IMG/VR virus record: IMGVR_UViG_3300044801_000147
Coordinates: 1-54,579 of that record
DNA from: a virus
Strand: one strand, 5' to 3'
DNA: 54,579 nucleotides
The notes beneath the pieces are model-generated. The model searched no databases and was not told the DNA's origin. It was given only the letters and a program-made list of their open reading frames with translations. This document shows, piece after piece, positions 1-54,579 of this stretch. How positions within the stretch are numbered: the stretch's first letter is position 1; each line of letters opens with the position of its first letter. A program made the translations under genes and the position numbers.

Positions 1-7585: not shown

Positions 7586-8425
7586 ATGGCCAAGAACCAG
7601 GACAAGAGGTGCCCGCAGTGCGGCGGGCAGATAGACTACTTCGGATCGTGCCGCAAGTGCGGGCGCGAGTGGTCGGAGAGGCTGGAGCTCGACGAGCAGG
7701 CGGCGGGGAAGCCCGAGGGCGAGCAGCACGACGCCTACGTCAAGGACCAGCGGGGGAAGAAGCCGACCAGGAACAGGAACACCAAGAACCCCAAGAGGTC
7801 CAGGAAGGCCCCCAGGCTGCCCGAGAAGTTCGCGGAGTGGATGATCGACCCCGTGCGCGACAGCGAGACGGAGATTATCACGAAGCGTTCCTTGATGCGC
7901 CTGGACTCCCGGCGGGCCTATGTAGCCCTCGGCCTGTCTGTCCAGGCCTACGACGCCCAAAAAAGGGCGCTGCTGTGCCTATCCCGTTTGGAGGATGTGC
8001 TCGACGAAGAAGACCGTCAGACCATTTCGCCCACCATAGGACTCCTGAAGCGGGCGTTCGCTGATCTTGACATAGTCAGGAGGGTTAAGACAGTGGAAAT
8101 GGCTGAGATGGAAATGGCACTGGAGAAAGCCCACTCAGCGGCCCGCAAGGCCAGGCTGAGACTGCTCGCGAAGGAAGCCAAAAAGTCCAAGGAAAGGATA
8201 GATGCAGTGCAGGGGGTAGGAGGACCGCAGGGTCCGGGGCGGCCTCCCGGCCTGGGACATGTCGTGCCGATCCTGACCGGACAGGACACAGAGGGGTTCA
8301 GTACGCCTGAGCCCGCCGTCATACCTTCCGCCGATCTCCTGGAAAAGGCAAAGGAAAGACTGATGGGCATTGACAAAGAAAAGTTAGCGAGAAAAAAGCG
8401 TAGCGATCCCGAGGGTGGTCTTTGA
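7586..8425 (+). CDS. Zinc-ribbon protein upstream of portal, unknown
   Basis: A 279-aa protein starting at ATG 7586 with AGAGG upstream, just after the preceding stop. Residues 8-30 form a zinc ribbon (CPQC...CRKC). Residues 50-85 are a very basic linker. The middle is helical, with a charged helix around 170-205 rich in E, K, R and A. The C-terminus returns to a Gly/Pro stretch and ends in basic helix. Position just before the portal would suit a packaging or early virion-assembly factor, but nothing in the sequence proves it. The CPQCxxxIDY start is shared with the next gene's N-terminus, suggesting exchange of that segment. Confidence 0.6.
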   Translation: MAKNQDKRCPQCGGQIDYFGSCRKCGREWSERLELDEQAAGKPEGEQHDAYVKDQRGKKPTRNRNTKNPKRSRKAPRLPEKFAEWMIDPVRDSETEIITKRSLMRLDSRRAYVALGLSVQAYDAQKRALLCLSRLEDVLDEEDRQTISPTIGLLKRAFADLDIVRRVKTVEMAEMEMALEKAHSAARKARLRLLAKEAKKSKERIDAVQGVGGPQGPGRPPGLGHVVPILTGQDTEGFSTPEPAVIPSADLLEKAKERLMGIDKEKLARKKRSDPEGGL

Positions 8426-8465
8426 CGAGTAAATTGACTTCCCATCTCTTAGCGGGGGTGTCAGT

Positions 8466-9158
8466 TTGCTTCAGAGAAAATGCCCGCAGTGTGCTCAGGC
8501 CATAGACTACTCCAACTCGGGCAACTTCAACAGGGCGGAAAAGGCTAAAAGCCGCTGCAAGGTATGCACGGGGCTGGGGAGGTTCAAGCCTGACTTGGTA
8601 GGAAAGAGGTTTGGCAACTTAGTCGTGCTCAGCAAAATTGTCCCGTCCCCCAAACCCCACGTCTCCTCCTGGACCGTACGCTGCGATTGCGGCGAGGAGT
8701 GGGCTGTTTCAGGCGGCAGCCTTCGGAGCGGTGGGACCTCAAGATGCTGGACATGCAAGACCGTGGACAGCGGCAAAAAACGGCGGCGTTTCACCGACGA
8801 AGAAAAGTGGTGTCCCGCTTGCAGGGGTTGGCTACCGCTTGATAGGTTCGGGGTCAACCTAGCCCGCCCCAGCGGAAAAGCAGACCGCTGCAAGGTTCAC
8901 GCTCGGGCCGATTGGCACGCGTCTGAGTATAACCTTTCCCCAGAACAGTACGCCTCTATGCGGGCGAAGCAGGGCGGAAGATGCGCTATCTGCAACAGTG
9001 ATTTTAGTTTGTGCGTAGATCATAACCACAAGACGGGGTTTGTCAGAGGTCTTTTGTGCAGACGGTGCAACATGATGTTAGGTCATTTGAATGATGATGT
9101 TGCGGCTCTTGAACGCGCGATCCAGTACCTCCAAGCTGACTTTGCGGCGCAAGAGTAG
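8466..9158 (+). CDS. Endonuclease VII-type homing endonuclease
   Basis: A 230-aa protein starting at TTG 8466 after GGGGGTG. The order is: N-terminal zinc knuckle (CPQC...CKVC); one 'GKRFGNLVVL...RCDCG...CWTC' module of about 55 residues; a second Cys pair (CPAC); then a recombination endonuclease VII core, CAIC...CVDHNHKTG...RGLLCRRCN, with the DH catalytic pair and four zinc cysteines. Endonuclease VII proteins cut branched DNA; such fused versions behave as free-standing homing genes. It is squeezed between the zinc-ribbon gene and the portal and ends 10 nt before the portal ATG. Unlike the 19311 gene, its C-terminal helix is complete. Confidence 0.85.
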   Translation: MLQRKCPQCAQAIDYSNSGNFNRAEKAKSRCKVCTGLGRFKPDLVGKRFGNLVVLSKIVPSPKPHVSSWTVRCDCGEEWAVSGGSLRSGGTSRCWTCKTVDSGKKRRRFTDEEKWCPACRGWLPLDRFGVNLARPSGKADRCKVHARADWHASEYNLSPEQYASMRAKQGGRCAICNSDFSLCVDHNHKTGFVRGLLCRRCNMMLGHLNDDVAALERAIQYLQADFAAQE

Positions 9159-9168
9159 GGGATAGAGA

Positions 9169-11781
9169 ATGGCAGACGAGAAGAAGCCGACCGGGAAGCG
9201 CGAGAGGAACGGAAGCGTCAAAGTGGGGAAGGCCACGGAGACTCGCAAAGTCGCTAAGGTTGGCCTACAAGAGTATGCCAGCGCCGGACGTTATACTACG
9301 CTCAGCGAGGACGGCAAGAGCATCCAGGACGACGCCGCCTACCGCGGCCGCGTCCGCGCCATGCGCGGGCTGGCGGACTCCCTGCTCGGCACTGACCCCA
9401 CCATACAGACTGGCAAGACCGCAGGCGGCCTCTTCGGCGGCGACAGCGGCGTCGGGTACGCGGACATCGCGGACTCTAACAACATCGGCTACTACTCCTA
9501 CGAGTTCCCGGTCGACGCCCTTGAGCTCCCCGCGTCCCGCGCCGAGGAGCTGCGCTTCTACCGCCTCGCCTACGACCGCGACCCGATCGTCGGGCGGGCC
9601 ATCGACCTGCACACCGAGCTCCCGCTGTCCAAGATGGAGCTCTCCAAGCCGAAGTGCTCCTCCGAGGAGTACGCGGACTTCGTGTTCGACGAGTTCCAGC
9701 GTTTCGTCTCCAACACCAGGCTCTTCCAGCTCCTCATCGACGCCGTCCGCGAGTACTGGACGATCGGCGAGACGTTCATCTTCGTGGAGAAGCCGAACGA
9801 CATCGAGCCGTGCAAGGAGGCGCAGAAGATCATGGAGAAGGACGAGCCCGGCGACTCGTCCGAGCCAGGCAGGGAGTCCGAGTTCCACTCGCCCCTGGGC
9901 GGCACGTCTGACAGGATAATGGAGTACCTAGACCCGTCCAAGCGTTCCTCGTGGGTTGACAAGAACGCCTCCCTGATCGAGGAGATCAAGAAGGCCGGGC
10001 TAGGGTTCGACTTTTATGAGGACGCCAGCAAGGTAGGGCAGGAGGTCCAGAGGAAGAAGGCGGCGCTCAACAAGCGCACCCTCCAGATCGCGAAGACCGC
10101 AGGGGTTTCCGCGAGGACGCTGGCGAAGGTTATCATCGCGTCCGACCCGCTGGACCGTAGCAACATCGGCGTCCCGTTCAGCCGCGTGCTTGAGGCCCGC
10201 GCCAGGATGGCTAAGCTCATCAGCCGCATAGACAGGGACGACTCGCTCAACGCGCCGATCCAGGTCCAGGCGGACTTCACCAAGACGGCGCAGCCGCCAG
10301 CGGCCCCGGCCGCCCCGGCACCGCCTGCGGGCGACGCGGGGGCGGGAGCGCCTCCGGGCGCTGAGGCCGCCGCCCCAGGGGCGGAGGGAGCGCCGCTCGG
10401 CGACCCAGGGCTGGGAGACGTCGCGGGGGCGGGTGACCCAGGGGGCGCGGGAGCGCCGCCGATGGGCGGGGGCGGGGGCGGCATGTCCATCCCCGGAGAC
10501 ATGGCGGGCGAGGCGCAGGACGCCATCGCGGCGGGCGCGTCGGTCACGGCGCAGCGCGAGCTGATGGAGATGAAGCACCTCCTCAGGCTGATGGAGAAGA
10601 AGAAGGAGCTCCTTGAGGACCTGAAGGAGATACGCGAGAAGAAGCACGAGGAGCTTGAGCTGTTCTCGCACGTCACGAACAAGGACTACGACGGGCCGAC
10701 CAAGATTCAGATTCTCCCGCCCGAGCAGATGGAGGTCGTCAACGAGGGCCAGATGGAGGACGGGCCGACGATCTACTACAAGCCGCCGGAGGGCCAGAAG
10801 CAGTCCTACCTTGAGGACCCCGACGTGCCGTCCGAGGTGAAGGAGAAGATTCAGACAGAGGGCAAGATTCCGCTGAACCAGGACCCGATGAAGGGCTCCT
10901 ACGTCATCCACTTCGCCCGCAAGAAGTCCGGCTACGAGCTGCACGGCCGCTCGATCCTGCAACGTTGCATCCGCACGGTCATCTACCGCGAGAAGCTGCG
11001 CCAGGTGCAGAGCACCCTCGCGTCCCGCAACATGACGCCGAAGACCATGGTCATCGCGCCGGGCATCCCGACTTCCGAGGTCATGGCCCTCCGCGCACAC
11101 GTCGACGAGGCGAAGGCGGACCCGGACTACAGCGTCGTGCTGAACTACGAGGCCCGCTGGGACGAGATCGGCTCCGACGGCAGGCTGCTCGCGCTGGACG
11201 GCGAGTACAACCACACCAACTCCGACCTGGCGATCGGCCTCGGCCTCTCGCCGGAAATCCTGATCGGCGAGGGCATGTACTCCGGCAACAGAATACAGTT
11301 GGAAATTATGAACGTTTCATACGTACAATTTCGAGACCTCCTGACCACGCTGCTTGAGGACCTTGTTTTCAAGCCCTTCGCGATGGAAAAGGGGTTCTAC
11401 GAAATTGACAAATACGGGCGTCCCCGCTGGATTTTCCCGAAGGTGACGTTCAGCCGCATGGCGCTCCGCGACTCGGGTGACTTGTATGATATGTTGTTCA
11501 ATTTATACGCGAAGGGCTCGCTGCCTGTCGACATCATCTACGAGTTCCTCTCGATCGACGCCGAGGACGCGACCCGCAAGCTGGAGGACAACCTCTACAC
11601 GGTCAAGGACTCGAAGTTCAACGAAGTTTTGTCGAACATCTACAACAGCGTGGGCGAGTGGCTCATGGCCAACACCGACCTGGGCAAGAAGCTCGTCAAG
11701 GGCCTCCAGCTCTCCGAGACGGACCACGCCGAGGACCAGGGCGGGGAGGGCCCCGAGGGCAGCGGCGAGGGCATGGCTTAG
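9169..11781 (+). CDS. Portal protein (T4 gp20-like)
   Basis: An 870-aa protein expected to form the dodecameric ring at one capsid vertex through which DNA is packaged. The clip/stem-type sequence around residues 600-740 (RTVIYREKLRQVQ; MTPKTMVIAPG; GLGLSPEILIGEG) is typical of T4-type portals, as is the RDPIVGRAIDLH region near 140. Residues about 372-445 are an Ala/Gly/Pro-rich insert, probably a disordered loop. The length is greater than T4 gp20 (524 aa), partly because of this insert. From about 11281 (residue 705) the DNA turns AT-rich for some 240 bp, unlike the rest of the gene. A fragment of a second portal copy lies downstream at 12535-12790. Confidence 0.85.
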   Translation: MADEKKPTGKRERNGSVKVGKATETRKVAKVGLQEYASAGRYTTLSEDGKSIQDDAAYRGRVRAMRGLADSLLGTDPTIQTGKTAGGLFGGDSGVGYADIADSNNIGYYSYEFPVDALELPASRAEELRFYRLAYDRDPIVGRAIDLHTELPLSKMELSKPKCSSEEYADFVFDEFQRFVSNTRLFQLLIDAVREYWTIGETFIFVEKPNDIEPCKEAQKIMEKDEPGDSSEPGRESEFHSPLGGTSDRIMEYLDPSKRSSWVDKNASLIEEIKKAGLGFDFYEDASKVGQEVQRKKAALNKRTLQIAKTAGVSARTLAKVIIASDPLDRSNIGVPFSRVLEARARMAKLISRIDRDDSLNAPIQVQADFTKTAQPPAAPAAPAPPAGDAGAGAPPGAEAAAPGAEGAPLGDPGLGDVAGAGDPGGAGAPPMGGGGGGMSIPGDMAGEAQDAIAAGASVTAQRELMEMKHLLRLMEKKKELLEDLKEIREKKHEELELFSHVTNKDYDGPTKIQILPPEQMEVVNEGQMEDGPTIYYKPPEGQKQSYLEDPDVPSEVKEKIQTEGKIPLNQDPMKGSYVIHFARKKSGYELHGRSILQRCIRTVIYREKLRQVQSTLASRNMTPKTMVIAPGIPTSEVMALRAHVDEAKADPDYSVVLNYEARWDEIGSDGRLLALDGEYNHTNSDLAIGLGLSPEILIGEGMYSGNRIQLEIMNVSYVQFRDLLTTLLEDLVFKPFAMEKGFYEIDKYGRPRWIFPKVTFSRMALRDSGDLYDMLFNLYAKGSLPVDIIYEFLSIDAEDATRKLEDNLYTVKDSKFNEVLSNIYNSVGEWLMANTDLGKKLVKGLQLSETDHAEDQGGEGPEGSGEGMA

Positions 11782-11827
11782 CCTGTGAACTTTTGACTTT
11801 TCTCAGTATTTAGTATGAGAGGTCTAA

Positions 11828-12730
11828 ATGTTCATCTATCTAATCGTCAACCACGCGACTGGAAAGTACTACGTGGGGCAGCACAAGGGCAACAACCTTA
11901 GGAAGTACCTTCAGAAAAAGCTCTGGGCTGCAAAACACAAAGTTGCTGGAAGTTCACACCTGTTCAACTCAATGCGCAAATATCCAGATCACTCTATCTG
12001 GTCCGTCCACGCTCTCTTGTCCGATGTCCAAACTAAAGCTGAACTGGACCAGCACGAGCGCGACTTCATCGCTTTCCTCAAGTCCAGAGACCCGAAATAC
12101 GGTTACAACATCTGCCGTGGCGGTGAGGGAAACACTGGTTCACCCTCCGTAGAAACCCGTAAGAAGTTATCCGCCGCCAGCAAACGGTCTTGGAGTGACC
12201 CAGATATACGGAAGAGCCATCATGTAAAACTGCGAGGACGCAAGCAGCCTCCCGATGCGGTTGCCAAAATGAGAAACACCAGAAGAAGAAAGTACGGACA
12301 ATCTGGCTATCCGGGGTTAACTTCCTTCAAAGACATGACGGGCACAGTTGTCAACGGAATAAGCATTCTAAGCCGCTTGGCAAACGCCAAGGACGGGGCT
12401 GCGGTTTGGTTGTGCCGTTGCACGTGCGGGAAAGCCTTTCCGGCAAGGGCGTACTCCCTGCGCAGCGGACACACAAAAAGCTGCGGTTGCCTAAAGATCA
12501 GGCAAGATCAGGTCAACCTTAAACTGATACATCGCCGTGCAATGATCCCCAGGAAGCTGGTCGTCCCGCCCTGGTGCGGCGCGAGCGAGGTCATGGCGCT
12601 GCGGGCGCACATAGACGAGGCGGTCACCGACCCGGACTACTCCGTGGTCGTCTCCTACGAGTGCAGGTGGGACGAGGCGGACTACCGCGACCCGGAAGTC
12701 CCGCTGCGCCGCCAGATCAGAACCCCATGA
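11828..12730 (+). CDS. GIY-YIG homing endonuclease fused to portal fragment
   Basis: A 300-aa frame. Residues 1-95 are a GIY-YIG nuclease (IYLIVN...YYVGQH; GYNICRGGEG). Residues about 105-165 contain NUMOD3-like DNA-binding helices (SVETRKKLSAASKRSW). Residues 170-225 are one Cys module (WLCRCTCGK...SCGC). From about residue 240 the protein reads SEVMALRAHIDEAVTDPDYS, nearly identical to portal residues 643-662, so the last 60 residues are portal-derived. An AT-rich CAGTATTTAGTATGAG motif lies 8 nt before the ATG. The nuclease part looks intact; whether the portal tail is translated usefully is doubtful. Confidence 0.85.
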   Translation: MFIYLIVNHATGKYYVGQHKGNNLRKYLQKKLWAAKHKVAGSSHLFNSMRKYPDHSIWSVHALLSDVQTKAELDQHERDFIAFLKSRDPKYGYNICRGGEGNTGSPSVETRKKLSAASKRSWSDPDIRKSHHVKLRGRKQPPDAVAKMRNTRRRKYGQSGYPGLTSFKDMTGTVVNGISILSRLANAKDGAAVWLCRCTCGKAFPARAYSLRSGHTKSCGCLKIRQDQVNLKLIHRRAMIPRKLVVPPWCGASEVMALRAHIDEAVTDPDYSVVVSYECRWDEADYRDPEVPLRRQIRTP

Positions 12731-12790
12731 AAGCATAAGACTTGGCCTCGGCAGCGTCCCCGGAAAACGGCTTTCCGCGCACTAAGTAGG
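12535..12790 (+). pseudogene. Portal gene fragment
   Basis: The translation of this segment matches the portal around its SEVMALRAH and DPDYSVV motifs. After a frameshift it continues as H-x-S...LGLGSVP, matching the portal's NHTNSDLAIGLGLSP (11210-11260). Similarity stops at the position corresponding to portal GEGMYSG, which is where the intact portal gene turns AT-rich. The fragment is diverged at the DNA level, so it comes from a related but different portal allele or is old. The first two-thirds are in frame with the GIY-YIG gene. Confidence 0.7.
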
Positions 12791-12802
12791 GGAACCGCGC
12801 CT

Positions 12803-12862
12803 TGATCACAACTCTCGATACTCAGTCCTGGTCGCAGGAACCTGTTGAAAATAAAGGTTAGC
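12803..12862 (+). pseudogene. Ghost 5' end of the 13700 structural gene
   Basis: A TTG-started frame of 19 codons (MITTLDTQSWSQEPV...) ends in TAG. The intact downstream gene starts MITILDQVPWSQVLV. Nine of the first 15 positions are identical, including the W-S-Q triplet. AGGGGA precedes the TTG. This is a fossil of the structural gene's beginning, now separated from the functional start at 13700 by an HNH endonuclease gene. Confidence 0.6.
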
Positions 12863-12917
12863 GTCCTCGCAACGCTGCTGGAAACGCGATTTCCTCGCCA
12901 TAGGTAGGGAGTTGCCC

Positions 12918-13697
12918 GTGGTCATTTCTGTTCGCCAGCGAGAGGTCTTGTCCGCCCTAGTCCCTGGCGCTGATTTTTCGCCGTACTTCGCCTTCGTCGA
13001 GTCCCTGCCCGCAGTTGAAACCGGGCACAGGCACCACATCCTCCCGAGGAAAGAGTTCCCCGAGTTCGCCAAGGACCCGGGCAACATCGCTCGACTTTCT
13101 CCGACCGACCATCTCAAGGCCCACTACTGGCTCGCGGTGTGCGCCCCCGTCTACGAGCCATTCCAACTGGTGTTCTACCTCATGGCCAACAGGAAAAGGG
13201 CCTATCAAGTGAGCGTAAATGAGTTGCTGGAGTGTGCCGAGGTCTATGAGAGAGGTAGGGTGAGGCAGCTGGAGCAGGTCCGTAGTAGGTGCAAGGTTTT
13301 TGAGAGTGAACTTGTTGGAAGGCGGTTTGGGCGGCTGGCCGTGGTCGCCCTGAACGGTAGAGGAATCCACAGAGACAGCGCGTGGCTGTGCCGATGCGAT
13401 TGCGGGGCGGAAAAAACGATTGACAGAAGACGCCTGATGTCCGGGGACGCAAAAAGTTGTGGATGCTCTCGCTCCGGGTCACTGGTAGGACAGAGGTTTG
13501 GGAGGATGACGGTTTCCTCACGTCATCCGGATAACGGATCATACGGGCACACCCGTTGGGTCGCCAAGTGCGACTGCGGCACAGAAAAACCCGTCCTTGG
13601 GGCCTCTCTTTTGTCCGGAGTAACAAAAAGCTGCGGCTGTCTGCGGCAGGAAAACACCGCAAATCTAGCAAAAGTCCGTGCTGCCAGGGCCAGCTGA
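12918..13697 (+). CDS. HNH endonuclease with two Cys modules
   Basis: A 259-aa protein. I chose GTG 12918 because AGGGAG (12906-12911) lies 6 nt upstream; TTG 12912 is too close. Residues 30-75 hold an HNH-type core (GHRHHILPRKEFPEF...NIARLSPTDHLKAH). Two tandem 'VGxRFGR...CxCDCG...SCGC' modules follow, at about residues 130-190 and 190-250, each of about 55 residues with four cysteines and presumably DNA-binding. The gene stops 2 nt before the ATG of the giant structural gene and sits between that gene and a ghost copy of its own start. It is a typical free-standing homing nuclease of this window. Confidence 0.85.
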   Translation: MVISVRQREVLSALVPGADFSPYFAFVESLPAVETGHRHHILPRKEFPEFAKDPGNIARLSPTDHLKAHYWLAVCAPVYEPFQLVFYLMANRKRAYQVSVNELLECAEVYERGRVRQLEQVRSRCKVFESELVGRRFGRLAVVALNGRGIHRDSAWLCRCDCGAEKTIDRRRLMSGDAKSCGCSRSGSLVGQRFGRMTVSSRHPDNGSYGHTRWVAKCDCGTEKPVLGASLLSGVTKSCGCLRQENTANLAKVRAARAS

Positions 13698-13699
13698 CA

Positions 13700-16600
13700 A
13701 TGATAACGATTTTGGATCAGGTGCCTTGGAGTCAGGTTCTGGTGAGCGGCAACGGCGAGTTCGTCACCGTGCCGAACCCCCTCACGCCCTCGGGCGAGCT
13801 CTACGTCATCTCGAACGTGAGGACGGCCTCCAACTCCTTCGCCGTCCTGAAGTCCATCCCCGTGCCCCCGTCCCCCGGCCCAGGCGCTTCCTTCGAGACG
13901 AAGGCCACCTACGTCTTCAACGAGCCGAACACGGACTTCGACCCCGTGGCGGCGTACGACCCGGCCAACCAGCTGCTCCACATCCTCGGCACGCGCAACA
14001 CCCCGACCAACGGGTTCGGGTTCTCGTTCGGCTTCAACTTCGGCCAGGCGTTCGGGTCCAGCCCCCAGCTGAACGACCTGATCAAGTTCACGTTCGACAC
14101 GAACACCAACAACCTGACGGGCCCCTTCGTGCTCAGCACGGGCGCGAGGATCAGGGGCTCCTACGACATCGCCGTCCTCCCGAACTCCAACGTCGTGGTC
14201 GGGGTGTGCCTCGCCGACCCGATCCTCGCGGTCGCCGGGATCGCCAGCGTTGACGTGCACGGCAACGTGGCCACGGTGACCTTCACGGTCCCGCTCGCCA
14301 CGCCCTACGCGCCCGGGCAGTGGGTCCTGGTAGACGGCCTGACGAACGCCACGTTCCTGAACGGCCAGCTCCTCCAGGTGCTCACGGCGAACGCGACGCA
14401 GTTCACCGCGCCCTACGGCACGGGCGGCTTCGGCCTCATCTTCGGCGCTAGGTTCGGCGCGGGCTTCGCCTACGGCCCTACGGCCGAGCCGTCGGGCGCT
14501 ACCGCGTCCCCCGTCGGCGAGAGCCTGCTCGCCATGGAGCTCACCCCGTCCAGCGTCGTGGTGCCGGGCACCGCCGTGATCCTGGACAGCTCCCCGTCGC
14601 GCACGGGCAACTCGTTCGACGCCGTGTCCCTGGTCGCCCCGCCGCTGACCCGGAACGTCGAGCTTTACTACCAGACGCACCCGAAGAACATCACCTTCCA
14701 GGACCAGCTCTTCACCGTCGCCCTGTTCAACCGGGCCGCCGGGACCTGGGACCCCGCGCCGACGGTCCTAACCACGTTCCCCGCACGCTGGGCGGACGAC
14801 CGCCTCACCGTGCTCCAGGACACGGCGGGCAACCGCTACATGTCCCAGACGTACTGGACGCAGCTCAACCACCCGGAGGGGATCGTCGGCAACGCCTTTC
14901 TCGGCTTCCGCCCCGCCGGGGGCTTCGGGTACGGCTTCGGCTTCAACTTCGGCAACGGGCAGACCAACGACTGGCTCTTCCACCCCACGTTCGGCACGAC
15001 CGTGGGCGGCTCCATCATCCAGGGCACGCTCTCCGTCGACGAGAACCTGGACGTCAGCTACATCTACCTGCTCCAGCCGTTCGACCAGATACCAGCGCCG
15101 CCGTCCGCGATAGCCTGGCCGCTGCACGTGGCGTCCGTGGCGATCCCGTCCCTCAACCTGACCGAGGTGCCGGGCTTCTACAACGGCCTGAACCTCACAT
15201 GGGTGCGGGGTACCAAGAGCCTTGTCGACGACCTGTCCGCGTGGGCCGTCGTCGGCGAGACGGAGGGGGCGCTGCCTCCCTCGCCGACCACCGTCCCGCT
15301 GTACGTCAGCCTGTTCAACGTGCCCCCGATCGCCAACGTGAAGCCGCCCGTCGTGACCCTGTGGCGCAACAACACGTGGTGGGCCACGGACGTCAGCCTG
15401 GCCACGAGTTTCGCCGTCGCCTCCGGCGTGGTCACGGTGCAGGCCGCCAACGACTTCGTCCCCGGCGAGGCGGTCGCGGTCTGGGGCTTCCAGAACCCGC
15501 CCAACGAGTTCCTCAACGGCACCGTCCTGACCGTGCTCACGGCCAACGCCACGTCGTTCACCGCCGCCCTCGCGCACGCCAACTACACGTTCGTGCCCGG
15601 CGGCTTCGGCTTCGGCCTGATGTTCGGCCTCGGATTCGGCGGGACGGACGCGGGCTACGTCGCGCTCCTCGAGCCCGGCCCGCTCGTGCTCGACGCCAGC
15701 GGCTCCACGTCCCCGAGCCTTGACCCGCTCGGCTTCACCTGGACCGAGAACTACCCGGGCGCGGGCGTCACGATCGCCCCGACCCCCTCCGGCTCCATGG
15801 CCGAGCTGACCGTCGCGGACTCCGTGGGCGGCCCCGGCTTCGTGTTCGACGTAGGGGTGGCCGTCACCGATACCGCGTCCCCGCACCCGCCCGCGACCGC
15901 GACCGTGGTCTCGGTCTCCGGCGGCACGGTCACGTTCACGATCAACAACGCGCCCGACTCGCTGCCGCTCCTGCCGTTCGCGCCCCGCGAGCAGGTCATG
16001 CCGTACGACATCGCGGTCGCCTACGGCTTCGGCCTCAGCTTCGGGCTGAACTTCGGCGACGCCGACAACTCCGCGCTGGGGTTCCTGAACGACCGGGTGC
16101 TCACCGTGCTGGCGACCCCGCCCCCGACGTCTACGTCGTTCTCCGCGCTGTGCTCCCCAGGCAGCTTCTCCGGGACGGTGCCCGTCACGGGCTTCGTGAT
16201 GCCGCAGTTCCAGTTCGCGCAGACCGTGGTCACGGTGCCGACGAACGTCGCCCCCACGGTCACGTTCCCCAACTCCTCGTGGTCCGGCTTCGGCAACGTC
16301 TTCGGCTTCTTCTTCGGTGAGGGGCCGTACCTGGACATCGCCAGGAACACGACGTTCACCGTCACGCCGAACACGCCGCTCCTGGCGAACCAGTACCCCG
16401 TGGTCTACACGGGGCTGACGGACCCGGACGACGTCCCTACGTTCTCGTGGGTCCAGACCTCCGGCACGACCGTGGCCATGAGCGGCACGACGTCCCCGAG
16501 CGTCACGATCAGCACCGCCGGGGCGAACATCCTCGGGGAGACGCTCACCTTCCAGGCGGCCGTGGACGACGGCGTCAACCCGACCGCGACCGCGTCCTTC

Positions 16601-18562
16601 TCCGTCAACGTCCCGGCCTACGCCTACGCTGGGGGCAGGGACTCGCTCCAGCTCTCGCGCTCGACCTGGGGCCTCGGCGGCTTCGGCCTCAACTTCGGCC
16701 TCAACTTCGGCAACGCCGCCGCGCCCATCAGCCAGCGCAACACGCCAGGGGCGTGGTCCCCACTGGACGTCTCCGTCATCTACACCGACCTGGAGAGCGT
16801 GAGGCGCGTCTCCGTGCTCGACGGCAGCGACCGCTACATCGTGGTCTCGCCGTACAGCGTGCTCGTCTACGGCATCTACCCGTCCACGAGCCCGCAGGCC
16901 GTGCTCCTGCGCGTCCTGCTCACGCCGAACGGCACCCTCATCCAGGACGCCGTCCACGCCGAGGAGGACTACACCCTGGTCCTGGACAGCGCGGGGACGG
17001 TCTACCGCTACACCACCGCCCCGAACTTCTACACGGACGCCCCGGACACCTCCTTCGACCTGGCCGACATCTCCACCCTGTCCTTCGTGGACGAGGAGCT
17101 GGACAATGACGTCCGCATCCTCACGACGCAGAGCTTCCTCGGCCAGAGGGTGCTCGTGTTCTCCGGCGAGCAGGGTGCGCTGCTCCTCCAGGCGTCGACC
17201 GCCACCCTCGCGCCGGGCAGCTTCCTGGAGCTCACGACGGCCACCCACTTCCTGTACGGGTGCGACAAGGTGCAGTTCGTGCGCTGGGTCGGGATGGAGA
17301 ACCTCGGCTCCGGCGACGTGCTCCTCGGCACCGTGGCCAACGACACGGCGGAGATCACGGGCGTCGCCATCGCCTCCGGGACGTTCGCGGGCAGCCCCGT
17401 CGGCCCGAACACCCTGCTGGTCACGGCGGCCAACGACTTCGCGGCGGGCGAGGTGGTGGTGCTGTCGGGCCTCACCGCCGCCCCGACCCTGGTGAAGAAC
17501 GCCCTGAACGGCATGTACTGCACGGTCGTGTCCGCCAGCTCGTCGGCCTTCATCGCGTACATGGACGACGAGCACGTCCCGCAGCCCCCGGCGACCTACC
17601 CCGTCTCCCCGGAGACCGGGATCGCGGTGTCCCAGGACAGCGGCACCACGTACGAGTCCCTCATCAGCCTCGCGAACAAGGCGATCATCGGCGCGTGGGA
17701 CAAGTCGAAGCTCAAGAACCAGTTCGTGAACACGGGCGAGATACTGTTCGACCCCGACACGACCTACGCGGGCAGGCCGATCCCGCCCGCCCTCGCCCCG
17801 CTGTCGTTCCAGCTCAGCGGGACGAACGCCAACATCGCGCTCCGCTGGGTCCAGCAGCGTGCCGACCTCGTCGGCGGCTACACGGTCCAGGTCGGCACCG
17901 AGACCGTCCTGAACACCCCGGTCCCGGCCGCCCCGTACCAGTTCCAGGTGCCCGTCTCCCTGTACTTCTTCGACGCCAACGTGAGCGTCACTGACGTCAC
18001 GATCCAGACGGCCTCCGTCACGCTGGTCAGCGAGGCCACGCAGCAGGGCGGCTTCGGCCTGAACTTCGGCGTCGGCTTCGGCCTGGAGAGCGTCGTGACC
18101 TTCACGGCGGCCAACACCTTCACGGAGGGCCAGCAGGTCGTCCTCAGCGGCCTGACCTTCGCGACGTGGCTCAACGGCGTCCCGCTGACCGTCCTGACCG
18201 CGAGCCCGACCCAGTTCCAGGTCGTGGACCCGACCTCGCACACGCCGTTCGCGGCCATGCCGGAGACCGGGACGGCGGTCGGCTCCCTGAACATCCCGCT
18301 GGCGTTCGTGCCCTACGCGCCGGGGCCTGGGCAGTATACGGTGTCCCCGGCGGGGCTGTACACGTTCAACGCGGCGCAGTCCGGGCACAGCGTCAACATC
18401 GGCTTCATCCAGCTGTTCCGCACCGTCGCCAACGTGGTGTCCGGCGGGGTGCAGAACGTGACCGTGCAGCTCCCTGCCGGGCCGACGTACTTCTTCCAGG
18501 TGGAGGCGACGTCCCTGGACGGCGCGTCCGGCTACTCAAACATCCAGGAGATAACGACTTAG
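13700..18562 (+). CDS. Giant tail/fibre protein with FG-rich cassettes
   Basis: A 1620-aa beta-rich virion-type protein, rich in T, V, G, A and N with very few charged residues. At least four copies of an 80-residue beta module occur (hallmark: TAANDF..G..V.L.GLT.A.FLNG..LTVLTA..TQFTA). Eight short FG cassettes of the form GGFGLNFGLNFGN are inserted in loops (near 14020, 14424, 14925, 15600, 16022, 16288, 16670, 18048). Ig-like segments lie between (around 16390-16610). The start ATG 13700 follows the HNH stop by 2 nt; the first 40 nt are AT-richer than the rest. No signal peptide is seen. Probably a tail fibre or decoration protein; no enzyme motif was recognised. Confidence 0.75.
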   Translation: MITILDQVPWSQVLVSGNGEFVTVPNPLTPSGELYVISNVRTASNSFAVLKSIPVPPSPGPGASFETKATYVFNEPNTDFDPVAAYDPANQLLHILGTRNTPTNGFGFSFGFNFGQAFGSSPQLNDLIKFTFDTNTNNLTGPFVLSTGARIRGSYDIAVLPNSNVVVGVCLADPILAVAGIASVDVHGNVATVTFTVPLATPYAPGQWVLVDGLTNATFLNGQLLQVLTANATQFTAPYGTGGFGLIFGARFGAGFAYGPTAEPSGATASPVGESLLAMELTPSSVVVPGTAVILDSSPSRTGNSFDAVSLVAPPLTRNVELYYQTHPKNITFQDQLFTVALFNRAAGTWDPAPTVLTTFPARWADDRLTVLQDTAGNRYMSQTYWTQLNHPEGIVGNAFLGFRPAGGFGYGFGFNFGNGQTNDWLFHPTFGTTVGGSIIQGTLSVDENLDVSYIYLLQPFDQIPAPPSAIAWPLHVASVAIPSLNLTEVPGFYNGLNLTWVRGTKSLVDDLSAWAVVGETEGALPPSPTTVPLYVSLFNVPPIANVKPPVVTLWRNNTWWATDVSLATSFAVASGVVTVQAANDFVPGEAVAVWGFQNPPNEFLNGTVLTVLTANATSFTAALAHANYTFVPGGFGFGLMFGLGFGGTDAGYVALLEPGPLVLDASGSTSPSLDPLGFTWTENYPGAGVTIAPTPSGSMAELTVADSVGGPGFVFDVGVAVTDTASPHPPATATVVSVSGGTVTFTINNAPDSLPLLPFAPREQVMPYDIAVAYGFGLSFGLNFGDADNSALGFLNDRVLTVLATPPPTSTSFSALCSPGSFSGTVPVTGFVMPQFQFAQTVVTVPTNVAPTVTFPNSSWSGFGNVFGFFFGEGPYLDIARNTTFTVTPNTPLLANQYPVVYTGLTDPDDVPTFSWVQTSGTTVAMSGTTSPSVTISTAGANILGETLTFQAAVDDGVNPTATASFSVNVPAYAYAGGRDSLQLSRSTWGLGGFGLNFGLNFGNAAAPISQRNTPGAWSPLDVSVIYTDLESVRRVSVLDGSDRYIVVSPYSVLVYGIYPSTSPQAVLLRVLLTPNGTLIQDAVHAEEDYTLVLDSAGTVYRYTTAPNFYTDAPDTSFDLADISTLSFVDEELDNDVRILTTQSFLGQRVLVFSGEQGALLLQASTATLAPGSFLELTTATHFLYGCDKVQFVRWVGMENLGSGDVLLGTVANDTAEITGVAIASGTFAGSPVGPNTLLVTAANDFAAGEVVVLSGLTAAPTLVKNALNGMYCTVVSASSSAFIAYMDDEHVPQPPATYPVSPETGIAVSQDSGTTYESLISLANKAIIGAWDKSKLKNQFVNTGEILFDPDTTYAGRPIPPALAPLSFQLSGTNANIALRWVQQRADLVGGYTVQVGTETVLNTPVPAAPYQFQVPVSLYFFDANVSVTDVTIQTASVTLVSEATQQGGFGLNFGVGFGLESVVTFTAANTFTEGQQVVLSGLTFATWLNGVPLTVLTASPTQFQVVDPTSHTPFAAMPETGTAVGSLNIPLAFVPYAPGPGQYTVSPAGLYTFNAAQSGHSVNIGFIQLFRTVANVVSGGVQNVTVQLPAGPTYFFQVEATSLDGASGYSNIQEITT

Positions 18563-18613
18563 CAGTATTTGAAGAGAAACACGACTTTGCAACCTGTTTA
18601 AGAGAGGCCCTCT

Positions 18614-19225
18614 ATGAGCATCGTACTCGGCAACAAGATCACAACTTTGATGGTAAGCGCCGCAAACGGAGACACTTACGGCGACCAGGAGCGCCACATT
18701 TTCCGTGGCATCCAGGCATTCTTCATGCCCAACGTCGAGAACATGACCCTCGCCACGCCCCCCGGCTCGCCCACGAACGGCGACATGTACGTGGTCGCGG
18801 TCTCCCCGACGGGAGCCTGGGTCGGCCAGACGAACAACATCGCGTACTGGGCGATCGACCCGCAGGACGGCGTCGCCACCACTGGCATCTGGGAGTTCTA
18901 CACTCCGCAGATCGGCTGGACCGTGTTCGACAACAACTCGCTCCTGACCTGGAAGTTCAACGGCACCGTCTGGCTCTGGACGAAGCAGATCGGGACCGCG
19001 GCATTCCCCGCCGCGACGAGCATCGCCGTGCCGTTCACCGCGACCTACGTCGGGACTCAGCCAAACGGACCCGCCGTGACGGTGACCGCACTCAACGCTG
19101 ATCCGAGCGCGGCTGGTGGAATTTGGGTTGTCCCAACGGGCGGACCTGGCGCGTGGACAGGCTTCACGCTTTGGGCCACGGACGTCAACTCGCTCACGTT
19201 CAACTACGTCGTCGAAGGTTATTAA
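18614..19225 (+). CDS. DUF2793-like tail protein
   Basis: A 203-aa protein starting at ATG 18614 with AAGAGAGG 7 nt upstream. Residues 45-110 match the pattern of DUF2793 found in phage tail and fibre proteins: PPGSPTNGDMYVV, PTGAWVGQTNNIAYW, WEFYTPQIGWTV. The C-terminal part is a beta-rich segment with many T, V and G. It probably accompanies the upstream giant protein in the tail tip or fibre. A 51-nt leader contains CAGTATTTGAAGAG, one of several AGTATT motifs. A strong hairpin follows the stop codon. Confidence 0.75.
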   Translation: MSIVLGNKITTLMVSAANGDTYGDQERHIFRGIQAFFMPNVENMTLATPPGSPTNGDMYVVAVSPTGAWVGQTNNIAYWAIDPQDGVATTGIWEFYTPQIGWTVFDNNSLLTWKFNGTVWLWTKQIGTAAFPAATSIAVPFTATYVGTQPNGPAVTVTALNADPSAAGGIWVVPTGGPGAWTGFTLWATDVNSLTFNYVVEGY

Positions 19226-19261
19226 GGGGCATGTCTGTAGCTCCTAGCTACGCCGTGCCCC
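19226..19261 (+). terminator. Bipartite hairpin after the DUF2793 gene
   Basis: GGGGCA (19226-19231) pairs with TGCCCC (19256-19261), enclosing a perfect GTAGCT-CCT-AGCTAC stem. It begins immediately after the stop codon. There is no U-tract downstream, so it may be a factor-dependent terminator or an mRNA 3'-end stabiliser. Confidence 0.55.
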
Positions 19262-19310
19262 GCTGAATACATAATTGCCAAAAAGGGTTCGACACTCAGT
19301 ATTAGTGAGC

Positions 19311-19853
19311 ATGTCGTTTTCCCCCGAGCACAGAAGAAAGCTGAGCGAGGCCCGCAAAGACCCCTCCATAAACTGGAAGGCTGGGTCCAGCAAGCTCAAG
19401 TCCCTGGGCATCTCTCCCGAGACAGTGAAACAACAGCGGGACGCCGGGTTCCGTTTCTGCCGCGAGCACAATTCTTTCCTCTCCTCTAGCTCTTTCTTGA
19501 AATACGACGACACCTATCTGTGCCTGCTGTGTAAACAGGACCGCACGGCCCACAAAAAATACGGAACGCCTCCAGGCTGGTACAAGCATAAATTTGAGGA
19601 GCAAAACGGCACCTGTTTTCTGTGCGGGAATCCGCCGCAGGGCAGGATGCGGACGCTATGCGTGGATCACGATCATTCCTGCTGCAAGGGAGGCTCCTCC
19701 TGCGGCAAGTGCGTCCGTGGCCTTCTGTGTAATCACTGCAACCTCGTTTTGCAGGTATTAGACAACTCAGAATGGCTGAACGGCTCGACGAGCGCAATCC
19801 CGCCGCTCTGCGGTGGGTTAGCGAGTGCCTTTTGCGGTATTAAAAACTTATGA
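19311..19853 (+). CDS. Endonuclease VII-type HEG, 3' end replaced by TnpB element
   Basis: About 180 aa from ATG 19311, which follows CAGTATTAGTGAG closely. The N-terminus [14 protein letters not shown] is NUMOD3-like. A zinc pair (CLLC) precedes the endonuclease VII core: CFLCG...[12 protein letters not shown]...[14 protein letters not shown], with the DH catalytic pair and an extra CC...C insert. The usual terminal helix is missing. From about 19799 the frame runs into the left-end hairpin of the TnpB element and reads [12 protein letters not shown] before stopping inside the tnpB start (ATGA). The core looks intact; activity after loss of the last helix is uncertain. Confidence 0.75.
19799..19817 (+). 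repeat. Left-end hairpin of TnpB element
   Basis: 8-bp stem (one G-T) with TCT loop; typical subterminal hairpin of IS605-type ends. It is translated as the new C-terminus of the truncated endonuclease VII gene. Confidence 0.6.
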
Positions 19854-20893
19854 TCCAGTGCCAACTCAAACTTCGACCCTGCAAGGCTCAGGAGAAAACC
19901 TGCGACCAATGGCTCTACCATCTGGCGTCGGTCTACAATTTCGCCGTGAGGAAGATTGAGCTAAACGCCAAGGACAAAATCTACTTCTCCAAACTGGAGT
20001 TCCAGAATCTTTTGGCGAACCACGGGCAACGACTTGATATTCCGTCGCACGCGCTACAGGGCGTTCTTTGTACCGTCCATGATGCGTGGAAGCGCTGCTT
20101 CAGGAAAATCGCTGGCAAGCCTCGGCTCAAGGGGATGCGGAAGCTAACGAGCATTCCGTTTCCAGACCCAATCAAGGCACCAAAAGGAAACCGCATCACA
20201 TTGCCCGGACTTGGCAGCCTTCGTTTCCATGGGCAAGAATTGCCAGAAGGAGTTATCAAATGCGGGCGCTTGGTCAAGCGTGCATCAGGATGGCACCTGT
20301 GCCTGTTCATAGCAGCGGACCCAAAAGCGATTGAGAGAGCGGCGTTCGGAGAAATCGGCATAGACCCCGGCTTCTCGAATCTGCTCACAACATCTGACGG
20401 GGAAATCATCGAGCACCCACGGGAGTTGGAAGCTTCGGCAGAACGCCTAGCGCAGGCACAGCGGGGGCACAACAAAACGTTGGCAGCAAGGATTCAAGAG
20501 CGCATAGCCAACCGCAAAAAGGACAGGAACCATAAGCTAACGACGCGATTGGTTGCAGAGAACGTGCTGATCGCGTGGAGCAAAGACAAAATCAAAGGAA
20601 TCGCAAAAAGGTTCGGGAAGAGCGTGAGCAGTTCGGCGCACGCGGAGATTCGAGGGATGTTGTCCTACAAAATGCCCATAAGCGGTGGGACGTTCGTCGA
20701 GACTGATTCCAAGTATTCCACCAAGACTTGCAGCGAATGCGGGAGCCAATCTGGTGGTCCTTCAGGGTTTGCAGGCTTGTCGGTAAGGCACTGGAGTTGT
20801 CCGTGTGGAGCGGAAAACGAGCGGGATGTTAATGCGGCTCGTAACACTCTAATTGCCGGGGTCGGATTGACCCACGAGGTGGCGTATGCCTAA
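19850..20893 (+). CDS. TnpB RNA-guided nuclease
   Basis: A 347-aa protein, normal length for IS605 TnpB. The RuvC-like catalytic acids are all present: D172 in GIDPGFSN, E237 in [11 protein letters not shown]326 in ERDVNAARN. The zinc ribbon CSECG...CPCG is at about 297-323. The N-terminal helical domain starts [12 protein letters not shown]. TnpB cuts DNA next to a short TAM motif using an omega RNA made from the 3' part of its own gene and the right end; here that RNA would run to about 20933 and take its guide from the lysozyme 5' region. The start overlaps the upstream stop (ATGA) and the end overlaps the lysozyme frame by 8 nt. Confidence 0.92.
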
Positions 20894-21365
20894 CGGCAAA
20901 AACCAGTCAGGAATCCCAGAGTTTCACTCTGGGAGGATCAATTATAGTCAATCAGGGTTGCAGTTAACCGAACAATTTGAGGCGTGCAAACTCGCCGCTT
21001 ATCAGGACATCAAAGGCATTTGGACGGTAGGGTACGGTCATACAGGTACAGACGTGTACCAAGGTCTTGTTATTACCCCGCTCCAAGCCGCTCAACTTCT
21101 ACTCAATGACGTGCAGCACGCAGTCAACTGTGTCAACCAACTCGTCATTACGACACTCACGCAAGGGGAGTTTGACGCTCTTGTGGATTTCGCGTTCAAT
21201 TGTGGGTGTGGAGCATTCGCCAGCAGTACCATGCTGAAATTGCTCAATTCAGGCGACTACCAAGGTGCAGCAGGCCAATTTGATTCGTGGGATCATGCAT
21301 CTGGTCAAGTTGTAGCTGGCCTGCTTCGTAGGCGTCAAGCTGAAACAAACGAGTTTAACTCTTGA
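20886..21365 (+). CDS. T4-type lysozyme (GH24 endolysin)
   Basis: A muramidase that would cleave the host peptidoglycan at lysis. The catalytic triad has exact T4 lysozyme spacing: E32, D41 (nine residues on), T47 (six further), in FEACKLAAYQDIKGIWTVGYGH. Length is 159 aa against 164 in T4. The first 18 residues are encoded by the TnpB right end, including its hairpin, so they are not native. The native protein probably began around NYSQSGLQLTEQFE, where an ATC or ATT codon follows GGGAGG. The present ATG (20886) lies inside tnpB, so translation may be coupled to it. No signal peptide or membrane anchor; no holin is recognised nearby. Confidence 0.88.
   Translation: MPNGKNQSGIPEFHSGRINYSQSGLQLTEQFEACKLAAYQDIKGIWTVGYGHTGTDVYQGLVITPLQAAQLLLNDVQHAVNCVNQLVITTLTQGEFDALVDFAFNCGCGAFASSTMLKLLNSGDYQGAAGQFDSWDHASGQVVAGLLRRRQAETNEFNS
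20915..20933 (+). repeat. Right-end hairpin of TnpB element
   Basis: CCCAGAG-TTTCA-CTCTGGG, perfect 7-bp stem just after tnpB; expected 3' scaffold hairpin of the omega RNA. It is also read as codons of the extended lysozyme frame. Confidence 0.65.
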
Positions 21366-21375
21366 ACAAACAACG

Positions 21376-21891
21376 ATGTGCCGACGCGTAAAGGGGAGCC
21401 GTAATCGTGCGAAGGCAACGCTTGTTGTATCCAGAGTGCACGAACGTATTGCAAACCTACGGGGCAACTTTGCCCACCAACTAACACACAGTCTGGTATC
21501 GAAGTATCCGGCGCTGTGTCTTGAAAATTTAAGCATTGAAGGTCTTGCGAAAACCAAACTGGCTAAATCAATGCTCGATGCCGCATTCGGAGAAACCGTT
21601 CGTCAGTGGAAATATAAGTCGCGCTGGAACAACACTCATGCCGTCCAAGCCGACAGGTTCTTCCCGAGTACGAAACTGTGCAGCGAATGCGGATACAAGA
21701 ACAACAACCTAAGTCTTTCAGACAGAGAGTGGACTTGTCCTGCTTGTGGGACATACCACAGCAGGGACGGCAACGCATCTCTAAACCTGAAAGCAGAGGG
21801 TATCAGAATTCTCGACGCCTTGGGATACATGGAGTCGTTAAACGACTGCGGACAGTGTGTCAGTCTTGCGAAAGCAAGCAACGCTGGTTGA
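21376..21891 (+). pseudogene. TnpB C-terminal remnant
   Basis: A 171-residue frame equal to the second half of a TnpB. KGSRNRAK and HERIANLRGNFAHQL are the helix before the RuvC-II strand; CLENLSIEGL carries the catalytic Glu. The zinc ribbon CSECG...CPAC and SRDGNASLNL with the last Asp follow. The N-terminal domain and the first catalytic Asp are missing, so it cannot cut alone. It differs from the 19850 protein. Its 3' sequence and right end match the 36291 element, so it belongs to that second family. The deletion joins it directly to the lysozyme 3' end, 10 nt after the stop codon. Remnants that keep the right end may still make an omega RNA. Confidence 0.85.
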
Positions 21892-21953
21892 AACAGTTAA
21901 GGGCGGCGTGAGCCGCCTAGAATCCCCCGCCTTTAGGCGTGGGGAGTATCAAA
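21892..21953 (+). repeat. TnpB right end (omega RNA 3' hairpin)
   Basis: A GGCGGC-GTGA-GCCGCC hairpin is followed by TAGAATCCCCCGCC-TTTA-GGCGTGGGGAGTATCAA (hairpin 21924-21944). The last 36 bases are the same as at 37441-37477. The flank that would act as guide begins ACTGCTACATCC, inside the leftward tail gene. Confidence 0.8.
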
Positions 21954-22515
21954 CTGCTACATCCAAGTAAACCCGATCTAAGGTGAAATCGATGCTCACG
22001 ACCATGGAGGACTGCGCCGGGGGAGGGGCGACCAGGGGCGTCAGGATCGGGTGGGTGAGGTTGTTCGGCTGGTTCCCGGGGTCGGGGGAGTAGGTCACAG
22101 AGACCACGCCGTCGGCGTAGCACACGCCTCTCGGCAGGAAGCCCTGGACCGAGCCGTTGTAGTTGTTCGCCAGGGCGTTGGTATCCCCTAAAACGAACAG
22201 CATCCAGAGGGGAAGCTGCCCGGCGGTCAGGACCGGGACGCTCTGGTCCAGAATCGCCAGGGCGGCGGGGGAAAGCAGTACTAGACCGTAGGTCGGGAAG
22301 GCGGGCGTGCTGCCACGGTAGGTTCCGAACGCCTCGGTGAACCAGGAGGCCCTCGGGGTGTCCGGCTGGAGCACGCCGACGCGGTAGTAGCTGCCGTCGA
22401 ACGCGAAGCCGGTGTGCTGGTTATCCCCCAAATCGGGGAAATAAAAAGAATCATCCGTTCGTTTTTCGATCGTGCAGGAGGCGACGATGTTCTGGTCTAT
22501 GAAGTCGTATGCCAT
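21949..22515 (-). CDS. Leftward tail-type protein, truncated by element end
   Basis: About 188 aa from ATG 22515 (AGGA 8 nt upstream); a GTG at 22563 would add 16 residues and overlap the HNH leader. The sequence MAYDFIDQNIVAS...FYFPDL, repeated prolines and aromatic residues, and SIDFTLDRVYLDV look like a virion protein, but I do not recognise a family. It is the only leftward gene in the tail cluster. Its stop codon (TCA on the plus strand, 21949-21951) lies inside the TnpB right end GTATCAA, so the element has replaced the natural C-terminus. Inversion of this gene together with element activity is possible. Confidence 0.6.
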   Translation of the reverse strand: MAYDFIDQNIVASCTIEKRTDDSFYFPDLGDNQHTGFAFDGSYYRVGVLQPDTPRASWFTEAFGTYRGSTPAFPTYGLVLLSPAALAILDQSVPVLTAGQLPLWMLFVLGDTNALANNYNGSVQGFLPRGVCYADGVVSVTYSPDPGNQPNNLTHPILTPLVAPPPAQSSMVVSIDFTLDRVYLDVAV

Positions 22516-22594
22516 ATTCCCCGTCCTACTCAAGGACTTTGCTAGTTCGGAAAACTTCACCAACTACGGTCCCTCCTTGGTAGGGGAACAAGAG

Positions 22595-23359
22595 ATGGGC
22601 ACGTTCAAAGACTTGACGGGTATGCGGTTTGGCTTGTGGTTCGTCACCGCTAGGGCTGAGTCGCAGAACGGCAAGACGCTGTGGCGAGTCCGCTGCATTT
22701 GCGGGGCGGAGAAAGAAGTTCTCGGCTACAGCCTTGCGTCTGGAGTTTCTAAGAGCTGCGGATGTGCCTCCGGCAGGATCAAAGCGGCCAAAATGCAGAA
22801 ACGCATCAACCTGATCAACCAGCGGTTTGGCAGGCTGTGGGTCGTTGCGCGGGCGGGATCAATCAGGTACGGGAAGAGCACTTCGTCAAACTCTTTGTGG
22901 GAGTGCAAGTGCACCTGCGGAAATATCATCACGGTCACGGGGAAATCACTCCGCGCTGGAACGACGAAAAGCTGCGGGTGCCTACACGCTGACATGACTT
23001 GCCTGGCCCCCGGACAGTCGGGGTTTAACACCCTGCTGAGCGTGTATAAAGTTCACGCTGAAAAAAGAGGGTTCATTTGGGAGCTGACAGACGAGCAGTT
23101 CCGCACCCTTGTGAGCGGGGCCTGTCATTACTGCGGACAGCAGCCTAGCCAAGTTTCCGTGAAGTGGTCAGAGAACGGGCAGTTCGTTTACAACGGCATT
23201 GACAGGCTGAACAACGCGGTTGGGTACACGCTTGGGAACACCGCTCCCTGTTGCGGGCCGCACAATCGGATGAAGGGCACGATGTCGGTGGAAGAGTTCA
23301 TAGAGCAGTGCCGCAAGGTCGCGTCGCGCTTCGGCATCTCTAAGTCAGTGGGGTTGTAA
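22595..23359 (+). CDS. HNH endonuclease with two Cys modules
   Basis: A 254-aa protein starting at ATG 22595 with AGGGG upstream. Two 'RFG...W.C.C.CG...SCGC' modules cover about residues 5-60 and 70-130, followed by a linker and an HNH core: CHYCG near 185, YNGIDRLNNAVGYTLGNTAPCC with the D/N pair near 205, and CGPHNRMKGTMS near 228. This type of HNH ('YNGIDR.N...GY...N..PCC..CN..K') is common in phages as a free-standing gene. It lies divergent to the leftward tail gene and ends 3 nt before the next ATG. A truncated relative of its HNH core lies at 53744. Confidence 0.87.
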   Translation: MGTFKDLTGMRFGLWFVTARAESQNGKTLWRVRCICGAEKEVLGYSLASGVSKSCGCASGRIKAAKMQKRINLINQRFGRLWVVARAGSIRYGKSTSSNSLWECKCTCGNIITVTGKSLRAGTTKSCGCLHADMTCLAPGQSGFNTLLSVYKVHAEKRGFIWELTDEQFRTLVSGACHYCGQQPSQVSVKWSENGQFVYNGIDRLNNAVGYTLGNTAPCCGPHNRMKGTMSVEEFIEQCRKVASRFGISKSVGL

Positions 23360-23362
23360 ACT

Positions 23363-26300
23363 ATGGCAGATCAGTACGACCAGAAAAGTTATCCTTCGAT
23401 CGTAAGTCGCACCCTGGACCCGTCGAAGAAAAGTTTGGCCACCGTCGTCGCGCTCCACGACCACGAGATCAGCGACGCCGACCTCAACCTGATGCAGGAC
23501 CTCCAGGACCTCAAGCGGTCCGAGCTCCTCCAGGACAAGTCGTGCGTCTCCGGCTCGCTCACCTACCAGCCGATGCAGTACAACACGGGCATCTCGAACG
23601 CGTTCTTCATCCCGTCGTTCGACGTTCTCTGGAACAACGTCGAGATTCTGACGATCGCCGGAAACCAGAGCGCGGACCCCACGCTCAACCGCGTGACCCT
23701 CCCGAACCCGGACACGATCGGACGCGCCGTCCCCAGCTATTGGTCGCCGGGCACGGCGGCCGAGGACGCGGCCATCTTCGTCGTGTTCCTTGAGGTCTGG
23801 TACCAGTCGCTCAACCCGATCACGGGCTCGGGCTACCAGCAGGGCACAGGCGCGAACGGCTCGACGCTGGGGGCCAACTACTTCTACCCGTACGGCGGCC
23901 TCAACCCCGACCCGTCCAACGCCTTCACCGTCCCCGACGACTCGATCGACCCGCTGCTCGGCGACTTCACCACGGAACGCGCCCAGGTGCAGTGGCGCAT
24001 AAGCGTGCAGCCCGTCTCGCTCAGCTACAACTTCCAGAAGTACGCGTTCGGCCTCGACCCGGACACGACCGACACGTCCGCGTTCGGCGTGCCGCTCAGC
24101 GTGTACGCCCAGGCGTCGCGCCCCGCGCCGATCGCCGGGAACCAGTACCAGTTCGTGAACATGGGCAGCATCAACGGCGACACGGGTCTGTGGCGTGCCG
24201 GGTCCCCGCCGTGGAGCAGCGCCGTCACGTACAACCAGGGCGACGTCGTCACGCTGCTCGGGGTCACCTACGCGAGCGTCTCCGGCTCCAACCTCGGCCA
24301 CAACCCGTCCACCACGTCGGGCTTCTGGAACGCCACGACCGTCGGCAACGTGAACAACTCGCTCGGCACGATGGACGGATACAGCTACGCGATGCCGCTC
24401 GGCGTGGTCTTCCAGCGCAACTTCGGCAACTTCGACGCCGAGCTCAACATCTTCGGCTGCGCCAACTCCGCCTTCCCCGCGACCCAGCCGCTGCCCACCA
24501 ACCCGCCCAACGCGATCAACGGCCTCCTGTCCTCTGGCCTGTCCGGCCGCTTCGACTCGCGCCTCGCGGACCAGGTCTTCGCGGACAACGTCATCGACAC
24601 GCGCCTCACGAACACGCTCGACGCCTGGGACAAGGAGGAGCTGCTCGGCTTCGGCTTCGGCGACCTCGTGCAGGGCAAGACCCAACTCGCGCTCGCGCGA
24701 GGGGACTCCAACGGCAACTCCCCGGAGGACATCGGCGCGACGCTCCCCTACTACGTCTCGGTGGCCCCGCCGCCGCCCGCCGTGCCGCCGCTCAACTACC
24801 CGCCCGTCGGTGCCTGGGACGGCTTCGCAAACGGCTTCAGCTCCGACGAGCGCACGTACCAGTCCACGGTGCAGATCACCACGGACGACAAGTCCAGCCT
24901 CGGCCCGGGCAGCACGCAGGGCGGGAACTGGGTGCTGGGCGACACGTTCACTGTAACGCTGCCCTCCACGTCCTCGGCGACGATCACAGTCATCTCCGTC
25001 ACGGCGCTGGTTTCCAGCCTACAGGGCGTCCCGCCCGCGACCGTGCTGACCCCGGCAGCCCTGCTACAGGGCCAGGTGACCATCACCGGGCTGGGCACGA
25101 AGTCCGCCACCGTCGCCATCACCACGAACCTGGTCGGCACGCTCTTCGACCCAGGCTCCAACAACATCTACGCGACCGTCGGCGTCACCTACCCCGCCGG
25201 GTCCAACGCGAACCTCCAGCACATACCCTTCACGATCGACGGCGGCTCGCTGTTCGACAACCAGGCGGGGGTCATCCTCCCCGTGTTCGGCGTCTCGGAG
25301 TACGACGTGCAGGCGGCGCAGGTCGCGCTGCCGACCTCGACTACGGTGACGAACGGCAACACCTCGGTTGCCTACCCAACGGTGGTCGGCACCGTGTTCG
25401 CCGTCAGCCCCGAGTACTCGGACATCGTCCTCGGCACCAAGATTTGGCTACAGGTCCCAGGCATCGCCGGGACGCAGCAGACCGTCGGCGGCTCCCCCGT
25501 CACCGTGTTCGTCATCCCGAGCGGGGACATCAACGGCACGCTGGGCGGGCTCTACGTGACCCAGGCGTGGGACTTCGTGTCGGGCAACGGCTACACCATC
25601 ACCTCCAACATCATGACGGGGAACACGGCCGCCAGCCAGGAGATGGTCGTCACGTTGCAGGGCGCGGTTCCGGCCTCGTCGACCGTGGTCTTCTCCATCC
25701 TCGCGCAGAACACCTGCCAGATCAACTACAACGCCCCCGTCAAGGGCGTGACGCAGATCGAGGAGACGGTGATGTTCGGGAACTACACGGGCAACAACAA
25801 CTTCCCCGTGGACCCCCGCGTCGTCGTGGAGAACATCAGCCAGCCCGGAGGGGCCGGGACGCCGTCGGCCATCGTCCTCGGGGCCAACGGCTGCGCCATC
25901 AAGGGCATCTCCGGCAACAACGTCGTCCCGTACATCTGGACCGTGGACACCTCCGGCAACCTGAACGCGACGGCCGTCACCAGCCTCAACTTCGTGAACG
26001 ACGTGCTGGTGGTCACCGTGCCCGGCACGGTCCAGCTGACTGGGACGGGCGCTCAGCCCTTCCTCTTCGCCGGGTCGATCCTGCCGTCGCTGAACGCCGC
26101 CTCCACGTTCGTGGTGCAGCTCCGCTACGTCCCGTACCAGGGCGAGGGCGTCGTCGGCCGCGCCTACGAGATTCTCGCCGCCGAGGACAACGCGCTGATC
26201 ACGAGCAACGGCACCGGGGCGGCCCCGGCCATCGGCCTCACGGACGTGTACCCGTACAACCGCGAGCTCCCGATCATCACCATGCTCCCGGCGCAGTCCA

Positions 26301-27490
26301 GCTGGAACGACGCGGGGCTGACGAACACGGCGCTGGACTCGCTCTTCGACTCGAACTACGTGGCCATGCGCCAGGACAACGTGGAGACCGTGTTCGACGT
26401 GCCGCTGCACACCAACGACTTCATCCCGCCCGTCAACAGGGACACGCGCAAGACGATCCAGTTCCTCACGGCGGGGCAGCGCGGGTTCGCCACGGCCATC
26501 CCGCACATCGGGTTCGGCATAACCGCCCTGACGCCGCGCACCGTGCTCGGGCAGAACCTCCAGAACACCATCGCCCCGATCACCCTGTACGTGGACAACG
26601 TCAACGGCAGCGACGCGAACAGCGGCCTGTCGGCCAACGACGCCAAGGCCACCTTCGCCTCGGCGCTCGGCGAGATGCCGCCCGTGCTCAGCTTCCCGTG
26701 CGTCATCATCATGGCCAACGCCGCGCCGTACCTGCTCACCGCCCTGTCCTCCTCCCTGGAGGTCGTGGCGCTCGGGGACGGGGACATCCGCTCGGCCAAG
26801 GTGTACTGCCTCGGCAACCTGTCCCGCGCGATCCAGGGCGAGGGACGCCTGGTCATCTCCACCCCGACGGGCGCGACGGAGCCGGTCGTCATCAACGCGA
26901 CGAGCTTCGCGGGATTCGGCGACGGCCCGACGGTCGGGTTCTACATTGACACCAGCCGCGTGATCCTCAACAACATCCAGTTCGTCGGGTTCCAGAACCC
27001 CGCCGTCATGGCGTACAACGCGGACATCGACATGGTCGGGTGCGAGTGGGTCGGCAACGCGCAGGCGGGCTCCTACGTCGGTTGCGACAGTGTCATCCTT
27101 GACGGCGGTTCCACATCCATGCCTGACAGCACGTTTGGCCACGTGTGCGTGCAGTCCAACCTCACGTCGTCTGGCCACAACCTGACGGCGAGCGGGCCCT
27201 CGTTCACGCCGGGTCCGTTCTACGCTGGGTCCCGCAACTCGACCCTCAACCTTGAGACGCACTTCGCTGGCTCCGCCTCGCAGCCGGACGAGAGCTGGCA
27301 GACGCCGACCTCGACGATCGTCGTGGCCCTGGCGCAGCTCAACTCAAGCGTGGCGGTCACCGCAGACTTCCAGACCAACGGCGCGGCGGTGCTCCAGGCC
27401 AACTCGGTACTGTCCCAGACGCCGACCCTGACGCCGTTCCTCGGCGGCGTGACGGCAGACGCAAGCTCGAGCACGGTGACACAGGTCTAA
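23363..27490 (+). CDS. Large tail/tailspike-like protein with chitin-binding-like and beta-helix regions
   Basis: A 1375-aa beta-rich protein. The N-terminal part (VVALHDHEISDADLNLMQDL, residues 28-50) resembles the particle-binding end of large tail proteins. Around residues 285-330, SPPWSSAVTYNQGDVVTLLG...SGFWN has the CBM5/12 (chitin-binding) pattern. Near residues 1070-1250 a right-handed beta-helix is suggested by YVDNVNGSDANSGLS followed by repeated short strands (VILNNIQFVGF, DIDMVGCEWVG), as in pectate-lyase-fold tailspikes. No catalytic residues are identified. It begins 3 nt after an HNH gene and ends 1 nt before the next gene's ATG. The likely role is carbohydrate binding or receptor contact at the tail. 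Confidence 0.7.
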   Translation: MADQYDQKSYPSIVSRTLDPSKKSLATVVALHDHEISDADLNLMQDLQDLKRSELLQDKSCVSGSLTYQPMQYNTGISNAFFIPSFDVLWNNVEILTIAGNQSADPTLNRVTLPNPDTIGRAVPSYWSPGTAAEDAAIFVVFLEVWYQSLNPITGSGYQQGTGANGSTLGANYFYPYGGLNPDPSNAFTVPDDSIDPLLGDFTTERAQVQWRISVQPVSLSYNFQKYAFGLDPDTTDTSAFGVPLSVYAQASRPAPIAGNQYQFVNMGSINGDTGLWRAGSPPWSSAVTYNQGDVVTLLGVTYASVSGSNLGHNPSTTSGFWNATTVGNVNNSLGTMDGYSYAMPLGVVFQRNFGNFDAELNIFGCANSAFPATQPLPTNPPNAINGLLSSGLSGRFDSRLADQVFADNVIDTRLTNTLDAWDKEELLGFGFGDLVQGKTQLALARGDSNGNSPEDIGATLPYYVSVAPPPPAVPPLNYPPVGAWDGFANGFSSDERTYQSTVQITTDDKSSLGPGSTQGGNWVLGDTFTVTLPSTSSATITVISVTALVSSLQGVPPATVLTPAALLQGQVTITGLGTKSATVAITTNLVGTLFDPGSNNIYATVGVTYPAGSNANLQHIPFTIDGGSLFDNQAGVILPVFGVSEYDVQAAQVALPTSTTVTNGNTSVAYPTVVGTVFAVSPEYSDIVLGTKIWLQVPGIAGTQQTVGGSPVTVFVIPSGDINGTLGGLYVTQAWDFVSGNGYTITSNIMTGNTAASQEMVVTLQGAVPASSTVVFSILAQNTCQINYNAPVKGVTQIEETVMFGNYTGNNNFPVDPRVVVENISQPGGAGTPSAIVLGANGCAIKGISGNNVVPYIWTVDTSGNLNATAVTSLNFVNDVLVVTVPGTVQLTGTGAQPFLFAGSILPSLNAASTFVVQLRYVPYQGEGVVGRAYEILAAEDNALITSNGTGAAPAIGLTDVYPYNRELPIITMLPAQSSWNDAGLTNTALDSLFDSNYVAMRQDNVETVFDVPLHTNDFIPPVNRDTRKTIQFLTAGQRGFATAIPHIGFGITALTPRTVLGQNLQNTIAPITLYVDNVNGSDANSGLSANDAKATFASALGEMPPVLSFPCVIIMANAAPYLLTALSSSLEVVALGDGDIRSAKVYCLGNLSRAIQGEGRLVISTPTGATEPVVINATSFAGFGDGPTVGFYIDTSRVILNNIQFVGFQNPAVMAYNADIDMVGCEWVGNAQAGSYVGCDSVILDGGSTSMPDSTFGHVCVQSNLTSSGHNLTASGPSFTPGPFYAGSRNSTLNLETHFAGSASQPDESWQTPTSTIVVALAQLNSSVAVTADFQTNGAAVLQANSVLSQTPTLTPFLGGVTADASSSTVTQV

Positions 27491-27491
27491 T

Positions 27492-30400
27492 ATGCCAACG
27501 CCACACGTTCTTCTATACAATTCGGCCCCGGCGGTTGCGGTCCTCGACCAGAACTTCAACCTCACGCTGAGCTGGACCCCGCAGCTGGACACCCTGATGA
27601 CGGGGTCGTTCTCCACGTACAACCACTGGGACATCGTCACCCAGGTCGGGCTGAACCCGGTCATCACCGTCGCCTTCCCCACGCCCGCCTTCGCTGGCGG
27701 CAGCCTCACCTACACGCAGATTCTCTCGGCTGGCGTCGTCACGCTCAACATGCAGGCTTGGTTCAGCGGGGACGACAGCGTGTTCCTCACGAACCCGTGG
27801 CAGACGAACGGCGGCAACGCGGCCCGCCAGTTCCCCGACGCGATCTCCGGCTCCAACATCGCCTTCAGCCTCACCAGCGTGCTGCTCAACCAGCCGCTCA
27901 CGGTCACGCTCTCCTCCGGGTACGCGGGCCAGGTCGGGAACACCGCCAACCAGTGGCAGGTCCTCTGGCCGGACGGCACGTCCACGGGATGGCTGCCGCT
28001 CGCCTCCAACGTCGTGACGAAGCAGTTCACGGTCCCCGGCGCTGAGAACGTCATCATCCAGACCCGTGCGAGCTACGCGGGCAGCCAGTACGCCCCGCCA
28101 GCCACGCTGATCCGCCAGTTCACGCAGCAGGTTCTCGTAGTCAACCAGCAGGCGTCGTCCAGCTTGTCCTCCCAGGGCGGCCTCACGGGCAGCCTCGGCA
28201 TCGGCGGCCAGCAGGGCTTCGAGATCGTCGGGACCACGGGCACGTCCGTCACGCCGGAGCCGTGGGAGGCGATCGTGCGCTGCATCGTGCGCGACACCGT
28301 CACCAACGAGCTCAAGCTCCTGATCGCCACGTCGAGGTTCTCCAACGCCAGCTCGCTGTACGGCACCATGGCGGCGGACGTGTTCCCGATGGAGGGACGC
28401 CCGCACGCCAAGGAGCTGATCCAGCCCCCGTACGAGCTGACCGCGACGTCGCAGACCGAGACCGTACCCGTCTCCGTCGCCACGTCCACCCTCCCGACCC
28501 TCATCGTCGGCAAGTCCGTGACGGAGGCGCTGGGCGGGACCTTCTCGATGTCCACCAGCGGCACGTCCGGCATCGCCCCGTTCATTTGGAGCTCCTCCGG
28601 GCTTCCGGACGGCCTGACCCTGAACGGCAGCGGCAACCTCCTGGGCACGCCCCTTGAGCTCGGCACCTTCCAGGTCACGTTCACGGTCCAGGACTCCAGC
28701 GTCCCGTTCTCCGTCGCCGAGACCACGCTCCCGCTGACCGTCGAGACCGACCTCATGGTCGAGATCGCCGCGAACCAGACGGACGCGACGGGCTCGGTCC
28801 TGGCGCAGCTCGGCACCTCGCTCGGCGTCGCGCAGGTCAACACGCCCTACGCCGTGCTGATGGAGGTCGGCAACATCAACCCGGCCGTGCCCACGTCGGG
28901 AGGCCTCCCGCCCTACACGTGGATCAGAGCGGCTGGTGCCCTCCCCGTCGGCCTCAGCATCGACCCCAGCACGGGCCTGATCTCCGGCTCGCCGTCCACC
29001 TACAACTCGACGACGGACTTCAACACGATCTTCTCCGCGACCGTGCAGGTCACCGACGCCATCGGCGCGAAGGCGACGCAGACCTACTCGATGACGCTGG
29101 TCCCGGCCGTACTACAGTTCGGGCAGCTGGACCAGACCACGATCTTCGCCGGGCAGCAGTTCCAGCTCGTCGTCCCCGTCTTCGGCGGCCAGTCCCCCTA
29201 CACGTTCAACCCGCTCACTAACCTTCTTGTCCCTTCGGCCGACACCGCCTACTATGACATCGCCGGGGCGCAGCTGGTTGACGGCCAAATCCTGATCAAC
29301 GTGAACTTCCCGCAGACCGCGACCGGGCAGCACACGTTCCAGGTCACGGTGCACGACAGCGTGACGCCGACGGCCGCTGTCGCGGTCGCGCAGTTCACTT
29401 TCAACGTGGAGAACCAGATCAGCGATCCGTTCTTCGTCCCAGCCTCCCTAGACTACGTGTGGCAGTGGGCTAAGGATGTGGCCAAACCGACACCGCTCGC
29501 CCTGACCGGGGGCCTCTCCGGTTTCTCCATGGCGGGACTCAATGTCGGCGTGAACATAGTGACTCCGGGCGTCGGACAAGCGATTTACACAGTCACCGGA
29601 GCTACTTGCTCCTTCGGCGGCGGCGCAGGCGACGCTTACGCGGGGTCAACCTTTGTCGTCTCTGGGTTTTTCAACGCCGGGAACAACGGCACGTTTTTGT
29701 GCACCGCCTCCGGCGGCTCGCCGCAAACCGTGACACTAGCGAATCCGAACTCTGTGGCTGAGACGCTCTCCAACGTCCTCAACCTCGCATCCGTCCAGGC
29801 GGCGAGCGTAGGCAGCCCGTTTGGTCCGCTGTTCGTGCCGACCAGCAAATACCTCTTCACCGCAGCGGTCCCGGCCGCAGCGGGGAACGCCTACGCCGGG
29901 CAGCAGTTCACGGTCACCGGGTTCTTCACGAACCCCGCCGTGAACAACGGCACGTTCTACTGCGTAGAATCTGCTACGACGTACGTCGTCCTAGCTAATG
30001 GCGCGGCCATCGCCGAGACGCACGCCGCGACGGCGACGCAGACGACCGCGAAGGCACTAGCGATCGGTAACCAGTACTCTGGCGCAACACTGGCGAACGG
30101 CATTACGGTCGCCATCGACCCGGCGATCCCTGAGGTGGAATTCACCCCTCCCGGAAACTCCCCTGGAATCAGTTATTCCGGTAGCAACGCGCAGTACGCT
30201 GTTCCGATCCAGTTGCAGTTCGGCGTCTCCCCGGCTCCTCCAGTCACGCAGGCGACTGTGTCGCAGACGTACACCGTGCTGGCGACCAACACCTCCACGC
30301 CGTTCCTTCCCACCGACATCGGGGCCATGACCATCTCCACGCACCCGTACCTGTACGGGGCCGGGCTCAACGAGCTGGTCGGCCTGAACCCGCGCAAGCC

Positions 30401-33275
30401 GTGGTACAACTCGCCGAACATTCCCGCGATGACGCCGTCCCCGGCCCCGCCTGACGCGCCGTGGATCGCCACGGTCGGGGTCGGGTCCTCGCTCCCTCCC
30501 GGCCTCTCGCTGGACGCGAACACGGGCCTGGTATACGGCAACCTCGTGGGCTCGTTCAACGGGCACAGCACCATCAAGTACGTCGGGAGCACGGGCACCG
30601 TGCACGGCTCCGCCACGATCTCGTGGGCGTCCCCGAGCACGGCGAGCGCCTTCCAGCTGATCGACAACATCGCGGACGGCATCACCCTCGGCACCGCGTA
30701 CCCGGCCACCAGCTACATCCTCGTCCCGGCGGGGACCACGCCCGCGTCCGCGAGCATCTTCTACGGGAGGCTCCCAGCCGGGCTGTCGCCGATGCTCGTG
30801 ATCTCCGGCCAGAACGTCCTGATCACCGGGGCCGCCACGGAGGCGGGCTACTTCGACACATGGTTCCAGGTCACGGCCACGAACGGCCAGTCCTCGTTCC
30901 TGCACCACCGCTTCTCCATCGACTTCCAGCCGCCGCTGACGATCATCACCACGACGCTGCCGGACATCAGCAACGAGTTCTACGGCCCGTACACCGTGCA
31001 GGCGATCGGCGGCGTCCCCAACTCCCTCGGCCAGTACCAGTGGTCGCTGGGCACGCTCCCCTCCGGCGCGGCGGGGCTCGGCATCAGCGCGACTACCGGG
31101 CAGATTTCCGGCACGCTTACGCCGCCGCCCGTCGCGCCGACGCCGCTCGCTATCCCGGTCATCGTGCAGGACTACAACTCCCCGACGCCGACTGTCTACA
31201 CGGCGACGGTGAACATCCAGTACAACAACGCGCTGCGCATCACGACGGTCAACATCGCCACGGTGGTCCCGCTCGTTGACGACCCGTTGGGCACCGGGGA
31301 GTACTCGTTCCAGATGCAGGCGGCGGGTGGCACGCCAGACCCGACCCACGGATACAAATGGCAGATCACCCCGGCGGCCAATTTGCCCACACCCGGAACG
31401 GCGGCCTCGTTGTCACTGACCGAAGGCGCGTCGCAATGTATCTCAATGGCCGCGTTCCTGGGCACCAGCGGCAACTCGGTCACCGTCGCGGTCGACGACA
31501 CGACCACGGGCGCACCAACCGTCGTCGGCAACGCGATCACCCTGCACACCCTGACCTACACGGTCGCGTCGTACGTGGCCGCCTTCCCGTCCGCCACGGC
31601 CACAGCCGGGCTGATCAACTTCAGCTACACCGGGCTGGGCACGGATACCTTCACCACCGCAGGAGCGGTGAACCTGGCTGGTGGCACGAACGGAATTACG
31701 CCAGCGAACGGTACGAGTTGGAACAACGGAACTTACGTATTCCAGGACGCTGGCGGCGGCGTATTCGGCGGCTCTTACACCGGGACCGAGCTGCTCACGT
31801 TCCCTATTCTCATCTCCGTGGAGGATACCACCCTCCTGCCGACCACGCCGTTGGCTTTCAACGTGGACACCGGGACGTACATCCTGGCCATCGACGACAG
31901 CGGCGCGGGCCCGATCCCGCCCGGCTTCGCGTACCAGGGCACCCTGTCGGCGGCTGGCATCTGCACGCAGCCCCCGGTGCAGTGGCAGGTCGCCCCTACC
32001 CCGCAGTACCCGCTCACGCTCTCCGCCCTGCCCGGCCTGTCGCTCACGGTCAACGGCGCTGGCGTCACGGCCACGGTCTCCGGCACGTACAGCGGCCCGG
32101 CGATCCTGCCCGCCTCCCCGACCTGCATCAGGTTCGTCGCGGTCGACAGTGTAGGCAACACAGGCGTGGTCGTGCATCCGTTTTACACGCACACTAACCT
32201 AGCTATCTCCGGCTGGGACACCGTCCCGACCTCCGGCGGGACGATCTCGTTCCCGCTGCCGCACGCGTTCGTCGCCACCCCCGGCGGGTGGGCGTACAAC
32301 GGCGCGTACTCCGGCGGCATCCAGCTGGTCGCGACCCAGGGCGTCGCCCCGTACACCTGGAGCGTAGCGCCGCCGATCACGGGCGCTCCGTACTTCCTGG
32401 CCCTCAGCACGGCTGGCGTGCTCACCAACGCGAACGCTGGGTCGTTCTCGAACGTGCCCTTCACCTTCATGGTGACGGACAGCATCGGCAACACGGCCAC
32501 GCTGTCCCTGAACCTCTCGTCGCAGGCCTCCGGCCTCGCCATCACGACCCCGTCCATCGGGGCGTTCCTGGCTGGCACGGCGTACACGACCTCGAACGAG
32601 CCGTCGAACCTGCCGCTGGCGGCGACCCTCGGCACGCCGCCGTACACGTTCTCCATCTCTCCGAACAACCCGGCGGGGAACGCCCTGCCGACCGGGCTGT
32701 CGCTCACGGCCTCGGGCTACATCACCGGGACGACGATCCAGGGCGGCTACAGCGAGCCCGTGACGTTCCGCGTGACGGACAGCATCGGCTCGTACTCGGA
32801 CAAGGTGCTGACTGTCAGCGTGACCGTTGTACTAGCTCTTTACTCTGGAATCGACTACACGGATTGCACGGCGACCAACGCGCTCGGCTACGTGGACAAG
32901 GGCAACGTGAGTTCCGTCAACCCGCGCCCTAACCTCTCCTTCTACATCATAGCGACCGGGGTGGTCAGCACGTCTCCCGCCACGATCACGATCACGACTA
33001 GCAACCCGGCCATCACGGGCACTGTCGTCAGCCTGAGTGCCATCGTACCGCCGTGCGGTACGGCTGTCTCTACCCAGACGGCTAAGATCGCGCTCACGGG
33101 CCCGTTCAACGTTGGCGTGGTGGAGGAGTACACGATCGGGACGTACCCGCTGAGCGTCACGGTAGTGGATTCGGGTATCTCCATTACGGGCGTCTTTAAT
33201 TGGGTCGTGTTCGACGACGGCACGCTGGTGCTAGCGCCGTCCTCAGGCTCCATCCCGACGCAGGCCATAGGATAA
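27492..33275 (+). CDS. Giant Ig-repeat fibre protein
   Basis: A 1927-aa protein, the largest in the window. Repeated putative-Ig (He_PIG-type) units are recognised by 'PPYTW...LP.GLS.....G.I.G.P': for example near residues 355-410, 480-530, 990-1030, 1155-1210 and at the C-terminal end (LPTGLSLTASGYITGT). Between them lie two related beta units (YAGSTFVVSGFFNAGNNGTF and YAGQQFTVTGFFTNPAVNNG, near 29630 and 29890). Such chains of Ig domains make flexible fibres that hold weak surface contacts. The region 29440-30250 is AT-richer than its surroundings. The start lies 1 nt after the previous stop, and the next ATG is 3 nt after its stop. Confidence 0.75.
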   Translation: MPTPHVLLYNSAPAVAVLDQNFNLTLSWTPQLDTLMTGSFSTYNHWDIVTQVGLNPVITVAFPTPAFAGGSLTYTQILSAGVVTLNMQAWFSGDDSVFLTNPWQTNGGNAARQFPDAISGSNIAFSLTSVLLNQPLTVTLSSGYAGQVGNTANQWQVLWPDGTSTGWLPLASNVVTKQFTVPGAENVIIQTRASYAGSQYAPPATLIRQFTQQVLVVNQQASSSLSSQGGLTGSLGIGGQQGFEIVGTTGTSVTPEPWEAIVRCIVRDTVTNELKLLIATSRFSNASSLYGTMAADVFPMEGRPHAKELIQPPYELTATSQTETVPVSVATSTLPTLIVGKSVTEALGGTFSMSTSGTSGIAPFIWSSSGLPDGLTLNGSGNLLGTPLELGTFQVTFTVQDSSVPFSVAETTLPLTVETDLMVEIAANQTDATGSVLAQLGTSLGVAQVNTPYAVLMEVGNINPAVPTSGGLPPYTWIRAAGALPVGLSIDPSTGLISGSPSTYNSTTDFNTIFSATVQVTDAIGAKATQTYSMTLVPAVLQFGQLDQTTIFAGQQFQLVVPVFGGQSPYTFNPLTNLLVPSADTAYYDIAGAQLVDGQILINVNFPQTATGQHTFQVTVHDSVTPTAAVAVAQFTFNVENQISDPFFVPASLDYVWQWAKDVAKPTPLALTGGLSGFSMAGLNVGVNIVTPGVGQAIYTVTGATCSFGGGAGDAYAGSTFVVSGFFNAGNNGTFLCTASGGSPQTVTLANPNSVAETLSNVLNLASVQAASVGSPFGPLFVPTSKYLFTAAVPAAAGNAYAGQQFTVTGFFTNPAVNNGTFYCVESATTYVVLANGAAIAETHAATATQTTAKALAIGNQYSGATLANGITVAIDPAIPEVEFTPPGNSPGISYSGSNAQYAVPIQLQFGVSPAPPVTQATVSQTYTVLATNTSTPFLPTDIGAMTISTHPYLYGAGLNELVGLNPRKPWYNSPNIPAMTPSPAPPDAPWIATVGVGSSLPPGLSLDANTGLVYGNLVGSFNGHSTIKYVGSTGTVHGSATISWASPSTASAFQLIDNIADGITLGTAYPATSYILVPAGTTPASASIFYGRLPAGLSPMLVISGQNVLITGAATEAGYFDTWFQVTATNGQSSFLHHRFSIDFQPPLTIITTTLPDISNEFYGPYTVQAIGGVPNSLGQYQWSLGTLPSGAAGLGISATTGQISGTLTPPPVAPTPLAIPVIVQDYNSPTPTVYTATVNIQYNNALRITTVNIATVVPLVDDPLGTGEYSFQMQAAGGTPDPTHGYKWQITPAANLPTPGTAASLSLTEGASQCISMAAFLGTSGNSVTVAVDDTTTGAPTVVGNAITLHTLTYTVASYVAAFPSATATAGLINFSYTGLGTDTFTTAGAVNLAGGTNGITPANGTSWNNGTYVFQDAGGGVFGGSYTGTELLTFPILISVEDTTLLPTTPLAFNVDTGTYILAIDDSGAGPIPPGFAYQGTLSAAGICTQPPVQWQVAPTPQYPLTLSALPGLSLTVNGAGVTATVSGTYSGPAILPASPTCIRFVAVDSVGNTGVVVHPFYTHTNLAISGWDTVPTSGGTISFPLPHAFVATPGGWAYNGAYSGGIQLVATQGVAPYTWSVAPPITGAPYFLALSTAGVLTNANAGSFSNVPFTFMVTDSIGNTATLSLNLSSQASGLAITTPSIGAFLAGTAYTTSNEPSNLPLAATLGTPPYTFSISPNNPAGNALPTGLSLTASGYITGTTIQGGYSEPVTFRVTDSIGSYSDKVLTVSVTVVLALYSGIDYTDCTATNALGYVDKGNVSSVNPRPNLSFYIIATGVVSTSPATITITTSNPAITGTVVSLSAIVPPCGTAVSTQTAKIALTGPFNVGVVEEYTIGTYPLSVTVVDSGISITGVFNWVVFDDGTLVLAPSSGSIPTQAIG

Positions 33276-33278
33276 AAC

Positions 33279-36068
33279 ATGTCAACGGCAACTGAAACAA
33301 TCACAGTGGTGGTGACCGGGGCCAACCCGGCCACGTACACCTATCCCGTCAGCGTGGACATCCAGACCGGGACAGCCGCGAACCTGAGCATCATCCTCCC
33401 CGGCACCCACTCGGGCACGGACCAGGTCGTGGCGACCATGACCTCGCACACCCCCGCCTACGCGTCGAACACGGCGGACGTCGCCTGGCAGCAGGTGAGC
33501 GGCAACATCGCCGTCTCTCCTGTGACCATCGTCGGCTACAACAACTCAAGCGGCGCGGGCTTCACACACTTTGCCACGGTGCAGGGCACGATCACTGGCA
33601 ACTCCCTGATCTTCAACCAGGTCCTCCAGAACACCCCGCTCAGCGGCTACTGCGAGCCGAACAACGTCTCCTCGTGCGGCGGCGGCTACAAGAAGATTCC
33701 GATGGACGCCCTCCAGCAGACCTCTGCGGGCGGCGCGTGGGCCAGCAACCTGTCCATCCCCGGCTCCGGCAGCGGCAGCACGGGCAACAAGTTCGTGTTC
33801 GACGCGACCGGATACCTCATCGTCAACGTCGCCGCGACCTACACGCTCTACATGACCTTCGCCAACGTCGCCCAGCCCGCCTTCTGGATTGGCGGCGGCG
33901 CGACAGTTGTACAGACTGGCAACACCAACGGCGGCGCGAACCCTTTCCCGGCGGCCGGGCCGAACACCGCTTTCTGGACCGCGCAGACGCCTCCGACCAG
34001 TGCACTCGCGATGGCAAGCAATGAGAACCCCGGCCTGTACGGCGGCACCGTGAGCGCGTACATCAAGTTCCCCGCTCCCGGCAAATACCCGTTCGAGCTG
34101 TATTACAACCAGTCCCAGCCCTGCCAGTTCGGCGGCGACAACAACAGCTACGTCCAGATCATCTACGGGGCGAACGGCGGCACCATCTACGCCAACAACG
34201 AGGGAAACGGCCCCGCTGGCTCCTTCCCGACGTTCAACCCGGTATCCGTGGTGGCGACGCCCCCGACGGGCACCGCCCCGACTGGCGTGCTCCAGCTGAC
34301 GCCCACGGGCGGCGCTCCCGCGCTCCAGCTCCAGGGCAACCCCGCGAACTACGCGCTAACCCTGAAGATCGGGCCGACGGTCGCGTACACCGTGTTCCCG
34401 TACATCCCGCTCCTTGAGGGCCACGCCGGGCACCTGTACATCACGAACAACGGCAGCACGTTCGCCTTCCAGACGTACAACGGCAACGCGATCACAGGCA
34501 ACGGCACGCGCATGGCGGCGGCCGCGACGGACGGCGTAGTGAACCTCTCCGGGGACAACACCTCGTGGCAGGGACGCCTCAGCGTGACGGCGGACGCCTC
34601 CAACAACTTCTTCGACCTGGCCTACGGCGGCGCGTCCTTCGACTCCGGCGTGGCGAAGACCGAGCTCACGATCGCGGCGGACGACGTGGCGTGGTTCTTC
34701 CCCACGGGCAACGCGTTCGACCTCTTCACCCCGTCCAGCAGCGGCGGCGGGACCAGCCTCGGCATCGAGGTAGACTACATGGCCAACCCCGGCCTGAACA
34801 ACCCGCCCGCCACGGTCTCGCCGACCTCCGGCGTCTCGGCCGACGGCGGCAACCATACGTTCTCAATCACTCTGAGCAAGCCGTTCTCCCCGCAGCAGCA
34901 GGGCACGGTCGGCAGCACGGGCAACACGATCAACGCGCCCGTCATGGTCCTCTCGGGCGGGGCGACGTTCGCGGCGGCCCCGACCCCTGTCATCAACGGC
35001 GCTGGCTTCCTCACCGGATGGACGGTCCCCGTGACCATTCCCAAGTCCACGGTCAACGGCTCGTTCACCCTCACGCTCACCGTCAACGGCACGCTGACGT
35101 ACCTCAGCGGCACGACGTTCACCACGGGCACCGTGACCTACATCAGCAGCTACGTCACTACGATCAGCACCGTCGGCGTGCAGTACGTGAACCCCGTCGC
35201 CTACTCCTGGTCCACCGTCCCCGCGAGCGGGGACGTGACCGGGACCGTCACGCTGAACGCCAAGGTCTACACCTTCGACAACAACGCCGTGAACTTCGAC
35301 TTCTACCGCCAGCCCTCCGGCGGCGGCTCCGCGACGAAGCTGAACCCGACTACGGTGGCCGGGACGATCAGCTCCCCCGCGACGGGCACCGTCAGCGGGA
35401 AGACCGTCTACTACAGGCAGGCGTCCTACACCGCGACGATCGGCAGCGACCTGGGCAGCATCCTCCTCGGCTACACCGCCACGGACGCCGTCAGCGTCCT
35501 GGCCGTGACGTACTACGGTTCCACCGCCTACACGACCACCAACACGGGCGGGGGCGGGGGCGGATGCCCGGCCGTAGAGATGTTCATCGACGAATGGCAC
35601 CAGGCCTCGGACGTGTTCGAGGGCATGGCCCTGGACACCCTCGCCGGGGAAGCCAACGGCGACTACTTCACCAAGCCGATCCTGACGGAAGCCCGCCAGG
35701 TCCAGTGGTTCGAGTTCAGCGAGCAGCCGTGCTACCGCCTCGTGGCGGAGAACGGCGCTGAGGTCGTCGTGTCCGGCAGCACGCCCGTCCCGACGAAGGA
35801 GAACATCGAGGAGTACGAGCGCGGCGTTGCGGCGGGCGACCTCAAGTTCTACGCGAGCGACATGGCGGCCGGTATGCACGTCATCACCGGCATCGACACC
35901 GCCAGCGACGACGAGCCGGACCGTGCCGAGTGGTCCAGGCTGGTGGAGGTCACCCCCGTCGGCATGCGCCGCGTGTGCCGCCTGTACTGCGGCGGCCGCA
36001 ACTTCGCGGCGGGCGCGAAGCCGGGCAGGTACATCTACACGCACAACATCTTGCCGAGCCCGAAGTAA
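33279..36068 (+). CDS. Tail protein with C-terminal Hint (intein-like) domain
   Basis: A 929-aa protein. The first 750 residues are beta-rich, with a PA14-like stretch near 170-300 (YTLYMTFANVAQPAFWIGGG; FPAPGKYPFELYYN) and Ig-like strands. A Gly-run precedes Cys763, which opens a Hint domain: CPAVEMFIDEW...DVFEGMALDTL, RLVAENGAEVVVSGSTPVP, WSRLVEVTPVGMRRV, and the terminal YIYTHN (N923), followed by only six residues. Inteins use such Cys and Asn residues to cut peptide bonds; at a protein's C-terminus the likely result is autocleavage or attachment to a nucleophile, not splicing. The block B His is not obvious (STP instead of xxH). Role in the virion unknown. Confidence 0.75.
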   Translation: MSTATETITVVVTGANPATYTYPVSVDIQTGTAANLSIILPGTHSGTDQVVATMTSHTPAYASNTADVAWQQVSGNIAVSPVTIVGYNNSSGAGFTHFATVQGTITGNSLIFNQVLQNTPLSGYCEPNNVSSCGGGYKKIPMDALQQTSAGGAWASNLSIPGSGSGSTGNKFVFDATGYLIVNVAATYTLYMTFANVAQPAFWIGGGATVVQTGNTNGGANPFPAAGPNTAFWTAQTPPTSALAMASNENPGLYGGTVSAYIKFPAPGKYPFELYYNQSQPCQFGGDNNSYVQIIYGANGGTIYANNEGNGPAGSFPTFNPVSVVATPPTGTAPTGVLQLTPTGGAPALQLQGNPANYALTLKIGPTVAYTVFPYIPLLEGHAGHLYITNNGSTFAFQTYNGNAITGNGTRMAAAATDGVVNLSGDNTSWQGRLSVTADASNNFFDLAYGGASFDSGVAKTELTIAADDVAWFFPTGNAFDLFTPSSSGGGTSLGIEVDYMANPGLNNPPATVSPTSGVSADGGNHTFSITLSKPFSPQQQGTVGSTGNTINAPVMVLSGGATFAAAPTPVINGAGFLTGWTVPVTIPKSTVNGSFTLTLTVNGTLTYLSGTTFTTGTVTYISSYVTTISTVGVQYVNPVAYSWSTVPASGDVTGTVTLNAKVYTFDNNAVNFDFYRQPSGGGSATKLNPTTVAGTISSPATGTVSGKTVYYRQASYTATIGSDLGSILLGYTATDAVSVLAVTYYGSTAYTTTNTGGGGGGCPAVEMFIDEWHQASDVFEGMALDTLAGEANGDYFTKPILTEARQVQWFEFSEQPCYRLVAENGAEVVVSGSTPVPTKENIEEYERGVAAGDLKFYASDMAAGMHVITGIDTASDDEPDRAEWSRLVEVTPVGMRRVCRLYCGGRNFAAGAKPGRYIYTHNILPSPK

Positions 36069-36069
36069 A

Positions 36070-36225
36070 GGACACGCGTGGCAAACTAACGGCATCGTGG
36101 CGCACAACGTCATCAAGGCCCAAAGGGAAAATGTGCCTAAGAAAACCATCGACGGCTTTGAGCATCTGGACAGGAAGCAGCGGTACTACGCTCGGCACAA
36201 GAGCCAGGCAGACTCGATTTTGTGA
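36070..36225 (+). pseudogene. Second Hint C-terminus, out of frame
   Basis: In the +1 frame relative to the preceding gene, right after its stop codon, the DNA reads GHAWQTNGIVAHNVIKAQ and continues to TGA at 36225 (about 51 codons). 'NGIVAHN' is a classic intein/Hint end. It looks like the tail of another Hint cassette left by recombination, or an alternative C-terminus reached by frameshift. No start codon or SD is evident. Confidence 0.5.
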
Positions 36226-36233
36226 GCCGCTAG

Positions 36234-36254
36234 CCCCTGCCTTTAGGCATGGGG
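36234..36254 (+). repeat. Left-end hairpin of second TnpB element
   Basis: 8-bp stem with TTTA loop and one bulged T. It resembles the right-end hairpin, so an older right end left by another copy is an alternative reading. Confidence 0.55.
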
Positions 36255-36290
36255 TATAGGCGAACGAACCGCTTTTAGAAAGGAGGAGCA

Positions 36291-37406
36291 ATGCTGACCT
36301 ACAAATATAAACTCGAACCCAACAGGAAACAAAAGCAGTTGCTCCTTCAGCAGTTGGATTTGTGTCGGGGTCTATATAACCTACTGCTCGAACAGAGGCA
36401 GTACCAACGTATCGGACAGTTTGAGCAGATGCGGCAACTCACAGAACTCAAGCAGGCGTTCCCCGAGTACAAGAACTGCCATGCTCACATGTTGCAGAAC
36501 GTGGTCAAGCGATTGGATAGGGCCTTTCAGGGATTCTTTAGACGTATCAAGGCTGGAGTCAAAGCAGGCTATCCGAGGTTCAAAAACAGGGACAGATTTA
36601 ACAGCCTGTTGTTTTCAGATGGTTGCAAGTTAGAAGGCAAGAAGTTGTCAGTTTCAAAAGTTGGCAACATCAAGGTACGGTTGAGCCGCAAACTACCCGC
36701 TGATGCTGTAGTAAAAACTTGTTCCATCAAGCGAACGGTTAGCGGATGGTTTGCTATGCTCACGTTTGAGAGCCTTCCTGTATTTCTGCCGAAGTCTAGC
36801 AAGAAAATTGGCGTGGATGTTGGCATCACACAGTTTGCAGCATTGTCGAACGGGAAGTTTGTGCCTAACCCAAGGTTCTATCAGAACGCCCAAGCCGAAC
36901 TACGTAGAGCACAACGAAAGGTTGCACGCAGAACCAGCAAGAAGTCCAATCGCCGTCATAAAGCAGTTGTCCTGTTGCAGAAAGTTCATGCACAGATTGC
37001 GAATCGAAGGATGGATTTCCTGCACAAAGAAAGCACCAAGTTGGTTCGCAAGTACGGAACTATTATTGTCGAAGCATTGAACGTTGCTGGGATGTCAAGA
37101 GGCAGATTAGCAAAGCAGATTTTAGATTGCAGTTGGTCGGAGTTCTTCAGAATGGTGTCCTACAAAGCCGAAAATGCTGGCAGGATAAAACCAGAAGAAC
37201 CCGCTCCGTACACAAGTCAGAAGTGCCCCGAGTGTGGCTTTGTCCATCGCGATAACAGGAAAACACAAGCAGAGTTTGAGTGCCTTTCCTGTGGTCATAA
37301 AGATAATGCTGACACGAACGGAGCACGCAACATTTTAGCAAACTACTTGGCTCGGATAGCGCCATCATCCGTTAACGTAAGAGAGGTAATGCTATGCGTA
37401 GGGTGA
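36291..37406 (+). CDS. TnpB RNA-guided nuclease
   Basis: A 371-aa intact TnpB with an excellent SD (AAAGGAGG, 5 nt before ATG). The N-terminal domain has YKYKLEPNRKQKQLL and the YNLLLEQR helix typical of the family. RuvC acids are D176 (GVDVGITQF), E261 (IIVEALNVAGM) and D341 (DNADTNGARN). The zinc ribbon is CPECG...CLSCG. The omega RNA should span the gene's 3' end to the hairpin at 37449-37469 and read its guide from CTCATGGCCAATGG. It differs strongly from the 19850 TnpB, so at least two families invaded this phage. Confidence 0.93.
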   Translation: MLTYKYKLEPNRKQKQLLLQQLDLCRGLYNLLLEQRQYQRIGQFEQMRQLTELKQAFPEYKNCHAHMLQNVVKRLDRAFQGFFRRIKAGVKAGYPRFKNRDRFNSLLFSDGCKLEGKKLSVSKVGNIKVRLSRKLPADAVVKTCSIKRTVSGWFAMLTFESLPVFLPKSSKKIGVDVGITQFAALSNGKFVPNPRFYQNAQAELRRAQRKVARRTSKKSNRRHKAVVLLQKVHAQIANRRMDFLHKESTKLVRKYGTIIVEALNVAGMSRGRLAKQILDCSWSEFFRMVSYKAENAGRIKPEEPAPYTSQKCPECGFVHRDNRKTQAEFECLSCGHKDNADTNGARNILANYLARIAPSSVNVREVMLCVG

Positions 37407-37440
37407 GAAGTGTCTCGAACACAGTGGACGCCGTGAGGCG

Positions 37441-37477
37441 TCTAGAATCCCCCGCCTTTAGGCGTGGGGAGTATCAA
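37441..37477 (+). repeat. TnpB right end (omega RNA 3' hairpin)
   Basis: Same 36 bases as at the TnpB remnant's right end. GGGGAG in this end lies 8-9 nt before ATG 37481 and can act as that gene's Shine-Dalgarno sequence. Confidence 0.8.
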
Positions 37478-37480
37478 CTC

Positions 37481-37630
37481 ATGGCCAATGGTCAGCATGC
37501 CGGGATCGTCAATCTTACAGGCAAACTCCGCAGGGAAGGTTATCCGGCGGGGTCTCAGACCTTGCGCCACAACCACCAGTGGAAGAAGGAAATTCTCCGC
37601 CGCCATGAGCAGGGGCGAAAGACCGTATGA
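37481..37630 (+). CDS. Small basic protein, coupled to next gene
   Basis: A 49-aa protein starting at ATG 37481 immediately after the TnpB right end: MANGQHAGIVNLTGKLRREG and a basic C-terminal helix (WKKEILRRHEQGRK). Its TGA overlaps the next ATG (ATGA), the usual coupling seen in this phage, which supports it as real. The upstream element supplies the SD. I do not recognise the family; the native N-terminus may have been longer before the insertion. Confidence 0.5.
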   Translation: MANGQHAGIVNLTGKLRREGYPAGSQTLRHNHQWKKEILRRHEQGRKTV

Positions 37631-38298
37631 ACAATTACCGATACGGGTACACGGGACCGCCGTTCAACTTCCTCGGCCACCTCTGCCGGACGCAGTGGAC
37701 GGCGTTCCAGGCCTACGTCAACTCGGTAACTCCTAACCTCCCGGCGATCCAGCAGCACTACCAGATTCGCGCCGCGCAGCTCCGCAAGACGGCGGGCGTG
37801 CTGGAGAAGTTCTACGCCACGGCGAACACCCCCGCCCTTGCGCCGACGTTCCAGAAGATCGTCTGGAAGCCCGGCACGCAGGGGCACTTCTCCTACCCGT
37901 TCCGCCAGGACCACCTGCCCATGGTCGCGATGTCCAAGATCAAGGCCTTCCTCAAGGAGCAGTTCCAGAGGATGGACGAGGGCGTGTTCTCCATGAACCA
38001 GCTCCGCAATCTCATTGAAAAGACTGAGGATAAGGCCGAGAACGCCAACATAGCCGCCACGGACCCGACCCGCGACATCACCGCCCTCATCTCCGAGATC
38101 AACGGTTACTTTGGCCTTCCGGAATACGAAGCCGTCCTGGTAGACGACACCGGGAACGTGTACCCCTCGGGCACCACGCAGCCGAGGTTCCGCGTGCACC
38201 AGCTGGACCAGCCGACTCCCTGGGAGATTGAACAGACCAGCTACGCCGCGCCGGGTACAGCGTCGACGATTGATACTTCGGAGGTTGCACCGCAGTGA
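37627..38298 (+). CDS. Tail/baseplate-region protein, unknown
   Basis: A 223-aa protein: MNNYRYGYTGPPFNFLGHLC at the N-terminus, a helical middle (AAQLRKTAGVLEKFYATA; SKIKAFLKEQFQRMDEG) with a charged coil near 120-145, and a Pro-rich end. Structural context and GC-rich codons suggest a virion or assembly protein. It starts by ATGA overlap and ends in a GTGA overlap with the HEG remnant at 38295. I do not recognise a family. Confidence 0.65.
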   Translation: MNNYRYGYTGPPFNFLGHLCRTQWTAFQAYVNSVTPNLPAIQQHYQIRAAQLRKTAGVLEKFYATANTPALAPTFQKIVWKPGTQGHFSYPFRQDHLPMVAMSKIKAFLKEQFQRMDEGVFSMNQLRNLIEKTEDKAENANIAATDPTRDITALISEINGYFGLPEYEAVLVDDTGNVYPSGTTQPRFRVHQLDQPTPWEIEQTSYAAPGTASTIDTSEVAPQ

Positions 38299-38480
38299 AA
38301 AAGGGACAAACAGACATTTCGGGGCGGCGATTCGGAAACCTTACAGCGTTACACGTCGTTAGACGAGACCCTGTACTTGGAGCTTTGTGGGAGTGCGTTT
38401 GTTCGTGCGGAAAAGTGTTGCCGCAACCAGTTCGCAAAATGCATCAAAACCAACTCACAAGGGGACGTCGTGTCTTTTGA
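38295..38480 (+). pseudogene. HEG remnant: single Cys module
   Basis: A 61-codon frame from GTG 38295 (GTGA overlap). It holds most of one module, ISGRRFGNLTALHV...WECVCSCGKVL, and then degenerates (QPVRKMHQNQL) where SCGC and a nuclease domain should follow. The SCGC half and the entire HNH are gone. It is AT-richer than both neighbours. It keeps the overlap at its start, and its 3' end supplies AAGGGG, the SD of the next gene. Confidence 0.75.
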
Positions 38481-39261
38481 CTACAACGTGCTGACGATCG
38501 ACCCGATGACGCAGCTCCCGATCGGGGCGTGCGACCACCAGCAGAGTTTTGAACGCTATGTCGTGAACCAGGACGACTTCCGCACGCTCAACTACGCGGG
38601 CGACCCGTCCATCAACATGCGTGCGCCGATCAACGGGGCCAGCCACGTCCAGATGTGGATACACGGCCAGCAGGTCTACAGCGACGACCCGACGTACGGC
38701 TGGACCGTGGTGCAGGACCCGAACCGCGTGGACCTGACGACCCAGGACACGTTCTTCAAGATCGTGTTCAACAGGCCCGTGAGGATCGTGCTCCCCCTCA
38801 TCGAGGTGTCCTACATCACCCGCCAGGACTACTGCCTCAAGTGCAGCGCCACGGGCTCCCTCAACGACTTCAAGGTCGCGGCCTCGGGGGACTTCCTCAA
38901 GGTCACCCGGGGCAACAAGCTGGCGCAGAAGCTCCTCAAGTGGGTGCTCTGCTCCCAGTGCCCCTTCTACCCGTCCTTCACGTGCGCCATTAAGAGCTAC
39001 ATCGGGAAGAAGCTCGGTATTCAGATTACAGACACCGACATCCAGACGGAGGTCGTCAATTCCCTCAGCACCATGCAGCAGGTCCAGAACGCGCAGGGGA
39101 CGGCCCAGACGCTGCAGCCGCAGGAGATACTCAAGGACATCGTGAGCGTGACCGCAGCCACCGACCCGAGCAACCCGACCGCCGTCAAGGTCGCCGCAGT
39201 CGTGTCCAACTACAGCGGGCAGACGGTGCCCACGGGCTTCACGATCAGGATGAACTCATGA
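38470..39261 (+). CDS. Baseplate/tail protein with Cys cluster
   Basis: A 263-aa protein. GTG 38470 is chosen because AAGGGG ends 5 nt upstream, and upstream codons belong to the HEG remnant. The first 120 residues are beta-rich (QMWIHGQQVYSDD; VRIVLPLIEVSYIT). CLKC near 126 and CSQCPF...FTC near 160-170 could bind a metal or form disulfides. The C-terminal third is helical, then Ala/Thr-rich. Its place just before the baseplate J-like gene suggests a baseplate component. Its TGA overlaps the ATG of a 16-codon remnant (ATGA). Confidence 0.65.
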   Translation: MSFDYNVLTIDPMTQLPIGACDHQQSFERYVVNQDDFRTLNYAGDPSINMRAPINGASHVQMWIHGQQVYSDDPTYGWTVVQDPNRVDLTTQDTFFKIVFNRPVRIVLPLIEVSYITRQDYCLKCSATGSLNDFKVAASGDFLKVTRGNKLAQKLLKWVLCSQCPFYPSFTCAIKSYIGKKLGIQITDTDIQTEVVNSLSTMQQVQNAQGTAQTLQPQEILKDIVSVTAATDPSNPTAVKVAAVVSNYSGQTVPTGFTIRMNS

Positions 39262-39308
39262 AAAAGTGCCCAAAATGTGGTGAGACAGACTTAGAGGCAA
39301 CGCAATAA
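39258..39308 (+). pseudogene. Mini-ORF: zinc-knuckle remnant
   Basis: Sixteen codons, MKKCPKCGETDLEATQ, then TAA overlapping the next ATG (TAATG). The CPKCG start copies the N-terminal knuckle of Cys-rich HEGs such as the one at 8466. Probably all that remains of a deleted homing gene at this junction, kept because it couples translation between the flanking tail genes. Confidence 0.55.
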
Positions 39309-42300
39309 TGGCCACCCCAACGACGACACTATCGGCCCTCCAGCTGGTCACCCCGATGCTGCCGAACAACACGAACACGCTGTCCACGGACTCGTCCGTG
39401 CTGCCCATCGTCGTCAACGCTGACGACGACACGATCCGCGTGGAGGTCGGCGTCTACAACACCGTGTACGCCACGGACTCCTACATCGTGGTGGGCACCG
39501 CCGCGACGGGCCTCAAGAACCAGTTCTCCTTCAGCATTCCCCTGACCCTGACCGTCCAGGAGACGAACGTCCAGATCGTGGGGCGCAACTACGACCCGAC
39601 CAACTTCCCCAACGGGTGGGCGGCGAACACCGCCGTCCCGCCTGGCTTCACGTTCGCCGACCCGAACGGCAACTCCCAGTCCGTGCTCGGCGTCCTGTCC
39701 GGCAACCCCCTGGCGTTCTCCGCGACCGGCGGGATCACGGGCGCTACCCAGCCCACGTGGGCCACGCAGGCCCCCGCGAACATCACGAACGTCTCCCTGA
39801 CCGCCAACGTCCTGACCGTCACCGCCGCCAACACGTTCGCGGTGGGGAAGGTGGCGTGGCTGACGGGGCTCACTAACGCCACGTTCCTGAACGGCACGCT
39901 CGTGACCGTGACGGGCCTGATCGGCCCTGGGCCGACCTACAGCGGGTTCACCGCAGCCGTGATCCGCAACACCAACTACGCGTCGGCCGCCGACACGGGC
40001 GAGGCGCAGGCAGCCACCGTGGAGATCGCCGGGGCGCTCGGCTCCGTGGTGTGGGCCAACGTCGGCGCGGTGGCGATCACGCCGACCGTCAAGTTCGCCC
40101 TGCTCGCCTACCAGAGCAACCTGGCCCTGGCCATCGCGCCGCCCTCCGGCATCTCGGCGGCGAAGAACCAGACGGACTGCCTCGTCCAGTGGGTCACCCC
40201 CGACTACCCGGGCTTCATCGGCGTGCGCGTCATGATCTCGACCGACCCCTCAGGGGTCAACCCGCCGTACACGCAGTTCGGCGACCTCGTGTCCGCCGTC
40301 TCCAGCACGGCGCAGACGATCATCAACTCCCAGTCCAACACCGCCACGAACGTGGCGGAGGCGAACATCACCGCCGTCGCCCTGCTCAACAACCTCCTGA
40401 CGGTCGCGGCGGCGAACACGTTCACGCCGGGCACCGTGGTGGAGATCGCCAACCTGATCAACGCCACGTTCCTGAACGGCGAGACGGTCACCGTCCTGGC
40501 CTCCACGCCCGCGCAGTTCACGGCGAGCTACACCGGGGCGAACTACCCGGCCGGGTCCATGGTGCTGACCCTCGTGCCCGACTCCGGGCAGGCGACGAGC
40601 ATCGTCTCGACGACGATCACCATGAGCACGAACACCGTGATGGAGACGCAGTACAGCACCGTCGAGGTGCCGTTCTCCTCCGTCAACAGCAACATCTTCT
40701 ACGCGATGCTCTCCACGGTCATCCAGGACCCGCAGACCAACGTGATGTACGAGTCCGTGCAGAACGGCCCGCTCCAGTGCGGCTACGTCAACCTTCAGCT
40801 CGCGAACCCGACGGACTTCCCCGTCCTCCAGCGCAAGGAGGACATCGCGGCCAGGCTCATCATACAAATCCTGAAGCAGATGCCGAACCTGGACCTGTCC
40901 CCGCGCTCCGAGATACGCGACATGTTCGTGGACCCGTGGTCGATCGAGGCAGCGAACATGTCCGTCCGCGAGTGGTTCGCCAGGGTGTCCACCTCCATCT
41001 CCGCCATCTCCCAGCTGGACTGCACCACGGGCACCGGGGTCAGCAGCCCGTTCCAGTCCTCGCCCTACAAGCAGCAGATCGCCAGGGCGTACGGCCTGAG
41101 CGCGGTCAACACGCAGAACCTCATCAACGAGCAGTTCGACCTCCTCGGCGAGCAGGCCGGGCTCACGCGCCTCGGGACCACGTCGTCCACGGTCGTGCTC
41201 ACGTTCTACACCTACACGAGGCCGACCTCCAGCATCACGATCCCCGAGGGCGCGGTCGTCGCGACCTCCCCAGACGCCAACACCTCGTCCCTGAACTTCG
41301 TCACGCAGGGCCAGGGCACGATCGACTTCGCCAACCTCGCCTCCTTCTACAACTCGCAGACGGGCTGGTGGGGCGTCAGCGTTCCGGCGCAGTGCACGCA
41401 GGCCGGGTCGGTCGGCAACGTCGGCGCGGGCACCATCCGCACGTCGGTGTCCGGCGTCCCGACCGGGACCCAGGTCACCAACCTCGTCGGGGCCAACTAC
41501 GGCACGGACCAGGAGGTCAACTCCGCCTTCGCCGCCCGCATCCAGGCGCGGCTGGTCACGGGCATCGACAGCAGCTCCCGCAACGGCTACCTCGTCGCGG
41601 CGCTCAGCACGCCGGGCGTCATCGGGGCGCAGGTCGTCGGTGCAGGGGACCTTGAGATGCTGCGCGACTGGGACCCGACCAGGCAGAAGCACGTCTACGG
41701 CTGCGTGGACGTCTACGTGCGCGGCACCACCCTCTCCCAGCAGGACGAGTTCGTCCCGTTCGAGTACCCGAACAACGGCACCTACGGGGTGTACGGCACG
41801 TACAGCAGCCTGATCTTCCCAGGCACGGGCCTCGCGTTCCAGATTCAGGGCTTCAGCAACCTGGCGTACCCGCCCTACGACGGCGTGGAGCTCCTGATCA
41901 GCCGCGCCACTGGCAGCTTCTACCTCGGCCTGGACCGCGCCCAGTTCGTGGGGAACACCATCGTCGTGAACGCGAACGACCTGGCGTACCAGTACGTCGG
42001 CAGCGGAACCACCTACGCCAAGGTCCCGCTCGTGATCAGCAGCCAGAACGCGACCAACGCCGTCGCGCTCACCACCGTGTCCGGCGCACAGGCGAGTACC
42101 TACACGTTCCAGCTCTTCCTCCGCGAGGCGAGCCCGTTCATCCACCAGCCCGCGCTCCAGCCCATCCTCCAGGTCTACTCCGTCACGGGCGAGCCCGTCC
42201 CAGGAGGCACCGGGACCATCCCGTCGGCCCTGGTGGGCCTGGTGCACACCTCCGACTTCCTGCTCAACGGCGGCTCCAACGACGCGGGCGACCTCGTGGA

Positions 42301-44101
42301 GGTCGCGCTCCAGAGCGTCCCGGTCACGAGCTCCGTCATGACGGGGCCGAGCGTGTCCACCCCGGTGCTCATCGCCATGGGCATGGCCGTGCCGCTCGAC
42401 GGCAACGGCAACCCGACCAACGTCACCTCCGTGCTCAGCGCGGACCAGTCTACCCTGTACGTGTACGGCACGGACTACGCCATCGCCCCGATGGGGCCGT
42501 ACCACCAGTACGGCGTGCAGCCGCTCACGTCCTCCGTCCAGGTGTTGTCCACCTCGGTCCAGGCGAACGTCCTGACCGTGAACGCGAACAACGAGTTCGG
42601 GGTGAACGCCCACGTCACCTTCAGCGGCCTGACCGCGAGCACGTTCCTGAACGGGCAGACCGTGACCATCACCGCCGCCACGCCCACGTCCTTCCAGGCC
42701 ACCTTCATCACCGGGAACTACGCGACCACGCTCGACACGGGCTTCGCCACGGGCAGCGCGATCCAGGCCAACCAGACCTTGTCGGTGACGTACAACCAGT
42801 TCTCCCTGTACGAGCGCCTGACGTTCGTCAGCGCGGAGCAGCAGGTCCTCAGCGGCACGCTGCCGACCACGCTGGACAACGACGGCTTCGTCCACGACAC
42901 GTGGCTGCCGCAGAGCTACACCACGGGCATCCCGACGCTCGCCACGTACCCGTCCATGAACGGCTACCAGCTCATCCTCGACGGGTGGGACGGCTCCTAC
43001 GGCGCGGACGGCGGCCTGGACATCCCCGGCTCGCTGGCGTTCGACCCGTCGGGCCTCGTCGGCAACGCGGTCCCGTACGCCTCCCGCTACATCAAGGTCA
43101 CGTTCTTCAACGGCGTGCAGGCCGTGGTCATGAAGGAGAACATCGACTTCACGCTCTCCGTGGACTCGGCGTCCGGCGCGGCAACGCTCACGCGCATCCC
43201 GACCGGGCACATCCCCGACGGCGGCACCGTCAGCGTCTCGTACTTCATCACCGAGACGTTCACGTTCTCGACGCAGTACCCGACCTTCGTCCAGGTACTC
43301 GCCAACAGCCTGGCCCTCACGCAGAGCGCGGGCGCGTCCGTGGAGGTCAAGGCGATGGTCGCGAACGACGTGGACATCACCCTCGCCGTGACGCTGGACG
43401 CCAACACGTCCCCCGAGACGATCGACCCAGTCATCCGCACGGTCATCAACATCGTGCTAGACAACGCCGTCGGCACCCTGTACCAGTCCGCACTCATCCA
43501 GCAGGTCCAGTCGATCACCGGCGTGCAGAGCGTAGAGGTCCCGCTCATCCGCTGCGCGAAGAGCAACGGCTCCTACGACATCGGCGTCGTGATCCCGACC
43601 GGGACGGCCTGGATTCCGCTGAACTCCGACCCGCTGTTCGCCGCCGTGGCCGCGCCGCAGAACAGCTGGATCACCGTCGCGCAGGCGCTCCCCGACACCA
43701 CCATCCCGTCCGGGGGCGCTCCGGACGTCATCGTGGACATGCTCTACGAGGGCCAGGTCTTCGTCCGCGCCACCTCCGTCAACAACTTCCTCGCCACCGC
43801 GCTCTCCGTGCCGCACCTCGCCGTCGAGCCGTTCGTCACGGACACCTCGCCGGGCTCGTTCTACATCATCGGCCAGAGCGACAGCTTCGTGCAGGGCACC
43901 TCCACCGTCACGATCCCGAACTCGTACTCGCAGAGGATCATCGCCAACTTCCCACAGGACGTCATCAACCCCGGGACCCTTAACTATTTTTGCACTTATC
44001 AAGTATTTAATGAGGTAGGCGCAACTGATGTGACCGTGTCGCCGACCGAGTACCTCGCGCCGGGCGTGATTACTTTGACCTACATTAGCAATAATAGTTG
44101 A
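39308..44101 (+). CDS. Baseplate J-like wedge protein
   Basis: A 1597-aa protein. Residues about 505-800 have the baseplate J/T4 gp6-type core: DIAARLIIQILKQMPNLDLS, IPEGAVVATSPDA, QAGSVGNVGAGTIRTSVSG, YGTDQEVNSAFAARIQARL. The C-terminal part (QVLANSLALTQSAGASVEVK, VDITLAVTLDANTSPETIDP, NVIL...TLYQSALIQQVQSITGVQ) is the usual J tail. Three copies of the 80-residue FLNG module are inserted (39781-39995, 40370-40590, 42530-42760), which explains a length about double the norm. It would build the wedges around the tail hub. The last 120 nt turn AT-rich just before the GIY-YIG gene. Confidence 0.85.
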   Translation: MATPTTTLSALQLVTPMLPNNTNTLSTDSSVLPIVVNADDDTIRVEVGVYNTVYATDSYIVVGTAATGLKNQFSFSIPLTLTVQETNVQIVGRNYDPTNFPNGWAANTAVPPGFTFADPNGNSQSVLGVLSGNPLAFSATGGITGATQPTWATQAPANITNVSLTANVLTVTAANTFAVGKVAWLTGLTNATFLNGTLVTVTGLIGPGPTYSGFTAAVIRNTNYASAADTGEAQAATVEIAGALGSVVWANVGAVAITPTVKFALLAYQSNLALAIAPPSGISAAKNQTDCLVQWVTPDYPGFIGVRVMISTDPSGVNPPYTQFGDLVSAVSSTAQTIINSQSNTATNVAEANITAVALLNNLLTVAAANTFTPGTVVEIANLINATFLNGETVTVLASTPAQFTASYTGANYPAGSMVLTLVPDSGQATSIVSTTITMSTNTVMETQYSTVEVPFSSVNSNIFYAMLSTVIQDPQTNVMYESVQNGPLQCGYVNLQLANPTDFPVLQRKEDIAARLIIQILKQMPNLDLSPRSEIRDMFVDPWSIEAANMSVREWFARVSTSISAISQLDCTTGTGVSSPFQSSPYKQQIARAYGLSAVNTQNLINEQFDLLGEQAGLTRLGTTSSTVVLTFYTYTRPTSSITIPEGAVVATSPDANTSSLNFVTQGQGTIDFANLASFYNSQTGWWGVSVPAQCTQAGSVGNVGAGTIRTSVSGVPTGTQVTNLVGANYGTDQEVNSAFAARIQARLVTGIDSSSRNGYLVAALSTPGVIGAQVVGAGDLEMLRDWDPTRQKHVYGCVDVYVRGTTLSQQDEFVPFEYPNNGTYGVYGTYSSLIFPGTGLAFQIQGFSNLAYPPYDGVELLISRATGSFYLGLDRAQFVGNTIVVNANDLAYQYVGSGTTYAKVPLVISSQNATNAVALTTVSGAQASTYTFQLFLREASPFIHQPALQPILQVYSVTGEPVPGGTGTIPSALVGLVHTSDFLLNGGSNDAGDLVEVALQSVPVTSSVMTGPSVSTPVLIAMGMAVPLDGNGNPTNVTSVLSADQSTLYVYGTDYAIAPMGPYHQYGVQPLTSSVQVLSTSVQANVLTVNANNEFGVNAHVTFSGLTASTFLNGQTVTITAATPTSFQATFITGNYATTLDTGFATGSAIQANQTLSVTYNQFSLYERLTFVSAEQQVLSGTLPTTLDNDGFVHDTWLPQSYTTGIPTLATYPSMNGYQLILDGWDGSYGADGGLDIPGSLAFDPSGLVGNAVPYASRYIKVTFFNGVQAVVMKENIDFTLSVDSASGAATLTRIPTGHIPDGGTVSVSYFITETFTFSTQYPTFVQVLANSLALTQSAGASVEVKAMVANDVDITLAVTLDANTSPETIDPVIRTVINIVLDNAVGTLYQSALIQQVQSITGVQSVEVPLIRCAKSNGSYDIGVVIPTGTAWIPLNSDPLFAAVAAPQNSWITVAQALPDTTIPSGGAPDVIVDMLYEGQVFVRATSVNNFLATALSVPHLAVEPFVTDTSPGSFYIIGQSDSFVQGTSTVTIPNSYSQRIIANFPQDVINPGTLNYFCTYQVFNEVGATDVTVSPTEYLAPGVITLTYISNNS

Positions 44102-44102
44102 T

Positions 44103-44906
44103 ATGATTGTTTACAAAGTCACAAACACGAAAAACGGGAAGGTCTACATCGGCAAATGGCGTGGGACATCTGTTTTACAGCGATGGCGACTTCAGATTGC
44201 GGAGGCTAATAGGGGTGGAACACGCTATTTTTGTAAAGCTATTCGTAAGTACGGAGCGGAGGCTTTCACTGTCGAGGTAATCTACCAAGCTAAAACTGAT
44301 AACGAATTGTCAAAGATGGAAACGTTCTTCATCATTCTGCACCAGTCTCACAAACCAGAAAACGGTTACAACCTTACATTAGGCGGAGAGGGGGTATCAG
44401 GCTATAACCATACGCCAGAATGGAAAAACGCAGCGAGTCAACGGATGAAAGGAGATAAACGCAATCTCGGTCGTAGGCAATCTGAAGCTGAGCGGGAGAT
44501 GCGCAGCGAACGTAGTTCTCGTCACATGCTGGGTAAGCACCCCTCTCAAGAGACAAAAAATAAAATTAGTGCTTCAGTTAGTGCGGCAATAATGGGCTGT
44601 AGAAATCCGTTCTTTGGTAAGCATCATTCTGAAAAAACAAAGAAACAGCTAAGCGATCAACGGAAAGAGATAGTACCTTCTTGCCAGATGCTAGGAGCTA
44701 AGTCTGTAAGTGGAACTATTTGGACGCACAATCCGAGTACACAGGACTCTAAGCGTGTAAAGAAAGCGGAAGAAACCGCATATTTGTTAGATGGTTGGTT
44801 GCTTGGTCGTGGCCCGAAAGCGAGCGAATCCGCCAAGAAGCGTGGTGTTTCTGCGGAACACATTCGTCACATGGTTGAACGTCGGCTAGCAAAAAAGGCG
44901 GGGTAA
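44103..44906 (+). CDS. GIY-YIG homing endonuclease
   Basis: A 267-aa protein. The GIY-YIG domain occupies residues 1-95 (VYKVTN...KVYIGKW; FCKAIRKYG; METFFIILHQSH; GYNLTLGGEG). Several NUMOD3-type helices follow (PSQETKNKISAS, HSEKTKKQLSDQ, each with FGKHH-like leads). The C-terminal GTIWTHNPSTQDSKRVKK...LDGWLLGRGPK matches the 'W.tN......v......GW..Gr' domain seen at the end of many phage HEGs. Strongly AT-rich against its neighbours. It starts 1 nt after the previous stop and ends 3 nt before the next ATG. Full-length and probably active. Confidence 0.92.
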   Translation: MIVYKVTNTKNGKVYIGKWRGTSVLQRWRLQIAEANRGGTRYFCKAIRKYGAEAFTVEVIYQAKTDNELSKMETFFIILHQSHKPENGYNLTLGGEGVSGYNHTPEWKNAASQRMKGDKRNLGRRQSEAEREMRSERSSRHMLGKHPSQETKNKISASVSAAIMGCRNPFFGKHHSEKTKKQLSDQRKEIVPSCQMLGAKSVSGTIWTHNPSTQDSKRVKKAEETAYLLDGWLLGRGPKASESAKKRGVSAEHIRHMVERRLAKKAG

Positions 44907-44909
44907 CCT

Positions 44910-47408
44910 ATGGCAACCAACAACAATCCGGACCTTCTGTATCTTAAATCCCGAGAAGCTCTTTTGCAGTATGAAGACGCTAGATTGAACTCGCTACTGC
45001 AAGCGGTTGCAAATTTTTATACCACCAGCAACGATCAATCAATCTGGGGCAACTTCCTCCGCGCCCTGGCGATCGAGCTGTCCAAGCTCGACTACGACTA
45101 CTCCTACGACCTCGTCAACAAGGACCCGAACCTCCTGACCCCGGCCGACATCCGCCGCCGCTGGGCCGCGCCCCTTTACCTGACTGGCAACTGGCCGAGC
45201 CAGGGGCAGTTCGACCTCGCGTTCAAGGCCATGCTCGTCGAGCTCATCACGGCGTACGGCCAGGGCACGACCGTGGACGCGATCCAGGAGGTGATCTTCG
45301 CCTACACCGGGATCAACATCGTCGTGGAGCAGCTCTACCAGCAGATCGGCAACGGCGTCTACGACCAGTCGGACCGCAACTCCATCAAGGTGTCCGTGGC
45401 CGTCGGGGGCGCGGGGTCCAACCCGCTCACCACGATCACGACGCTCGCGCAGCTACAGGTGGTCGTCAACAGCCTCTACACCGCCATCGCGCTCGCCACC
45501 CCCGCGCACGTCGGCATCGAGTTCACCACCGTCTTCGGCGAGGCCGAGGACCTGGAGTGCATGATCAGCCCGTCCCTGCTGACCCAGCAGCAGTACGCCG
45601 TGGAGGACACGGTCACGCAGGGGTTCTACGGCCTGACCGGCTGGGTGCCGATCAACCCCGGCCTGACCGGCTGGGTGCCGATCAACCCCGCGCTGTTCTA
45701 CAGCCTGATCGGCTGGGTGCCGATCAACCCAGCGCTGTTCTGGATCAAGAACACGGTGTACGTCCCGGGCAGCCTGATCCTGGACTACAACAAGAACTTC
45801 CAGCTCGCCACCTCCGTGGTCGGCCTCGGCGAGTCCGGCCCCGGCCCGGCCGCCCCCGCGTGGAGCACGGTCTCCGAGCACGCGACGGCGGACAACCAGA
45901 TCACCTGGACCAACATCTCTCCAGCCGTGGCGAGCACGTCCCTGTCCGCCAACGTGGTGACCGTCAACCTCAGCTTCCCGGTGCCGCTGGTCATCGGCTC
46001 CGTCGTCACCCTGTACAACCTCGGGGCGTCCGCGTTCCTGAACGGCCAGGCGCTCGCGGTGGCCTCCATCAGCGGCTCCACGTTCACCGCGAACTTCGTC
46101 CACCCCATCTACCCGACCACGCCGGAGGCGACGGGCACGGCGACCTTCGCCCTCCCGACGCCGATCAACAACATCCAGTACCAGGCGCTCACGCCGCAGT
46201 GGCAGTCCCTCTACCAGCAGCAGTACAAGAACACCAACTGCACCTCGGCCGGGATCGGCGACACCCTCCGCATCTTCGTGCAGCAGGTGGAGCGGCCGCC
46301 GCTCAACGACATGCTGGTCGTCGCCCCCGTGCTCAGCCCGACCAACGCGAACACGTCCATAGCCGCGTGGGGCGACACGCTCAATCGGCAGGTCACCCCC
46401 GCCCAGTGGGCGACCATGCCGAGAATCTTCGTCAACATCGCGAGCGCCTACGCCGACGGCAAGAACGCCACCTACATGTACGTGCCGACCTCGGACCCCG
46501 TCACCGGGAACATCCAGTTCCTCCACGAGGGCGAGCTGGTCACCGTGAACGCTTTCAACTCCGGCCCCTCGCTCGGGTTCAACGTGACGGCCAAGATACG
46601 CAACGTCATCAACACCGTGGCGCAGATCACGGCGACGGCGGTCCAGACCAACGTCCTGACCGTGACGACCGTGTCCAACACCCTGGTCACGGGCTCGCTG
46701 GTCAACATCGCGGGGCTCTCCGCGAGCGCGTTCCTGAACGGCCTGTCGTTCGTGGTCGTGACTGCGGGGCCGACCTTCTTCACGGCGGCGTACACCCACG
46801 CGAACTACGCCTCGACCCCGGACAACGGGACCGCCGAGGTCACGTCCTTCCAGATTCCGGCGACGGGCACCACCGCGCTCACGAGCGCACCGCTCCCGCT
46901 CAGGGGCGGCCTGGTCACGCCCGTGCCGCAGGCGGGGTACTACCTCTCCGGCGGCGTCTACGTCCTCGGGCAGCCGCCTCTAGGGATCAGCATCACGCCT
47001 CCGGCTGGGCAGCCGTACTCAGGCGAGAGCTGGGTGCCAGGAGGCACGGTGTTCCAGGGGCAGATCGTCGTCGACTCGAACGGATACACGCAGCTGGCCC
47101 TACAGCCAGGAGTCTCGCAGGCGTCCCCGAACCCGTCGTGGAGCGAGGACAAGAACGCGTCGACCACGGACGGCAGCGTCATCTGGCGCAACGTCGGCAG
47201 GAACACGTTCACCGCGCCGCAGAACTGGATCGCCATCTGGAACATCAACGCCCCAGGGCCCCGGCAGAGCTCGTACGACTTCTCCGTGTGGACGGGCGAG
47301 ATCGGCAACTGGGACTCGACGCAGCCCTACGGCCTGCTCGCGCCGCGCCTCGACCGGGTGTGGGAGATTTCGGGCGGCGACCAATCATTCATCTTTGGGT
47401 TGTTTTAA
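44910..47408 (+). CDS. Baseplate/tail protein with FLNG modules
   Basis: An 832-aa protein. The N-terminal 150 residues are helical (ALLQYEDARLNSLLQAVANF; IWGNFLRALAIELSKLDYDY; LTPADIRRRWAAPLYLTGNW), as in large baseplate wedge proteins. Residues about 240-275 contain three tandem GWVPINP units encoded by 30-bp repeats. Two FLNG beta modules lie at 45915-46140 and 46615-46850. The C-terminus is Trp-rich beta sequence (WIAIWNINAPG; DFSVWTGEIGNWD). The first 120 nt are AT-rich. It is flanked on both sides by GIY-YIG genes, so this tail gene is an island between two homing elements. Confidence 0.7.
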   Translation: MATNNNPDLLYLKSREALLQYEDARLNSLLQAVANFYTTSNDQSIWGNFLRALAIELSKLDYDYSYDLVNKDPNLLTPADIRRRWAAPLYLTGNWPSQGQFDLAFKAMLVELITAYGQGTTVDAIQEVIFAYTGINIVVEQLYQQIGNGVYDQSDRNSIKVSVAVGGAGSNPLTTITTLAQLQVVVNSLYTAIALATPAHVGIEFTTVFGEAEDLECMISPSLLTQQQYAVEDTVTQGFYGLTGWVPINPGLTGWVPINPALFYSLIGWVPINPALFWIKNTVYVPGSLILDYNKNFQLATSVVGLGESGPGPAAPAWSTVSEHATADNQITWTNISPAVASTSLSANVVTVNLSFPVPLVIGSVVTLYNLGASAFLNGQALAVASISGSTFTANFVHPIYPTTPEATGTATFALPTPINNIQYQALTPQWQSLYQQQYKNTNCTSAGIGDTLRIFVQQVERPPLNDMLVVAPVLSPTNANTSIAAWGDTLNRQVTPAQWATMPRIFVNIASAYADGKNATYMYVPTSDPVTGNIQFLHEGELVTVNAFNSGPSLGFNVTAKIRNVINTVAQITATAVQTNVLTVTTVSNTLVTGSLVNIAGLSASAFLNGLSFVVVTAGPTFFTAAYTHANYASTPDNGTAEVTSFQIPATGTTALTSAPLPLRGGLVTPVPQAGYYLSGGVYVLGQPPLGISITPPAGQPYSGESWVPGGTVFQGQIVVDSNGYTQLALQPGVSQASPNPSWSEDKNASTTDGSVIWRNVGRNTFTAPQNWIAIWNINAPGPRQSSYDFSVWTGEIGNWDSTQPYGLLAPRLDRVWEISGGDQSFIFGLF
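45631..45732 (+). repeat. Tandem 30-bp repeat (GWVPINP)
   Basis: Units at 45631-45660 and 45661-45690 are identical 30-mers (GCCTGACCGGCTGGGTGCCG and the next ten bases). A third copy with two changes lies at 45703-45732 after a 12-bp spacer. All are in frame. Confidence 0.9.
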
Positions 47409-47409
47409 T

Positions 47410-48030
47410 ATGATTGTTTATTTAATCACCAACGCAGCGAACGGAAAAATGTACGTAGGAATGACCGCGGCGACTCTTAAGGTGCGATGGAGAAGGCATC
47501 AAAAGGAAGCTAGAAACGGGAGGAATACTTATTTCTGTAACGCCATCCGTAAATACGGTGCCCTGTCTTTTAGACCTGAAGTCCTACTGACCTGTGAGAG
47601 CCGAAAAGACGCCGCTAATTCTGAAAAATTTTACATTAGGTTTTTTGATCTCCGCGATCCCAACAAGGGATACAACTTAACTGAAGGCGGTGAAGGAACT
47701 TGGGGCTGGAAACACTCCGAAGAAGCTAAGCGAAAAATGAGGCAGGCGAAAAAGGGTAAGTCATCCCATTGGAAAGGAAAAACTAGGTCTGAAGAATCAC
47801 GTCGAAAAATGAGTCGAGCGAAAAAGGGGATAGCGTCCTCGGGCGAAAAAAATAATTTCTACGGTAAAACCCATACAGAAGAAACTCGTCGGGCAATAGG
47901 TGATTGGCACCACATCAACGGTCCTAAGCTTTGGACTTCAGAGCGTCGCGCTGCTCAATCTAAGCGATTGAAAAAACTTCGTGCTGAACGATTTTGGTCC
48001 ACTCGTAAAAAGACATTAGGGGTTTCATAA
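47410..48030 (+). CDS. GIY-YIG homing endonuclease
   Basis: A 206-aa protein from ATG 47410, 1 nt after the previous stop. The GIY-YIG core is at 1-95: VYLITN...KMYVGMT, FCNAIRKYG, GYNLTEGGEG. Three NUMOD3-like units follow (HSEEAKRKMRQAKKGK; RSEESRRKMSRAKKG; HTEETRRAIGDW), and a basic tail ends it. Very AT- and Lys-rich. It lacks the C-terminal GW..Gr domain of the 44103 enzyme. It is closer to the 44103 gene than to the 11828 gene in its first strands, but divergent. Confidence 0.92.
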   Translation: MIVYLITNAANGKMYVGMTAATLKVRWRRHQKEARNGRNTYFCNAIRKYGALSFRPEVLLTCESRKDAANSEKFYIRFFDLRDPNKGYNLTEGGEGTWGWKHSEEAKRKMRQAKKGKSSHWKGKTRSEESRRKMSRAKKGIASSGEKNNFYGKTHTEETRRAIGDWHHINGPKLWTSERRAAQSKRLKKLRAERFWSTRKKTLGVS

Positions 48031-48034
48031 GCAG

Positions 48035-49480
48035 ATGGCAGAAGAAACCAAAACCGCGTATGTGTCTCCCCCGCACGGCGAACTTGTGATTACTATAATC
48101 CGCGATGCGAACCCCCGTGTCCTTCTCACCCTCGACCTCGGCATCCCGAACTTCACCGTGTTCTCCATGACGCTGCCGCTGGCCGAGGGGCAGCCCGGCG
48201 CTATGTCTCAGCTTCTCGCAGAAGCGGTGCACGTTCTCTGCGACGAACTTGCGGTGTTCATGACCAGCCTGGAATACGACGAACAAGTTTCCACGCTTGC
48301 CTACGCCACGGTGCTCGCCGCGTTCAAGGGGATGAGCACGGAGGCTGACCCCGCGAAGGAGCAGTCCGTCACCGGGCAGGACCCGACCGTCAGCACCTAC
48401 GAGGGCACGTTCGAGATTCCGATGACGTTCATCAACGAGACGCAGGCGAGGGTCGTGACCGGGTCCGCCAAGAAGATCAGGCGGCAGCCGCCCGTGCGCC
48501 ACATCGAGCTCACGTACTCGCCGAAGGAGAGGACCAAGCCGAGCGACACGGCGAGGGTCATCCGCATGTACCGCGACCGCAGCATCAAGCAGATGCCGAA
48601 GAAGCCGATGTACGTGGTCGTGTACGACAACATGGGCCGCCCAGCGGGCACGATCCCGATCGGCCCCGGCAAGAACTTCAAGAACGAGCTGCTCCGCATG
48701 ACCCACGGCAAGAGGGCGAGCGTGGACTTCTCCGAGCCCGTCAGCTTCCCGAACGAGCAGGAGATGAAGGCGTCCCCGCTCAGCGGCATCCCGCGAGCGA
48801 TCTCCGTCGGCGGCATGACCTACCAGCCCGAGGCGATGTCGGGCGGCGACATGGCCCTGTACCACGGGCCGCAGGACTACATCGTGAAGTTCCCCGACGG
48901 CCGCTCCCAGGTGTTCCCCGGCAGGCCGACGTTCCGCAAGATGCGCACGCTCAACTTTCCCGTGCCGCGCAACCGCTTCCGCTGGACGCTCATCCCGCAG
49001 GACACGCTGGAGCAGCCCGAGGACATGAAGGCACCGGAGGAGGAAGTGAAGGAGGCGGCGGCCCCCGAGCAGCCGACGGAGTGGCGCGACCAGCCTGGGA
49101 AGCCGAAGGACACGGTCGACCCGGCCAACGTGATGCGCAAGGGCGAGGGCATCGTCTACCTGAAGCCGACGAAGACCTACGACGACCTGGTGCCGCTGGA
49201 CACGCTCCAGAAGCGCCTGACGCGCGACGGCCTCGCGGGGAAGCCAGTCTACGCCGGGAGGATGATCATCGACCGCGTCGGGCACTACGGCACCTTCGAG
49301 GGCAAGAACGTCGTCGTCGTGCCCCAGTACTTCATCCGCCGCTACGGGGTGAAGCGGGACGACGGCACCTGGTCCGTGTACCACCTGCGGGGCGACGGCA
49401 AGGCCCAGCGCGTCGGGTTCCACCCGATCAAGGACGGCGAATTCATCGAGCCCCAGCCCGTGCAGAGTATTAGTGAATAG
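48035..49480 (+). CDS. Tail-region protein, unknown
   Basis: A 481-aa protein. The N-terminus is beta (GELVITIIRDANPRVLLTLDL); residues 45-110 are helical (MSQLLAEAVHVLCDELAVFM); then mixed basic beta segments (VRHIELTYSPKERTKP; PMYVVVYDNMGRPAGTIPIG) and an acidic Ala/Pro linker at about 330-350. The C-terminal domain includes KNVVVVPQYFIRRYGVKRDD. I do not recognise it. More charged than the fibre proteins, it could be a tail assembly or baseplate connector. It starts 4 nt after a GIY-YIG gene. AGTATTAGTGAATAG lies over its stop codon, just before the next GIY-YIG gene. Confidence 0.6.
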   Translation: MAEETKTAYVSPPHGELVITIIRDANPRVLLTLDLGIPNFTVFSMTLPLAEGQPGAMSQLLAEAVHVLCDELAVFMTSLEYDEQVSTLAYATVLAAFKGMSTEADPAKEQSVTGQDPTVSTYEGTFEIPMTFINETQARVVTGSAKKIRRQPPVRHIELTYSPKERTKPSDTARVIRMYRDRSIKQMPKKPMYVVVYDNMGRPAGTIPIGPGKNFKNELLRMTHGKRASVDFSEPVSFPNEQEMKASPLSGIPRAISVGGMTYQPEAMSGGDMALYHGPQDYIVKFPDGRSQVFPGRPTFRKMRTLNFPVPRNRFRWTLIPQDTLEQPEDMKAPEEEVKEAAAPEQPTEWRDQPGKPKDTVDPANVMRKGEGIVYLKPTKTYDDLVPLDTLQKRLTRDGLAGKPVYAGRMIIDRVGHYGTFEGKNVVVVPQYFIRRYGVKRDDGTWSVYHLRGDGKAQRVGFHPIKDGEFIEPQPVQSISE

Positions 49481-49485
49481 ATAGT

Positions 49486-50175
49486 ATGCAAATCTACAGG
49501 GTCACAAACCAGGTCAACGGCAAGGTTTACATCGGTAAGACCGTGCAGCCGATGAGGAAGTACTGGCGCGACCAACTAAGCGCTGCGATCCGTGGTTTGG
49601 TGGGAAAACGATACCTGTACAACGCCATCCGCAAACACGGGCCAGACGCCTTCGCAGTCGAGGTGATCCATCGCGCTAGGACCCCTGAGGAGCTCTCGGC
49701 CATGGAGACGTTCTTCATCGTCCTGCACCAGTCCCACAGGCCGGAGAACGGGTACAACCTGGCGATGGGCGGTGAAGGATTCAGCCCCGGCGGTTTGAAT
49801 CCAAGGGCGGGAAACAGGGCGCTAAAAGGCACTGCCCACCCGATGTTCGGCAGGCACCATTCAGAGAATTCAAATCGAAGAAACCGTGATGCCCATCTTG
49901 GCATAAAGGCGTCGTTAGAAACTAGAGCACTGCTATCCCTAAAGCGCAAAGGCGGGAAATCGTCGCTGGAGACGCGTAAGCGTGTTGCCGCTAGTAAGCT
50001 AGTAAAAAGGTTCCCAAAACTTTCTGAAGCCCTTCGGGGCAAACCAAAATCAGAACAGGCTAGGCGAAGCATGTCCGCCGCCGCGAAACTCAGGGCCCAA
50101 AGGCCAGAATGTCTTGAAATCCTAAGGGCCAACGGCAGGAAAACGGCTTCGCGACATCAGGTTAGGGGGGCATAA
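49486..50175 (+). CDS. GIY-YIG homing endonuclease
   Basis: A 229-aa protein. The core is at residues 1-92: IYRVTN...KVYIGKT, YLYNAIRKHG, METFFIVLHQSHRPENGYNL, GGEG. It shares the last stretch almost exactly with the 44103 enzyme, so the two are close relatives. NUMOD3-like helices follow (HHSENSNRRNRDAHLG; SLETRKRVAASKLVK; KSEQARRSMSAAAK). Its first 300 nt are less AT-rich than other HEGs here, suggesting longer residence in this genome. It ends next to the following ATG with no gap (TAAATG). Confidence 0.9.
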   Translation: MQIYRVTNQVNGKVYIGKTVQPMRKYWRDQLSAAIRGLVGKRYLYNAIRKHGPDAFAVEVIHRARTPEELSAMETFFIVLHQSHRPENGYNLAMGGEGFSPGGLNPRAGNRALKGTAHPMFGRHHSENSNRRNRDAHLGIKASLETRALLSLKRKGGKSSLETRKRVAASKLVKRFPKLSEALRGKPKSEQARRSMSAAAKLRAQRPECLEILRANGRKTASRHQVRGA

Positions 50176-50829
50176 ATGCAGCTCAACTACAGGGACCAGC
50201 TCAGCCGGGATAAATACCCAGGAAAAATCAACATCCGTGTCATGAGGGCGGACAACGGAGAAATTTTGTACAACGGCCACAATATAATTGTAAATGTAGT
50301 CCGATTTTTGTTCGCCCGCCTCATGGCGAACGCCCTGCCGAACGCCCCGCAGCCGCCCTACACCCTGGGCCAGGCGGGCGTCTCCGCCGACCCGCTCTAC
50401 GGCATCTGGGGACTTGCCCTGGGCGCTGGCTCCCCGAGCTGGGCACCCGAGACGCAGCCCGACCCGTCCCCGATCCAGACGGCCCTGATCTCCCAGTTCC
50501 TCCGCAAGCCCGTGTCCAGGATCAGCTACGTCGACCAGAACTTCAACCCGGTGTCCACGTTCAGCACGCTGGTGGACTTCCAGACCACCGTCAACGCCGC
50601 GACCGACAACATCACGCAGAGCATCCGCGAGATGGGGCTGATCGGCGGCGGCACTCTCGTCGGCGCGGGGAACCTGCCGACGAACATGCTCACCGCGCCG
50701 TACTTCAACCCGAACGCCGTGCCCCCGGGCCCGGCCGACAGCGTGGTGCTGGTGAACTACAAGACCCTCCCCCCACTTATACTTCCTGCCGGGGTTGACA
50801 TAATTTTCAGCTGGATTTTATCATACTGA
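50176..50829 (+). CDS. Tail/baseplate-region protein, unknown
   Basis: A 217-aa protein: an N-terminal basic/beta segment (INIRVMRADNGEILYNGHNI), a helix (VVRFLFARLMANALP), then a Pro-rich region and beta strands ending VDIIFSWILSY. Both gene ends are AT-rich (first about 120 nt and last about 50 nt) while the centre is GC-rich. The pattern 'GLALGAGSPSW...' with few charges suits a virion protein, but no family is recognised. Confidence 0.6.
   Translation: MQLNYRDQLSRDKYPGKINIRVMRADNGEILYNGHNIIVNVVRFLFARLMANALPNAPQPPYTLGQAGVSADPLYGIWGLALGAGSPSWAPETQPDPSPIQTALISQFLRKPVSRISYVDQNFNPVSTFSTLVDFQTTVNAATDNITQSIREMGLIGGGTLVGAGNLPTNMLTAPYFNPNAVPPGPADSVVLVNYKTLPPLILPAGVDIIFSWILSY

Positions 50830-54579: not shown

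Follow-up and report, generated by a model that had tools for sequence, protein, structure and literature searches.

What is portal sequence doing at the end of a homing endonuclease gene? In the window analyzed here (the whole 54,579-nucleotide stretch of IMG/VR record IMGVR_UViG_3300044801_000147), an intact portal gene is followed by a GIY-YIG endonuclease ORF whose last part is portal-like, an HNH-type endonuclease and a tail gene (Table 1). The virus is a huge soil phage in the group of Tunturiibacter phage Tunturi_5, which has a 309-kb genome and an acidobacterium as host (PMC11924767); Bacillus phage G is a distant relative. A first-pass annotation had taken 12535-12790 for the fossil of a second portal allele fused to the endonuclease. 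We consider it rather probable that at 12542-12676 a hot-spot GIY-YIG endonuclease has captured, in frame, a portal clip domain that is copied time and again, a reading that draws on the observed identity, boundaries and frame of the piece, its predicted fold, the hot spot, recurrence in the clade and one 168-bp insertion with an empty site.

Table 1. Features of the portal-tail region of the window
Feature	Position	Strand	Evidence
Resident portal gene, 870 aa, intact	9169..11781	+	PHROG portal (E=3e-20); 52% to Tunturi_5 portal; top Foldseek matches all portals
Resident portal codons 622-666 (clip domain), counterpart of the fragment	11032..11166	+	nhmmer profile; AlphaFold2 strand-helix-strand between two stem helices
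GIY-YIG homing endonuclease ORF, 300 aa, fused to clip copy	11828..12730	+	PHROG homing endonuclease (E=4e-18); relatives in L005, L008, L022 and others
Endonuclease body (catalytic domain, linker, Zn-ribbon DNA-binding unit), GC3 0.60	11828..12541	+	Alignment with related endonucleases, common up to ~residue 232; composition
Portal clip domain, probably captured, 45 codons, in frame, GC3 0.98	12542..12676	+	nhmmer (E=4e-16); AlphaFold2 strand-helix-strand, pLDDT 82-90 over most
ORF end, GC-rich, without portal similarity	12677..12730	+	Profile and pairwise searches; composition
Remnant 5' end of downstream tail gene (LITTLDTQSWSQEPV...), severed by HNH endonuclease	12802..12861	+	77% over 83 nt to L014 7567-7649, start of the orthologous gene
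HNH-type endonuclease, two Zn-ribbon units	12912..13697	+	PHROG HNH endonuclease (E=7e-31)
Downstream tail gene with second, intact start (MITILDQVPWSQVL...)	13700..18562	+	tblastn of residues 1-233 against relatives

The endonuclease matches the window's own portal at 57% over 61 aa (tblastn, E ~1e-15), and a DNA profile of 46 portals aligns 135 nt (12542-12676) with portal codons 622-666, ungapped and in frame (E = 4e-16), which bears out the earlier claim that the GIY-YIG frame ends in portal sequence. The step in GC3 at 12542, from 0.60 in the endonuclease body to 0.98 in the fragment, agrees with the 5' boundary. At the other end, similarity stops at 12676, 54 nt ahead of the end of the ORF; thus, the true feature measures 135 nt, not 256. 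The same annotation had portal similarity continuing beyond a frameshift up to the portal's GEGMYSG, but a profile made only from portal codons 667 onward recovered the resident portal (E = 7e-56) without any hit around 12677-12912, and when 12677-12800 was compared pairwise with the portals at the DNA level, its best score was reached by 6% of random window pieces. One frame beyond 12676 scored 39 against L166; this hit involved a single distant portal at a non-corresponding alignment position and was discarded. A portal pseudogene, with similarity running on through frameshifts, is ruled out by the lack of similarity after 12676. A complete portal combines wing, stem, clip and crown within a single polypeptide, of which the window copy has the clip unit alone (codons 622-666). 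The clip-tailed endonuclease was found once, with no close relative of the fused piece among the viral contigs searched.

In the AlphaFold2 model of the portal core (moderate confidence with a mean pLDDT of 67, higher across most of the clip stretch), helix 596-621 is followed by strand 625-629, helix 635-650, strand 663-667 and helix 677-690. A Foldseek search with this model ranked portals at the top, none at E below 0.001. The clip of T4 gp20 (residues 279-358) has a strand-helix-strand topology between stem helices and is the docking site of terminase and neck (PMC4493910), and the HK97 portal clip has the same docking role (PMC10359639). Given the layout of the portal model between stem helices and the clip described in T4 and HK97, the 45-codon fragment is most simply read as a complete portal clip domain, a single predicted strand-helix-strand unit. 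The model of the endonuclease contains strand 242-245, helix 252-267 and strand 280-283 in its last part, most of which has pLDDT 82-90, so that the profile and both models point to a strand-helix-strand unit homologous to the portal clip. The alignment behind the endonuclease model included portal rows, and the retained fold of the tail is therefore support rather than proof.

The fragment is closer to other portals than to the resident one. Its nucleotide identity is 102/135 to the L134 portal versus 91/135 to the resident portal, its amino-acid identity is 33/45 to L137, L139 and L140 versus 29/45, and it has the motif YECRWDE in common with the L134, L139 and L140 portals. A tree groups the fragment with L134 (support 96/95) on a long fragment branch (0.59), and resident origin was not rejected by the AU test (p 0.36). 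The L134 portal has the same GC3 in its clip stretch as the fragment (0.98), and this equally high value may draw both together in the tree. From these comparisons, a foreign portal donor is likely, not proven.

The remainder of the ORF is a homing-type endonuclease. A GIY-YIG catalytic domain found in many endonuclease relatives occupies its N-terminus, as indicated by the PHROG hit in Table 1 (the Pfam GIY-YIG match of the 300-aa ORF, at E=0.025, falls short of the Pfam cut-off), and is followed by a DNA-binding Zn-ribbon/NUMOD-type unit, in which residues 166-232 resemble a PHROG HNH endonuclease repeat (E=5e-16). A group I intron around the endonuclease was also considered and rejected, as the window has no Rfam intron match. 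Related endonucleases carry variable units at the 3' end and occur patchily behind portals. At least seven lineages (the window, L005, L008, L022, L141, L146 and L148) have an endonuclease of the same GIY family following an intact portal, and other endonuclease types were matched behind portals in L006, L011, L124, L139, L140, L143, L147 and L160, with none in the remaining lineages. The portal-tail gap is an endonuclease hot spot. In Tunturi_5, the gene after the portal starts within 37 bp, and the window's two endonucleases are absent. The first-pass annotation proposed looking for phages in which the same GIY-YIG gene interrupts the portal; none of the 45 related records has a portal frame interrupted by an endonuclease. 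Nor does the resident portal show any sign of chimerism, its closest relative L003 coming first or almost first in each segment. The proposal that the endonuclease once sat in, or moved with, another phage's portal gene therefore survives in part: the greater similarity to foreign portals is in keeping with a transfer, allowing for the AU result, whereas residence within a portal gene finds no counterpart in these records or in the resident gene.

Farther downstream, the old start of the tail gene was cut off at 12802-12861 by the HNH endonuclease, and a recoded intact start lies behind it at 13700-13760, which is likely a gene-start displacement. It resembles the gene-end displacement of fungal mitochondria, where mobile endonuclease ORFs carry or displace the ends of host genes such as atp6, atp9, cox2 and nad3 (PMC3630166, PMC7315562). 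The 54-kb window as a whole has an unusually high content of homing-endonuclease-like genes, with further examples at 8466-9158, 22472-23359, 44103-44906, 47410-47754, 49486-49779 and 50914-51798. It also encodes two IS605 OrfB/TnpB-like genes with a Cas12f-like zinc domain (19850-20893 and 36291-37406) and a family A DNA polymerase (2870-6967) with a 250-aa insert (residues ~641-892) that contains a LAGLIDADG-like domain. Most relatives of the polymerase lack this insert, which is probably an intein.

Further examination of the clade revealed that the same part of the portal recurs outside portals. The full-length 870-aa portal was searched against 45 whole related records and the window (E<=1e-3). 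Non-portal copies were detected in G020, G024, G012, Tunturi_5, G015 (the same phage as G001) and G009/G019, giving seven independent cases with the window piece. All seven fall within portal aa 604-719 (13% of the portal) and none comes from other portal parts; 3 of 200,000 random placements were equally tight. Searches with a 97-aa segment or the profile added G006/G007 (two ORFs), G013 (an ORF with two copies) and, weakly, G039; E-values of the profile are circular for sequences that served as its rows, and those of the full portal and the 97-aa segment are not. Against a single portal query, the G020 and G024 copies gave E-values of 1e-11 and 1e-8, and the weak copies (G039 and the long ORF of G013) may be due to chance.

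These copies stand in diverse proteins. Small proteins carry two tandem clip units in G020, G024 and G013 and a single unit in G006/G007. The RNA ligase of G012 (L210 2335-3603) has a clip-like insert of ~47 aa in a loop, and its orthologs in five records match both flanks without the insert. The window's closest relatives, G001/G015, have a 60-aa ORF (L003 7619-7801) directly behind the portal, overlapping its stop; it consists of half a clip unit at its start and a Cys/His-rich tail that many unrelated phage contigs share. The majority of the remaining clip copies lie away from any endonuclease. A single fossil does not explain why the same portal region appears in non-portal proteins without endonucleases. 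As a control, the 1365-aa DNA polymerase used as a query produced no stray fragments except for an intein-like block. The equivalent segment of gp20 in T4-type portals matched 2411 places in 2405 phage records, and these portals thus have no comparable spread of extra clip copies at BLAST sensitivity. Tandem-clip proteins beyond the two already known were not found in other viral contigs, and the portal segment had no relatives in the bacterial genomes searched. Domain swapping in phage endonucleases (PMC10448857) and partial gene copies beside endonucleases (PMC3630166) are known already. Searches of an open-access library turned up no account of a portal clip domain serving again in another protein, and such reuse in several non-portal proteins of related huge phages has apparently not been described before.

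The clearest case of copying is found in G009 and G019 (L021 5001-5169), where 168 nt of portal (codons ~653-709) lie inside an unrelated gene and are 100% identical to the G009 portal allele. G006 and G007 retain the empty site; the junction shows a single base of microhomology, the target is not duplicated, and the insert length is a multiple of three bases. Two more contigs start within the copy, as expected at a repeat met by an assembler. This is a recent templated insertion of portal DNA; its overlap with the clip is limited to the clip end.

The fused piece has a dN/dS of ~0.55 (0.40 in its second half), above most portal-portal comparisons, and 14 of its 45 residues are changed relative to L134, including several that are invariant in portals, with the core LRAHIDEAxxDPDYSVV unbroken. 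The changed invariant residues and this dN/dS could reflect relaxed constraint without function. Hence, a functionless by-product, in which portal DNA came into frame by chance and has been drifting, is a serious contender to which we give a little less than even weight; the long branch in the tree fits it as well, but the frame held for 45 codons, the intact core, the more constrained second half, the retained predicted fold and the GC3 of 0.98 speak against it. The same features (a single structural domain, in frame, with its predicted fold and this dN/dS) sit poorly with the term fossil. Another explanation is that the endonuclease invaded a portal gene in the fungal mitochondrial mode, displacing a portal end that stayed downstream and was afterwards deleted except for the fragment. 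Such a history would account for the order of portal, endonuclease and fragment and for the dissimilarity between fragment and resident portal, and it has a parallel in the neighbouring HNH endonuclease, flanked by a displaced tail-gene 5' end and a regenerated start, as well as fungal precedents (PMC3630166, PMC7315562). We nevertheless regard it as unlikely: replacement of a host-gene end predicts a chimeric portal, and the resident portal is L003-like over its whole length with no replaced 3' part; in addition, nothing follows codon 666, interrupted portals number 0 of 45, and the clip also occurs in contexts without endonucleases.

It has also been observed that SpbK defence is triggered by the clip of the YonE portal, which it binds (PMC11984713). 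Because the clip is held by terminase and neck and recognized by SpbK, a docking role and a decoy role are each plausible, and the copies might serve as decoys or docking tags for terminase, neck adaptor or clip-recognizing host sensors. The docking role of the clip (PMC4493910, PMC10359639) and the existence of small proteins made up mainly of one or two clip units are consistent with this idea, which we rate as quite improbable; the clip-endonuclease combination occurs once. Convergence on a common small strand-helix-strand fold without portal descent is very improbable. The fold is simple and some small proteins match weakly, but the window piece shares 75% DNA identity with a portal, the G020 and G024 copies are recovered by a single portal query, and the 168-bp copy is identical to its source; with the weakest small proteins set apart, DNA identity rules out convergence for the window piece and the 168-bp copy.

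Under the capture reading, short pieces of portal DNA would be copied elsewhere during recombination-dependent replication or the repair of endonuclease breaks, probably by template switching without target duplication, as the one clean empty site suggests. The endonuclease may have landed beside a GC-rich clip copy and then fused with it, or the portal piece may have been pasted into the 3' end of the endonuclease, where its relatives have variable units. Endonuclease-driven copying stays a proposal, since, apart from the window piece, most clip copies lie away from endonucleases. If it is folded, a clip domain could bind the partners of the portal clip (large terminase and neck adaptor), and this putative binding would explain the persistence of copies. 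More broadly, and as a possible but tentative extension, the clip may be a recurrently mobilized module of this huge-phage clade that leaves the portal in short DNA patches and is kept as single- or tandem-clip proteins, an RNA ligase insert and an endonuclease tail because, when free, it attaches to the packaging motor, the neck or host immunity that senses the portal. Capsid and packaging motor meet at the portal clip, which is also known to trigger bacterial immunity, and the clip's recurrence, alone among portal parts, in unrelated huge-phage proteins makes these proteins testable candidates for packaging regulators or immune decoys. The 168-bp insertion with its empty site offers a rare clean view of phage genes shedding pieces into other genes.

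Some HNH endonucleases work together with terminases, and the clip-tailed endonuclease is similar in being an endonuclease with a possible tie to the packaging motor, which in the window is putative. Like free-standing phage homing endonucleases of the T4 seg/mob type, and those of ICP1, in which domain swapping is known for T5orf172 and HNH proteins (PMC10448857), it is a GIY-YIG enzyme adjoining an essential structural gene, with variable C-terminal modules and domain swapping; it differs in that its C-terminal module is a portal clip and no known DNA-binding module. As in fungal mitochondrial mobile ORFs (PMC3630166, PMC7315562), an endonuclease sits beside a diverged, incomplete duplicate of the adjacent gene, although the piece in the window is an internal domain rather than a gene end, and no chimeric host gene was seen. 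Compared with the portal clips of T4 gp20 (residues 279-358) and HK97, the window copy has the same strand-helix-strand that lies between stem helices, with sequence homology within this clade, but it has been cut loose from stem, wing and crown and joined to another protein.

Follow-up and report, generated by a model that had tools for sequence, protein, structure and literature searches.

FG cassettes in a virion protein of a soil jumbo phage as probable docking pegs for a DUF2793 receptor-binding fibre

The virion protein encoded downstream of the portal gene in a soil jumbo phage carries eight short cassettes of the form GFGxxFGxxFG. By analogy with the solved hub–fibre pair of phage JBD30, each cassette is probably a docking peg for a receptor-binding fibre, and the protein that bears them is probably a scaffold carrying many fibres encoded by the neighbouring gene. 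This likely function is identified from the homology of siphophage hub tails to a solved interaction, together with the exact co-occurrence of the peptide with one gene. The multi-peg scaffold appears to be a new version of a known attachment principle, and the open literature that was searched contained no account of the motif.

Cassettes of the scaffold protein and their setting

The window, an IMG/VR virus contig of 54,579 bases analysed here in full, derives from a soil jumbo phage, and its genes include those for a DNA polymerase, a portal, a baseplate-J protein and an endolysin. Relatives of the portal were found on contigs of up to 463 kb and in the Tunturiibacter phage Tunturi_5, a 309-kb myovirus of Acidobacteriota (PMC11924767). 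The scaffold (Table 1) shows homology along most of its length with the gene lying directly or nearly after the portal in these jumbo phages; DNA and protein searches of phage isolates and IMG/VR with the full scaffold gene returned Tunturi_5 or nothing. Among the relatives, L129 and L130 contain FG cassettes, some at sites shared with the window and some at different ones, and the scaffold homologue of L140 contains a single cassette. A tree computed with the cassettes masked groups the window with L129 and L130 (support 100/100).

Table 1. Positions in the window of the scaffold gene, its eight cassettes (candidate pegs) and the two associated genes
Feature	Position	Strand	Description
Portal gene	9169..11781	+	anchor of the conserved order portal - scaffold
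Scaffold gene	13700..18562	+	1,620 aa, beta-rich virion protein with eight cassettes; homologue of Tunturi_5 gp8 'minor tail protein'
Peg 1	14012..14044	+	GFGFSFGFNFG, aa 105-115
Peg 2	14426..14458	+	GFGLIFGARFG, aa 243-253, end of beta-module copy
Peg 3	14921..14953	+	GFGYGFGFNFG, aa 408-418
Peg 4	15608..15640	+	GFGLMFGLGFG, aa 637-647, end of second beta-module copy
Peg 5	16025..16057	+	GFGLSFGLNFG, aa 776-786
Peg 6	16286..16318	+	GFGNVFGFFFG, aa 863-873
Peg 7	16679..16711	+	GFGLNFGLNFG, aa 994-1004
Peg 8	18050..18082	+	GFGLNFGVGFG, aa 1451-1461, beyond modelled part
Partner gene	18614..19225	+	203 aa, DUF2793 tail-fibre / receptor-binding protein, predicted peg occupant; PF10983, E 2.4e-17

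All eight cassettes match GFGxxFGxxFG exactly and lie in the single frame of the scaffold gene. A six-frame search of the window yields no further match, and none to the reversed pattern. No tripeptide of the protein is more over-represented than GFG, with 12 copies against 0.97 expected from composition. In the alignment of homologues every cassette is an insert, at a position where most homologues have nothing, and the beta module that holds cassettes 2 and 4 has further copies, in the 39308 and 44910 genes, that lack it. Pfam detects only a PKD domain in the protein. An AlphaFold2 model of residues 1-1100, built from 14 sequences, is weak (mean pLDDT 58.5) and places seven of the seven modelled cassettes in coil with pLDDT below 50; this supports a position in loops but does not prove it, since gappy alignment columns favour such an outcome. 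Foldseek searches with the same weak model gave only low TM-scores, many of the matches being to sialidase-type propellers.

These results agree with most of what an earlier sequence-only reading had described, namely eight FG cassettes in this gene, always in loops (seven modelled, in a weak model), and copies of the beta module elsewhere that lack them; core strands, which would have contradicted that description, are not what the weak model displays at the cassettes. The likeness to FxFG nucleoporins that it had pointed out holds for Phe-Gly composition only. FG nucleoporins have long disordered FG-repeat regions with hydrophilic spacers, whereas the window has short cassettes between the predicted beta strands (weak model) of a folded protein, beside a dedicated partner gene. 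No sign was seen of the cassettes being a site of diversification, as had also been suggested, reverse-transcriptase systems lying outside this search.

The peptide and its partner gene in siphophages and jumbo phages

Narrowed to GFG[LIFVM][DN]FGxxFG, the pattern occurs in 61 IMG/VR stretches, many of them in hub proteins of siphophages. These FG hubs are baseplate-hub (J-like) proteins of PHROG 1101 / Pfam Phage-tail_3. Their FG peptide comes after the final strand of the terminal domain and is either the C-terminus itself (GFGLDFGNFFGGVQA) or followed by about 440 further residues. In type B hubs the peg is internal and the partner gene is present. Elsewhere in the family the hubs have other endings, and two such loci carry the FG tail on the next protein. 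A tblastn search with the 20-aa FG tail gave no match. A profile of the hub domain including the FG tail matches chain o of PDB entry 8rk3, the JBD30 hub gp53, with an E value of 8e-40, and the alignment reaches the end, pairing the FG tail with HGLGFRLGEELGGVS of JBD30 (8rk3_o). In JBD30, the C-terminus of gp53 docks in the centre of the alpha-helical bundle of the receptor-binding protein (RBP) gp54 trimer (PDB 8rk3; PMC11445458). The docked C-terminus is GLGFRLGEELGG. The PDB annotates the RBP of JBD30 as DUF2793, and it is matched by a profile of window-type partners (8rk3_a, E 5e-5). In a model of the hub domain the last eight residues of the FG tail have pLDDT values below 50, which fits a tail that depends on a partner but does not prove it.

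The window shares with the JBD30 pair a peptide of the same form (GLGFRLGEELGG in JBD30) and a neighbouring gene for a partner of the DUF2793 family, the adjacency on the siphophage side being that of the JBD5 gene order. It differs in that each Phage-tail_3 hub of the JBD30 type bears a single peg, with Leu, at its free C-terminus, whereas the window has eight internal pegs with Phe in an unrelated beta-rich scaffold. In uncultured soil siphophages (PHROG 1101; L172, L051, L176 and others), the FG hub tail GFGLDFGNFFGG is nearly identical to the cassettes and a DUF2793 gene is adjacent, but there is a single copy per protein. Because the cassettes are internal loops of another protein and not the C-terminus of a J-like (Phage-tail_3) hub, we class the system as working like a JBD30-type pair and not as a member of that type.

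The FG peptide was also observed at the extreme N-terminus of a 704-aa phage protein (MATGFGLDFGFNFGL; L181:6915-9026, minus strand) and, in a Nitrospirae genome, as the C-terminal end of an F5/8-type tail protein (L215:2151-3263, minus strand); neither has a DUF2793 neighbour in the available stretch. A related FG hairpin (TGFGFNLGFNFGFGG) is found at one fixed place in Dit-like minor tail proteins (L409, L411, L428, L433, L458 and others). It came to light in a scan of IMG/VR with the reversed pattern (66 stretches), which was meant as a null and was rejected as such because it caught this hairpin. The hairpin aligns with TGLQWTDGLDWGVGG of Streptomyces phages and no DUF2793 partner was found for these proteins; on both grounds it is treated as a separate element.

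Clustering of the genes downstream of hubs returned one family, found at 22 FG hub loci and absent from all seven non-FG hub loci. The gene next to the scaffold in the window encodes a protein with the matching N-terminal segment. A profile built from the siphophage proteins alone recovers this protein (E 3e-31) as well as its counterparts in L140 (2e-37), L130 (1e-31) and L129 (2.5e-21), each adjoining the FG gene, and has no match in the jumbo relatives that lack FG. The partner lies upstream of the FG gene in L129 and L130 and downstream in the window and L140. It adjoins an FG gene on the same strand in 59 of 60 partner loci, a count that is biased because most loci were collected with the FG pattern; in the 60th, the end of the locus cuts the FG frame short.

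Three samples were collected independently of the FG pattern, by hub homology, by portal or scaffold homology, and by partner domain. Eight hub loci gathered by hub homology have both FG and the partner and seven have neither (p=1.6e-4, a value that overstates independence, as do such p-values generally here, because the samples contain related genomes). Among whole jumbo records gathered by portal or scaffold homology, DUF2793 exceeds the cut-off in 4/4 records with FG and in 0/15 others, one of the latter having a sub-threshold match. For isolates gathered by partner domain, the peg was sought in its general form, G[FWYL]Gxx[FWYL]Gxx[FWYL]G, a period-4 alternation of hydrophobic residue and glycine. 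Exactly one peg is present in 9 of the 17 isolates, in every case no more than 15 residues from the hub C-terminus (JBD5, GLGFRLGEELGG; BL4, GLGNNLGNYLGG; BcepNazgul, GWGLNWGNDFGG; Seifer, GYGNSYGFSYG; and others), against a background of none in about 270,000 aa outside the scaffold. The hubs of the other eight have no peg of this form. These are of two main sorts, one Chi-like and the other mostly from Rhodobacter and relatives, with a partner that has another N-terminus. In L476 (Chi), L487 (Redjac) and L490 (JS26), the Chi-like hubs beside a DUF2793 fibre have Trp residues four apart at the end (GWSLSWDHGW, GKWGINWDHDW), which may be a Trp-based version of the peg that lacks the glycines.

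Proposed docking and the alternative explanations

We propose that this peptide, a C-terminal hub tail in several siphophage groups, has been amplified to eight copies in surface loops of a beta-rich scaffold, which would replace the usual single hub tail. Each cassette would receive the N-terminal bundle of a DUF2793 fibre trimer, which predicts room for as many as eight such trimers on a scaffold chain. For the window itself, we infer the docking of the cassettes with the neighbouring protein, the trimeric state of that protein and the occupation of the pegs. Such an account, the most economical one, would explain the fixed spacing of the peptide, its loop position, the tolerated changes of site and the all-or-none link to the partner. 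It counts against the proposal that the known peg is a free C-terminus that enters axially, because an internal loop must be enclosed by the bundle; hubs that have an internal peg together with an intact partner suggest that such enclosure is possible. Eight pegs served by one small gene could result in partial occupancy, and the eight DUF2793-bearing isolates with a peg-less hub, like the relatedness of genomes within the samples, also weigh against the proposal.

In the Ackermannviridae, tail-spike branching uses folded spike domains, whereas in the window a short peptide is repeated on a single scaffold, beside what is, as far as the data go, a single partner gene. The two would be alike in bringing several receptor-binding trimers together, which in the Ackermannviridae make up one branched complex (PMC11414711). 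On the docking reading, a short linear motif would predict the attachment points of fibre trimers and be recognisable in siphophages and jumbo phages alike, and an eight-site protein would give a phage a novel means of displaying receptor-binding proteins in number, at a stoichiometry open to direct test.

It is unlikely that the cassettes serve as general stickers, in which case exposed Phe-Gly loops would attach to the host envelope through many weak contacts and not through a dedicated partner. Their many copies, the loop positions that differ between relatives and the aromatic-glycine make-up would suit such a role, but the spacing is strict, the peptide is present or absent together with one partner gene, and a docking role has been solved for the homologous tail. 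The stickiness or condensation motif put forward in the sequence-only reading is accordingly less likely than specific docking, since the presence of the peptide follows one partner gene exactly.

Equally improbable is a structural role, with the loops forming contacts between subunits within the scaffold or representing tolerated expansions, and with the link to the partner reflecting shared ancestry of a gene block. The Dit-like proteins, which have related FG hairpins and no partner, lend something to the structural version, and adjacent genes could travel together. This explanation is at odds, however, with the occurrence of the peptide beside the same partner in two different proteins, scaffold and hub, with the side taken by the partner gene, which in L129 and L130 is opposite to that in the window and L140, and with the shift of the peptide to the next gene within one hub family, where the partner remains beside the peptide.

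A DNA element spreading by in-frame insertion at many sites is highly improbable: insertions at new sites are clean and cassette 7 is at the DNA level a 12-bp tandem repeat (16681-16711), but synonymous codons are no more alike between cassettes than the codon usage of the gene predicts (codon identity at identical residues 0.81, with 0.75 expected; p=0.12), the codons for this peptide differ in relatives, and other genes show no enrichment, the FG peptide being concentrated in the scaffold gene both in the window and in the relative G001. Copies alike in DNA beyond codon usage and spread over several genes, as expected of such an element, were thus not found. The cassettes are conserved as protein and not as DNA, and are for that reason not a recent mobile element. 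From the earlier suggestion of a spreading peptide element there survives a functional peptide that recurs in loops and in unrelated tail proteins; the DNA-level spread, and the recent copying looked for by comparing cassette DNA, do not.

SPP repeats in related scaffolds

The docking-peg reading of the GFG cassettes may have a counterpart in relatives of the scaffold. SPP is the top tripeptide of the scaffold homologue in L131, L133, L134, L138, L360, L373 and L375 (7-13 copies against about 1 expected), and these relatives have neither FG cassettes nor a DUF2793 gene. The serine codons of SPP belong to both classes. Most of the SPP excess falls in the scaffold gene in L133 and L134, and L131 has six tandem SPPx units (SPPLSPPMSPPYSPPLSPPLSPPL) in the loop equivalent to that of cassette 3 of the window. 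The coincidence of FG and SPP sites exceeds uniform chance at some tolerances only (p 0.015-0.04) and does not exceed that of random loops (p ~0.96), so we make no claim of site sharing.

The idea that SPP is a second kind of peg leads to a tentative and rather doubtful extension, in which the scaffold would be a peg-board with interchangeable loop peptides, GFG for the DUF2793 fibre in one clade and SPP for a different appendage in relatives. If this were true, the appendage set would change through the exchange of short loop peptides. The genes beside SPP scaffolds are mostly homing endonucleases, and hence no SPP partner was found.

Genes of the homing-endonuclease or endonuclease VII type also crowd the portal - scaffold - fibre region of the window (8466-9158, 11828-13697, 19275-19853 and 22472-23359) and lie between portal and scaffold in relatives as well. 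Three transposase frames of PHROG 506 are present in the window, at 19850-20893, 21376-21891 and 36291-37406, the second of which covers the C-terminal part only.
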